From Clostridiaceae bacterium (GTDB lineage: Bacteria > Bacillota > Clostridia > Saccharofermentanales > DTU023), in NCBI GenBank assembly GCA_012838795.1, contig DUOO01000024.1, forward strand, positions 1 to 50,127: 50,127 bases of DNA, read 5' to 3'. Positions 1 through 50,127 of the stretch are shown here, in pieces. The notes below the pieces were generated by a model. That model searched no databases. It was given only the letters and a program-made list of their open reading frames with translations, and was not told the origin of the DNA. The position numbers and the translations under genes were made by a program. Numbering within the stretch: position 1 is the first letter of the stretch; every line of letters begins with the position of its first letter.

Positions 1-84
1 ACTAGAACACATAGTCACTGTAATTATTTATCGCCCAAGCAATATGAGGATCAGCTGGAATGGCTACAGACGAAGGTAGCATAG
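1..84 (+). pseudogene. C-terminal tail of an IS3-family transposase (OrfB), cut by window edge
   Basis: Frame 1 is open from the first base to a TAG at 82-84. It reads THSHCNYLSPKQYED followed by a short tail. The block H-S-x-x-x-Y-L-S-P-x-x-Y/F-E is the standard C-terminal end of IS3-family (IS150-like) OrfB integrases, just after the last catalytic glutamate region. The same block occurs in the neighbouring element at 503-909 (SHCGYLSPQQFE), so the two are relatives. Whether the rest of this copy, to the left of the window, is intact cannot be seen. Confidence 0.8.
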
Positions 85-98
85 ATTTCTGTTTATTT

Positions 99-126
99 AA
101 CTTGTACTTTTTCTTGACGTAGCACC
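99..126 (+). repeat. Right terminal repeat of the upstream IS3-type element
   Basis: This stretch (TTGTACTTTTTCTTGAC core, then GTAGCACC) matches the right end of the next element at 925-952 (TTGTACCTTTTCTTGACA, then TAGGACC) with few mismatches. It lies 15 bases after the stop of the transposase tail, as expected for an IS right end. Confidence 0.65.
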
Positions 127-130
127 AGTC

Positions 131-164
131 GGACCTAGTATAAAAAAGGTACAAGTTAAACTCG
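131..164 (+). repeat. Left terminal inverted repeat of the deleted IS
   Basis: GGACCTAGTATAAAAAAGG followed by TACAAGTTAAACTCG matches, with a one-base gap and several mismatches, the reverse complement of the right end at 919-952. Confidence 0.6.
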
Positions 165-206
165 TTGATTATCTATATACTAAAATCCACAGAAGAGAAT
201 GAGATC

Positions 207-485
207 ATGAGTAAAACCTATACAAAATCATTTAAGGAAGATGCTGTTTGCTACGTACAGGAACATAGTGAAGAAAGCGTAGCTGAATGTGCACGCTATC
301 TGGGAATTAACGAGAACACACTACATACCTGGCTTAAGAAAGCAAGGCAGGGAGAAGAATTTCGCGGTCAGGGTAACTACTCTTCCGACTTGGCAAAGGA
401 GAATGCTCAATTGAGGCGTGAACTAAAAGATGCAAGGGATGCGCTCGAGATTCTAAAAAAAACGTTAAAGATCATGAGCGAATAA
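207..485 (+). CDS. IS3-family transposase OrfA (helix-turn-helix)
   Basis: This 92-residue protein is the DNA-binding subunit of an IS3-family transposase. It begins MSKTYTKSFKEDAV, carries the usual HTH_Tnp_1 fold (SVAECARYLGINENTLHTWL), and ends in a leucine-zipper-like helix (LRRELKDARDALEILKKTL) used for multimerisation. The ATG at 207 is preferred over an in-frame TTG at 165 because the family start motif begins here and the TTG lies next to the terminal repeat. The 3' end contains an A8 run that could send ribosomes into the OrfB frame. OrfA looks intact although OrfB is not. Confidence 0.85.
   Translation: MSKTYTKSFKEDAVCYVQEHSEESVAECARYLGINENTLHTWLKKARQGEEFRGQGNYSSDLAKENAQLRRELKDARDALEILKKTLKIMSE
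455..462 (+). other. Probable -1 programmed frameshift site between OrfA and OrfB
   Basis: Eight adenines provide an A-AAA-AAA heptamer in the OrfA frame. A -1 slip here enters a frame that stays open (KNVKDHERIKEEIFS) straight into the OrfB start at 503. IS3-family elements make their OrfAB transposase in this way. The slip is now useless because OrfB is broken. Confidence 0.65.
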
Positions 486-502
486 AAGAGGAGATATTTT
501 CC

Positions 503-909
503 ATGATTTATCATCAAAAAAAGTATAATTCCGGCCTCAGTGTAAGCGGTGTTTTGGGCTACTTAAATCTGTCGCGCAGTGGCTATATTCACTATCGTAA
601 TCGCAGGGGTAAAAGTTCAACCCAAGCCAAACGCAAAGAAGAGATTAAGAAAAAAATATCTCAAATCCATAGCCACTCTAAAGAAATATATGGTGCTCCC
701 AAAATTCGTGAAGAACTTTGCAAACAAGAGAATGGTTAAATCGCTTTGATATTATAAATTACAGTCAGGCATATCGCTTAGTTTTTGAATATATTGAAGC
801 CTTTTATAACGCCATAAGAAGTCATAGCCATTGTGGTTATTTATCACCTCAGCAATTTGAAGAAGAGAAAACTAAAAAATTAGCAGAACTGGAAAAATGC
901 ATTGCTTAG
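503..909 (+). pseudogene. IS3-family transposase OrfB with the catalytic core deleted
   Basis: The first part (503 to about 720) encodes the HTH_21-like N-terminus, including SRSGYIHYRNRRGK and KEIYGAPKIREEL. After about position 720 the matching sequence jumps, in a different frame, to the C-terminal end (WLNRFDIINYSQAYRLVFEY, then SHCGYLSPQQFEEEK). Roughly 150 codons, holding all three DDE catalytic acids, are missing, and the join shifts the frame so the 5' part stops at 739. The gene cannot make an active transposase. Confidence 0.85.
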
Positions 910-918
910 AAAATCTGT

Positions 919-952
919 GAGTTTCGATTGTACCTTTTCTTGACATAGGACC
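919..952 (+). repeat. Right terminal inverted repeat of the deleted IS
   Basis: The end TTGTACCTTTTCTTGACA followed by TAGGACC is the inverted partner of 131-164 and resembles the end of the upstream element at 99-126. Confidence 0.6.
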
Positions 953-1126
953 AAAGTTTATGTTAGCACCCCAAGTGGACCTTTTTCAGTTGACCAAAAC
1001 AATGAAAGTACTTTCATCCTTGGCAGTATCATTGGAAGTGGATATGCCTATAAACGAGAAGATGATGCGTATGTGATCCCAATCGGATCTTTGAGGGGGT
1101 TAGGCTTTTTGGGAAAATTTTACTAA
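953..1126 (+). pseudogene. C-terminal gene fragment next to the IS, unidentified
   Basis: The frame starting exactly at the IS edge (KVYVSTPSGPFSVDQNNES) is open for 57 codons to a TAA at 1124-1126 and ends in GYAYKREDDAYVIPIGSLRG plus a short tail. It has no start codon or ribosome binding site of its own, and its residue mix looks like real protein. It is most simply the 3' end of a host gene disrupted by the insertions. I do not recognise the family. Confidence 0.5.
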
Positions 1127-1149
1127 AGAATATAGAAATTCTGTTTTTA

Positions 1150-1256
1150 AGTCCAACTTTTGTGGGTTTACCTCAATTATTATTCTTTACTAACATGAGA
1201 AAACCCCCATTAGTTGGATTATTTCTCTTAGTCCAATAGTCCAACTTTTGAGGGTT
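1150..1256. repeat. Small cluster of AGTCCAACTTTTG repeats
   Basis: A 19-base word (AGTCCAACTTTTGNGGGTT) occurs at 1150-1168 and again at 1238-1256 with one difference. A poorer inverted copy lies at 1202-1221 (AACCCCCATTAGTTGGATTA). The last two can fold into an imperfect stem with a 15-base loop. This may be a remnant of IS ends or a terminator for the leftward MFS gene. No gene is seen between 1127 and 1366. Confidence 0.5.
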
Positions 1257-1366
1257 CACAAAATAAATAATGTTTTTTATGTGCATATTTACATGAAAAT
1301 GATACCACAACTGATTCACAAGAAAAAATACAGAACTTAGATGATTTTAAATATTAGATTATTCTA

Positions 1367-2611
1367 TCAAGATGTAAATTCCGGTCTTTTCTTATATGAT
1401 GTAATGATGCACAATAGAGAAACTATTGCTGCAATACCAGTAATTATAAATGCAAGCTGGTATGACCCTGTACCATCTGCAATATATCCAACAGCAGAAG
1501 TGTATAGCCCCAAAGGAATATTGTAAAACATTGTTGCACGACCGATGATTCTTCCGTAGTCCTTTGATCCAAATAACATTCTTGTCATCCATGCAGATGT
1601 AAAACCACCTGTTGTAGCTCCTAATCCAGAAATAAAGGCTTCAACTTGCAAGGCACCTTGGTGCTTGTACAGGAAGGCTAAAGCAAACATATTAACAATA
1701 ACTAGTAAAACACATCCTACTAGTGACTTAAACGGTCCAATCTTGTCTTTAATACCTCCAACAACTAATCTAGTTATCAATGTGCCTAGCATTGCTAAAG
1801 AAGCTAATTTAGGTCCTAGTGATGCTGCATGCCCGTATCTCTCAGCAACTTGAACAAGGTGTGTAGAGTAAACAGCAGTAGTAGCTAGACCAATTAAAGC
1901 AATTACCATAAATAAATAAGAGGGAGTTTTCTTTGCCTCATCGTAAGTTAACCCTGTATCCAACGTAACTTTAGATGGGCTAGCATCATCTTCTCCATCC
2001 TTTTGTTCATAGCCATAAGGGACTAAACCTTTGTCTGCTGGCTTAAACCTGATAAGGAAAAATGACGGCAGTACAACCAGAATAGCTCCGATGATAGCTA
2101 AACCAACAAAAGCACTTTCCCAACCAAAGGAGTCAATTAACTTAGGTCCAACAAATGAAGTAAAGAAAGCACCGCCAACTGCACCTGAACCAGTGGCAAT
2201 ACCTAATGCTAGGCCTGAACTTTTATGAAACCAATTATTGATAAGCAAAGGGGTGTGCAAAAAAGTAATGAAAGATGCACAAAAACCAATAAAAACATAA
2301 AGTGCATACCATAAATAAATGGATCGTAGTAATGGTAGTATTGCAAAAGAAACTGTCATACCTATTCCTGCCAAAGACATTACCATATTTATTTTTTTCT
2401 CTGCTAACACCTTACCAGCTAACGGACTAAATAATGCTATTGCAAATGCTAGAATCGTTTGCGAAACAGCAACTGAGCCAATTCCTATTCCCAAATCTGT
2501 AGAAATCATTCCGTAAAATAAACCTATCGGGTATACCATAGTACCGAATACCCCAATCTGTGTGATAGCACAAGCTATCATGATTACCCACGCGTAGTGT
2601 ATTTTCTTCAT
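1367..2611 (-). CDS. MFS transporter, oxalate/formate antiporter (OFA) type
   Basis: This 414-residue protein has about 12 hydrophobic membrane segments in two halves separated by a polar loop at about 195-225 (KPADKGLVPYGYEQKDGEDD). The start (MKKIHYAWVIMIACAITQ) and the block SGLALGIATGSGAVGGAF are typical of the OFA branch of the major facilitator superfamily, which exchanges small carboxylates across the cytoplasmic membrane. Substrate cannot be told from sequence: OFA members also carry lactate, formate or unknown acids. The start has GGAGG eight bases upstream. It stands alone between IS debris and the HEPN-like cassette, so it may be acquired, but the gene itself is intact. Confidence 0.85.
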   Translation of the reverse strand: MKKIHYAWVIMIACAITQIGVFGTMVYPIGLFYGMISTDLGIGIGSVAVSQTILAFAIALFSPLAGKVLAEKKINMVMSLAGIGMTVSFAILPLLRSIYLWYALYVFIGFCASFITFLHTPLLINNWFHKSSGLALGIATGSGAVGGAFFTSFVGPKLIDSFGWESAFVGLAIIGAILVVLPSFFLIRFKPADKGLVPYGYEQKDGEDDASPSKVTLDTGLTYDEAKKTPSYLFMVIALIGLATTAVYSTHLVQVAERYGHAASLGPKLASLAMLGTLITRLVVGGIKDKIGPFKSLVGCVLLVIVNMFALAFLYKHQGALQVEAFISGLGATTGGFTSAWMTRMLFGSKDYGRIIGRATMFYNIPLGLYTSAVGYIADGTGSYQLAFIITGIAAIVSLLCIITSYKKRPEFTS

Positions 2612-2891
2612 AGATTAGCCTCCATTTAGCGCTTACTATAAGAGTAAAGAATCTTTTTTTTATTCAATAAAGAATAAGGCATCAAGCTTATCGCTTCCGT
2701 TTTCTTAATAATCAAATATTAAAATGATCAGAACAAATCGTAGCTTAAGCATTACTGTGAATAAAAATATAAAAATTTACTCAAACATAGTGCGAATTAT
2801 ACAAATTATTAGTAAATATTAAATAAAGGTCGTCAAATCAACTATAATAAATCTTTTATTAAGGTACAATGGACTAAGAGAATGTAAAAAT

Positions 2892-2915
2892 AAAAAAAAA
2901 CAGTGCTTTTAGCAC
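2892..2915 (-). terminator. Rho-independent terminator downstream of the two-gene cassette
   Basis: On the minus strand a GTGCT-AAA-AGCAC hairpin is followed by TG and nine thymines. It lies about 175 bp after the stop of the second cassette gene and faces the right way to end that transcript. The stem is short (5 bp) but the T-run is strong. Confidence 0.6.
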
Positions 2916-2941
2916 ACGAAGCTTTGACTCTGATTAAAGAG

Positions 2942-2993
2942 TGGAAACCGCGTTCTCAGAAGGCCATCGGCTCGCTCCGGGAACGCGATTTCC
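2942..2993. repeat. GC-rich hairpin carrying the left copy of the cassette-flanking inverted repeat
   Basis: GGAAACCGCGTTC at 2943-2955 pairs with GAACGCGATTTCC at 2981-2993 (12 of 13 positions) around a 25-base GC-rich loop, in otherwise very AT-rich DNA. The first 16 bases (TGGAAACCGCGTTCTC, 2942-2957) recur in inverted orientation at 4575-4590 with one mismatch, so the pair brackets the two genes at 3090-4443. Confidence 0.6.
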
Positions 2994-3089
2994 AACCTTT
3001 ATTTGTTTTAAATCCGGAATAGCACCATACTTAACTTATTCCAATCACAAGATTCACTACAACTAAGCGTTTACTTATATAACAGACTA

Positions 3090-3644
3090 CTATTGATAAT
3101 CCAAATTTCTAACCATTACAACATCGGTTTGATCCTGATGTATAGGAATAAATCCTTCTTGCAGCAGTTCATTTATCAGCTCTCTTCTTTTTTCTGTTTC
3201 AAGATTTAAATATATAGCTTTGCTCATAAATGCTATCGTTCCTGTTCCAAGAACTCTAAAAATTTCAATCAACTTTTTCATGAGCATGCGTATTAAATAT
3301 AAGTTATGGTGAAAAATGCCATCATTATTGATAATTTCTAATGTATCTATAATCACAATTGAGCCCATCCCACTTAGACCATGACAATAATTATTATACG
3401 CACTTGCAACATACTCTAAGTCTCCGCTAATCGCATCTGCCATATACCAGAAATCATCTAATTCGTAACAATCAAAAACAAAAAATATCACATTGGATAT
3501 TTTATTTTTTGTACCATCTTCAAAAATTTCATCATAGAAAGTTATGTTGCCATATAACATATTCAAATCTATTTCATTACTCATTTTAATCTCATAGTTA
3601 AGTTCTCCATAATTATCTGAATATTCTTCTGATATTGTTTTCAT
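3090..3644 (-). CDS. Unknown protein paired with the HEPN-like gene; possible GNAT-like fold
   Basis: From the ATG at 3644 this is a 184-residue soluble, acidic protein. That start has GGAGG five bases upstream; an ATG at 3656 lies on top of this site and is unlikely. I do not recognise the family. The C-terminal half has the order strand (GSIVIIDTLEI), long helix (LIRMLMKKLIEIFRVLG), strand (TGTIAFMSK), helix, then EGFIPIHQDQTDVVMVRNLD, which resembles the end of GNAT acetyltransferases. However, the acetyl-CoA loop R/Q-x-x-G-x-G/A is not clear, so enzymatic activity is doubtful. Its start overlaps the upstream gene by 32 bp, so the two are translationally coupled and probably work together. 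Confidence 0.65.
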   Translation of the reverse strand: MKTISEEYSDNYGELNYEIKMSNEIDLNMLYGNITFYDEIFEDGTKNKISNVIFFVFDCYELDDFWYMADAISGDLEYVASAYNNYCHGLSGMGSIVIIDTLEIINNDGIFHHNLYLIRMLMKKLIEIFRVLGTGTIAFMSKAIYLNLETEKRRELINELLQEGFIPIHQDQTDVVMVRNLDYQ

Positions 3645-4443
3645 CAATTCCTCCATACTCAGGCAATACCATATGCTTTATATAATTCACAATAAAATCT
3701 TGATTAGAAATTTCTCCTCTAAATAGAATATACTGTAAACTATCAGTATCAAATTTTTTAATCCTTATCAAGTCAGAATCGTTTTCATATTTACTTATTA
3801 AACAAATATTGTCAATTTCAATGGTATCATCTAATCTAATAAACGAGATATATTTTCTATTAATACATGCAGTAACGTTCAAATGAGGTGTAAATACACC
3901 TCGTTTGTTACTTATAACATACGAAAATTCTAATGTACCTTTTTCATTTGTTAATGGAGAAAAGCAAAAGCATTCTATAAAATTTTTAAGAATACTTGCT
4001 GAATTTCTAATATAATTCCAAATGTATTCTGATAAGGAAAGACAATCTTCTCGTGAAGGAGGCTCCTTATTATCATGTTCAATCAAATTTCTAAGAGTCA
4101 AATATTTTTCAATAGTAATCGTTTTTATTATCTCAAAATGTTCTAAAACATCTAAAAATTTCTTATTAGACTTCTTTCCCGTATAATGTATTTCATTAAT
4201 TCCAAGGTTCTCCTTCAAGGATTTAGAAGTAACATTAAAAGCTCTCTTTAAAGATAAAAAGCCTTGATTTAGTTTCTCAATATTATCTCCACTATTTAAA
4301 ATAGTCTTATTAGCTTCTTCCCATATAACATATGCATCTTCTAATGAATTTCTTTTGACTTTATTTATTAAAGAAGACGTCATTGAATCTTCAAAAAATG
4401 TATATGAGACCCAGATTTGATTTAATATCATATTACCAGACAT
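3613..4443 (-). CDS. HEPN-like domain protein, candidate ribonuclease or defence effector
   Basis: This 276-residue protein has a helical N-terminal half and a strand-rich C-terminal half (about 165-250). Near the end of the helical part is LTLRNLIEHDNKEPP, where R118 and H123 form R-x4-H followed by another helix. This matches the R-x4-6-H motif of HEPN domains, which in many toxin and defence proteins forms the RNase active site of a dimer. The C-terminal part is unrecognised and could be a sensor or target-binding domain. It is the first gene of a two-gene minus-strand unit, preceded by GAGGGG five bases before the ATG. Its DNA is more AT-rich than the housekeeping genes, which suggests transfer. 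The HEPN call is by motif and helix pattern only. Confidence 0.55.
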   Translation of the reverse strand: MSGNMILNQIWVSYTFFEDSMTSSLINKVKRNSLEDAYVIWEEANKTILNSGDNIEKLNQGFLSLKRAFNVTSKSLKENLGINEIHYTGKKSNKKFLDVLEHFEIIKTITIEKYLTLRNLIEHDNKEPPSREDCLSLSEYIWNYIRNSASILKNFIECFCFSPLTNEKGTLEFSYVISNKRGVFTPHLNVTACINRKYISFIRLDDTIEIDNICLISKYENDSDLIRIKKFDTDSLQYILFRGEISNQDFIVNYIKHMVLPEYGGIDENNIRRIFR

Positions 4444-4744
4444 GATTTCCCCTCTCTTTCAATCAATATCATACACTTGATATTTTAAATCTAAAAGACA
4501 TCCCAATATATTAAAAATTTATTATATGTAAATAGGTACAGAAACATATGGTCAATTTAAGTAGTGTTTAGTTGGAGAACACGGTTTCCATTTAAAGCCA
4601 GCATAGGAAATCTGTGAATATTAATATCTAAGCCCATGTACTAAAGATAGCTATAGTTATTCAGATAAAAATTTCAGGCTTATGTTAATTTTTAGGTTTT
4701 TTTAGACAAATCTAAACTAAAATCTAAACTATTTTAGTGAAAAC
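4444..4744. other. Upstream region of the two-gene cassette
   Basis: No gene is visible. A TATAAT on the minus strand at 4521-4526 could be the -10 of the cassette promoter, but no good -35 lies at normal spacing; TTGACC at 4550-4555 is too far away. The right inverted repeat (4575-4590) lies here. Near the tRNA end are two copies of AATCTAAACTA (about 4709-4731) and a short TTTAGA-CAAA-TCTAAA hairpin of unknown meaning. Confidence 0.4.
4575..4590. repeat. Right copy of the cassette-flanking inverted repeat
   Basis: GAGAACACGGTTTCCA is the reverse complement of TGGAAACCGCGTTCTC at 2942-2957 except for one base. It lies outside the start of the HEPN-like gene and about 210 bp from the end of the tRNA gene. 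Confidence 0.55.
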
Positions 4745-4785
4745 AAAAAGCCTGCAATGACCGGTACAAGTATATTACAAGCTTT
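4745..4785 (-). terminator. Rho-independent terminator of tRNA-Ala
   Basis: Minus-strand AAAGCTTGTAAT (4785-4774) pairs with ATTGCAGGCTTT (4758-4747) over 12 positions including two G-T pairs, with a 15-base loop. TTTTTG follows. It lies 13 bases past the tRNA CCA end. Confidence 0.75.
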
Positions 4786-4798
4786 CTGAAAATGGTTC

Positions 4799-4874
<76 letters not shown>

Positions 4875-4984
4875 AAGTGCAAAGTTAATAATAGCACAAT
4901 TAATTCCAAAGTCAAGTTTTATTCCAACTGCAAGCTTATCTTCTTATTCAAAATTCAAAGTTCTTCTCCCATTCAAAGCTCATC

Positions 4985-7618
4985 TTAAATCCAAGGTCCG
5001 ACATGTTTCTGATAAATCTTTTTGATGATTTGGACGGATAAACTGTAAAGGAGCAGTAAAACAAAAAGCCAAAATAAAAAATGTAATGGCATTTGCTTGA
5101 GGTCAAGCACGATAGCCAGAGGTGTAAATCCGATAAGCAGTGCGACAAGTCCGACCAGTGAAGTTGAAAATAACAATGCAGGTGCAGGTTTGCTCTGGAC
5201 AAACGTCATTTTCCCTGTCCTGATCATATGAATGATAAAGATTTGTGATAATGTGCCGAATAAAAACCAGCCGGTTTGGAAATAGGGAGCAGTCGTCATT
5301 GAATTATAGCCAAACTCAAACCAAAGCACGAGATAGCATAGAATATCAAAAATTGAACTTAAGGGTCCCATGATCCACATGAAGCTCTTTAATGATTTTA
5401 CATCCCACTTTTGCGGTTTTTGAACGAAGTCCGCATCCATATCATCAAAAGCAAGCCCCATTTGAGCAAAGTCATTTAAGAGATTTTGCGTCAAAATATG
5501 AACCGGCAACATCGGTAAGAAGGGCAGGAAAATGCTGGCAATTACTACAGCTATCATATTGCCGAAATTTCCGCTGGCAGCCATTTTGATATATTTCATG
5601 ATATTACCGAAGGTACGTCTACCTAATAGCACACCTTCTTCGAGCACCATCAAGTCTTTCTCCAACAAAATAATATCGGCAGTTTCTTTGGCAATATCAA
5701 CTGCACTGTCTACGGAAATTCCAACATCAGATTGACGCAGTGCAGGCGTATCATTAATACCGTCACCCATATAACCGACTGTATGTCCGTCTTCCTGTAA
5801 AGCTCTAACTACCCGTTTTTTTTGCATCGGTGATAATTTACTGAATAGATTACAGTGTTGGGCAACTTCTTTCAATTCCAAATCGCTCATTTGTTCTATA
5901 TCTGTACCAAGAACAATAGTTTGAACATCAATCCCGACTTTTTCACAAACCTTTAAAGCAACACCTTCACTATCACCGGTCAAAACAACTGTGCGGACAC
6001 CGTGTTCCCGTAATATTTCAACTGCACCCCTGGCACTTTCTTTGGGCGGATCCAAAAATCCGACAAATCCGATCAGGACCATATTGCTTTCATCAGCAAT
6101 CGTGAAATGCTCTTCATCAGGAACTTCATTTTTTTGGGCAACAGCCAACATTCTTAAACCGGCATTATTATATTTTTCATAAGTATTCATCGCAAGTTTA
6201 CGTTCGTCTGCACCTATCGGTCGCACCTGACCTGCAACTTCGACAAAAGCACAAATCGCCAGCATTTCTTCAACTGCACCTTTGGTAATCAGCTGACGTT
6301 TACCTGATTTATCTTCTAAGATTACGCTCATGCGGCGACGTGAGAAATCAAAAGGCACTTCATCTATGCGGGTATAATTTTTGATGATTTCCGGTATATT
6401 ATATTTTTCTGCACGATTAATAATCGCAATATCAATCAGGTTTTTCAATCCGGTTTGAAAATATGAATTAAGATAGGCATGACGCAATACTCTGGTGTCA
6501 TCTTGGCCGGTTAAATCCATGTATTTTTCCAAGACAATTTTATCTTCAGTCAGAGTTCCGGTCTTATCCGTGCACAAAATATCCATTTCACCAAAAGTTT
6601 GAATCGAACCTAAAGTACGGACGATTACATTTCTTTTGGACATGGCAAGAGCACCGCGGGCAAGTGTTGAAGTCATAATTACCGGCAGCATTTCCGGAGT
6701 CAGACCTACCGCTATGCTGACGGAAAATAATAAAGCACTGAACCAATCTTCCTTGACAATTCCGTTAATCAGAAAGATGACCGGGATGATGATTAACATC
6801 ATTTTAATCAACATTGTACTGACTGAAGCAACACCGCGTTCAAAGCTGGTCTGAGCTTTCTCACCGCTTAATGAAGTCGCGATCGAACTGAAATAGGTTT
6901 CCTGACCGGTAAATAAAACCACAGCCGTTGCCGTACCGCTGACCAAATCAGTACCCATCATACCGATATTTGCTAAATCTGTCAGAGCTGCAACCGGATC
7001 ACCGGCCGTATCATATTTTTCTACAGGGGCAGATTCTCCGGATAAAGCTGCTTGTGACACGAAAGTATCTTTTGTTGAAATAAATCTGACGTCGGCAGGA
7101 ATCATGTCTCCTGCTGAGAACTTGATGACATCACCCGGTACTACATCGGCAATATCGATTTCAATCAATTTGCCGTCTCTGATTACATCTGTTTTGTTAG
7201 CAACCATTTGCTTGAGACCTTCTGCCGCTTTATCGGAATTACGACTTTGAATGAAAGTTACAACAGAAGACAATAACACCATCAACAAAATTATCATGAT
7301 GGTCGCATAGTCCGCATTTTCCGATATCACAACATCCGTTATATAAGTTACAATCGCAATAATTAACAGAATTAAATTAAACGGATTAATCAGTGCTTCG
7401 ATAATTCTTGAAACAATTGTATGCCGGTTTTTAGTTTTGGCTATGTTCGGACCGTGCTCTTCCAATCTTGTTGCTGCTTCTTCAGCAGTAATTCCCTGAG
7501 TTGTCGAACTAAATTCGCGTAAAACATCATCAAGAGATTCAGATGATAATCTACGCAGATTTTGTTCCTGAGCAAAAGAATAAGTTTGAATGTTCTGATT
7601 TTTTTTGAGAAATTTCAT
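4985..7618 (-). CDS. mgtA: Magnesium-translocating P-type ATPase (MgtA type)
   Basis: This 877-residue membrane pump belongs to the P3B group that imports Mg2+ at the expense of ATP. The sequence shows the actuator motif SGES at about 193-196, the membrane motif LTPEM at 306-310, the phosphorylation site DKTGTLT with Asp351, TGDSEG at 547-552 and the hinge GDGINDTPA at 618-626. About ten hydrophobic segments are in the usual places, and length and C-terminal membrane block match MgtA/MgtB. The ATG has AGGAG upstream inside a strong hairpin (7619-7661), and a terminator-like hairpin lies further upstream, so expression is probably controlled in the leader. Mg2+ import is inferred from family; the metal was not tested. 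Confidence 0.9.
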   Translation of the reverse strand: MKFLKKNQNIQTYSFAQEQNLRRLSSESLDDVLREFSSTTQGITAEEAATRLEEHGPNIAKTKNRHTIVSRIIEALINPFNLILLIIAIVTYITDVVISENADYATIMIILLMVLLSSVVTFIQSRNSDKAAEGLKQMVANKTDVIRDGKLIEIDIADVVPGDVIKFSAGDMIPADVRFISTKDTFVSQAALSGESAPVEKYDTAGDPVAALTDLANIGMMGTDLVSGTATAVVLFTGQETYFSSIATSLSGEKAQTSFERGVASVSTMLIKMMLIIIPVIFLINGIVKEDWFSALLFSVSIAVGLTPEMLPVIMTSTLARGALAMSKRNVIVRTLGSIQTFGEMDILCTDKTGTLTEDKIVLEKYMDLTGQDDTRVLRHAYLNSYFQTGLKNLIDIAIINRAEKYNIPEIIKNYTRIDEVPFDFSRRRMSVILEDKSGKRQLITKGAVEEMLAICAFVEVAGQVRPIGADERKLAMNTYEKYNNAGLRMLAVAQKNEVPDEEHFTIADESNMVLIGFVGFLDPPKESARGAVEILREHGVRTVVLTGDSEGVALKVCEKVGIDVQTIVLGTDIEQMSDLELKEVAQHCNLFSKLSPMQKKRVVRALQEDGHTVGYMGDGINDTPALRQSDVGISVDSAVDIAKETADIILLEKDLMVLEEGVLLGRRTFGNIMKYIKMAASGNFGNMIAVVIASIFLPFLPMLPVHILTQNLLNDFAQMGLAFDDMDADFVQKPQKWDVKSLKSFMWIMGPLSSIFDILCYLVLWFEFGYNSMTTAPYFQTGWFLFGTLSQIFIIHMIRTGKMTFVQSKPAPALLFSTSLVGLVALLIGFTPLAIVLDLKQMPLHFLFWLFVLLLLYSLSVQIIKKIYQKHVGPWI

Positions 7619-7661
7619 AAGATTCTCCTTTCCTGTTTTTAGTTAACCACAGGAGAATCTT
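7619..7661 (-). promoter_or_regulatory. Hairpin that buries the mgtA ribosome binding site
   Basis: Minus-strand AAGATTCTCC (7661-7652) is a perfect 10-bp complement of GGAGAATCTT (7628-7619), which contains the mgtA Shine-Dalgarno bases and ends just before the ATG. An inner TCCTGT/ACAGGA pair offers an alternative fold. A stem this strong at this place should block initiation unless it is opened. Known M-box sequence motifs were looked for in 7619-7910 and not found. Confidence 0.6.
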
Positions 7662-7725
7662 CAGAAAAGCATTTCACTCAAAGAGACGGTCTTACCATGC
7701 TCCGGCTGAAAAAGAGCGCAGACTG

Positions 7726-7744
7726 AAAAAATTCCCTGCGGGAA
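7726..7744 (-). terminator. Short terminator hairpin in the mgtA leader / after the DUF1836 gene
   Basis: Minus-strand TTCCC-GCA-GGGAA is followed by six thymines. It lies 108 bp before the mgtA start and 167 bp after the DUF1836 stop. It can end the DUF1836 transcript or act as an attenuator for mgtA. A TAGAAT box on the minus strand near 7845 could start transcription ahead of it, but its -35 is weak. Confidence 0.55.
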
Positions 7745-7910
7745 ACTGAATTATTGATTATGATACTTCGAGGTCGATAATCCAAAAAATCACGCCCTTT
7801 CTATAAATAAATCAGGTTATAAATCATAACCCCCTGAAATTCTACCACAAAACAATTTATATTAAAAATCAAATTTATAATTTTCTGTAAAAAACATGTT
7901 CAAATTGCAA

Positions 7911-8534
7911 TTAATCTGAATTTGATGTTACAGTGCCTTGATTAATTAAAAACAGAGCTATTCTGCGTGTTACATAACTCAGCAAAGCATACCGCAAAGC
8001 CTCCGAACTGGTATCTTTGCCGGAAATCCCGGTTAAATCTTCTGCACCGCCAAGTAAAATACCATCCAGCAAATTCAAAAATTTCGTATAATTTTGCTCA
8101 ACTTGTTCACCTATTTTTAATTGTTCAAAAAGTTCTTTACATTGTTGAATCGGTAAAACCTCTTTTAACATCAAAAGATAACTGAGTTCTGCTATATGCT
8201 GTCTGGTGTATCGTTTACCGTTAGGCCGCGGAATTATTTGCTGTTTAATGTAATTATTAACCATCGATTTAGTCAATTCCTGATCACGCATCATCTCAGG
8301 TACTTGTCTATTCACATAACTCAATAACTGATCCATATAAAGTTCAATATCCGGCAACAAATCCCATTCCTGCGGACGTTTTTCACGCAGAGCCTGCTCG
8401 AAATTTTTTGCCGGATCCTGACCGGAAGCCGATTCCGGTTTTTGTCTGCCGACTCTGTCTTTTGTATTATTTTCTAACGGATCTTTTATCAGTTCACCGG
8501 TTTTCAGTATCGGTTTTTTATTTTCGTTTTCCAT
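7911..8534 (-). CDS. DUF1836 domain protein, possible regulator
   Basis: This is a 207-residue cytoplasmic protein. The first 60 residues are polar and probably disordered. The rest matches the DUF1836 pattern, including MVNNYIKQQIIPRPNGKRYT and IAELSYLLMLKEVLPIQQ, which look like a helix-turn-helix-type arrangement similar to MerR-like DNA binding. The family is common in Bacillota and its function is not established. The start has AGAGGA upstream. It reads away from the SGNH hydrolase gene and lies upstream of mgtA on the same strand; whether it controls either gene is unknown. Confidence 0.7.
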   Translation of the reverse strand: MENENKKPILKTGELIKDPLENNTKDRVGRQKPESASGQDPAKNFEQALREKRPQEWDLLPDIELYMDQLLSYVNRQVPEMMRDQELTKSMVNNYIKQQIIPRPNGKRYTRQHIAELSYLLMLKEVLPIQQCKELFEQLKIGEQVEQNYTKFLNLLDGILLGGAEDLTGISGKDTSSEALRYALLSYVTRRIALFLINQGTVTSNSD

Positions 8535-8616
8535 AACATCCTCTTAAAATTTTGTTGTTAAAATTATAAATTACAGCAGAATTAAAATCTATTAAATTAA
8601 ATTTAACAAATATCTA

Positions 8617-8645
8617 TTGACATTGCAAAAACTATATAATATAGT
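8617..8645 (+). promoter_or_regulatory. Sigma-70 type promoter for the SGNH hydrolase gene
   Basis: A perfect -35 TTGACA (8617-8622) is followed after 17 bp by TATAGT (8640-8645). Transcription would start near 8652, giving a leader of about 120 nt before the TTG start at 8774. A palindrome CATGATCATG lies just before the ribosome binding site. Confidence 0.7.
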
Positions 8646-8773
8646 TTTAATAACCAGATGATGTTGTGGCGTGATTTGCTTTTTTGTTTATACAGATTCA
8701 AGAAAATAAAGTAATCTGACGGTTTTACTTCATTACCGCGAAATTACATGATCATGATAAGGAGGGCTTTATT

Positions 8774-9496
8774 TTGACTCAAGCAATTTTAGATAATCGT
8801 TATTTATCAAATTGGTATATTTTCGGTGATTCTGTTTGCAAAGGAATTATTTATAATTCTGTGAATAAACGCTACGAACTAAGTAAGCAAAACTTTATCA
8901 GAATTTTATCCCGCAAATTCAAAGCTAAAGTTAAAAATTTCGCTTCTTTCGGTGCAACTGTAAAAAAAGGGTTAACCATTTTCCAACGTAAAAAAGAAGA
9001 AATCATTGAGCCGGGAATCGCTTTCTTGGGATTTGGCGGAAATGATTGTGATTTTTTCTGGGCGGATGTTGCTCAACAACCCGGTATTGATCATCAACCG
9101 AATGTACCCATTGATTCATATTTTGAATTGTATAAAGAATTGATTAATAATTTGCAGGAAAAAAATATTATTCCGGTAATAATTAATTTGCCCCCGCTTG
9201 ATCCGGATCGATATTTTAATCGTTTCAGTGAGGGCTTAAATAAGGAAAATATCTTAATTTTTTTAGGCGGTTCAACCAAAAGAATATATCAATGGCATGA
9301 AAGTTATAATTCGATACTGACTAAATTGGCAATTGAAACCGGTGCTTATTATATTGATATCAGACAAAAATTCTTAGAGGAAATCAATCCGGAAAGATAT
9401 ATCTGTGAAGATGGAATTCACCCGAATGATGCAGGACAAAAATTAATCGCTCAGATTCTCTACGAAAAAATCAACGAAATGTTAACGGCTCAATAA
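8774..9496 (+). CDS. SGNH/GDSL-family hydrolase
   Basis: This is a 240-residue protein with all SGNH blocks: FGDS with Ser20, a glycine block near 60, GGND at 88-91, and D213-G-I-H216 near the end. These residues form the catalytic triad and oxyanion hole of esterases and acetylhydrolases. No signal peptide is seen, so it is probably cytoplasmic; the substrate is unknown. The start is TTG with a very strong AAGGAGGG seven bases upstream. The stop codon directly abuts the stop codon of the convergent membrane-protein gene, with no bases between and no obvious terminator. Confidence 0.85.
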   Translation: MTQAILDNRYLSNWYIFGDSVCKGIIYNSVNKRYELSKQNFIRILSRKFKAKVKNFASFGATVKKGLTIFQRKKEEIIEPGIAFLGFGGNDCDFFWADVAQQPGIDHQPNVPIDSYFELYKELINNLQEKNIIPVIINLPPLDPDRYFNRFSEGLNKENILIFLGGSTKRIYQWHESYNSILTKLAIETGAYYIDIRQKFLEEINPERYICEDGIHPNDAGQKLIAQILYEKINEMLTAQ

Positions 9497-10684
9497 TTAT
9501 CCCAAATTCAATTTTAAATCATCTTTTTTAATCCAGTTCATTTTACGGAACGGAATTGCGATTAAATAAGTAAAAATTGCCGGTAAAATAATGCTGATCA
9601 ATAATAAATTCACATAGTCTGCTAATCCGGCATTAATAGCCGTCGCACCATGATTCAAAGCAGCCTCTGAAGGATTGAGCCAACCGGTTATTACGCCGAT
9701 CGGACCGACCAAACCTGAAGTTCCCATACCGGACGAGATCGGAGCACCGTTCATCTCTATTTTAAAAAGTACAGTAGCCATCGGACCGGTAATTGCCGAA
9801 GCCAGAATCGGCGGCAGCCAGATCTTCGGATTGCGCATAATGTTAGGCATTTGCAGCATTGACGTTCCAAGCCCTTGAGCAATTAATCCGCCGATTTTAT
9901 TCTCTTTATATGACATCACCGCAAAACCGACCATTTGTGCACAACAACCGGCATGGGCTGCTCCGCCCGCTAAACCTACTAAACCGAAAGCTGCGGCAAT
10001 TGCAGCTGAACTGATCGGCAAGGTCAAGACAATTCCCATTACCACAGAAACAATAATCCCCATAAAAAACGGTTGGATATCAGTTGCCCAAATTATCGCA
10101 GTACCGATACTGTTCGCAGCGGCACCGATACTCGGAGCCCACCATAAACTAAGTCCTACACCCACAGTTAAGGTAACTAACGGAGTTACAAGAATATCGA
10201 CCGGAGTGGTTTTAGAAACGAGTTTACCAATTTCCGCGGCAAATAAAGCAATAATAAAAACTGCCAAAGGGCCGCCGGCACCTGCCAATTCATTTGCAGC
10301 CAAGCCAACCCCGGTAAGAGTAAACAATACTAAAGGCGGTGCCTTCAAGGAATAACCAACTGCGATTGCCATTGCAGGTCCTGTTGATCTTGCGGCAAAA
10401 CTGCCCATTTGAGATAAAATTGAACCGACAGTGGTTTCAACTCCGACTAAATCGGCAATTGTATTGACGATTGTACCGATTAAAAGTGAAGCAAATAAGC
10501 CAAGAGCCATTGCTCCCATCGCATCTATGGCATATCTTTTGAAAGAAATTTCAATATTTTGTTTCTTAAGAAATGCTTTAAATCCACTCAATTCAGGTTC
10601 AACTTGCAGATTTTTCTCGTTATTTTCTTGTTTGGAGGGTTTTTCCAATTGATTTTTTAATAAATTATTCTCTTCATTAGACAT
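9497..10684 (-). CDS. PTS_EIIC_2-type membrane protein (EIIC-like transporter)
   Basis: From the ATG at 10684 the protein has 395 residues. A polar N-terminal tail of about 40 residues is followed by FLKKQNIEISFKRYAIDAMG, the usual start of the PTS_EIIC_2 family, then about eight to ten membrane segments rich in Gly and Ala. Family members are annotated as PTS IIC subunits, but no IIA, IIB or substrate gene is nearby, so true PTS transport is unproven. The ATG at 10684 has GGAGAG seven bases upstream; an ATG at 10699 would overlap this site. Confidence 0.75.
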   Translation of the reverse strand: MSNEENNLLKNQLEKPSKQENNEKNLQVEPELSGFKAFLKKQNIEISFKRYAIDAMGAMALGLFASLLIGTIVNTIADLVGVETTVGSILSQMGSFAARSTGPAMAIAVGYSLKAPPLVLFTLTGVGLAANELAGAGGPLAVFIIALFAAEIGKLVSKTTPVDILVTPLVTLTVGVGLSLWWAPSIGAAANSIGTAIIWATDIQPFFMGIIVSVVMGIVLTLPISSAAIAAAFGLVGLAGGAAHAGCCAQMVGFAVMSYKENKIGGLIAQGLGTSMLQMPNIMRNPKIWLPPILASAITGPMATVLFKIEMNGAPISSGMGTSGLVGPIGVITGWLNPSEAALNHGATAINAGLADYVNLLLISIILPAIFTYLIAIPFRKMNWIKKDDLKLNLG

Positions 10685-10759
10685 TATTCTTCTCTCCATA
10701 CTTCATATGTTTTATTATCATATTTAACCTGATTATTGCTCAAAGTCAAATCTTAAAAT

Positions 10760-12583
10760 TTATTTATTTTCTTGAAATTGTAATTTGTATAATACTTTGA
10801 AAAGACCGTCTTGTGCCAGCAATTCATCTTTCGTACCCTGCTCGGCCAATCTGCCGTGATGTAAAACGATGATGTTGTCCGCATCGGCAATTGTTGAGAT
10901 TCTGTGAGCTACAGCCAACATACTGCGTTGTTGTGCCATATTCCTTATTGCATCTTGAATCAGAAATTCAGTTTCCGTATCAATATTAGCAGTTGCTTCA
11001 TCTAAAACTAAAATCGAAGGCTGTGCGGCAACGGTTCTGGCAAATGACAAGAGTTGGCGCTGACCGGCCGATAATGTACTGCCGCGTTCCGTTAAATATT
11101 CACGATATCGTTGCGGTAATTTATTAATAAATTGATCAGCATTGACCAAAGCAGCTGCTTTTCTAGCAGCCTCATAGTCTACATTTTCTCTATTCAGTGT
11201 AATATTGTCCGCAATTGAACCGGAATAAATAAAAACATCCTGTTGAACAACACCGATTGCCCGGCGCAAATCTTTCAGATTGTATTCTTTGATATCATGT
11301 CCGTCAATCAAAATCTGACCGCGATTGATATCATAAAAGCGACAAATCAAATGCATAATTGTCGACTTACCTGCACCGGTCGCTCCGACAAAAGCCACAA
11401 ACTGACCGGGTTCAACTTTGAAAGAAACATCTTTTAAAATCCATTCTCCTTCATTATAAGCAAACCAAACATTCTTAAACTCGATTTCTCCTTTTAAACC
11501 ATATTTGGAAATTCTCAAATTGCCGCCTCTCGACTCAAGCGGTTCATCCATTAAATGAAAAATTCTTGAAGTTGAAGTAATCGCTGATTGGATCAAATTA
11601 AATGTTTCAGATAATTCAAAAATCGGACGGAAAAATCTTTGAATGTAATCGATAAATGCATAAAGCACGCCAAAAGAAATCAAACCCCGCATGTTACCTT
11701 TGCTGCCAAACCAAATTAATGCGGCAATACCTAACGATTGAATCACTTCAATCGACGGTCGATAGATCGAAAAATATTTTAATTCTTTCCGACTTAAGGC
11801 TAAATATTCCTGATTAACTTGATCAAATTCTGTTTCAGTTTGTCTTGTGCGATTAAATATTTGGATTGTACGCATTCCGGAAATATTTTCTGAAAGTTTC
11901 GTATTGATTAGTGCCAATACTCTCCTTTGAGCAAAATACACTTTGCGAATAGCCTTACGAAATACAATAGAAATGAAAATTACAAGCGGTAACAAAATTA
12001 AAATTAATGAAGCCAATTTATAATTCATTAAAAACATAATGACCATGATTCCACTTAAATTAAACAGATTACGGATAAGATTCGATAAGACGGAAGTAAA
12101 CATTTCATTCAAATTTTCCGTATCGTTGGTCACACGGGTAACCAGGCTCCCGAGCGGATAATGATCGAAAAAAGAAGTCGGCAAATGTAAAATGTGATTA
12201 TAAAGATTTTGCCTTATATGACGCAGTATTTCTTGTCCGGTTGTCTGCAATAAATATGCCTGTCCGTAGTTTGTCACAAAAGCAATAATTAAAGTTCCTA
12301 AATAAAGCAGACTGATTTTTATCGTATTTGCAGTTGCAAGGTTTTGTTCAGCACTCGATGCAGTTCGATCTGAAAGTACCGTAAATTGATTGTCTATTAA
12401 CAACTGAATTAATTTCGGCTGAATTAAAGTAACTCCGGTAGTAATAATAATCAAAACTATCACCAGCAGAAATTTTTTCCAATGTGGTAAGGCATACCCA
12501 TAAAGACGCTTCAACGAGAATTTTTTTCGACTCTCAAGTTGTTCCTTTTCATAATCAGCATTCAATTTTGCCTGATTACTCAT
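10760..12583 (-). CDS. ABC exporter half-transporter with canonical ATPase site
   Basis: This 607-residue protein has six membrane helices (about 35-335) fused to an ATPase domain. Walker A GATGAGKST is at 400-408, Walker B ends VLDEAT with catalytic Glu529, and the switch histidine is His560. The signature motif is LSAGQ (504-508) instead of LSGGQ. The preceding gene encodes a partner with a degenerate Walker B. Together they form a heterodimeric type IV exporter (BmrCD/LmrCD-like) with one working and one degenerate ATP site. Such pumps export drugs, lipids or peptides; the substrate is not known here. It overlaps the partner gene by 4 bp (ATGA). Confidence 0.9.
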   Translation of the reverse strand: MSNQAKLNADYEKEQLESRKKFSLKRLYGYALPHWKKFLLVIVLIIITTGVTLIQPKLIQLLIDNQFTVLSDRTASSAEQNLATANTIKISLLYLGTLIIAFVTNYGQAYLLQTTGQEILRHIRQNLYNHILHLPTSFFDHYPLGSLVTRVTNDTENLNEMFTSVLSNLIRNLFNLSGIMVIMFLMNYKLASLILILLPLVIFISIVFRKAIRKVYFAQRRVLALINTKLSENISGMRTIQIFNRTRQTETEFDQVNQEYLALSRKELKYFSIYRPSIEVIQSLGIAALIWFGSKGNMRGLISFGVLYAFIDYIQRFFRPIFELSETFNLIQSAITSTSRIFHLMDEPLESRGGNLRISKYGLKGEIEFKNVWFAYNEGEWILKDVSFKVEPGQFVAFVGATGAGKSTIMHLICRFYDINRGQILIDGHDIKEYNLKDLRRAIGVVQQDVFIYSGSIADNITLNRENVDYEAARKAAALVNADQFINKLPQRYREYLTERGSTLSAGQRQLLSFARTVAAQPSILVLDEATANIDTETEFLIQDAIRNMAQQRSMLAVAHRISTIADADNIIVLHHGRLAEQGTKDELLAQDGLFKVLYKLQFQENK

Positions 12584-14349
12584 TTATGCCTCCCTTCTTC
12601 AGCTAATTCTGATTCCAATAATTGACGATGATACAATCTTGCATAAAAACCTTCTGTATCTTGTGATAACGAAATATGATCACCTCTTTGCGTTATTTCT
12701 CCATCTTCCAGCACTAAAATTTGATCTGCAGTTTGGACCGTCGATACCCTCTGACTCACCAGAATCAAGCTTTGCTGATATTTCTTCAGGTGATCAAGAA
12801 TGCTCTTTTCAGTATTTGTATCAACTGCGGATAAGGAATCATCAAGGACTAATACTTTCGTATTTTTGTAATGTGCTCTGGCAATTGAAATCCGTTGTTT
12901 CTGCCCGCCTGACAAAGTTACACCGCGCTCGCCCACCCAAGTAGAGTAACCTTCCGGCATCTCTTCAATATCTTGGGCGATTTGAGAAAATTCCGCTGAA
13001 GATCTAACTTTATTAAGATCATAATCCTGATCCTCATCAGAACTGCTGAAAGCAATGTTACCGGCAATACTGCGCGAAAATAGAAAGCTATCTTGTTCTG
13101 CTAAAGCTATAGCCTTGTATAAATCAGTCAAAGCCATATCTCTGATATCCACATCATTTAACAGGATTTGTCCCGAACTCACATCATAACGCCTCAATAA
13201 GAGATTAATAATGGTACTTTTACCACTGCCTGTTCTGCCTAAAATAGCAATACTTTTTTGATTTTCCAAGACAAAACTGATATTTTTCAAAACCCATGGG
13301 GATTTTTTATCATAACGAAACGAAACATCCTTGAATTCAATTTTTACATTGTTTAAATCCATCTTAGACGGAGCAGCAGTTTCCAATATTTTTGATTCTG
13401 CAGACAAAATTTCATTAATTCTGGTCATTGAAGCAATACCGCGCTGAAAACTGTTGACGACCATGGCAATCGCAATTAACGGCCAAATCATCAATCTTAA
13501 ATAGTCAACTACAGCTACAAAATCACCTAAACTCATACTGCCGTCCAATAAGCGATATATCCCATATATGATGAAAATCACAAATGCAATACCTGAAATC
13601 AAAGAAACAATAGGATCAAACAGAGCACTAAGTCGCATCATTTCAATGTTTTTTCTTTGATAGTCCTGATTAACCCTGCTGAAAGAACGAGAACGATTAT
13701 TCTCAATACCGAACGCTTTTATATTGTGGATGCTGGAAATATTTTCTTGTACCTCATTGGTCATATCGGAAAAACTGTCTTGAACTCTCCGACTTCTCAA
13801 TTGCATCGGTTTCAATACCGTAAAAACAAAAATTGTTAATAAAGGCAAAGCGGTTAACGCAATCATAGCTGTTTTCAGGCCTACCGTATAAATCATCATT
13901 ATACCGGTAAAAATCGTCATGAAAATAGAATCTATAATCATGATGATCCCGCCGCCCATTGAATTTCTGACCATCAGAACGTCATTCGTAACATGTGCCA
14001 TCAAATCACCTGTACGATGATAATTAAAAAAAGTATCATCTAAAGACAAATATTTATTAAAAAGCTTTGCTCTTAACCAATACTCAAGTTTTCTGGCAGT
14101 ACCGAAAATATTCATACGCCAGCCGTAACGACCGATTGCAACACATAAACCTAAAACAATCACTGCCAAAGCACAAAACATGATCCGTTCTACATTTAAC
14201 TCGCCTTTTTGCGCCAAATCAGCAAAAACACGTAAAACTTGCGGTACAAGCAAATGAGTTATATCAACAAAGATTAATGCTAAAACACCAAATATATATT
14301 GAGCTTTATGTTGTTTGATAAATGGTAATATTGTCCGATATTGTTTCAT
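12580..14349 (-). CDS. ABC exporter half-transporter with degenerate ATPase site
   Basis: From the ATG at 14349 the protein has 589 residues: six membrane helices and a C-terminal ATPase domain. Walker A GRTGSGKST and signature LSGGQ are normal, but the Walker B catalytic position is Asp (VLDDSLS) and the switch histidine is Gln (VSQRVST). This is the non-catalytic partner seen in heterodimeric exporters. Together with LSAGQ in the next protein it builds the degenerate site. The ATG at 14349 has GTGAGG upstream; earlier in-frame starts (TTG 14376, ATG 14364) lack a binding site and overlap the predicted transcription start. Confidence 0.88.
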   Translation of the reverse strand: MKQYRTILPFIKQHKAQYIFGVLALIFVDITHLLVPQVLRVFADLAQKGELNVERIMFCALAVIVLGLCVAIGRYGWRMNIFGTARKLEYWLRAKLFNKYLSLDDTFFNYHRTGDLMAHVTNDVLMVRNSMGGGIIMIIDSIFMTIFTGIMMIYTVGLKTAMIALTALPLLTIFVFTVLKPMQLRSRRVQDSFSDMTNEVQENISSIHNIKAFGIENNRSRSFSRVNQDYQRKNIEMMRLSALFDPIVSLISGIAFVIFIIYGIYRLLDGSMSLGDFVAVVDYLRLMIWPLIAIAMVVNSFQRGIASMTRINEILSAESKILETAAPSKMDLNNVKIEFKDVSFRYDKKSPWVLKNISFVLENQKSIAILGRTGSGKSTIINLLLRRYDVSSGQILLNDVDIRDMALTDLYKAIALAEQDSFLFSRSIAGNIAFSSSDEDQDYDLNKVRSSAEFSQIAQDIEEMPEGYSTWVGERGVTLSGGQKQRISIARAHYKNTKVLVLDDSLSAVDTNTEKSILDHLKKYQQSLILVSQRVSTVQTADQILVLEDGEITQRGDHISLSQDTEGFYARLYHRQLLESELAEEGRHK

Positions 14350-14377
14350 ATGCCTCACTAACATTTCTAATTTCAAT

Positions 14378-14407
14378 AATATAGCACAGCGGGTAACTAT
14401 GATTCAA
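14378..14407 (-). promoter_or_regulatory. Promoter of the ABC exporter operon
   Basis: On the minus strand TTGAAT (14407-14402) and TATATT (14383-14378) are 18 bp apart. The start point would fall near 14371, leaving about 22 nt of leader before the ATG at 14349. Confidence 0.5.
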
Positions 14408-14503
14408 TTGTTCGCTAATTATTAATTTTTCCTTATTTTAATCAGGATTTAATTTACACTGATTATTCTTATGATAAGATTGTTGACAGAATTTATTAGA
14501 GAT

Positions 14504-14540
14504 GCTTTTAACAGTTACTGTCAGGTATCGGATTAAAAGC
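14504..14540 (+). promoter_or_regulatory. Inverted repeat in front of the glycosyltransferase gene
   Basis: GCTTTTAA (14504-14511) and TTAAAAGC (14533-14540) are perfect inverted repeats. The loop holds a second small palindrome, ACAGTTACTGT (14511-14521). It sits 25 bp before the start codon and could be an operator or a leader hairpin. TTGACA at 14483-14488 just upstream may be a -35 box, but the matching -10 is poor. Confidence 0.4.
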
Positions 14541-14565
14541 CCTGATGTATTAATAAGAGGATAAT

Positions 14566-15834
14566 ATGAACGACTTTTTAGTAATATTTATAAAATTGGT
14601 TGTCGCATTTTGTAATATTGCGTTTTGGTTGATGATAGTTACAATAACTTACAATGTTTTTCTGATGTTCTGCGGCATTCCGAAAAACCGAAAATTGAAT
14701 TTGATTTCTCAAACCGCAGTTGAGCCCAAAACCAGATTTGCAATCTTAATTTCTGCCCGCAATGAGGAAATCGTTATTCCTTATCTGATCCGCAGTCTGA
14801 AAGCACTGGATTATCCTAAAGAATTGTTTGATATTTTTGTAATTGCCGATAACTGTTCCGACAAGACTGCAACAGTTGCCAAAGCGGAAGGGGCAAAAGT
14901 CTATTCCCGAAATGATCCGACACGAGCGACTAAAGGTTATGCTTTGAATTGGTTCTTTGTGCGTAATTTAAATCAAATGCTTAAACTATATGATCATTGT
15001 GTAATTTTTGATGCAGATAATTTGGTTGACCCGCACTTTCTGACAATGATGGATCGCCATATTCAGACCGGTAAAACCTTTTTGGCAGGTTATATGGATT
15101 GTAAAAGTCCTGAAAAAAGTATAATCGCTTCAGCCAATGCTTTGTTTTATTTAAATCGCTCACGTTATCTGCATCAAGCTCGTAATAATCTCGGTCTGCC
15201 TTTAGCTTCAGTCAGCGGCACCGGTTTCAGTTTTGATTTGAAATTGATCAAAGATACCGGTTGGGAAACTCAGACATTAACAGAAGACGTCGAATTTACC
15301 ATGCAAATGATTCTAAAAGGTCAGGAGCCCATTTATGTAAGAGAGGCAATTTTCTATGATGAACCGACTAGTGAGTTCAAGCCGATGATCCGGCAACGCT
15401 TTCGCTGGGGAATGGGTTCAGTGCAAACGATGCGTCTGATGACAGGAAAATTGTTCAGATTTGCTTTGCATTTTAATCACAAAGCTTTCGATGCTTTTTG
15501 GTTTTTGGCTCAAATACCTTTCTTTTTTATTGCAGGATTACTTTCGACAATAAAAATGTTCATCCAACTACCTCTATATCTGGATAACCCGGCTTGGTTT
15601 GCACGTGATTTGATCATTCCCGTTGTGGCATATATCGCTACAATTCTTAGTTTAATTCTCTTGGTCAAATTGGAGGAAAAAAGCTTGAAGCTGTACATGA
15701 AAGGAATTCTCGCTTATCCGATTTTAGGTGTTATCTGGGCAGGCTTGCAAATGGCAGCCATGTTCTGCAAAGATGCAATCTGGCATCCTATAGCTCATAC
15801 CCATGGAGTAGAATTGAAAAATCTCATTAAATGA
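14566..15834 (+). CDS. Processive family 2 glycosyltransferase, membrane bound
   Basis: The 422-residue protein has one N-terminal membrane helix (about 8-36), a cytoplasmic GT-A domain and three or more C-terminal helices (about 310-415). The GT-A domain shows SARNEE near 63, the metal-binding D149-A-D151, the catalytic-base motif T239-E-D and Q277-R-F-R-W281. The D, D, D, QxxRW set is the signature of processive enzymes such as cellulose and hyaluronan synthases. It probably extends or exports a cell-surface glycan; the sugar is unknown. No PilZ domain or polysaccharide partner gene is near. AGAGGA precedes the ATG. Confidence 0.85.
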   Translation: MNDFLVIFIKLVVAFCNIAFWLMIVTITYNVFLMFCGIPKNRKLNLISQTAVEPKTRFAILISARNEEIVIPYLIRSLKALDYPKELFDIFVIADNCSDKTATVAKAEGAKVYSRNDPTRATKGYALNWFFVRNLNQMLKLYDHCVIFDADNLVDPHFLTMMDRHIQTGKTFLAGYMDCKSPEKSIIASANALFYLNRSRYLHQARNNLGLPLASVSGTGFSFDLKLIKDTGWETQTLTEDVEFTMQMILKGQEPIYVREAIFYDEPTSEFKPMIRQRFRWGMGSVQTMRLMTGKLFRFALHFNHKAFDAFWFLAQIPFFFIAGLLSTIKMFIQLPLYLDNPAWFARDLIIPVVAYIATILSLILLVKLEEKSLKLYMKGILAYPILGVIWAGLQMAAMFCKDAIWHPIAHTHGVELKNLIK

Positions 15835-15909
15835 CTGAAATTATAGCGAGTAATATACATTGATTAAAAGACTGAATATTCCTGAAAATAAATCTTTTAT
15901 GCAATTGGA

Positions 15910-15938
15910 TTAACAATATCTTCTTTTTTTTGTACAAT
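15910..15938 (+). promoter_or_regulatory. Promoter for proBA
   Basis: TTAACA (15910-15915) and TACAAT (15933-15938) are spaced by 17 bp. The predicted start near 15945 leaves only about 22 nt before proB, so there is no room for a proline T-box leader. Confidence 0.6.
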
Positions 15939-15967
15939 GAATAATAATTCATAGTTAAGGAATTATT

Positions 15968-17068
15968 ATGAAAGATTATAAAAGAATTGTTATTAAAGTC
16001 GGCAGTTCAACTTTAACCCATGCGGACGGAAAGTTGGACATCCGGCAAATCAAGAAAATAGTAAAAGAGATTTCCATTCTGACTGATCAGGGTTATGAGT
16101 GTGTTTTCGTCAGTTCCGGAGCAATTGCTGCCGGGATGGGTACGTTAAATATCCACAAAAAGCCGAATGAAATTGACAAACGTCAGGTTTTGGCAGCAGT
16201 CGGTCAAGTTGAGTTAATCCAACTTTATTCCCGGCTTTTTTTTGCTTTTGATCATCCGGTTGCCCAATTACTGTTGACCAAAGATGATTTTTCCAATCGA
16301 ACTCGTTATCTCAATGCACGCAATACTTGCCGATTATTACTTGAGAAAAAAATTATTCCGATCATTAATGAAAATGATTCAGTTTCAATTAACGAAATCA
16401 AACTTGGTGATAATGATTCTTTATCAGCTTTTGTTGCAGCTCTGGTCGATGCGGACCTAATTGTTATATTAACCGATATTGACGGTTTATATGATTCGGA
16501 TCCCAGAGAAAATCCTGATGCAAAACGGTATGATCAAATTACGGAAATCACAGATCAAATAAAGCATATTGCAGGAACAACCGGATCCAAGTTTGGAACC
16601 GGCGGTATGGCAACCAAGATTTTAGCGGCCGAAATGGCTATGTCAAACGGTACAGATTTAATCATTGCCAACGGTGATGATCCGCATGATATCAGCAGGG
16701 CTCTTCGCGGAGAAAAAGTAGGCACGCATTTCATCGCATCCGAGCCTAATTTCAATGCCCGAAAATATTGGTTGCGTTATGCTACTACTTTATCCGGCAA
16801 TATTCATATTGATCAAGGAGCTTACAATGCAATTCTAAAAGGAAAATCTTTATTGCCGGTCGGAATAACGGCAGTTGACGGTGTTTTTGAACCGGGAGCG
16901 GTTGTAGGCATACTTTTTCAAAATAAAAAAGTCGGAGTAGGTATCGTTAACTACAGTAATCTGGAAACAGAAAAAATATTAGGCCGACAAACATCAAAAA
17001 TCAAGGAAATTCTCGGTTATCAGTATTCAGATGTTGTTGTGCACAGTGATAATCTAGTCAAAATTTAA
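15968..17068 (+). CDS. proB: Glutamate 5-kinase
   Basis: This 366-residue enzyme phosphorylates L-glutamate to glutamyl 5-phosphate, the first step of proline synthesis in the cytoplasm. The N-terminal amino-acid-kinase domain begins RIVIKVGSSTLTH and includes FVSSGAIAAG, INENDSVS, ILTDIDGLYDSDPRENPDA and the Gly-rich GSKFGTGGMATK. Residues from about 275 form a PUA domain (LLPVGITAVDG), as in the two-domain ProB enzymes that are feedback-inhibited by proline. AAGGA precedes the ATG. proA follows after 80 bp. Confidence 0.95.
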   Translation: MKDYKRIVIKVGSSTLTHADGKLDIRQIKKIVKEISILTDQGYECVFVSSGAIAAGMGTLNIHKKPNEIDKRQVLAAVGQVELIQLYSRLFFAFDHPVAQLLLTKDDFSNRTRYLNARNTCRLLLEKKIIPIINENDSVSINEIKLGDNDSLSAFVAALVDADLIVILTDIDGLYDSDPRENPDAKRYDQITEITDQIKHIAGTTGSKFGTGGMATKILAAEMAMSNGTDLIIANGDDPHDISRALRGEKVGTHFIASEPNFNARKYWLRYATTLSGNIHIDQGAYNAILKGKSLLPVGITAVDGVFEPGAVVGILFQNKKVGVGIVNYSNLETEKILGRQTSKIKEILGYQYSDVVVHSDNLVKI

Positions 17069-17148
17069 CATATTGTTAATAGAAGTAAATTGTTAAAGTA
17101 TAGGATGTTCTTATAGTAGTAATTTTATCAAATCAAAAGGGGTGAAAT

Positions 17149-18402
17149 ATGATTAAACAATTGTGTCACAGAGCATTAATCGCCGAAACCGAAATGCGTA
17201 CATTATCGACCAAAGTTAAAAATAGAGTTTTAAGAGAAGTTGCCAAAGCATTAATCGCTGAACAAGATGATATCCTGGAATCAAATCAGCTGGATTTAGC
17301 AGCCGGTGAAAAAAACGGACTCAGCGCCGCATTGCTTGATCGCTTAGCACTTAATCCGAGTCGAATCAAAGGCATGGCAGATTCTTTGGAAACCATTGCA
17401 AGTTTCCCTGATCCGATCGGAGAAGTTGTCGAAGGATTCAGAACTGAAAGCGGTTTATCTATCCAAAAAGTCAGAGCACCGCTGGGAATTGTGGCAATTA
17501 TTTATGAATCAAGACCCAATGTAACAATTGATGCTGCAGCCCTTTGCCTTAAATCTTCCAATGTCACTATTCTGCGCGGTTCATCCGCCGCCTTAAATTC
17601 CAATCGGATTTTGGCAGATTTGTTCGCACGTGTCGGGGAATCTAACGGTATGCCTAAAAATGCAGTGCAATTGCTGGATGATCCCGGGCGTGATTCTCTC
17701 AATAAATTAATTGTTCAGAATAAATATATCGATGTGTTAATCCCGCGCGGCGGCAAACAACTCAAAGAATCAATGATGGCAAATTCTACTATTCCGATGA
17801 TCTTTACCGGCGATGGTACTTGTCATATTTATCTGGATGAAACAGCAGAAGATGATAAAATATTGCCAATCATTCTCAATGCCAAAACCCAACGTCCGGG
17901 AACATGTAATTCAGTAGAATGTGTTCTCATTCAAAAAGATAAAAATTATTTAACTGAGGAAATCGTTGAAGCATTACTCGAAGCAGATGTCAAAGTAAAT
18001 ATTACACAAGAACTCTATAATTTGTTACCACATGAATTGAAAACAAAATCTTATTTGTCAGGAGAAGAGCTATTCGGAGTAGAGTTTTTGTCCAAGGAAA
18101 TTCTCCTACACCAAGTAGAATCGGTTGATGTTGCAATTGCCTTTATTAATCAGCACGGAACCCAGCATTCGGATTGTATTTTGACCCAAAATGTAACCAA
18201 TGCAGAAAAATTTCTCAATGAAGTTGACTCTGCAGTTGTTTATCTCAATGCCAGCACTCGCTTCTCGGATGGCGGTGAATTCGGTTTCGGCGGTGAAATA
18301 GGAATTTCCACTCAAAAACTGCATGCAAGAGGCCCGATGGGAATCAAGCAATTAACTTCGGAGAAGTTTCTTGTCCGCGGTCAAGGTCAGATCAGAGAAT
18401 AG
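17149..18402 (+). CDS. proA: Glutamate-5-semialdehyde dehydrogenase (gamma-glutamyl phosphate reductase)
   Basis: The 417-residue protein reduces glutamyl 5-phosphate with NADPH to glutamate 5-semialdehyde, the step after ProB. Recognisable blocks are the aldehyde-dehydrogenase-type YESRPNVTIDAAALCLKS, the catalytic cysteine in RPGTCNSVE, and the family signature NASTRFSDGGEFGFGGEIG followed by HARGPMGI. Length is normal. The start has AAAAGGGG upstream. No proC is in the window. A strong bidirectional terminator follows at once. Confidence 0.95.
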   Translation: MIKQLCHRALIAETEMRTLSTKVKNRVLREVAKALIAEQDDILESNQLDLAAGEKNGLSAALLDRLALNPSRIKGMADSLETIASFPDPIGEVVEGFRTESGLSIQKVRAPLGIVAIIYESRPNVTIDAAALCLKSSNVTILRGSSAALNSNRILADLFARVGESNGMPKNAVQLLDDPGRDSLNKLIVQNKYIDVLIPRGGKQLKESMMANSTIPMIFTGDGTCHIYLDETAEDDKILPIILNAKTQRPGTCNSVECVLIQKDKNYLTEEIVEALLEADVKVNITQELYNLLPHELKTKSYLSGEELFGVEFLSKEILLHQVESVDVAIAFINQHGTQHSDCILTQNVTNAEKFLNEVDSAVVYLNASTRFSDGGEFGFGGEIGISTQKLHARGPMGIKQLTSEKFLVRGQGQIRE

Positions 18403-18406
18403 CGAA

Positions 18407-18440
18407 AAAAGCTTGCTTCTGCAGTATAAAGCAAGCTTTT
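18407..18440. terminator. Bidirectional terminator between proA and the CDF gene
   Basis: AAAAGCTTGCTT (18407-18418) and AAGCAAGCTTTT (18429-18440) form a perfect 12-bp stem with a 10-base loop. The stem ends give T-runs on both strands, so it can end proA and the convergent metal-exporter gene. Confidence 0.85.
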
Positions 18441-18469
18441 CAAAGTGTCAGAAATTCATTAAGAATTAA

Positions 18470-19660
18470 CTATAATTGTTGAATGTCTCCCGTAATTAAA
18501 TCAACTGTTTCAGTTGCATAATTGCGATCGATCGTGATAAAGCATTTAGTGTCCGGATCAATTTTCCGGACACTTTTTTCAATTTCAGCACGCAATTCTT
18601 CATTCGATCGAAATTGATCATCCGGCACTTTCAAATCAAAAATTAATTGTAATTGTTGATCTGCTTTTTGAATACGAAAATCATGTACGGAAATATGAGA
18701 ATCAATTGAACGAACCAGTTTTTCCACTAAAATTCCCCAGCGATTCTGTTCAGGATTATCCAAATCAATCGGATCCATGTGCAATACAAGATTAATATTG
18801 AATTGAATCGCTACTTCGCGTTCAATTTGATCTAAAATATCGTGGCTTGCCATAATATCCTGAGCAGCATCAACTTCAACATGAGCAGTAGCAAAATAGT
18901 TATCAACACCGTAATCATGTACTATCAAATCATGCAAACCGTATACTCCCGGTTTCTCCAGAATTAATTGTTTAATTGACTGTTTGATGTTTTTATCGGG
19001 ACGCTGTCCCAAGATATGATCTGCTGTTTGGCGCAAAATTGAAATGCCGGAATACATTATAAATATTGACATCAGGATACCGGTATAACCGTCAATTGCT
19101 AAACCGAATATATTGCCCAGGAAAATTGTCAACAATAAACAGAAATTGACAACAGCATCGCCCAAGCTATCTTTGGCTGTTGCCTTAATCACCAGAGAAT
19201 CTATTTTTTTGCTCTGCTGCATATAATAAAAATAAAGTCCTGTTTTAACCAACATTGATAAAATAAGAGTTCCATAAAGAAACCACGATACCGAAATCAA
19301 AGTCGGATTAATTATTTTTTTAATTGAAGATTTGCCTAACTCAAAAGCCAAAACCAGAACAAACATTGCAACAATTGCGGAAGCAATATATTCAAATCTC
19401 GCATGTCCGAAAGGATGATCACGATCAGCTGGCCTTGACGAAATTTTGAAACTGATCAAGACAATAATTGCCGATGCAAAATCAGACAGATTGTTCACCG
19501 CATCGGCAACCATAGCAATGCTGCCCGATAAAAATCCGACAATAATTTTTGTCACAAAGAGAGCGAGATTGACTACCAGCCCTATTATACTGACCTTAAC
19601 ACCGATTCGTGCTCGCATATTATCAGATATGACTAATTTGACCTTAACTTCATTATTCAT
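18470..19660 (-). CDS. CDF-family divalent metal exporter, probably manganese
   Basis: The 396-residue protein has six membrane helices and a long cytoplasmic C-terminal part (about 210-396). Cation diffusion facilitators export divalent metals by proton exchange as dimers. The transport site here has N56-x3-D60 in helix 2 and D164-x3-D168 in helix 5. Zinc transporters have His in this site; the Asn/Asp, Asp/Asp set is that of MntE-like manganese exporters, so Mn2+ is the best guess. The C-terminus is longer than in FieF-like proteins. The ATG has no clear Shine-Dalgarno; a mini-ORF ATG-TTT-TAA with a good one lies just upstream. Confidence 0.82.
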   Translation of the reverse strand: MNNEVKVKLVISDNMRARIGVKVSIIGLVVNLALFVTKIIVGFLSGSIAMVADAVNNLSDFASAIIVLISFKISSRPADRDHPFGHARFEYIASAIVAMFVLVLAFELGKSSIKKIINPTLISVSWFLYGTLILSMLVKTGLYFYYMQQSKKIDSLVIKATAKDSLGDAVVNFCLLLTIFLGNIFGLAIDGYTGILMSIFIMYSGISILRQTADHILGQRPDKNIKQSIKQLILEKPGVYGLHDLIVHDYGVDNYFATAHVEVDAAQDIMASHDILDQIEREVAIQFNINLVLHMDPIDLDNPEQNRWGILVEKLVRSIDSHISVHDFRIQKADQQLQLIFDLKVPDDQFRSNEELRAEIEKSVRKIDPDTKCFITIDRNYATETVDLITGDIQQL

Positions 19661-19775
19661 AAACTGTACTTTAAAACATAGATTGTCAGCTTCCTTTGAA
19701 TCTGTTATTCATAATCTTTATTACAATTCAAAGTTTGTTGTGATCTGCTGAAACTTACTTTGATTACTGCAAAAT

Positions 19776-20369
19776 TTATTTATTTTTAATGTGAGATTCA
19801 ACCAGCGGTACCAATGATTCTTCCGCGATCTCAACTGAAATGTCTTTACCGCATAATGCTTCAATTATTTTCAGAGCAAAATATATTGAAGTTGCAGGTC
19901 CTCTGGCTGTTATTAAATTACCGTCTTGTACCACAATATCTTCTTTGTATTCACTGTAAGAAAATTCATCATCATCATAACCCGGATAGGAAGTCCCTGC
20001 TTTTCCTTCAGTCAAACCGGCTCTTTCCAAAACAATCGGGGCTGCACAAATAGCTGCTACAATTTTACCGATCGCTGACATCTGTTTGATTAATCCGATT
20101 ACAGCTTCAGAATCTCTTAAATATTCAGCACCTGGCAAACCGCCGGGCAAAACTACACCATCATAATCTGCTGCTATTTTCGCTGTTAAATCTGACAACA
20201 GACCGTTGCATTTAATTTCTATTCCGTGTGCTCCGACTACTTCTACACTATCCTTGATTGATACCATTGTTACTTCAATATCAGCTCTGCGCACAAAATC
20301 GACTACTGATAACGCTTCAATTTCCTCAAATCCGTCTGCGAATAATACTGCTATTTTTTTCTTGGACAT
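19776..20369 (-). CDS. DJ-1/PfpI family protein
   Basis: The 197-residue cytoplasmic protein has the class I glutamine amidotransferase-like fold of DJ-1/YajL/PfpI. It shows the conserved Glu in DGFEEIEA, GGLPGAEYLRDSE and the nucleophile elbow AAICAAPIVLERAG with the reactive Cys. Members act as stress-response chaperones, glyoxalases or deglycases; the exact activity is debated and cannot be chosen here. The ATG at 20369 has GGGAGG five bases upstream; a GTG six codons earlier would overlap it. The CDF gene lies 115 bp downstream on the same strand. Confidence 0.88.
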   Translation of the reverse strand: MSKKKIAVLFADGFEEIEALSVVDFVRRADIEVTMVSIKDSVEVVGAHGIEIKCNGLLSDLTAKIAADYDGVVLPGGLPGAEYLRDSEAVIGLIKQMSAIGKIVAAICAAPIVLERAGLTEGKAGTSYPGYDDDEFSYSEYKEDIVVQDGNLITARGPATSIYFALKIIEALCGKDISVEIAEESLVPLVESHIKNK

Positions 20370-20500
20370 CTTTACCTCCCTATACACTTTTCTAAGTCAA
20401 TTATTAATCTCTTTATGCTTTTCTTATATATTAATCAGATTTTGTTCTTCTGTAAAATAATCTGTATTTTCAAGCTTTTTTAACAATTTGCATTTTGGTA

Positions 20501-21601
20501 TTATTCATAGCGCAAGGCATCAATCGGATTGAGCCGAGCAGCTTTGCGCGCAGGAGCAATTCCAAAAATCAAACCGATCAGAATAGAAAAAATAATTGCA
20601 ATGGCAATCCAGCGTATGCTTAAAACAACTCTAAATTTCAGAATAGCAGAAGCAATTCGAGACAGTATAACACCTAACAACAAGCCGCAAAATCCGCCAA
20701 ACAAAGTCAAAAAAGTCGCTTCAGTCAAAAATTGGATCAAAATATCATTCATCATAGCTCCGATAGCTTTGCGAATCCCGATTTCCCGATATCTCTCAGT
20801 CACTGAAACCAGCATAATATTCATAACTCCGATACCGCCGACAACTAGAGAAATTGCTGCAATAACTGAAATCACAATTGTCACAACATTCATGATATTT
20901 TCAATTTGTTCCAACATATCACCCATGTTTTGACTGCTGTATATTCCTAAACCTGCATTATCATGACGTAATTCAAGTAATTGAATTGCTTGGGCATTGA
21001 CTTGATCTATCAGATTGGGACCTTCCGCCATCAGCATAATCCCCATGGAACGGCTATTATTGGGGAAATAATGCTGAATTGTCCTAGCTGTCGTATAAAA
21101 AAACAAAGGAATTTCATCAGTCATCGTCCCGCTGCCGGTCAACATGGTGTTCATCAAATCTCCACCCGGATAATTGATTACACCTACTATTTTTCCCTTT
21201 AATATTTGATGTTCGACTTCTATTTTTACTTCTTGACCGATCGCATGTTCCGTCGAAACGAAAAATCGCTTGGCTGTCATTGGATCTATAATTATACTTG
21301 GCAAGCCGTCTTCATATTCAACCGGCGTGAAGAACCTGCCGGCAACCAATTCCGGAGTGTACATTTGCATGAAACTTGAATCAATTCCCATGAAAAATAT
21401 CAAGTGATCTTCAAATTCCGTTTGATAATTACCGAAGGTATAAACCGGACGCGAAATGTATTTGAGGTTTTTAATCTGTTTTCCAAGTGCCTCAACATCA
21501 TCCTGATTTATCCTGTCAGAATCACTTGCTTTACTGAAATTAAGCGAAATAGTTGAGCTTGAAGCACCTAATTCCTCAAACTCACCCAGAATCAATATCA
21601 A
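20501..21601 (-). pseudogene. MacB-type ABC permease missing its N-terminal membrane helix
   Basis: About 366 codons remain. They encode the extracytoplasmic MacB core (ISLNFSKASDSD onward, about 15-240) and the FtsX-type C-terminal block of three helices with VVGGIGVMNIMLVSVTERYR and REIGIRKAIGA. MacB permeases normally start with a cytoplasmic tail and a first membrane helix, about 35-40 residues earlier. Here the frame begins with LILGEFEELGASSS, which corresponds to the point just after that helix. No ATPase domain or gene is present. The 5' end overlaps the adaptor remnant by 20 bp in another frame and has only a TTG without a binding site. I read it as decapitated by a deletion. Confidence 0.75.
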
Positions 21602-23527
21602 AACCGATTATTACTTTATCCAAATCATCACCTGAGATATTCATTTTAATTAACACGGTATTTGAATTTCTTAAAATGCTATCCGATCCTGACATATTGC
21701 CGAACATTTGTAAATTCATATCTTCTAAGCCGTCGGAAAAAGTTTCACTTTGACTTTTAGCAACCGGGCTCTTATATATAACTTCACCGGTCAATTCCAA
21801 GTCTTCATAATCATAAATTACTTTCTGGCCTACCTCAATTATCATGGCATCTCTTTTATTTGCTTGGTAAATCGCAACCAATTCGTTATCTGAGAAAATT
21901 TTTAAAGCTGTCGTTGCTTGATCAATTGTTTGTCCTTGTTCTACATTCAGTTCGGCAATTAAACCGGCAAAATCTGCCGTAATCGGTTGATCATACTGAT
22001 TTATCGATTCATCCAATTCGGAAATTCTTTGTTCAAGCTGTTCGCTGACAGTCAAACCTTGTTGCAGACTATTTTGCAATAAAACATTTTGTAAATTTTG
22101 ATCTATATCAGGCATTGAAGGAATGGCCAAAAGCCGGGGCAACAGTTGCAACCCGGATACATTCAAATTTGCAGAGTAATTCAATAATGTCGGCACAATA
22201 TTGGAAATTTGCAATTCACCGATTATTCCTTTTTTATTTGCATTGCAATTGATCATAATACTATGCTGTTCCGGATCAAAATTCAAATTGTTCGCCCCGC
22301 TGTCCGATATATCATGCGGAACTTCAGATGTATCAGGTACTGCTTCTGATGTTTCCGATATTTCCGCAGTAGTAGTTACGGTTGATTTGCTGCCGGATGA
22401 ATCTGAGGAATTTGGTTGCTCTTGTGACTCGGTCGTGCTGCCGATTGAATTGGATTTGCCGGCAGTAGTCGGAATTTCTTCATTATCTTGAGATTCGGTC
22501 GGGTCTGCAGTTGTATTTGACGGAGCGGTAAAATCCGGAATGCCGGGTGTTGTAGGAATACCGGGCAGAGTCGGGATGCTCGGCAATGTGGGCAAACTTG
22601 GTGTTGTCGGTACACTTGGCAACGTTGGCATATCGGATAACGCAGACAAATTTTCACTAATTTCTTGTACCAATTCATCTATTTGGGAAATTAAATTTGT
22701 AATTTCTGTTTGATTTTGATTTGCTTCAATTAGCCAATCATCAACTAATGTTTTAAAGTTGGGATACAAATCCGACTCTGAAAATTTTTCTTGGAACTCT
22801 TGGAAAAATTCTTCAACCAAAGATTGTATGCTCTGCCAAAACTCCAGTTGTTGTTTCATGACATTGAGCAAATCAATCAAGTCTTGAGTCGGCTCAAAAC
22901 TACTGACTAAATCAAGCATTTTACTGATTTGACCGGTAAAAATCTGTGCCTGTTCAGTTAAATAAATAGCTCTGTCAAGAACCGTTAATATTCCCTGATA
23001 ATTTGCCTGATCAGTGAAAATATCCGGTAAAGTCAAATTTGCTAGCTTGAGTAATCAGGCATTTGAAAACTGTAAGGCATTGCATTTAATAAATCACTTT
23101 GCATATTGGCAGCAGTTAAGAGATCTTCCTGATTCATTAAACCGGACAAATCAGATTGTTCCTCCATAGATTTTTCTAAATTCTCCAACTCCTTTTCCAG
23201 TTCAGATTTATCTTCAGACCAGGCTTTTGTATCAATTAGTAATAGTTTATCGCCTTTTGCAATCTGATCCCCTTCAGCAACATATAATTCTTTAATCTGT
23301 GCCTTGGCCGGTAATTCCACAATTTGTTCATTTACAGGTTCCAGGTAAGCATTAATAAAAAATGTTCTGGAAAAATCTTGATATTCAACCGCACCTAAAG
23401 TTACAGTTTCTAATTTTATCGGATTACCGAAAATCAAATAGATAATTGATATCGACAAAACTAAAATCAAGACAATACTAAATATTTTTGATCTTATTTT
23501 CGATTTAGGTCGATAATTAATTTGCAA
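21582..23527 (-). pseudogene. HlyD/MacA-type efflux adaptor, frameshifted and 3'-truncated
   Basis: The 5' part (23527-23042) encodes a membrane anchor (IFSIVLILVLSISIIYLIFG), the first half of the lipoyl domain (ELPAKAQIKELYVAEGD) and a coiled-coil start, then hits TAG. The protein continues in another frame from about 23036 (LTLPDIFTDQANYQ) through helices, a Pro/Thr/Ser-rich linker, the second lipoyl half (ADFAGLIAELNVEQGQT) and part of the beta-barrel, ending at DDLDKVIIGFDIDSG. Adaptors normally go on another 60-80 residues. One indel near 23040-23050 and one deletion at about 21600 explain the structure. A sequencing error could mimic the first but not the second. Confidence 0.75.
22520..22635 (-). 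repeat. Pro/Thr-rich coding repeats in the adaptor
   Basis: The encoded linker repeats a P-T-L-P-S-x-P / P-G-I-P-T-T-P pattern about seven times. The DNA copies have drifted, so the repeat is clearer in protein than in bases. It separates the coiled-coil region from an acidic Ser/Thr-rich stretch. Confidence 0.7.
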
Positions 23528-23555
23528 TTAATACTCCTAATTAGTTCAGTAGGGA

Positions 23556-25010
23556 TTAAGAGTGTTCGGCCAAGAAAGACTGTCTCAAATCCCATAATTC
23601 TTGCGACAGATCCACATAATAGGTTTGAGGATTTTCGAAACGCTTAATTGAATCCCAAAGACGATCCAGTTGATCGGCACAATGCTTGCGTATTGTACTT
23701 AAGGGAATATCCGGATAAACCGGCTGGCCTTTAACAAATATCGGTTGCAATAATTTTTCCGCTCTGAAATTAGTCAGGGTTTTTCGTTTCCAAGTATGAT
23801 ACGGATCAAAAATTTCCAAATCTTGCGTGTCATCAATCGTTTCACCTGCCAAGGTAATCAAATCGGCTAAAGCAAATCCGGTATCCCTGTCATAGAAACG
23901 CCATACTTCTTTTGAACCGGGATTGGTGATTTTTTCCGGATTATCTGAAATTTTCATACGTGGCACTACTTCTCCGTTAACTTCAATTGCCGATAATTTA
24001 TAGACCCCTCCAAAAACCGGTTCAGCTCTCGAGGTTATTAAACGTTCACCAACTCCGAAACTGTCAATTTGGGCACCTTGTGTTAAAAGTTCACGAATCA
24101 GGTATTCATCCATTGCATTGCTGACTGTGATTTGGCAATCAGCAAGTCCTGCCGCATCCAACATTTCACGTGCTTTAATAGTCAAATAAGTCAAATCACC
24201 CGAATCGATTCGAATTGCTTTCAATCTTTTACCCATCGGTTTCAGAATATCCTGTGAAACTTTAATCGCATTCGGAATACCGGAATGTAAAGTATTATAT
24301 GTATCAACCAGGAATTGTGTATTGTCGGGATAGGTTTTGGCATAAGCTGCAAAAGCATCATACTCTGTCGGAAACGATTGAACCCAGCTATGTGCCATTG
24401 TGCCCATGGCAGGAATGTCAAATTGTTGAGCAGCTATAGTACATGAAGTTCCGGCAACACCGGCAATATAGGCAGCTCTCGCACCCAAAACAGATGCATC
24501 ATATCCTTGAGCACGTCTTGCACCAAATTCCATTACCGGACGTTTTTTGGCAGATCTGACAATTCGCGAAGATTTTGTTGCGATCAGACTTTGGTGATTA
24601 ATTGTTACAAGCAGCATGGTTTCAATCATTTGAGCTTGCATAAGCGGACCCGTTACTTTGACAATCGGTTCACCCGGAAAAATCGGTGTACCTTCAGGAA
24701 TTGCCCAGACATCACATGCAAATTCAAAATTCTCGAGGTAATCTAAAAAATCCTGATCAAAAAGATTCAAATCTTTCAGATATTCAATATCTTCCTGTTC
24801 AAATTTTAAATCTTTCAAATAATCAATCATTTGTTGGACACCGGCCATTATTGCATAGCCACCTGATTCAGGAACATTACGAAAGAAAAGGTCGAAACAT
24901 GCTATACTCTCTTTTAGCCCGTTTTGCAAATAACCATTCATCATCGTCAATTCATATAAATCTGTCAGCATGGTCATATTTGTACGTAAATTCCAATTGT
25001 AATTTGTCAT
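23556..25010 (-). CDS. pncB: Nicotinate phosphoribosyltransferase
   Basis: The 484-residue enzyme joins nicotinate and PRPP, with ATP hydrolysis, to give nicotinate mononucleotide for NAD salvage. Visible family features are the N-terminal LTDLYELTMMNGYLQNG, the catalytic-histidine block GTMAHSWVQSFPTEYDAF, IRIDSGDLTYLTIKAREM and FGVGERLITSRAEPVFGGVY. Length fits the longer Gram-positive type. The start has GAGGTG upstream. It follows truA by 9 bp, so it is probably co-transcribed with the ROK-truA end of the ECF cluster. Confidence 0.93.
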   Translation of the reverse strand: MTNYNWNLRTNMTMLTDLYELTMMNGYLQNGLKESIACFDLFFRNVPESGGYAIMAGVQQMIDYLKDLKFEQEDIEYLKDLNLFDQDFLDYLENFEFACDVWAIPEGTPIFPGEPIVKVTGPLMQAQMIETMLLVTINHQSLIATKSSRIVRSAKKRPVMEFGARRAQGYDASVLGARAAYIAGVAGTSCTIAAQQFDIPAMGTMAHSWVQSFPTEYDAFAAYAKTYPDNTQFLVDTYNTLHSGIPNAIKVSQDILKPMGKRLKAIRIDSGDLTYLTIKAREMLDAAGLADCQITVSNAMDEYLIRELLTQGAQIDSFGVGERLITSRAEPVFGGVYKLSAIEVNGEVVPRMKISDNPEKITNPGSKEVWRFYDRDTGFALADLITLAGETIDDTQDLEIFDPYHTWKRKTLTNFRAEKLLQPIFVKGQPVYPDIPLSTIRKHCADQLDRLWDSIKRFENPQTYYVDLSQELWDLRQSFLAEHS

Positions 25011-25019
25011 TTGTTCACC

Positions 25020-25826
25020 TCATATATAATTATTAAACTGACGATCATAAAATTCCATTAAACCGTCTTGTCCGAATAAGACTTTTGGATAAAAAACTTT
25101 ATTTAGAAAAAGTCCTTGAGCAGGCATCGTTTTACCCATAAGCGTACGATCCTTGCTTTCAAGATATTCCGGAATATCTTTGCTATCTATTTTACCACTT
25201 CCGATATAAAATAAGGTACCTGCCAAAATTCTTATCATATGATATAAAAATCCGGTACCGACAACATCTAAACGAATAATGTTTTCAGCATATTCCGCTA
25301 TTTGCAGTCGTAGAATTTCTCTGACAGTTGTATTGACCGAAGTTCCCTGATCAGCAAGTGCTGCAAAATCCTTTTCTCCGATAAAATGAACACAAGCATC
25401 TTGCATTCTTTGTAAATCTATCTCTCCGCTTATATGGGCGGTAAAATTACGTAAAATAGAAGGTTTTGCCGTACTATGATAATAAAAATATGAATAGTGT
25501 TTGCCTTGAGCATCAAAACGCGCATTAAAATCTCGGGCGACTTCTTTTGCCGCAATAACGCTGACCCCGGCAGGCAATACCGTATTCAAAGCCAAATGGA
25601 TTCTGTCTGTCGGTATTTTAGCCGAAGTTTTAAAATTTGCCACTAAGCCTGTTGCATGTACTCCTGCATCGGTACGACTGGAACCGATTATATTTATCTT
25701 TTCACCGGTTAATTCAGCCCAACCGTCCTGCATCGCTTGCTGAACAGTATAAGCATTTTTTTGAAGTTGCCAACCATGAAAACATGAACCGTCATATGAT
25801 ATTTTCAAAGCTATGTTTTTATTCAT
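25020..25826 (-). CDS. truA: tRNA pseudouridine synthase A
   Basis: The 268-residue enzyme makes pseudouridine at positions 38-40 of the tRNA anticodon arm. The catalytic aspartate is in GSSRTDAGVHATG, and ISYDGSCFHGWQLQ and DVVGTGFLYHMIRILAG are standard TruA blocks. In Bacillota truA commonly follows ecfA1-ecfA2-ecfT; here a ROK kinase gene separates it from ecfT. The ATG follows the ROK stop by 9 bp and has no clear Shine-Dalgarno, which suggests coupled translation. Confidence 0.94.
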   Translation of the reverse strand: MNKNIALKISYDGSCFHGWQLQKNAYTVQQAMQDGWAELTGEKINIIGSSRTDAGVHATGLVANFKTSAKIPTDRIHLALNTVLPAGVSVIAAKEVARDFNARFDAQGKHYSYFYYHSTAKPSILRNFTAHISGEIDLQRMQDACVHFIGEKDFAALADQGTSVNTTVREILRLQIAEYAENIIRLDVVGTGFLYHMIRILAGTLFYIGSGKIDSKDIPEYLESKDRTLMGKTMPAQGLFLNKVFYPKVLFGQDGLMEFYDRQFNNYI

Positions 25827-25835
25827 TAAATCAAA

Positions 25836-26810
25836 CTAATAAACTTTGCCGTCAGCCAGACAGTCAGATGCAAGTATAGCCGCACCTAGTATACCCGCAT
25901 CATTACCTAAAACTGCCGTTTTGAAGTCAGGCATGGGCACACCGAATAGCATTGCCTCATCCAACGCACCTTGCTTGAACGAATTGATCAGACGTTCACC
26001 TGCATAACCGATCCCACCACCCATGATAATCATTTCCGGCATAAAAGCATTAATCAAATTCGCCATTCCAACCTGAATATAATAAGCATACCTTGCAAAT
26101 ACCCGGTCTGCCACGGGACAATTGCGATCAACAGCTAAAAAAACTGTTTCACCATTCACTTTTCCTTGTTCTTCAGCAACCTGCGCTAAAATCGAATCCG
26201 GATTGTCATTAATTGCTGCTTTGGTTTGCCTGATTAATCCACTTGCTGAAACATATGCCTCCCAACATCCGTTACGGCCACAGGTGCAATACTCACCGTC
26301 GATCTCGATCACGATATGGCCGAATTCGACTCCTGCCTCGTTAAATCCGCTGTATATACGATTGTTGATAATTACTCCGGTACCCAATCCGGTACCTAAG
26401 GTAATCATTACCGTATTCGCAGTACCTTGACCGGCACCAAGTCTGTTTTCAGCCAATGCTGCCACATTGGCATCATTGCCGAAATAAATCTGTCCGGAAT
26501 AAAATTTCCGCATTTTTTCTCTTAAAGGATAATCTCGAAAAGGTAAATTTCCGGTAAAAGTATACATTCCGCTTTTGTTCAAAATTGTTCCGGGAGCTCC
26601 TAAACCGATTGCCAAAACATCCATAAAATTCAGATTGTTTTCAGCTAAAAATTTTTCACATGACAACATCATACGTTGTGTTATCTGATCCGGAGCTTCC
26701 GAATCTGCCCGCGTATTAATTGATGTTTTATCCAGCAATTCAAATTTTTCCGAAACCAAACCTATTTTTATCGTTGTCCCGCCTACATCGATACCTAAAT
26801 ATATTGCCAT
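25836..26810 (-). CDS. glcK: ROK-family glucokinase
   Basis: The 324-residue enzyme probably phosphorylates glucose with ATP. It has the phosphate loop LGIDVGGTTIKIGL, the catalytic region GLGAPGTI, and the ROK zinc motif with H and three cysteines (EFGHIVIEIDGEYCTCGRNG then CWEAYVSASG). No N-terminal DNA-binding domain is present, so it is a kinase rather than a ROK repressor. AGGAG precedes the ATG. Its place between ecfT and truA is unusual and looks like an insertion into a conserved cluster. Confidence 0.88.
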   Translation of the reverse strand: MAIYLGIDVGGTTIKIGLVSEKFELLDKTSINTRADSEAPDQITQRMMLSCEKFLAENNLNFMDVLAIGLGAPGTILNKSGMYTFTGNLPFRDYPLREKMRKFYSGQIYFGNDANVAALAENRLGAGQGTANTVMITLGTGLGTGVIINNRIYSGFNEAGVEFGHIVIEIDGEYCTCGRNGCWEAYVSASGLIRQTKAAINDNPDSILAQVAEEQGKVNGETVFLAVDRNCPVADRVFARYAYYIQVGMANLINAFMPEMIIMGGGIGYAGERLINSFKQGALDEAMLFGVPMPDFKTAVLGNDAGILGAAILASDCLADGKVY

Positions 26811-26860
26811 AAGCTACTCCTATCATTCACTAAGCCGTAAATTTGATATCATAAAAATTA

Positions 26861-27676
26861 TTATATCAGATTTGGCATTTGATAATGGGTAAATAAAATA
26901 ATCACACAGCAAATTATAAAAATTAAGCTGAATAGTAAATCAAGCGTTGTATACCTTAATTCATTCAGCTTGGTTCTGCCCTTACCACCATGATAACAAC
27001 GTGCTTCCATAGCATTTGCCAGCTCATCGGCTCGTCTGAAACAACTGATAAACAATGGTACGATAATTGAGATGTATCCTTTGATCTTATTGAAGAAACC
27101 ACCGACATCGTAATTCGCGCCTCGTGAACTTTGTGCTTTCATTATTTTATCGGTCTCTTCAAATAAGGTCGGAACAAACCTTAAAGCAATCGACATCATC
27201 ATCGCAATTTCATGTGCCGGAAACCGAATCACACTTAAAGGTTTCAGTAAATTTTCCAGAGCATGTGATAATTGCAACGGTGTGGTAGTCAATGTTAAAA
27301 ACAAAGTTGTGTCAATGACTAATAAAATCAAACGAACTGACATCAGTATGGCATTTAGCAGGCCATCCTGAGTGATTTTAAGAATCCCCAAATCTAAAAT
27401 AATCGGACCTTTACCGGAAAATAAATTAATTAAAAAAGCAAAAACCAAAATGAACATTATTGAACGCAAACTGCTTAATATTTCTTTTAAGGGAATTTTA
27501 GAGATAATAATCAATCCAACTGAACCGATAAACAACAATAAAATTGGCAATATTGTCTTCGGAATCAATAATGTAACCATTAACAAAATTAATAAAATTA
27601 ATTTTGTCCTCGGATCCAATCTGTGCATAATTGATTTACCCGGATAATACTTTCCTAACATCAGGCGATCATGCAT
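26861..27676 (-). CDS. ecfT: ECF transporter transmembrane coupling protein EcfT
   Basis: The 271-residue membrane protein joins the ATPase pair to exchangeable substrate-binding S-components that import vitamins and metals. It has about five or six membrane helices and both coupling-helix motifs, AQSSRGA and AMEARCY, which touch the ATPases. The start MHDRLMLGKYYPGKS is typical. The ATG has GGAGG upstream and overlaps the end of the ecfA gene by 8 bp, so the two are translated together. No S-component gene is in the window, as expected for the shared group II module. Confidence 0.93.
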   Translation of the reverse strand: MHDRLMLGKYYPGKSIMHRLDPRTKLILLILLMVTLLIPKTILPILLLFIGSVGLIIISKIPLKEILSSLRSIMFILVFAFLINLFSGKGPIILDLGILKITQDGLLNAILMSVRLILLVIDTTLFLTLTTTPLQLSHALENLLKPLSVIRFPAHEIAMMMSIALRFVPTLFEETDKIMKAQSSRGANYDVGGFFNKIKGYISIIVPLFISCFRRADELANAMEARCYHGGKGRTKLNELRYTTLDLLFSLIFIICCVIILFTHYQMPNLI

Positions 27677-29507
27677 TGGATTGCCTCCTATTGTTAAGAT
27701 GTTTCAATAAATTATAATTAACATCTTCTGCTGTATATCCGTCAATTTCACATGAAAATTTCTCACTGATCAAACGGGCAAATTTATACGCCGGCGGTAC
27801 TTCCAGACCGGCGGCAGTCAATATTTTTTGATTTGAAAAAATGTTTTCTGCTGTATCATAAGCCGCCACGGAACCTTCATTCAGCACCAGAATACGATCA
27901 GCCCGTGCTGCAAGTTTCATATCATGAGTAACCAGTATTACTGTTTTGCGTAATTTTTGCAAATGCATAATATAGTTGATGATTTCTTGTTGTCCTATCG
28001 GATCCAAGCCGGCAGCGGGTTCATCTAAAACGAATATTTCACAATCTGTTGCTAAAACACCGGCAATTGCTACTCTGCGTTGTTGTCCGCCGGAAAGTTC
28101 AAACGGTGATCGCTGTAAAATATCTTGGGATAATCCAACTATATCAATCGCCTGTTTAATGTTTTTTTCAATTTCCGATTCAGAAAAACCGAATTGTTTA
28201 GGCCCAAAAGCTATGTCCTCATAGACTGTATTCTCAAACAATTGGTGTTCTGGATATTGAAATAACAGTCCGAGAAACTTGCGAATTTCCCGAATGTTTT
28301 TTTTATTGCGTGTATTGAGATTCATTACTTCAACTTGACCCGTCTGGGGTACAAATAAACCGTTAAGATGACTGATCAAAGTTGACTTGCCCGAACCGGA
28401 ATGACCGACTATTGCAATCATCTCACCTTGTTCTACTTGAAAACTTACTTCTTTCAGTGCATCTACGGCAAATTCCGTGCCTTTTTGATAAGTATAACTT
28501 AGTTTTTCAACTGAAATAAGCGTTTGATTTGAATAAGAATATTTCTTAGCCGGGGAGGTGATTGTTTGAGGAGATGCAATATTCTGGAGTTCAAACATTG
28601 CATCTACTGTTTCCTCCGGTGTAAAAATATCGTCAGGATGTTTTTCGTGCAATGATTCGAGTGCTTCATGTGAAAAGCTGTTTTGGAACAGATAGTTAAT
28701 ATAAAGATGCTGCGGTAAATCAAGTCCCGCTGACAGTACTTTATCAGGTCTCGTAAAAACTTCACGCGGAGTACCGGAAAAGAAAATTTCACCTTGCTGC
28801 ATAATATAAATATAATCTGCTGTGACAGCATTCTCAATATCATGAGTTATTTCAACAACCGTCATCGAAAATTCCTGTTGTAATTCTTTGATTAATTTAA
28901 GAAAATCCTTTGCTGATTTCGGATCAAGCATTGAAGTCGCTTCATCTAAAATTACACAATCAGGTTGCATCGCCAAAATACCGGCAATTGCTAATTTTTG
29001 TTTTTGACCACCGGAAAGTTGGCTCGGAGCTTTCAGAGCATACTGTTCAAGGCCTACTCGCGACAATGACCGGTCAACTCGACAGCGGATGTCATCAGAC
29101 GGTACGCCAAGGTTTTCAGGACCGAATGCAACATCTTCTTCTACCGTCGTACCTACTATTTGGTTATCCGGATTTTGAAAAACCATACCGCAAGCTTGTC
29201 TGACCGACCACAATGAAGATTTGTCCGAGGTATCATGACCGAATACAATTACCTTACCTTGATCCGGTATTTCAAGTGCGTTAATTAATTTAGCCAATGT
29301 AGATTTTCCTGAACCGTTACGCCCTAAAATCGCTACATGTTTGCCCTTATTTATTTTGATTGAAACATTTTTCAACGCAACAATATCGGAAGAACTACCA
29401 TCGGATGCGGGATATGCAAAGCTCACGTTGTCTGCCAGGATCAATGAATCATCTGAGCCCGGATACGAAGAAGATTCAGTATGATTAAAGGTTTGCGTCC
29501 GTTTCAA
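27669..29507 (-). CDS. ecfA: Fused EcfA1-EcfA2 energy-coupling ATPase
   Basis: From the TTG at 29507 this is a 612-residue protein with two complete ATPase domains. The first has GRNGSGKST near 62-70, LSGGQKQKLAIAG and VILDEATSMLD; the second has GHSGSGKST near 369-377, LSGGQQRRVAIAG and IFVLDEPAAGLD. Most Bacillota carry two separate genes here; in this genome one chain supplies both subunits, joined by a linker at about 265-325. AAAGGAG lies six bases before the TTG. An ATG at 29531 is rejected because it lies inside a terminator hairpin upstream of this binding site. Confidence 0.9.
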   Translation of the reverse strand: MKRTQTFNHTESSSYPGSDDSLILADNVSFAYPASDGSSSDIVALKNVSIKINKGKHVAILGRNGSGKSTLAKLINALEIPDQGKVIVFGHDTSDKSSLWSVRQACGMVFQNPDNQIVGTTVEEDVAFGPENLGVPSDDIRCRVDRSLSRVGLEQYALKAPSQLSGGQKQKLAIAGILAMQPDCVILDEATSMLDPKSAKDFLKLIKELQQEFSMTVVEITHDIENAVTADYIYIMQQGEIFFSGTPREVFTRPDKVLSAGLDLPQHLYINYLFQNSFSHEALESLHEKHPDDIFTPEETVDAMFELQNIASPQTITSPAKKYSYSNQTLISVEKLSYTYQKGTEFAVDALKEVSFQVEQGEMIAIVGHSGSGKSTLISHLNGLFVPQTGQVEVMNLNTRNKKNIREIRKFLGLLFQYPEHQLFENTVYEDIAFGPKQFGFSESEIEKNIKQAIDIVGLSQDILQRSPFELSGGQQRRVAIAGVLATDCEIFVLDEPAAGLDPIGQQEIINYIMHLQKLRKTVILVTHDMKLAARADRILVLNEGSVAAYDTAENIFSNQKILTAAGLEVPPAYKFARLISEKFSCEIDGYTAEDVNYNLLKHLNNRRQSNA

Positions 29508-29524
29508 GATCTGCTCCTTTAAGA

Positions 29525-29548
29525 AAGGCATCCGCAGAGGGATGCCTT
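29525..29548 (-). terminator. Terminator at the end of the alpha (rpoA-rplQ) operon
   Basis: AAGGCATCC and GGATGCCTT form a 9-bp stem with a 6-base loop, followed on the minus strand by TTTCTT. It lies between rplQ and the fused ecfA gene, only 17 bp before the latter's TTG, so ecfA expression may depend on read-through. Confidence 0.7.
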
Positions 29549-29591
29549 AAATTATATTAATGTTTATTTAGAACAATCGTTATACTCTATC

Positions 29592-30116
29592 TTATATTAA
29601 TTCTAAAATAACCATTTCCGCCGCATCGCCCCGACGAGGTCCTATCTTGATAATTCTGCTGTAACCGCCCTTGCGATCAATATAACGCGGAGCTACTTCA
29701 TTAAACAAATAGTTAACCGTATTGACTCGTTTACCTTCAGCAGTATGAAATTCATTCATCTGCGAAATTAATTTGCGTCTGGCTTGCAAACGTGAAGGAT
29801 GATCAACCTGGACCATTTTGACATCAATTTCACGTTCAACTACGTCGTAAACATTGTCATTTTTCGATGTTGCCTTCTTTAATAATTTACGACCTTTACT
29901 ATCTAATTTTGCTTTTGATACTTCTTTCTCAACCGTATCAAAATTATCTTTTTCCTTGATCGCCAATGTGATCATTTTTTCTGCTTTACGTTGTACTTCA
30001 GCAGCTCTCGTTGCAGTAGTTTTAATTTTACCGTTTACTATCAAAGCAGTTACTAAACCCTTCAGCATGGAGCGACGAACAGCCGATGTACGACCGAGTT
30101 TTCTATTTTTAGCCAT
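29592..30116 (-). CDS. rplQ: 50S ribosomal protein L17, with a long insertion
   Basis: It begins [19 protein letters not shown] and ends [19 protein letters not shown], both typical of L17, which lies near the peptide exit tunnel. At 174 residues it is about 50-60 longer than most bacterial L17. The extra part is a charged segment in the middle (about 55-110) with many Lys, Asp and Glu. It is the last gene of the rpoA transcript; AGGAG-type binding site upstream. Confidence 0.95.
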
Positions 30117-30128
30117 TATATTCCTCCA

Positions 30129-31082
30129 TTAAACCTCTTCATCAGTCAGTGATAATTCCATCTCATCTAACTTAAGCACAATCTCTTCCAGTGATTTTTT
30201 ACCCAGATTGCGAATCTTCATCATATCCGACTCTGTTTTGACGACTAATTCACCGACTGTATTCACACCTGCACGTTTGAGGCAATTATATGTTCTGACA
30301 GAAAAGTCCAAGTCTTCAATCATAATTTCATAAACTTGATTTTGTTCTTCAACAATTTCTTCCTCTTCTTCAACAACTTCTTCCAATTCAGTTTCTAAAT
30401 CACAGAAAAGAGCCAAGTGTTTAATCAAGTGTTGAGCACCTGCATGTAAAGCGTCTTTTGTATCTATTGTTGCATCAGTCCAGATTTCAATTGTTAATTT
30501 GTCATAGTCGGTAATTTGACCGATACGTGTATCATCAACACGATAATTAACTTTGCGAACAGGATTGAAAATTGAATCCACCGGAATTACACCGATCGGT
30601 TGGTTGGGCATTTTATTGCGTTCTGCATTACGGTATCCGACTCCTTGATCGATTGTTAACTCCATCAGCAAACGTCCTTCACCGTTTAAGGTTGCAATTA
30701 CCAAATCCGGATTCAAAATTTCTACTTCATCGTCACGGACGATATCGTTGGCGGTAATTTCACCGACATATCCTTCTTCTGTACTGATATAGACTGTTTT
30801 TGGACCTTCCGTATGTAATTTTGTTCTTAACTCTTTAATATTCAGAATAATTTCTGTCATGTCCTCAATTACGCCGGGAATCGTGGAAAATTCATGATAT
30901 ACATTCTCAACACGAATCGCTGTAACCGCATACCCCGGTAATGATGAAAGAAGCACTCTCCGCAAAGCGTTGCCAATCGTTGTTCCATAACCACGTTCCA
31001 GAGGCTCGACAGTATATTTTCCATATGAATTATTCTCGTTTTTTTCAACACATTCGATAATTGGTTGTCCTATTTCTAACAT
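30129..31082 (-). CDS. rpoA: DNA-directed RNA polymerase subunit alpha
   Basis: The 317-residue protein has the N-terminal assembly domain (YGKYTVEPLERGYGTTIGNA, LRRVLLSSLPG) and the C-terminal helix-hairpin domain (SVRTYNCLKRAGVNTVGEL, IRNLGKKSLEEI) that binds UP elements and activators. The linker carries a run of glutamates (EEVVEEEEEIVEE). The ATG at 31082 has AAGGAGG five bases upstream; the ATG at 31103 lies before this site and is not the start. It sits between rpsD and rplQ as usual. Confidence 0.96.
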   Translation of the reverse strand: MLEIGQPIIECVEKNENNSYGKYTVEPLERGYGTTIGNALRRVLLSSLPGYAVTAIRVENVYHEFSTIPGVIEDMTEIILNIKELRTKLHTEGPKTVYISTEEGYVGEITANDIVRDDEVEILNPDLVIATLNGEGRLLMELTIDQGVGYRNAERNKMPNQPIGVIPVDSIFNPVRKVNYRVDDTRIGQITDYDKLTIEIWTDATIDTKDALHAGAQHLIKHLALFCDLETELEEVVEEEEEIVEEQNQVYEIMIEDLDFSVRTYNCLKRAGVNTVGELVVKTESDMMKIRNLGKKSLEEIVLKLDEMELSLTDEEV

Positions 31083-31134
31083 TAAGGCCTCCTTAAAGCA
31101 CATAAAAACTCAATTGTTGTTCAAGAAATACTGA

Positions 31135-31716
31135 TTATCTGGAGTATAACTCAACAATTAAGGTTTCTTCTACATCGAAATCGATATCTTCACGTTTAGG
31201 AAGTCCGACAACTTTTGCTTCCAAGGTATCCCAATTCATGGATAACCATTCCGGAACGACTGATTCAGGTAACTCTTTGAAAGGCTCCAATTTCTTTGAA
31301 CTGGATTTCATCGTAATCACATCACCGACACGTAAAGTTGCTGAAGGAACATTGAGTCTTCTGCCGTTTACCAGGAAATGTGAATGAGAGACAAATTGTC
31401 TGGCTTGAGCTCTGGTATCAGCCAAGCGCAAACGATAAATAACATTATCCATACGCAATTCCAACAATTGCAATAAATTTTCACCGGTAACACCCGACAT
31501 CCGAGATGCTCTGGCAAAAGTGTTACGGAATTGCTTTTCTAAAACACCATATATGAATTTAACTTTTTGTTTTTCACGTAATTGACGTCCATATTCACTG
31601 TCTTTACGACGCGATCTTTGAGGATTACGTTTTGATTTTTTGTTAATCCCCATAACTTGAGGCTCAATGCCTAAAGTGCGACAACGTTTCAGAATTGGTG
31701 ACATATCTCTAGCCAT
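31135..31716 (-). CDS. rpsD: 30S ribosomal protein S4
   Basis: The 193-residue protein has the S4 RNA-binding domain ([34 protein letters not shown]) and starts 16S rRNA assembly. The N-terminus has only one cysteine, so it is the zinc-free form. AAAGGAGG precedes the ATG. Its usual place in the alpha operon is kept, between rpsK and rpoA. Confidence 0.96.
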
Positions 31717-31728
31717 CTTGATCCTCCT

Positions 31729-32124
31729 TTAAATTCTTCTTCTTTTCGGTGGTCTGCAACCATTATGCGGAATAGGTGTCACATCTTTGATTAAGACAAC
31801 TTCTAAACCGGCGGTATCCAGAGCTCTGATCGCGGATTCACGACCTGAACCCGGTCCTTTTACATACACTTCTACAGTTTGCATACCTTGGTCAACAGCA
31901 GCTTTTGCCGCAGTTTCCGAAGCCAATTGAGCAGCGAACGGTGTTCCCTTACGAGAACCGCGCATACCTTGAGCTCCGGCACTTGACCAGGAAACTACAT
32001 TACCTTGCAGATCTGTAATCGTAACAATTGTATTATTAAAGGAAGAATGAATATGTGCTTGTCCTTTAGGAACATTCTTACGAACACGACGTCTCACACG
32101 TGCTTTTCTTTTAGTTTTTGCCAT
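31729..32124 (-). CDS. rpsK: 30S ribosomal protein S11
   Basis: The 131-residue protein shows the family blocks [40 protein letters not shown] and the C-terminal [17 protein letters not shown]. It forms part of the platform around the mRNA exit site. GGGAGG precedes the ATG, and it lies 14 bp after rpsM. Confidence 0.97.
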
Positions 32125-32138
32125 GATATACCTCCCTG

Positions 32139-32507
32139 TTAACGTCTGCCTGACGATGATCTTCTCTTAGAGCCCTTACGGGTTCTGGCATTAGTTTTTG
32201 TTCTTTGACCACGAACGGGAAGTCCGGCACGATGACGACGTCCGCGGTAGCATCCGATATCAGTCAGACGTTTGATATTCATTGCTATTTCGCGACGCAA
32301 GTCACCTTCTATTGTATAGTCCTCTTCCAGGACGTCACGGATTTGAGTAATTTCTGTTTCTGTTAAATCTTTTACGCGTGTATCCGGATTAATTCCGCAT
32401 TTTTCAAGTACTTCCGTAGCGGTTGTTCTTCCTACACCGTATATGTAGGTAAGTCCGATTTCCACACGTTTTTCATTGGGGATATCCACCCCTGCAATAC
32501 GTGCCAT
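32139..32507 (-). CDS. rpsM: 30S ribosomal protein S13
   Basis: The 122-residue protein begins [20 protein letters not shown] and ends in the basic tail with [20 protein letters not shown]. It sits at the head of the small subunit and contacts tRNA and L5. The ATG at 32507 has GGAGG seven bases upstream; a TTG one codon earlier is rejected. A 148-bp gap without visible signals separates it from rpmJ. Confidence 0.97.
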
Positions 32508-32655
32508 CAATGCACCTCCATCAATTTTAGTGTTTTAAATTGTAAATATACATTTGAAAAACACGTTTGAAGGAAACAACAATCCTCGGTTAATAAGATT
32601 GATGCAGCCGCATCCTTTTGGCGTGTCCTCAACAATAATCAAGTGCTAAATTTGA

Positions 32656-32769
32656 TTATCCCTGTCTTTGTTTGTGTCTCGGATCAGAGCAAATGACCAT
32701 TACTCTGCCTTTACGTTTAATAATTCTGCATTTTTCACAGATCGGTTTTACCGATGGTCTAACTTTCAT
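32656..32769 (-). CDS. rpmJ: 50S ribosomal protein L36
   Basis: A 37-residue protein: [20 protein letters not shown] followed by [17 protein letters not shown]. The C-x2-C, C and H residues form the zinc ribbon of the C+ form of L36. GGGAG lies nine bases before the ATG. It is in its usual place between infA and rpsM. Confidence 0.97.
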
Positions 32770-32791
32770 TTTTTCACTCCCTTTTAGCAAC

Positions 32792-32812
32792 AAAAAATTG
32801 CCCTTTTAAGGC
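32792..32812 (-). terminator. Weak terminator-like hairpin between infA and rpmJ
   Basis: Minus-strand GCCTT-AAA-AGGGC with AATTTTTTG following. It may trim transcripts coming from infA. It is too close to the promoter at 32824-32851 to attenuate that one. Confidence 0.35.
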
Positions 32813-32823
32813 GACGCCAAGAC

Positions 32824-32851
32824 ATTTTACCAAACCTACAAAAAAAATCAA
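32824..32851 (-). promoter_or_regulatory. Possible promoter for rpmJ-rpsM-rpsK-rpsD-rpoA-rplQ
   Basis: TTGATT (32851-32846) and TAAAAT (32829-32824) are 16 bp apart on the minus strand in the 145-bp gap after infA. Confidence 0.45.
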
Positions 32852-32914
32852 GTGAAAAATAAAATAAATTACAATATTATTGTCGCTTATTATTTATAGC
32901 GGATCTGTGATCAA

Positions 32915-33133
32915 TTATTTTCCGCGCCAAGTAATTCTGCCTTTAGTCAGATCATAGGGTGTTAACTCTAAAGTTACCTGGTCACCTTGTAGGATTTTAA
33001 TATAATGTTGACGTAATTTACCTGAAAGATGGGCTGTCACTTCATGTCCATTTTCCAGTCTGACTCTGAACAATGTATTTGGTAAAGCTTCTACTACTAC
33101 ACCCTTGGTTTCAATAAGATCTTCTTTCGGCAT
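32915..33133 (-). CDS. infA: Translation initiation factor IF-1
   Basis: The 72-residue OB-fold protein has the conserved core [37 protein letters not shown] and [11 protein letters not shown]-1 blocks the A site during initiation. AAGGAGAG precedes the ATG. It has its own promoter about 55 bp upstream. Confidence 0.97.
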
Positions 33134-33187
33134 TAATTACTCTCCTTCTTCAGTAATGTAAAATAATTTATTTGATTGGTATTACAC

Positions 33188-33216
33188 ATCTTATAATTTG
33201 GGATAAAACATTGCAA
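33188..33216 (-). promoter_or_regulatory. Promoter for infA
   Basis: On the minus strand TTGCAA (33216-33211) and TAAGAT (33193-33188) are separated by exactly 17 bp. It begins 22 bp past the map stop codon, so infA and the genes after it can be transcribed separately from adk-map. Confidence 0.6.
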
Positions 33217-33237
33217 GTATCGTCTTTTACAATATCT

Positions 33238-34053
33238 TTATGCCCAACCTTGATTTTCGATCTGACTTAGTTGTTCAGCATATTGTTCACGTTCTCCTGC
33301 AGTCAAAGTTAAAATTTCAACACCTTTTTCAGTAATCGCAAATGTATTTTCATAATGAGCTGCCGCTTTTCTGTCAGCAGTCACAATCGTCCATTGATCA
33401 GGCAGAATCTGAATATGAAAACTATCTTCGGTAATCATCGGTTCCAAACACATTACCATGCCGACTTCAAGACGAAGGCCTCTGCCGGCACGACCGTAGT
33501 TTAATAAATTCGGATCTTCATGTAAATTAGCGCCGATTCCATGTCCGGTTAAATCTCTGATTACACCGAAACCATGCTTTTCACAGTGTGTTTGTACAGC
33601 ATGACCTATGTCACCTAAACGATTGCCTTTTTTGACCTGCTTAATCCCTTTCCAAAATGACTGCTCAGTAACTTCAACCAATTTTTGCCATTCAGACCTG
33701 ACATCACCCACTAAAAAAGTTCGACAGGCGTCTCCAAAATAACCGTTATATTCAGCACCGACATCAATTGAAACAATATCGCCGTTTTTGAGATAACGAT
33801 TCTTACGAGGAATCCCATGTACTACCTCCTCATTAATCGAAATACAGGCTGAGCCCGGAAAAGGAGGGTCTCCATAATTCAAAAAAGCAGGACGTGCATT
33901 TTGCGAAACAATCGTACGATACACAATTTGATCCAATTCATATGTAGAAACTCCTGCTTTGATCTCAGGTTTTACCGCTGCAAAAATCGAAGCTGTTATT
34001 TGACAAGCTTCTCTGATCAATGCAATTTCTTGTTCTGTTTTTAAGACGATCAT
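33238..34053 (-). CDS. map: Methionine aminopeptidase, type I
   Basis: The 271-residue enzyme removes N-terminal methionine from new proteins. Metal ligands are visible in SIDVGAEYNGYFGDACRTF (two Asp), LTGHGIGANLHEDPN (His), MCLEPMIT (Glu) and YENTFAITEKG (Glu). Length and the lack of a type II insertion fit type Ia. The ATG at 34053 is preferred to the adjacent TTG at 34056; the binding site (AGAGAG) is weak. It follows adk by 21 bp, the common Bacillota order secY-adk-map-infA. Confidence 0.95.
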   Translation of the reverse strand: MIVLKTEQEIALIREACQITASIFAAVKPEIKAGVSTYELDQIVYRTIVSQNARPAFLNYGDPPFPGSACISINEEVVHGIPRKNRYLKNGDIVSIDVGAEYNGYFGDACRTFLVGDVRSEWQKLVEVTEQSFWKGIKQVKKGNRLGDIGHAVQTHCEKHGFGVIRDLTGHGIGANLHEDPNLLNYGRAGRGLRLEVGMVMCLEPMITEDSFHIQILPDQWTIVTADRKAAAHYENTFAITEKGVEILTLTAGEREQYAEQLSQIENQGWA

Positions 34054-34074
34054 CAATGATATCTCTCTATATTT

Positions 34075-34722
34075 TTATTTATCCAGAGCTGACAATTCTT
34101 CCCAAACTTGATCAAGTTTAGTAAGAATTCCTTCATTACAGTTAACGGTCATCAATAATCCTTGCTTTTTGTAATAATCGATTAATGGCGCAGTTTCTTC
34201 ATGATAGGTTGTAAATCTGTGACGAATTGTTTCTTCATTGTCGTCTGCTCTTCTGGTTAATTGACCGCCGCACTCATCGCAAACATTTTCAACTTTAGGT
34301 TTTTTGATAATTAAGTTATAAGGTGCTCCGCAATCTTGACAGCTCATTCGATTAACTAAACGTTCAACTACGATTTCAGGATCAATATCTAAATGAACAC
34401 AAGCTGTCAGTTTGATACCGAAATCTTGCAGAATTTCGTCAAGCGCTTCTGCTTGGGCTATATTACGCGGAAAACCGTCAAGAATAAAGTCCTCTCTTAT
34501 CATATCTAATTCGTGACGAATCAAATCTTCGGTAACTTTATCAGGCACCAACAAGCCTTTTTCAATATATTCGGTCGCCAGTTTGCCCAAATCTGTTTTC
34601 TCTTTAATATGTCTGCGAAATAAATCACCGGTTGAAATATGAGAAAACTGTTTAAACTTCTGAATGTTTTGAGCCATTGTGCCTTTACCTGCACCCGGAG
34701 CTCCAAAAATTATAAGTTGCAT
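34075..34722 (-). CDS. adk: Adenylate kinase with zinc-binding lid
   Basis: The 215-residue enzyme interconverts AMP, ADP and ATP. The P-loop is GAPGAGKGT at the N-terminus, and DGFPRNIAQAEALD is the AMP-site block. The lid domain carries C-x2-C and C-x2-C pairs (MSCQDCGAPY and VCDECGGQL), the zinc-binding lid common in Gram-positive enzymes. AAAGGAG precedes the ATG. A strong terminator separates it from secY. Confidence 0.96.
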   Translation of the reverse strand: MQLIIFGAPGAGKGTMAQNIQKFKQFSHISTGDLFRRHIKEKTDLGKLATEYIEKGLLVPDKVTEDLIRHELDMIREDFILDGFPRNIAQAEALDEILQDFGIKLTACVHLDIDPEIVVERLVNRMSCQDCGAPYNLIIKKPKVENVCDECGGQLTRRADDNEETIRHRFTTYHEETAPLIDYYKKQGLLMTVNCNEGILTKLDQVWEELSALDK

Positions 34723-34809
34723 GCGTTACTCCTTTCAGAAACAAAAGAGATCTTCTTAAAATATTGAGATAGACAAGATTCATTTTTCATGCTGTTTTGA
34801 GATACTGTT

Positions 34810-34841
34810 AAAAAAAGGGAATGCCTCTTCGAGGCAGTCCC
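34810..34841 (-). terminator. Terminator after secY
   Basis: Minus-strand GGGACTGCCTC pairs with GAGGCATTCCC (10 of 11 positions, 3-base loop) and is followed by seven thymines. It lies 19 bp past the secY stop and should end the long S10-spc transcript before adk. Confidence 0.85.
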
Positions 34842-34860
34842 TACGAGAATTTTGTGTTGA

Positions 34861-36168
34861 TTAATCGAGGAAACCTTTGTAATGACGCATCATAAGTTGA
34901 GATTCCAATTGAGTAATCATATCCATGGCAACTCCGACTACAATCAAAACCGAAGTTCCGCCAAACCAAATGTTCTGCATCGAATTAGTTATTAAACTAA
35001 GTAAGCTCGGGAATAAAACAATAAAGATTAAGAATAAAGCTTCAAACCAAAGCAAACGTTTCGATGTTTTGCCTATAAATGTTGATGTAGGTCTACCCGG
35101 TCTGATTCCCGGTATAAAACCGCCGTTCTTTTGCAAATTGTTCGCCATTTCTATCGGATTAAAAGAAATCGATGAGTAGAAGAAGGTAAATGCAAAAATA
35201 AACAATGCATATAAAACATAGTACAACGGATTACTCGAGAAATTCATGAACCATTGCGCAACTTTACCTTGAAAGCCGAATAAGGAGATAAGGGTTGATG
35301 GCAACATCAACACCGACACTGCAAAAATTACCGGTAAAACACCGCTTTGATTTACCTTGATCGGCAAATATGTGCTTTGTCCACCGTACATTTTACGTCC
35401 GATAACTTTCTTTGCATATTGCACAGGTATTCTGCGCTCAGCAGATTGAATATAAACTACTAAAGTAATGATTGCGACAAACACAATGATTACTAAAACA
35501 ACTCCCAAAATAGCCAAGAGAATATTACTTTGGCTCCATTTCATAAACGAGACATATATTGCCTGAATATTCATCGGGAAACGACTGATAATACCGGTGA
35601 AAATAATCATTGAGATTCCGTTACCGATACCTCGTTCATTAATCTGTTCCCCCAACCACATGATAAAGGCTGAACCGGCTGTAAAGCTGAAAATAATGAT
35701 TAAAGCATTGATTGCAGGAGGTAAAACGGTAGCTTCCGCAGATCTGCTTGAAGACCAGTAAGCAATCGACATAACCAATGCAAGAACAACTGTGACAAAT
35801 CTGGTAATCTTTTGAATTTTCTTACGACCGGCTTCACCTTCTTTCGACAATCTCTCAAGAGCAGGAATTGCTGCGGTCAATAATTGCATAATAATCGATG
35901 AGTTAATGTATGGTTGGATACCAAGGATAAAAATCGGGATTGCCCTAACTGTTTCACCGGTTAAAGTAATACCTGTGATTGTTTCCATGAAACCGCCATA
36001 CTGTCCAAGACGGTTAAAGAATTCCGTAAATGCCTGCACGCTGATTCCCGGTACAGGAATTGCAGTTCCCAAGCGGTATATCAACATTGCAATTAAAGTA
36101 AAGGCTATGCGTTTACGCAAATCTTTTATCTTAAATGCATTACGGAGTGTTTCAAACATACTGCCCAT
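34861..36168 (-). CDS. secY: Protein translocase subunit SecY
   Basis: The 435-residue protein forms the protein-conducting channel in the cytoplasmic membrane with SecE and SecG. It has ten membrane helices. Clear SecY blocks are YRLGTAIPVPGI, the loop FLGIQPYINSSIIMQLL-like segment near 80, ERRIPVQYAKKV and FNPIEMANNLQKNGGFIPGI, followed by RPG. The start at 36168 has GAGGAG eight bases upstream, lying inside the last codons of rplO. It is the last gene before the terminator. Confidence 0.96.
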   Translation of the reverse strand: MGSMFETLRNAFKIKDLRKRIAFTLIAMLIYRLGTAIPVPGISVQAFTEFFNRLGQYGGFMETITGITLTGETVRAIPIFILGIQPYINSSIIMQLLTAAIPALERLSKEGEAGRKKIQKITRFVTVVLALVMSIAYWSSSRSAEATVLPPAINALIIIFSFTAGSAFIMWLGEQINERGIGNGISMIIFTGIISRFPMNIQAIYVSFMKWSQSNILLAILGVVLVIIVFVAIITLVVYIQSAERRIPVQYAKKVIGRKMYGGQSTYLPIKVNQSGVLPVIFAVSVLMLPSTLISLFGFQGKVAQWFMNFSSNPLYYVLYALFIFAFTFFYSSISFNPIEMANNLQKNGGFIPGIRPGRPTSTFIGKTSKRLLWFEALFLIFIVLFPSLLSLITNSMQNIWFGGTSVLIVVGVAMDMITQLESQLMMRHYKGFLD

Positions 36169-36170
36169 GA

Positions 36171-36620
36171 TTAAATCTCCTCTACAGTTCCACCGGCATT
36201 CTCAATTTTTTCTTTTGCTGAAGCAGTGAAAGCATTAGCACGAACCGTGAGTTTTTTTGTTAATTCGCCACGACCCAAGATTTTAATGCCATCATTAACT
36301 TTCGGTATTGTCAAAACACCTGAATCATGAATCTTTTTTTCATCTACTACGGTTCCGTCTTCAAATTTATTTAATGACTCAACGTTAATTTCATGGTAAT
36401 GTTTTGCAAATCTTTTATTATTAAAACCGCGTTTCGGTAACCTTCTGTATAAAGGCATCTGTCCGCCTTCAAATTGCGGTCTTACTCCGCCACCCGAACG
36501 GGAATTCTGACCCTTGTGACCCCGACCCGAAGTCTTGCCGCTGCCACTTCCATGTCCACGGCCGACACGTGAACGTTTTCTAGTAGCGCCCGGGGCTGAT
36601 TTAATTTCGTTTAATTTCAT
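36171..36620 (-). CDS. rplO: 50S ribosomal protein L15
   Basis: The 149-residue protein has the Gly/Arg-rich N-terminus ([20 protein letters not shown]) and the C-terminal block [20 protein letters not shown] typical of L15, a late assembly protein of the large subunit. AGGAGG precedes the ATG; secY begins 2 bp after its stop. Confidence 0.97.
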
Positions 36621-36629
36621 TATTGCCTC

Positions 36630-36809
36630 CTACGCCTGTTCTACTTCAACCAGATGTTCAATTACATGAAGCATACCTTTAGTTGGAGCATTATCCTTCT
36701 TTTCAACTGTTTGACCGATCTTTGATAAACCGATAGCCTGCAATGTTGCCAGCTGTTTTTTATTACAACCTGCCAAACTTCTTTTTAAAGTAATTTTTAA
36801 TTTACTCAT
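36630..36809 (-). CDS. rpmD: 50S ribosomal protein L30
   Basis: The 59-residue protein (SKLKITLKRSLAGCNKKQLA, then LQAIGLSKIGQTVEKKDNAP) is a normal short bacterial L30. The ATG at 36809 has GGAGG six bases upstream; the TTG one codon earlier is rejected. Confidence 0.96.
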   Translation of the reverse strand: MSKLKITLKRSLAGCNKKQLATLQAIGLSKIGQTVEKKDNAPTKGMLHVIEHLVEVEQA

Positions 36810-36823
36810 CAACAGCCTCCAAA

Positions 36824-37399
36824 CTAAATTTCATCTACGGATATACCGCGCTTTTTGGCGACCATTTGAGGTGATAATAAAGATCGTAAACCATCCATTG
36901 TCGCATTAACAACATTGTTAGGATTATTTGAACCTAACGATTTTGTTTTAATGTCCTGAATACCTGCCAGTTCACATATAGCACGAACCGGTCCTCCGGC
37001 AATAACTCCGGTACCTTCAGCTGCAGGCTTAAGCATAACTTTTCCTGCACCGTATTTACCGACAATTTCATGCGGAATCGTATTGTCAGCCAAAGATACT
37101 TTAATCATACTGCGTTTTGCTTCATCTCTGCCTTTGCGAATTGCATCAGGTATCTCTGCCGCTTTCCCCATTCCTTTACCTACTCTGCCCTCACCGTCAC
37201 CAACAATGACAATAGCTGTAAATCTGATATTACGTCCGCCTTTAACTGTTTTCGCAACACGTCCGATATGAATTACTCTATCTTTTAAACCATCATCTTC
37301 GCGATGTTGTCTGGGACGACGACCGCGACGCTCTTTACGTTCACCGTCACGAGGTCTATTACTCATTCCATCATTATTTCGTTCATTGAAATTACTCAT
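36824..37399 (-). CDS. rpsE: 30S ribosomal protein S5, with basic N-terminal arm
   Basis: The 191-residue protein has the S5 double-stranded-RNA-binding block ([20 protein letters not shown]) and C-terminal domain ([20 protein letters not shown]). The first 35-40 residues form an extra arm rich in Arg, Glu and Asp. The ATG at 37399 has AGAGGAG seven bases upstream; the ATG at 37405 is only one base from it and is unlikely. Confidence 0.96.
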
Positions 37400-37414
37400 T
37401 TTCATACTCCTCTA

Positions 37415-37783
37415 TCAGAACTTCAGACCGGCTTCTCTGGCGCCTTCAGCTAAAGCTGCAACTCTCCCGTGGTAAATATATCCGCTGCGATCAAAAACCA
37501 CTGAATTAATATCTTTTTCCAATGCTCTTTCAGCAACCAGCTTACCAACCAATTTAGCAGCTTCGCAATTACTTGTGCTTTTTACTTTCGAACTGATTTC
37601 TGCATCAAGAGTAGAAGCCGCAGCTAAAGTTGTACCTGTTGTATCGTCAATCATTTGAGCATAAGTATGTGAAAGGCTTCTAAACACACTAAGTCTAGGG
37701 CGTTCACTTGTACCGCTGATATGCTCACGTACCCTTGCATGTTTGCGTTGACGAATTTTATTTTTTTGAATTTTCTTTATCAT
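37415..37783 (-). CDS. rplR: 50S ribosomal protein L18
   Basis: The 122-residue protein binds 5S rRNA. It shows [20 protein letters not shown] and the C-terminal [20 protein letters not shown] followed by AREAGLKF, the family end. AAAGGA precedes the ATG. Confidence 0.97.
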
Positions 37784-37801
37784 CGTCTATTCCTTTCCTT
37801 A

Positions 37802-38338
37802 TTATGCCCCGGTCTTACCTTCTTTGATACGTAAGACTTCATAATCATACTTAATACCCTTGCCTTTATAAGAATCAGGTATTCTGGTTCTGCGAATCTT
37901 TGCCGCAGTTTCTCCGACAAGTTGCTTATCAGCACCCGTAACCTTAATCTTATTTTGGCCTTCAACTGTTAAACTAATACCTTCAGGTTGTAAAATTTCT
38001 ACCGGATGTGATAAACCTACATTCAAGATCAACTTATTACCGTCCATCTGAACACGATAACCTACACCGGTTACTTCAAGGACTTTCGTAAAGCCGTCCT
38101 TAACGCCGATAACCATATTATTGATTAAAGAACGCATCAAGCCGTGCAAAGAACGACTTTCTTTTGAATCATTATCACGTTTGACAAGTATCTGACCTTC
38201 AGCAATTTCTATACTTATCGCCGGATGCAGTACTTGAGTTAAGACAGAGTTACCGCATTTTGCAGTAACTTCACCTTCTTTGACCGACACATCAACACCT
38301 TCCGGTATTGTTATCGGCATATTGCCTATTCTTGACAT
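37802..38338 (-). CDS. rplF: 50S ribosomal protein L6
   Basis: The 178-residue protein has two homologous domains: MSRIGNMPITIPEGVDVSVK at the start and the signature IRRTRIPDSYKGKGIKYDYE near the end. It lies near the factor-binding site of the large subunit. AGGAGG precedes the ATG. Confidence 0.97.
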   Translation of the reverse strand: MSRIGNMPITIPEGVDVSVKEGEVTAKCGNSVLTQVLHPAISIEIAEGQILVKRDNDSKESRSLHGLMRSLINNMVIGVKDGFTKVLEVTGVGYRVQMDGNKLILNVGLSHPVEILQPEGISLTVEGQNKIKVTGADKQLVGETAAKIRRTRIPDSYKGKGIKYDYEVLRIKEGKTGA

Positions 38339-38403
38339 TATCTATTCCTCCTGCTCTTAAGATTGCGACATTGATTAAATCTTTCAATGTCTTTTCAGAG
38401 TTA

Positions 38404-38799
38404 TCACCAAATAAACGCCATGACTTCGCCACCCACACCGGCTTGACGAGCTTTTTTATCTGTCATTAAACCTTTTGATGTGGAAACCAGCGCAATTCCC
38501 AGTCCGCCTAAAACACTCGGTAATTCATCTACATTTGCATAAACTCTCAAACCGGGCTTGGAGATTCTTTTCATACCGGAAATCACCGGTTGTTTGTCAT
38601 GATATTTTATTGTTATGGTCAAAAGACCTTGTTTGCTGTCTTCGGCAAAATCTACAGCTTTAATATAGCCTTCATCTAAAAGGATCTCTGCTATATTGCG
38701 TTTCAATTTTGAAGATGGTATTTGACAAGATTCATGGCCAGCTCTGCCGGCATTACGAATTCTTGTAAGCATATCAGCAATTGGATCTGTTATTTGCAT
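38404..38799 (-). CDS. rpsH: 30S ribosomal protein S8
   Basis: The 131-residue protein begins [20 protein letters not shown] and ends with [20 protein letters not shown], typical of S8, which binds the central domain of 16S rRNA and in other bacteria represses its own operon. AAAGGAG precedes the ATG. A 65-bp gap separates it from rplF. Confidence 0.97.
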
Positions 38800-38816
38800 A
38801 TTATTCTCCTTTACAG

Positions 38817-39002
38817 TTACCAGCTGGCTTTGCGCACGCCCGGAATTTGACCTTTATAGGCAAGTTCGCGGAAACATAAACGACAAATACCATATTTACG
38901 CATATAAGAACGCGGACGTCCGCATAATTGACAACGGTTGTGTTGACGTGTTGAAAATTTCGCAGGTTTTTTCGCTTTTTCTCTCATTGCTTTTTTAGCC
39001 AT
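38817..39002 (-). CDS. rpsN: 30S ribosomal protein S14, zinc type
   Basis: The 61-residue short form has two C-x2-C pairs ([20 protein letters not shown]) that bind zinc. This is the Gram-positive S14Z type. GGGGAGGG precedes the ATG. Confidence 0.97.
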
Positions 39003-39013
39003 TTTTCCCTCCC

Positions 39014-39556
39014 CTATTTCCTATAAGGCATACCTAGGCCTGTCAATAAAGCCTTGGCTTCTTCATCAGTTTTTGCAGTTGTAACAATTACAATATCCAT
39101 ACCGCGAATTTTATCGATTGAATCATAATCAATTTCCGGGAAAATTAATTGTTCTTTTGTTCCCATTGCGAAATTGCCTCTGCCATCAAAAGAATTAGGA
39201 TTAATACCACGAAAGTCACGTGTTCGGGGTAAAGCAATATTAACTAATTTATCGAAGAATTCATACATTCTTTCACCACGCAAAGTAACTTTACAACCGA
39301 CTTGCATTCCTGCCCGTAGTTTAAAGTTAGCAACTGATTTTTTCGCTTTGGTTACTATCGGTTTTTGACCGGAAATAACGGTAAGATCTTCCACAACGTT
39401 ATCCATTGCTTTCGCATCATCTTTTGCGTCACTTACACCTACGTTCAATACTATTTTTTCCAATTTCGGAATTTCCATTACTGAAGTGTATTTGAATTGC
39501 TCTTTCAAGGCAGGAGCAACTTCGTTTTTATATTTTTCAACTAATCTGTTAGCCAT
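39014..39556 (-). CDS. rplE: 50S ribosomal protein L5
   Basis: The 180-residue 5S rRNA-binding protein shows [20 protein letters not shown]-like N-terminal sequence, [36 protein letters not shown] and [20 protein letters not shown], all family blocks. A GGGGG site precedes the ATG. Confidence 0.97.
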
Positions 39557-39569
39557 CTATATTGCCCCC

Positions 39570-39899
39570 TTACCCCTTCACTGAATCAATCGTCTTACCT
39601 GATGCTTTGCTGTAACGAACTTTAACACCATTTTCAAAACGTCTTCCGGTTTTTGTCGGTCTTTTGGTATCCGGACAAACCAACATAACATTTGAACTGT
39701 GGATTTTTCCTTCTTGCTGAAGAATGCCGCCGGCTTCCAAGTGAGTTCTTGCTTTCTTATGTTTGGTTTGCATATTAACGCCTTCAACAATAACTTGTGA
39801 AGTTTTTGGAAAAACAGCTAATACTTTTCCGGTTTTACCGGCGTCTTTACCGCTTAAAATATAGACAGTATCATCTACTTTTACATGTAATTTACCCAT
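39570..39899 (-). CDS. rplX: 50S ribosomal protein L24
   Basis: The 109-residue protein has the KOW motif (VDDTVYILSGKDAGKTGKVL) and the block GVNMQTKHKKARTHLEAGGI. It is an early assembly protein near the tunnel exit. The site GGAGG is close to the ATG. Confidence 0.97.
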   Translation of the reverse strand: MGKLHVKVDDTVYILSGKDAGKTGKVLAVFPKTSQVIVEGVNMQTKHKKARTHLEAGGILQQEGKIHSSNVMLVCPDTKRPTKTGRRFENGVKVRYSKASGKTIDSVKG

Positions 39900-39910
39900 T
39901 AACTGCCTCC

Positions 39911-40279
39911 TTATAATACTTCCGGTGCCAAGGACAAAATTTTCATATAATTCTTTTCACGTAATTCTCTGGCTATCGGCCCGAAAATACGTGTGCCTTG
40001 CGGATTTCCGTCATCATTCAAAATAACGGCTGCATTTTCATCAAAACGGATGGTTGTTCCGTCACGACGACGAACGCCTTTCTTAGTTCTTACTATTACC
40101 GCTTTAACTACGTCACCTTTTTTAACAACTCCACCGGGAATTGCTTCTTTAACAGAACATACGATGACATCGCCGATATTGGCATATCTGCGATTGGTGC
40201 CGCCTAAAACTCTAATACACAATAATTTACGGGCACCGGTATTATCCGCGGATTTTAGAGTAGATTCTTGTTGTATCAT
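39911..40279 (-). CDS. rplN: 50S ribosomal protein L14
   Basis: From the ATG at 40279 it has 122 residues, the normal length, and starts [20 protein letters not shown]. The signature [18 protein letters not shown]-like block and C-terminal [16 protein letters not shown] are present. AAGGAGG lies seven bases upstream; the ATG at 40285 is only one base from it and is rejected. Confidence 0.97.
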
Positions 40280-40308
40280 TTCCATTCCTCCTTATGAAAT
40301 CAGCGGAA

Positions 40309-40566
40309 TTATTTCGCTTTTTCTATAATTTTCACTAAACGCCAGCTCTTAGTTTTACTAAGCGGACGAGTTTCCATAATACGAACTCGGTCACCAATGC
40401 CGCACTGATTTTCTTCATCATGAGCTGTAAATTTTTTTGTCTTTTTAATGTATTTTTTATACAAGGGATGACGCACATGTTCTTCTACTGCAACAGTAAT
40501 CGTCTTATCCATTTTATCGGAAATAACTATTCCGACTCTTTGTTTTCGATTATTTCTTTCGCTCAT
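40309..40566 (-). CDS. rpsQ: 30S ribosomal protein S17
   Basis: The 85-residue OB-fold protein has the block [17 protein letters not shown], then [20 protein letters not shown] and [20 protein letters not shown]. Its ATG overlaps the rpmC stop (ATGA), so the two are translationally coupled. Confidence 0.97.
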
Positions 40567-40781
40567 ACTTTATCCCCTTGCTTCTTTTCTTCTGCCATCT
40601 CGATTTCACGCAAAATTGTTTTAACGCGAGCTATATCTCGTCTGACCATTTTGAGTTCCATAGGATTATCAAGTTGATTCGTTGCATGTTGAAATCTTAA
40701 TTTGAATAGCTGTTCTTTGAGTTCGAGTAATTCCTGATTTAATTCAGCAACTGTCATTTCACGCAATTCTGTAACTTTCAT
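40563..40781 (-). CDS. rpmC: 50S ribosomal protein L29
   Basis: The 72-residue helical protein ([20 protein letters not shown]) is a normal L29 with the block [13 protein letters not shown]. Two adjacent ATG codons are possible (40784 and 40781); the second is chosen because GGAGG is seven bases away. Either way it touches or overlaps the rplP stop. Confidence 0.95.
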
Positions 40782-41347
40782 CATTCAACCTCCTCAGCCT
40801 GCTCATCGGAGTCAGCAGCTCCTTCAGCTTCACCTGCAGCTTCAGCAGATTCTTCAGCAGCCATTTCAGCTTCTTCAAGTTGCTCGATGACATCCGCTTG
40901 AACTTCCGAATATTTTGCTAACTCTTCTTCAGTTAATTCAACATCGCTGATCACAAAACGAGTTTTGATCGGTAATTTATGAGATGCCAGACGGAAAGCT
41001 TCACGAGCTGTTTTTTCCGGAACTCCGGCTAACTCAAACATTACTCTGCCCGGTTTTACAATAGCCACCCAATATTCGGGGGAACCTTTACCGGAACCCA
41101 TTCTGGTTTCTGCCGGTTTTGACGTAACCGATTTATCCGGGAATATTTTTATCCACACTTTTCCACCACGACGCAAGTAACGATTAATCGCAATACGAGC
41201 AGCTTCAATTTGATTACTGGTAATCCAGGCAGGTTCCAGCGCCTGCAAGCCATATTCACCATAAGATACTTTATTGCCACGCAATGCTTTGCCCTTCATG
41301 CGCCCACGATGTTGTTTTCTATATTTAACACGCTTTGGCATTAACAT
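40781..41347 (-). CDS. rplP: 50S ribosomal protein L16 with acidic C-terminal tail
   Basis: Residues 1-140 are standard L16: [20 protein letters not shown] from residue 3, then [20 protein letters not shown] and [20 protein letters not shown]. The canonical protein ends at about residue 140, but this one continues for nearly 50 more residues rich in Glu and Ala ([20 protein letters not shown]). Such an acidic tail is unusual for an rRNA-binding protein. The ATG at 41347 is nine bases from AGGAGG; the family-type Met two codons later is 15 away. Confidence 0.95.
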
Positions 41348-41349
41348 TA

Positions 41350-42030
41350 TTACTCGCCTCCTTCAGAATCAGATTGATTGTTTTTATCTGATTTAGGTAG
41401 AGGTATAATCTCACCTTTATAGATCCAAACTTTTGTTCCGATTATACCGTATGTAGTATTTGCTTCAGCAAAACCATAATCAATATCTGCTCTTAAAGTA
41501 TGAAGAGGAATTGTGCCTTCATGGTACTGTTCGCCACGAGCAATCTCCGCACCGCCCAAACGACCTGAACACATAGTCTTGATACCTTTAGCACCTTGTT
41601 TCATGGTGCGGCTGATAGCTTGTTTCATAGCTCTGCGATATGAAACACGCTCTTCCAATTGTTTTGCAATTGATTCTGCTACTAATTGAGCATCCAAATC
41701 GGCAATTTTTATTTCTTTAACATTGATAAAGAATGCTTTTTTAAACTTTTTCGTCAATTTCTTTTTCAGCACTTCTATTTCTGAACCTTGACGCCCGATG
41801 ATAATTCCCGGTTTTGCAGTTGAGATCGTGATAATTGTTCTTGCGTCACCTTCACGTTCAATCTCAATACGGGATACACCGGCTCGACCGGTTTCCTTTT
41901 TAACAAAATCACGGATTTGTGCGTCTTCCACCAAGTATCGAGCAAAGTCTTTTTTGTCAGCATACCAACGAGTATCCCAATCTTTGATTACTCCAACACG
42001 AAACCCATGCGGATTTACTTTTTGACCCAT
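41350..42030 (-). CDS. rpsC: 30S ribosomal protein S3
   Basis: The 226-residue protein has the KH domain with [20 protein letters not shown] and the C-terminal block [20 protein letters not shown]. It forms part of the mRNA entry site. Its ATG shares one base with the rplV stop (TAATG), and GAGGAGG lies in the end of rplV. Confidence 0.97.
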
Positions 42031-42515
42031 TAGTTAGCCTCCTCTATTATTTCTTTAACTGTCAAACGAATATTACTGCTTCTTTTCAACAACCTGTCAG
42101 CAGCACCTTTGGCACGCGGTCTATATCTTTTTAATGTAACACCGGGACCTACTTGGCAATCAACAACATATAAATCATCACGATTAAGGTTATTGTTGTT
42201 TACCGCATTGGCGCTTGCTTGTTCAATCAATTTGATCAAGATAGGCGATGCAGCTTTAGGTGTATATCGCAAAATAGCTATGGCTTCATCAACTTGTTTG
42301 TTCATTATGTTGCGAACAACAATACTGACCTTTGAAGGACTGACTCTGACATGATTAATCTTTGCCGTTCCGCTGTCTTTGCCGATACCCAATACTTTAC
42401 GTTCTTTCTTGGTTAAAGTGCGTTTTTTAGCTGAACGTGGGGCTATAGAACAATGATCTTTAATGATTTGTTCTCTGTTATCTAGCAATTCTTGTCTTGT
42501 ATAAGTTTTTGACAT
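42030..42515 (-). CDS. rplV: 50S ribosomal protein L22 with N-terminal extension
   Basis: The L22 core starts near residue 50 ([20 protein letters not shown]) and includes [20 protein letters not shown] and [10 protein letters not shown], the tunnel-lining loop. Before it is an extra charged segment of about 48 residues ([20 protein letters not shown]). Typical L22 proteins are 110-115 residues; this one has 161. AAGGAGG precedes the first ATG, so the extension is really translated. Confidence 0.95.
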
Positions 42516-42540
42516 TTTTTCCTCCTTCCGTTTCAGCTAA

Positions 42541-42822
42541 TTATTTCATTCTTGTTCGTGTTTCAGATTTGGCATGGCCGCGGAATAGTCTCGTCGGAGC
42601 AAATTCACCCAATTTATGACCTACCATCTCTTCAGTTATATATACCGGAACATGTTTTCTGCCATCATGCACAGCTATCGTATGACCAACCATTTCCGGG
42701 AAGATCGTAGAATCACGTGACCATGTTCTGATAACTTTATGTTCATTCTTTTCATTCATTTCTTCGATGCGGCGCATCAGGGCTTCTTCAACGTAGAAAC
42801 CTTTTTTCATTGAACGACTCAT
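42541..42822 (-). CDS. rpsS: 30S ribosomal protein S19
   Basis: The 93-residue protein begins [20 protein letters not shown] and contains [20 protein letters not shown] and [20 protein letters not shown], all canonical. It pairs with S13 at the subunit head. AGGAGGG precedes the ATG. Confidence 0.97.
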
Positions 42823-42833
42823 ATGTCACCCTC

Positions 42834-43664
42834 CTATTTCTTACGTCTTCTTATAATGTACTTATTAGATTCTTTGTTCTTTTTACGGGTTTTTTTACCA
42901 ACCGTAGGGACTCCCCAAGGTGTGCGCGGGCTGGGCAAGCCGATTGACGTGGCACCTTCTCCGCCACCGTGCGGATGGTCGACAGGATTCATTGCAAGCC
43001 CTCTGACTGAAGGTCTTAAACCTTTATGACGTTGACGTCCTGCTTTACCGATCTTAATGTTTTCATGTTCGATATTTCCGACAGTACCGATCGTTGCTCT
43101 GCAATTGATCGGAATCAACCTGAATTCACCGGATGGCATACGTAACTGAGCATATTTGCCTTCTTTTGCCATTAAACTGGCAGAAGCACCGGCTGAACGA
43201 ACCAACTGCGCACCGCGACCGGGATGCATTTCGATATTGTGAATTACCGTACCTACCGGAATATCACGCAACGCCAAGGTATTGCCGACACTGATATCCG
43301 AACCCTTGCCGGAAACTACTTGCATACCTACTTTAAGTCCTTGCGGAGCTAAAATATATGCTTTTTGTCCGTCAACGTATTGAATCAATGCTAAAAACGC
43401 AGTGCGATTAGGATCGTATTCAATTGCTTTTACTGTTGCCGGAATACCGTCTCTTTGACGTTTCCAGTCAATAATTCTTATCTTTTGACGATTGCCGCCG
43501 CCTCTGTGTCGAACGGTAATGCGTCCATAATTGTTTCTGCCGCTATACTTCTTCTTGGATACTAAAAGACTTTTTTCGGGCTTTTTATCTGTCAGTTCAG
43601 AATAATCTGCCACTGTCATAAATCTTTTACCAGGAGAAGTCGGACGAAAGCTTTTTATTGCCAT
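42834..43664 (-). CDS. rplB: 50S ribosomal protein L2
   Basis: The 276-residue protein is a core part of the peptidyl-transferase region. It shows [20 protein letters not shown], the block [20 protein letters not shown] and the signature [13 protein letters not shown] with the conserved His. AAGGAG precedes the ATG. Confidence 0.98.
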
Positions 43665-43691
43665 ATTAATTCACTCCTTCTTCGATCCGGC

Positions 43692-44045
43692 CTAAATCCC
43701 GAATCCAAATTCTTCAATTGAATTTTTATATTTTCTTGAAGTCTTCTGTTCTTTACCGCCTTCAACCAAATATGTCGTTTCTTGTGGATCAAGATCAATT
43801 GTGACAATTGCTTTTTTCCAATCGGCTGTCTTACCGGTATTCCTATTTACACGTTTCATCTTGCCGGACACATTTTGTGTATTGACTTTCAAAACACGAA
43901 CATTAAACAACTTTTCAATAGCTTGTCTTACTTCGGTCTTTGTAGCTTTTCGATCAACTGCAAAAGTATATTTGCCATCCATGCTGTCCATGTTGCTGCG
44001 TTCAGTGATTATCGGTTTAATGATAATATCATTCGGGTTTCTCAT
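43692..44045 (-). CDS. rplW: 50S ribosomal protein L23
   Basis: The 117-residue protein (IIIKPIITERSNMDSMDGKY, then VRQAIEKLFNVRVLKVNTQN) lies at the tunnel exit and docks trigger factor and SRP. It is slightly longer than usual at its C-terminus. It overlaps rplD by 4 bp with AGGAGG inside the rplD end. Confidence 0.96.
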   Translation of the reverse strand: MRNPNDIIIKPIITERSNMDSMDGKYTFAVDRKATKTEVRQAIEKLFNVRVLKVNTQNVSGKMKRVNRNTGKTADWKKAIVTIDLDPQETTYLVEGGKEQKTSRKYKNSIEEFGFGI

Positions 44046-44665
44046 ACGTAGACCTCCTGAACTTTATTAACAGCTTCATTGGTAAAAATAATGTTCTTAT
44101 ATTTTAATAAATCATACACATTCATTGTATTAACCAATGCTGTTTTTACATCTTTAATATTTGCTGCAGATTTCTCAACATTGCTATTCGGTTCCGCCAT
44201 AATAAATAGTGACGAACCTTGCAATTCCAAATTATTGATCGTTTTAACCATTTCTTTGGTTTTAATTTCTTCGAGCTCCAGCTTGTCCAAAACTTTGATG
44301 CGATCAGCGCTTAAAGCTTGTGACAACACTGATTTCATTGCTAATCTGCGCATTTTTTTATTTGTTTTATAAGAATAGTCACGGGGCACAGGTCCGAAAA
44401 CAACTCCGCCGCCCACATGGTTAGCGGCTCTGATTGAGCCTTGACGTGCTCTGCCTGTACCTTTTTGTCTATAAGGTTTTCTTCCGCCGCCTCTTACTTC
44501 ACTGCGGCCTTTCACTTTGGAAGTCCCCTGACGTTTATTAGCAAGTTGATTTTTGACGATACGATGTACAACATCTTCATTGGGTTCTATTCCGAAGATG
44601 GCATCTTCCAATTCAATATCACCAATTATTTCACCTTGCATGTTATACAAATTAGTCTTTGCCAT
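44042..44665 (-). CDS. rplD: 50S ribosomal protein L4
   Basis: The 207-residue protein has the extended tunnel loop (GGGRKPYRQKGTGRARQGSI) and PRDYSYKTNKKMRRLAMKSV. In some bacteria L4 also represses the S10 operon; the long leader upstream of rpsJ would allow such control, but this is not shown. GGGAGGAG precedes the ATG. Confidence 0.97.
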   Translation of the reverse strand: MAKTNLYNMQGEIIGDIELEDAIFGIEPNEDVVHRIVKNQLANKRQGTSKVKGRSEVRGGGRKPYRQKGTGRARQGSIRAANHVGGGVVFGPVPRDYSYKTNKKMRRLAMKSVLSQALSADRIKVLDKLELEEIKTKEMVKTINNLELQGSSLFIMAEPNSNVEKSAANIKDVKTALVNTMNVYDLLKYKNIIFTNEAVNKVQEVYV

Positions 44666-44682
44666 ATAATTCTCCTCCCAGC

Positions 44683-45306
44683 CTAACGTGTTTTGACGGA
44701 AGTTTTGATTTCTAACAAACCGCCTTTTGGTCCCGGTACAGCACCTTTAACGACCAAAATATTACGCTCACCGTCTACTTGAATTACTTCCAAGTTTTGT
44801 ACTGTAACGCGTTTATTTCCCATTTGTCCGGGTAATTTTTTGCCCTTCGGAACTCTGGAAGGCGTAGCTGAAGAACCCATCGAGCCTGCAGAACGGTGAT
44901 ATTTTGAACCGTGAGCCATGGGTCCTCTGCTGAAACCGTGTCTTTTGATAGCACCTTGAAAGCCTTTGCCTTTCGAGGTTCCGGAGATGTCTACTTTATC
45001 ACCGGTTTCAAACATTTCATCAACTTTCAGAACTTGACCCGTTTCATATTCATCTGTATTTTTGAATTCTTTCAAAATACGCATCGGTTCAACATTAATT
45101 TTTTTAAATTGACCGTTTACGGGTTTATTGTTCTTTTTTGTCTTATCGTACCCTACTTTAACTGCTTGATAACCTTCGACTTCATCCGTTTTGTTTTGAA
45201 CTACGGTTACAGGACCGCAATCGATAACGGTAACGGGAATCATTAAACCATGTTCATCAAACAGTTGAGTCATACCGGCTTTTCTACCGAGCATAAATCT
45301 GTTCAT
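44683..45306 (-). CDS. rplC: 50S ribosomal protein L3
   Basis: The 207-residue protein shows the L3 blocks [40 protein letters not shown] and [20 protein letters not shown], an arm that reaches the peptidyl-transferase centre. AAGGAGG precedes the ATG. Confidence 0.97.
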
Positions 45307-45364
45307 TACTTTTTTCCTCCTTGGTTATTGGTTCGTTATTACGAACATTGACCCGGACCTAAGT

Positions 45365-45676
45365 TTATAATTTAATTTCTATATTAACTCCAGCCGGCAT
45401 CTCTAATCGCATTAAGGATTCCATTGTCTTATTATTAGGTGCCAGAATGTCGATTAAACGTTTATGTGTTCTGGCTTCGAATTGTTCTCTCGAATCTTTA
45501 TTTACATGAGGAGAACGCAAAATTGTAATAATTTCCTTTTCAGTCGGCAAAGGAATCGGACCGGAAACACTTGCACCGGTACGATTTGCGGTCTCAACGA
45601 TTCTTGATGCACTTTCGTCCAAAATCTGATGATCAAAAGCCTTGAGGCGAATTCTTATTTTTTGATTAACAGCCAT
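45365..45676 (-). CDS. rpsJ: 30S ribosomal protein S10
   Basis: The 103-residue protein ([20 protein letters not shown], then [20 protein letters not shown] and [16 protein letters not shown]) is the first gene of the S10-spc transcript and also a transcription antitermination factor with NusB in model bacteria. AGGAGG lies eight bases before the ATG. The tuf/fusA group that often precedes rpsJ is not here; trpS is. Confidence 0.97.
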
Positions 45677-45949
45677 TGATAAAACCTCCTAAGTACTGCT
45701 TTCACTATCTTCTTCTAACAACTCTTCCGGGAGTTTCATGTCCTGTCATGACAAAACCCAGACACTTCGTATGCAACGCATGTGCTGGGCAACCTTCCCG
45801 GCTCTGCTGCGAAATAGATGTGGCGTTCGACTCTTTGTTCGAACTGCTCGGTCTAAGTTACCCGCGGATACCGCAGCGGTAAACACGGCAATCTCAGACT
45901 TCTTAGCTAAATCACGTCAAAAATATTCATCCCGATTTTTGACGCGATT
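45677..45949 (-). promoter_or_regulatory. Structured leader RNA of the S10 operon
   Basis: About 270 nt lie between the predicted start point and rpsJ, more than a simple UTR needs. On the minus strand it begins with a 15-bp hairpin (45949-45910). It also has TACCG-CTG-CGGTA near 45880, GTTCGA/TCGAAC at 45844-45825, and a compound stem around TGTCATGACA with GGGTTT and AAACTCCC flanks (about 45771-45730), about 45 nt before the binding site. No terminator or T-box sequence is seen and no long frame with a start. It may bind a ribosomal protein as an autoregulatory site. Confidence 0.5.
45910..45949 (-). promoter_or_regulatory. 15-bp hairpin at the 5' end of the S10 transcript
   Basis: Minus-strand AATCGCGTCAAAAAT pairs with ATTTTTGACGTGATT at all 15 positions, one of them a G-T pair, around the 10-base loop CGGGATGAAT. 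The stem starts within a few bases of the predicted transcription start. Confidence 0.7.
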
Positions 45950-45952
45950 AAG

Positions 45953-45981
45953 AGTATATAACATCTAATTTGTTGATGCAA
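45953..45981 (-). promoter_or_regulatory. Promoter of the S10-spc operon
   Basis: On the minus strand TTGCAT (45981-45976) and TATACT (45958-45953) are 17 bp apart. AT-rich sequence upstream (about 45985-46030) could act as an UP element. Confidence 0.75.
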
Positions 45982-46038
45982 GCCTTTTTCAAAATATTTT
46001 TGTAAAACTATTAAACTATTAAATGAATTATATTCGGA

Positions 46039-47055
46039 TTAATCTCCGTAGTTAATACCTAATACTGTTTTGAGCTTCAGTAAATTTTCTTGAGCAACTT
46101 TACGTGCTTTCTTACTGGATTCAATTAGTAATTCTAATGCCTGATCCGGTTTGCCTTCAAATTTGGCTCTGCGATCTCTGATCGGTTCCAGTTCAGCTTG
46201 TAACACTTTTTCCAAACGGCGTTTAACTTTAACATCACCTAAACCGCCACGACGATAATGATCTTTCCATTCTTCGAGTTCTGCTTTGTCCGGATCAAAA
46301 GCATCCAAATAGGTAAATACCGGATTACCTTCCACATTGCCCGGATCTTCAATTCGCAAGTGGTTCGGATCTGTATACATGCCCCTGATTTTTTTACTGA
46401 CAGTCTCAGCATCATCAGATAAATAGATGCAGTTATTAAGTGACTTGCTCATTTTCGCGTTACCGTCAGTTCCGGGCAATCTGGTAATTTTCGAAAGAAT
46501 CGGTTTGCATTCTTTTAATATGTCAGTATTAAAGTGAAAATTGATATGTCTGACAATTTCGTTTGTTTGTTCGAGCATCGGCAACTGATCATCGCCAACC
46601 GGAACCAATGTTGCATTAAATCCTGTAATATCGGCTGCCTGGCTTACCGGATAATTGAGAAAACCGATCGGTACAGCATTGTCAAATTCGCGCAATTTCA
46701 TCTCGTTTTTCACAGTCGGATTACGCAACAATCTGGCAAGAGTTACAAAGTTCATATAAAGAGTTGTAAATTCGGTTAATTCAGGAATCAAAGATTGAAT
46801 AAATATTGTGGTTTTTTCCGGATCAATACCACAACCCAGATAATCATAAAGCACTTCAATTACACTTTCCCTGACTTTTTTCACATCGTAAGCATTGTCG
46901 GTTAGTGCCTGCAAGTCGGCTATCATTAAATAATTGACGGCATATTCATCTTGTAAATACAAACGTTGTTTAATAGATCCTACATAATGACCTATATGTA
47001 AACGCCCGGTCGGTCTGTCTCCTGTTAATACAATTTCCTGTTTTAACTCTTTCAT
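46039..47055 (-). CDS. trpS: Tryptophanyl-tRNA synthetase
   Basis: The 338-residue class I enzyme charges tRNA-Trp. The HIGH-type motif is seen in GDRPTGRLHIGHYVGSI and the KMSKS motif in GNAKMSKSLNN. ADLQALTDN and the dimer-type C-terminal helices are normal. TTAGGAGA precedes the ATG. Only 81 bp separate it from hslO and there is no T-box leader. Confidence 0.96.
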   Translation of the reverse strand: MKELKQEIVLTGDRPTGRLHIGHYVGSIKQRLYLQDEYAVNYLMIADLQALTDNAYDVKKVRESVIEVLYDYLGCGIDPEKTTIFIQSLIPELTEFTTLYMNFVTLARLLRNPTVKNEMKLREFDNAVPIGFLNYPVSQAADITGFNATLVPVGDDQLPMLEQTNEIVRHINFHFNTDILKECKPILSKITRLPGTDGNAKMSKSLNNCIYLSDDAETVSKKIRGMYTDPNHLRIEDPGNVEGNPVFTYLDAFDPDKAELEEWKDHYRRGGLGDVKVKRRLEKVLQAELEPIRDRRAKFEGKPDQALELLIESSKKARKVAQENLLKLKTVLGINYGD

Positions 47056-47136
47056 AAATTCTCCTAAATAATTTTTGTACTAAGCATTATGCTGTTAACA
47101 CACTTTATTCTTCACTCATATAATGAGAATCTGAAG

Positions 47137-48063
47137 TTATATCCATCCGTTTTTTATCGTAAGAGCTGTTTCTGCCAATTGCTTTACTTCTGCTTGGGAA
47201 TAGTGATAGTCTGTGGCACAGAAATGGCAGTTCAAGGTTATCCCGTCCGGATCTCCACTTAATTCAGTCAATTCCGTATTTCCCAAAAGCAAAAGGTTTC
47301 GCGTCATTCTGTCACGATTACATTCACAATGATATTCAACCGGTGTTTCCGCTAAATACTCTAATTCAGCATCTGCTCCTAATAACATATCAAGTAATTG
47401 ATGCGGACTGATTCCTTCCGCTATCAATTCAGATAAATCAGGAAAGCCTACGCAGCGTTGTTCTAACCAATTGAGCGTTTCATCGTCCACACCGGGCAAA
47501 GCTTGGATCATCATCCCCCCGGCAGCTGCAATTCCTTGTTGATTAAGTCTGACTCCTAAAAAAATAACTGTCGGAACTTGTTCTGAATAAAAATAATAAG
47601 ATGCTAAATCTTCGGCGATTTCACCGCTGACTAATTCAACACTGCCAATATATGGCTCTTTTAGACCGAGATCTTTAATAACTGTTAAATTACCTTGACC
47701 GACGGCCTGAGCTAAATCCAGTTTTCCGATCGACTTATACCGAGACATTGCATGAGGATCAATTACGTAACCGCGCACTTTACCATCCGGAGTTGCAATT
47801 GTTGTTACATTCGAAATGTCGCCGTCTGATTTAATAATTAAGGTTAAACGATCTTGCTCATTTTTTAAATCTGCTGCCATCAGCAAAGCACCACTCATTA
47901 AACGACCTAACGCAACACTTGAAACAGGAGCCAGATCATGAATATTTCTAACTTGTTTAACCAGATCGGTCGTACGAACCGCTAAACAACGTAACAATCC
48001 CTGTTTTGCCGTCGCCTGTACCAGATAATCATCTTTGAAATGATTAATTTTTTGTTCTGTCAT
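47137..48063 (-). CDS. hslO: Hsp33 redox-regulated chaperone
   Basis: The 308-residue protein is activated when oxidants release zinc from its C-terminal domain and then holds unfolding proteins. The core begins YLVQATAKQGLLRCLAVRTT; the redox switch shows C-E-C (YHCECNRDRMTRNL) and C-H-F-C (NCHFCATDYHYS). GGLMIQALPG-like sequence (AGGMMIQALPGVDDETL) is the standard core motif. A weak AAGGCAGG precedes the ATG. Confidence 0.94.
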   Translation of the reverse strand: MTEQKINHFKDDYLVQATAKQGLLRCLAVRTTDLVKQVRNIHDLAPVSSVALGRLMSGALLMAADLKNEQDRLTLIIKSDGDISNVTTIATPDGKVRGYVIDPHAMSRYKSIGKLDLAQAVGQGNLTVIKDLGLKEPYIGSVELVSGEIAEDLASYYFYSEQVPTVIFLGVRLNQQGIAAAGGMMIQALPGVDDETLNWLEQRCVGFPDLSELIAEGISPHQLLDMLLGADAELEYLAETPVEYHCECNRDRMTRNLLLLGNTELTELSGDPDGITLNCHFCATDYHYSQAEVKQLAETALTIKNGWI

Positions 48064-48132
48064 CTAACCTGCCTTGATTAATTCTAATGTTCAATAGTTT
48101 ATTTGTTAGAATAGTATCAATCATTATCTATA

Positions 48133-49530
48133 CTATTCTAATATTTCAATTGCTTTTTGCAATTGAGTATCTTCATCGGGATCAATTCGTGATATGATCA
48201 TATTTCTTAAATCCTCCGGCAGTTCTATTTCATAATCAGGAGTAAGACCTTCACCGTCAACATTGATACCTGAAGGTAAATTGTAATAAAAATTGGTAAT
48301 TTGAACTGCGGAACCATCTTCCAAATATTGAGTGATCGTTCCCACACCTTTACCGAATGAAATCTCACCGACCAGTTCAGCTTTTTCCCAGTCACGCAAA
48401 CAGCCGGCAAACAACTCGCTTGCAGATGCGGAATTTTTATTCATAATACAAACAAATTTCATATCCTCGGGAACACCCATCTCTTTATCCGAATTCTCGG
48501 TAATTTCGAATTCTTGACCATTTCTTCTGCCTATCTCAGTAATCAATTCACCTTCCGGCAACAAATAATCAAGCATATATAAAACTTCATTTACATATCC
48601 GCCACCGTTGTTTCTTAAATCAAAGATAATGTTTTCAGCACCTTGCTCTTGAAGATTATCCATAGCGGCAACAAAATTATCGCCCACGCCCTCATTGAAT
48701 TCTACAATTCTGACATAGCCTATCTCATCGGTTAACATTTCAGAACGAATATTGGCATTTGTAATACTGGCTCGGGTAATTTCAAATTCATAATATTTAT
48801 TTTCGGATGTACGATAGATTTCAATTACAACCTTCGTTCCCTGCTCACCGCGAATATTCAGCGCCAACATAGTAACATCTTCGAATTCAGAAACATCTTT
48901 GCCGTCTACTGATACAAAAACATCATTGATCATCAAACCGCTTTTCTCCGCGGGCGAATCTTCTATGATGTCACTAATCTGAAATGAAGTACCAACTTGT
49001 TCAACAACAGCTCCGATTCCGCTATATTCACCCGACATTGAATCTTCCATTTCTTCTACATATTCAGGTGTCATGTAAAAAGTATAAGGGCTTTCCAATT
49101 GATCCACCATCCCAATAGCCATAGCGTCAATCAATTTACTTTCAGATATTTCTTCATAATAATCATTTTGCACAATGCTGAATATCGTTTGCAGTTTTTC
49201 TAATGATTTTTTGTTTGTAGGAGTGTTCTTGAAGACAATACTTAGTTCATCACTTCTATTATCACTTTCTTTAATATTGATAATCTGAGATTTTTCCGGT
49301 GAGAATTCTTTATTTACTTGTGCATTAGAAAATAATTCATCTCCTTTAACACTTATCAATACACCGAAAATTATTGCAACAGTTAAAATAACAGAAATTG
49401 CCGAGGTTAAAAAATAACCCCAAAAGTTATTTTTGACTTTTTTATCCTGAAGCTGATCAGGTTGGTACACATTCATCGATTGCTCATGTTCAGGCTGATT
49501 TAAGTTTATATTATGTTGATATTGTTGCAT
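48133..49530 (-). CDS. S41 carboxy-terminal processing protease (CtpA type)
   Basis: From the ATG at 49530 the protein has 465 residues. A cytoplasmic tail of about 35 polar residues is followed by one membrane helix (FLTSAISVILTVAIIFGVLI), so the catalytic part lies outside. A PDZ domain (SGIGAVVEQVGTSFQISDII) precedes the protease core with NKNSASASELFAG (catalytic Ser in S-A-S-E) and SFGKGVGT (catalytic Lys). AAGGAG lies eight bases before the ATG at 49530; the TTG six codons earlier overlaps it. It follows the M23 peptidase gene by about 90 bp, suggesting a shared cell-wall or secretion role. Confidence 0.9.
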   Translation of the reverse strand: MQQYQHNINLNQPEHEQSMNVYQPDQLQDKKVKNNFWGYFLTSAISVILTVAIIFGVLISVKGDELFSNAQVNKEFSPEKSQIINIKESDNRSDELSIVFKNTPTNKKSLEKLQTIFSIVQNDYYEEISESKLIDAMAIGMVDQLESPYTFYMTPEYVEEMEDSMSGEYSGIGAVVEQVGTSFQISDIIEDSPAEKSGLMINDVFVSVDGKDVSEFEDVTMLALNIRGEQGTKVVIEIYRTSENKYYEFEITRASITNANIRSEMLTDEIGYVRIVEFNEGVGDNFVAAMDNLQEQGAENIIFDLRNNGGGYVNEVLYMLDYLLPEGELITEIGRRNGQEFEITENSDKEMGVPEDMKFVCIMNKNSASASELFAGCLRDWEKAELVGEISFGKGVGTITQYLEDGSAVQITNFYYNLPSGINVDGEGLTPDYEIELPEDLRNMIISRIDPDEDTQLQKAIEILE

Positions 49531-49623
49531 CTTAAAACTCCTTGTCAAAAATTATTTTCCTTATCGCTTAATATTCATAACAAGGTCTATTATATATTAA
49601 TGAAAATATTTTGGTTATGAATT

Positions 49624-50127
49624 TTAATAATAAGTTAGCGGATCGACGGAAACACCGTTTATTCTAATCTCATAATGCAGATGCGGCCCCGTAGAGAATC
49701 CGGTTGATCCAATATAGCATATTGTTTGTCCGGTTTCTACATATTGACCAACACTACAACCGAAACTGCTTAAATGACAATACAAACTTGTCATACCGTT
49801 ACCATGGTCAATAATTACAGTATTGCCGCCTACATCCATCCAGCTTGCATAAGTTACTATTCCGGGTGCCACAGCAACCACAGGTGTTCCGGTTGGTGCC
49901 CCGATATCCGTACCGGTATGGAAATCGGAATATCCGCCAAAAGTTCGATAGCCGAAATAAGAGGTTATCGTATATGAACTCGGAACCGGCCAGGCCAAAC
50001 CTCCTCCGTTATAAACAGGATTTTCAACAACCGGAGGCTCGGTTGGAGCAGGCTCTTCAACTACATGTGGTTCAGCAGGTATTGGCTCTTCAACTACATG
50101 TGGTTCAGCAGGTATTGGCTCTTCAAC
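49624..50127 (-). CDS. M23-family metallopeptidase, N-terminus outside the window
   Basis: The frame is open to the window edge. The visible 167 residues have a Pro/Glu-rich linker with repeats and then a LytM/M23 domain with FHTGTDIGAPTGTPV (first His and Asp zinc ligands), VIIDHGNGMTSLYCHLSS and GPHLHYEIRING (last ligand). The domain starts at about 49998 and ends at the stop, so catalysis is C-terminal. Such enzymes cut peptidoglycan cross-bridges, often in daughter-cell separation. The N-terminal part probably has a signal or anchor, not seen here. The next gene downstream is the S41 protease. Confidence 0.9.
   Translation of the reverse strand, partial: VEEPIPAEPHVVEEPIPAEPHVVEEPAPTEPPVVENPVYNGGGLAWPVPSSYTITSYFGYRTFGGYSDFHTGTDIGAPTGTPVVAVAPGIVTYASWMDVGGNTVIIDHGNGMTSLYCHLSSFGCSVGQYVETGQTICYIGSTGFSTGPHLHYEIRINGVSVDPLTYY
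50051..50127 (-). repeat. 33-bp coding tandem repeat in the M23 gene
   Basis: Two perfect copies of a 33-bp unit (50051-50083, 50084-50116) and the start of a third run into the window edge. Each encodes the 11-residue unit VEEPIPAEPHV in the linker before the peptidase domain. Confidence 0.9.

Follow-up and report, generated by a model that had tools for sequence, protein, structure and literature searches.

A leader upstream of the S10 operon in a Saccharofermentanales genome, read as a divergent and more elaborate subtype of the S10-Clostridia ribosomal leader

To our knowledge, the control of S10 operons outside the gamma-proteobacteria is poorly understood. The window analyzed here, the whole 50,127-nt stretch of contig DUOO01000024.1 (assembly GCA_012838795.1, Clostridiaceae bacterium, order Saccharofermentanales), carries such an operon on its minus strand, where Pfam assignment gives the order rpsJ-rplC-rplD-rplW-rplB: rpsJ (S10, PF00338) at 45365-45676, rplC (L3, PF00297) at 44683-45306 and rplD (L4, PF00573), which encodes the proposed ligand, at 44042-44665. 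The upstream neighbor on the same strand is a tRNA-synt_1b gene, read as trpS. The question raised by this locus is what kind of RNA element precedes rpsJ, and how it might act on the genes behind it. A first-pass annotation had described a 15-pair hairpin and about 230 further structured nucleotides ahead of rpsJ, and folding bears this out: the 273-nt leader (45949-45677, minus strand, as are all features described below) folds at -92.6 kcal/mol with a z of -4.44, and none of 200 dinucleotide shuffles (0/200) folds as well.

The best reading of this region is an S10-operon 5′ leader of a divergent and more elaborate subtype of the S10-Clostridia ribosomal leader. By comparison with its relatives, the predicted architecture is made of a 5′-terminal hairpin (P0), an ancestral core of three stems (P1, P1b and P2), a pseudoknot between the apical loop and a downstream GCAGC, and a long-range stem (P3) around a U-tailed hairpin (P4). 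Covariation, on which the first-pass annotation had staked its proposal of an S10-operon leader, was found for the stems; we grade the covariation as strong for the predicted P1, P1b, P2, 5′ hairpin and P3, and as modest for P4 and the GCUGC-GCAGC pseudoknot.

The conserved core and the family of the leader

The core was analyzed in an alignment of related leaders, designated A1. Among 155 distinct loci with rpsJ, the 109 that carry GATTG[C/T] at a fitting distance were taken; removal of eight judged to be chance matches in other lineages, and of L154, left 100 aligned leaders. A further 10 were set aside because their lineage lacks the loop insert or because they aligned poorly, and filtering at 95% identity reduced the remaining 90 to 81. 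The invariance of GATTG[C/T] in A1 is partly built in, because the leaders were picked using that motif. Across the 26 named pairs of the alignment, 95.1% of cells pair, vs 31-49% after a shift of one side by 1-3 columns. Double compensatory changes, counted per single branch and compared with a null that preserves the tree and the number of changes per column, amount to 30 vs 4.0 for P1 (5′ strand GUCUGAG, 45893-45899; 3′ strand CUUAGAC, 45851-45857), 17 vs 1.7 for P1b and 20 vs 3.4 for P2 (hairpin GUUCGA...UCGAAC, 45825-45844), the strand of the latter being a palindrome.

The first-pass annotation could not match the leader to a known class, and had proposed a comparison with known leader families. 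Such a class exists. At the gathering threshold, an Rfam search of the whole window found a tRNA alone; under a permissive threshold, the S10-Clostridia leader RF03136 matches at 45912-45824, over P1, P1b and P2, with an E of 0.0031 and a score of 25.8 bits, which is below its gathering cut-off of 35.1 bits. With stricter filters, none of 59 genomes (the window's own and 58 related ones) scores above the cut-off and the own genome gives no match, and 12 of the 59, the own genome excluded, match at E<=0.001. Throughout the class, 135 of 292 genomes exceed the cut-off, G067 (37.3 bits) being the single genome of the window's order that does so in that search. RF03136 matches two of 14 control genomes, those of B. 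subtilis and L. lactis; E. coli is named among these controls.

For a covariance model of relatives, which had likewise been proposed, 38 of 47 representatives of the window's order were used, nine divergent ones being excluded by hand. This model, R1, matches the window at 45804-45905 (order-specific core and GCAGC site) with 80.6 bits, the window sequence being one of its 38 training rows, and it matches 116 of 118 genomes of the order, many of which supplied training rows; this count does not depend on the GATTG[C/T] selection alone. On the same strand as rpsJ and 94-185 nt upstream of it lie 113 of 119 R1 matches. The six outside that range comprise two at contig ends (G041 and G001), one in G067, which has rpsJ downstream though it is missing among the rpsJ rows listed, and three weak matches (22.8-27.9 bits), one of them within an ORF. 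In G001, a close relative, the leader (L270, 475-573) stands at the contig end with a frame-shifted rpsJ behind it, and the listed rpsJ match of this genome, on another contig, spans residues 27-103 only, probably through an assembly fault.

R1 was also run on 30 RF03136-type leaders that came from elsewhere and had no part in its training, and it finds 23 of them at E<=0.01: 19 of 26 from the 69 class loci brought in by RF03136, and all four from named contigs, one of which (L093) may belong to the order. RF03136 thus finds the window leader and R1 finds RF03136-type leaders, and both are therefore homologous; a core of P1 and P2 of the RF03136 type, with covariation, is present in the window leader. 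Judged by the S10 protein, DUPV01000008.1 (100% identical) is the nearest of the named contigs, followed by a Mageeibacillus sp. metagenome bin (95%).

The window leader shares with RF03136 its location upstream of rpsJ, a P1 with an internal loop, P2 and a linker before P1. It differs by a stable 5′ hairpin and an apical stem-loop, both additions of the window's order, the loop GCUGC pairing with GCAGC; the 81-position model also covers neither P3 nor P4, and P3-like and P4-like parts are found in other Clostridia as well. The available part of Eckert and Weinberg (2020; PMC7247131) presents a Firmicutes S10 r-leader as already published, with numerous examples from Clostridia, and RF03136, judging from its name, is presumably the alignment of that leader. 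The family is already known; the 81-position Rfam model lacks P0, the GCUGC-GCAGC pseudoknot, P3 and P4. Our claim is kept to a new subtype, not a new kind, because published alignments may already draw P3, P4 or the pseudoknot.

The promoter and the 5′-terminal hairpin

The leader is preceded by a -35 element TTGCAT (45976-45981) and a -10 element TATACT (45953-45958), separated by 17 nt, and this promoter (45981-45953) leads us to infer that transcription starts at the foot of the 15-pair hairpin. Its earlier description as near-consensus was generous: by eye, TTGCAT agrees with the consensus at three of six positions and TATACT at five of six (8/12 overall), and a consensus promoter scan of the window does not list the pair. 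A promoter of the same kind occurs at the same place across the 81 leaders, 76 of which have TTGC and 77 a 17-nt spacer, counts that lean to this pattern because the search itself, which demanded TTG and TA...T, favored TTGCA and a spacing of 17; the same search of eight unrelated loci yielded no such promoter (0/8). The first paired base follows the -10 box by 5-10 nt in 60 of the 81 leaders (median 7).

P0 (45910-45949) consists of 15 pairs between 45949-45935 and 45924-45910, closed by a 10-nt loop; it is fully paired, as had been stated, if one G-U pair is counted beside 14 Watson-Crick pairs. The mean folding z of the 5′ segment is -2.45 in the 81 leaders (<95% identical) vs -0.28 in 80 upstream controls. 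Within a leader, the two halves of P0 form a more stable duplex than halves combined across species do (-13.5 vs -8.6 kcal/mol in the 81 leaders, z -17.2; -13.0 vs -8.1 kcal/mol in 35 representatives), and, when length-matched, own pairing beats the mean of the others in 73 of 80 cases.

Elsewhere in the class, the corresponding 27-nt stretch for the most part does not fold stably, having a mean z of -0.42 with 11% of values below -2 (64 loci, one of them from the window's order), vs a mean z of -0.08 in 61 controls; this comparison with the order is rough, since the class test, which skipped four class loci, used fixed 27-nt pieces, unlike the order test, and a few anchors (L201, L216) are misplaced. 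The 68 class loci include L246, from G067 of the window's order, which is counted in the tests of the 5′ segment and the U tail and left out of the looser-anchor test of P3 given below. A stable P0 looks like a feature of the window's lineage and not a general one in Clostridia.

The pseudoknot, the long-range stem and the U-tailed hairpin

Downstream of the core, the apical loop GCUGC (45873-45877) would pair with site A, GCAGC (45806-45810), 98.0% of cells being paired in A1. For the five inner pairs, with the tested columns kept outside the tree, four double changes are seen vs 0.34 under the null (p 0.0005); with a sixth pair counted, neither the cells paired (p 0.145) nor the double changes (p 0.117) of the pseudoknot reach significance. 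The sequences of the pseudoknot and of P4 vary little, as would also be expected of sites bound by a protein. A conserved GCAGU, site B (45695-45699), lies just upstream of the Shine-Dalgarno sequence AGGAGG (45685-45690). We make no claim for a pairing between site B and the core loop: there are no double changes (0 vs 0.59 under the null), though a duplex-energy permutation gives p 0.005.

P3 joins the strand just 3′ of P2 (45806-45823) to the strand just 3′ of a CCCGG element (45702-45723). In the 81 leaders, the duplex with own partners gives -10.7 vs -6.2 kcal/mol with partners from other species (z -18), the z in 35 representatives <75% identical is -11.8, and all 81 have at least four pairs outside site A. 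Across the class, strict anchors caught eight of 68 loci (five representatives) and the result was not significant (p 0.18); looser anchors admitted 63 of 68 loci (38 representatives), and none of 5000 permutations was as good (0/5000), many of these rows having misplaced anchors. The conserved element GAAACUCCCGG (45727-45737) is seen in A1 and in the class-wide leaders, its consensus in the order being, by eye, near GA[A/U]ACGCCCGG.

Several smaller features of this region vary among lineages. In the fold of the window's leader, CCGGGA pairs with UCCCGG (45801-45796 with 45732-45727) inside P3, using the conserved CCCGG, and by eye this pairing is confined to close relatives. In many class-wide leaders (L186-L188, L192-L194 and others) the sequences of the order are replaced by CACUGUACA after P2 and by GUGUACAG after the CCCGG/CACGG element, and in several class-wide leaders P3 extends to GUCGUAC near the Shine-Dalgarno sequence.

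In the window's genus the 3′ end of the 5′ strand of P3 overlaps site A. In 13 of the 81 leaders, including all six A1 members of this genus, site A is itself part of the best P3, which makes the pseudoknot and the innermost part of P3 mutually exclusive in these leaders; in the remaining 68 the two can coexist. It is conceivable, although we consider it improbable, that GCAGC is a switch in the window's genus, pairing either with GCUGC of the core loop or with the GUUGU that ends P3 on its inner side, and that a ligand at the core would choose between them and thereby decide what the polymerase does at P4. This reading is limited to some lineages because of the 68 leaders in which both structures can form. 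In the literature searched, no description of a pseudoknot-gated attenuator was found for S10 leaders.

Inside P3 lies P4, CCCAG...CUGGG (45757-45789, dG -13.0), followed by a U-rich stretch that starts with UUUU (45753-45756). Its double compensatory changes in A1 number 3 vs 0.32 under the null (p 0.0025). A GC-rich stem followed by UUUU is present in 62 of the 81 order leaders, against 0.7 expected from letter shuffling; for the class leaders the figures are 27 of 68 against 1.2, a few of these 27 stems (L187, L230, L232) falling outside P4; the simple stem-and-UUUU scan found nothing in the other 41 of the 68. The tail in the window has four U, its sequence being UUUUGUCAUG; among the 81 leaders, 23 have no U directly after the P4 stem, and 73 have at least four U in the next 8 nt. 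The tail is short, which makes pausing likelier than strong termination, and the tail of the window's P4, as far as its sequence goes, suits a pause or a weak terminator.

A candidate antiterminator pairing between CUGGG and the downstream CCCGG is unsupported (88.1% paired vs 88.0% under the null, p 0.55). In 26 of the 81 A1 rows (e.g., L011, L155 and L183) the loop of P4 holds a conserved stem, CCAAAGUGCYR...RGUAACUGG, which the window is without; the internal loop of this stem resembles that of P1 (AUUG/GUAA), and it is a possible second protein site.

Possible modes of regulation

The reading that we favor, with moderate confidence, is that of a known autoregulatory leader type, in the form of a divergent S10-Clostridia subtype, which probably acts through L4-responsive attenuation at P4. 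When one of the proteins of the operon, L4 most probably, is in excess, it would bind the conserved core and stabilize the folded leader during transcription; RNA polymerase would then pause or stop at P4, lowering expression of the whole operon, and P3 and the pseudoknot would set how often P4 is used. P0 would most likely shield the 5′ end from 5′-end-dependent decay and also prevent the first nucleotides of the transcript from pairing wrongly with the core.

The model for this proposal is E. coli, where uL4, most likely together with NusA, is believed to end transcription prematurely within the S10 leader (PMC10931766, available part). The two leaders are alike in being long and structured, in preceding the same operon and in holding a terminator-like hairpin, which the window has in the form of P4 and its U tail, a short one in the window; the comparison is one of working mode only. 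They differ in that no homology is shown between them, E. coli being without an RF03136 match, and in that L4 binding in the window is putative. L4 is thus our best guess by analogy with E. coli, and another operon protein could serve. In the available portion of a paper on premature terminators (PMC2965389) rpsJ does not occur, and that of PMC10085705 holds nothing on S10 leaders.

The alternative that survives best keeps the same leader and assigns it another ligand from the S10 cluster, with S10, L3, L23 or L2 binding the core; we regard this as a real but distinctly less probable possibility. It gains from the caution of Eckert and Weinberg (PMC7247131, available part), whose predictions are less confident for motifs upstream of several r-protein genes, and from the fact that, in an ungapped comparison of five leaders made without a shuffled control, no rRNA-like site pointing to L4 was found; it is opposed by the regulation of this operon by L4 in E. 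coli (PMC10931766, available part), the leader of which shows no homology by RF03136. In that comparison the best scores were 9-11 against the own 23S loci and up to 12 against E. coli 23S; the window's own assembly gave no 23S rRNA match. E. coli 23S carries GGAGAATGT (923) and ACACACGG (943), both of which resemble leader motifs; rRNA mimicry through these motifs found no convincing support: they are lacking at that place in the three clostridial 23S sequences compared there, the pattern having failed to locate the place in four others.

Control might instead be purely translational, the leader folding through P3 over the ribosome entry site so that a bound ligand blocks initiation at rpsJ, with P4 as no more than a stable spacer hairpin. 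We hold this to be rather unlikely. The 3′ strand of P3 stops 11 nt short of the Shine-Dalgarno sequence and in several class-wide leaders (L186, L229 and L241) P3 runs on towards it, and the minimum free energy fold of the window's leader pairs two of the six Shine-Dalgarno bases, the first two, through CUUAG with a CUAAG upstream of P1, so that some translational effect is possible. However, the other four bases are unpaired in that fold, the CUUAG-CUAAG pairing is, by eye, not kept in the close relative L014, and a U tail follows P4 far more often than expected by chance.

More doubtful still is the idea that P0 alone matters, as an mRNA stabilizer, the remainder being constitutive structure: P0 does sit at the presumed 5′ end in the order and its strands co-vary, but the internal core is conserved far more widely than P0. 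That the stems are chance pairings in an intergenic stretch is refuted for practical purposes by the covariation, the folding z and the partner-permutation tests.

For the family, the architecture now reaches beyond the public 81-position model at both ends, with P0, the pseudoknot, P3 and P4 added. The model R1 detects leaders that the Rfam cut-off misses, and the extended architecture offers concrete mutants for asking whether L4 attenuates the S10 operon in Clostridia.
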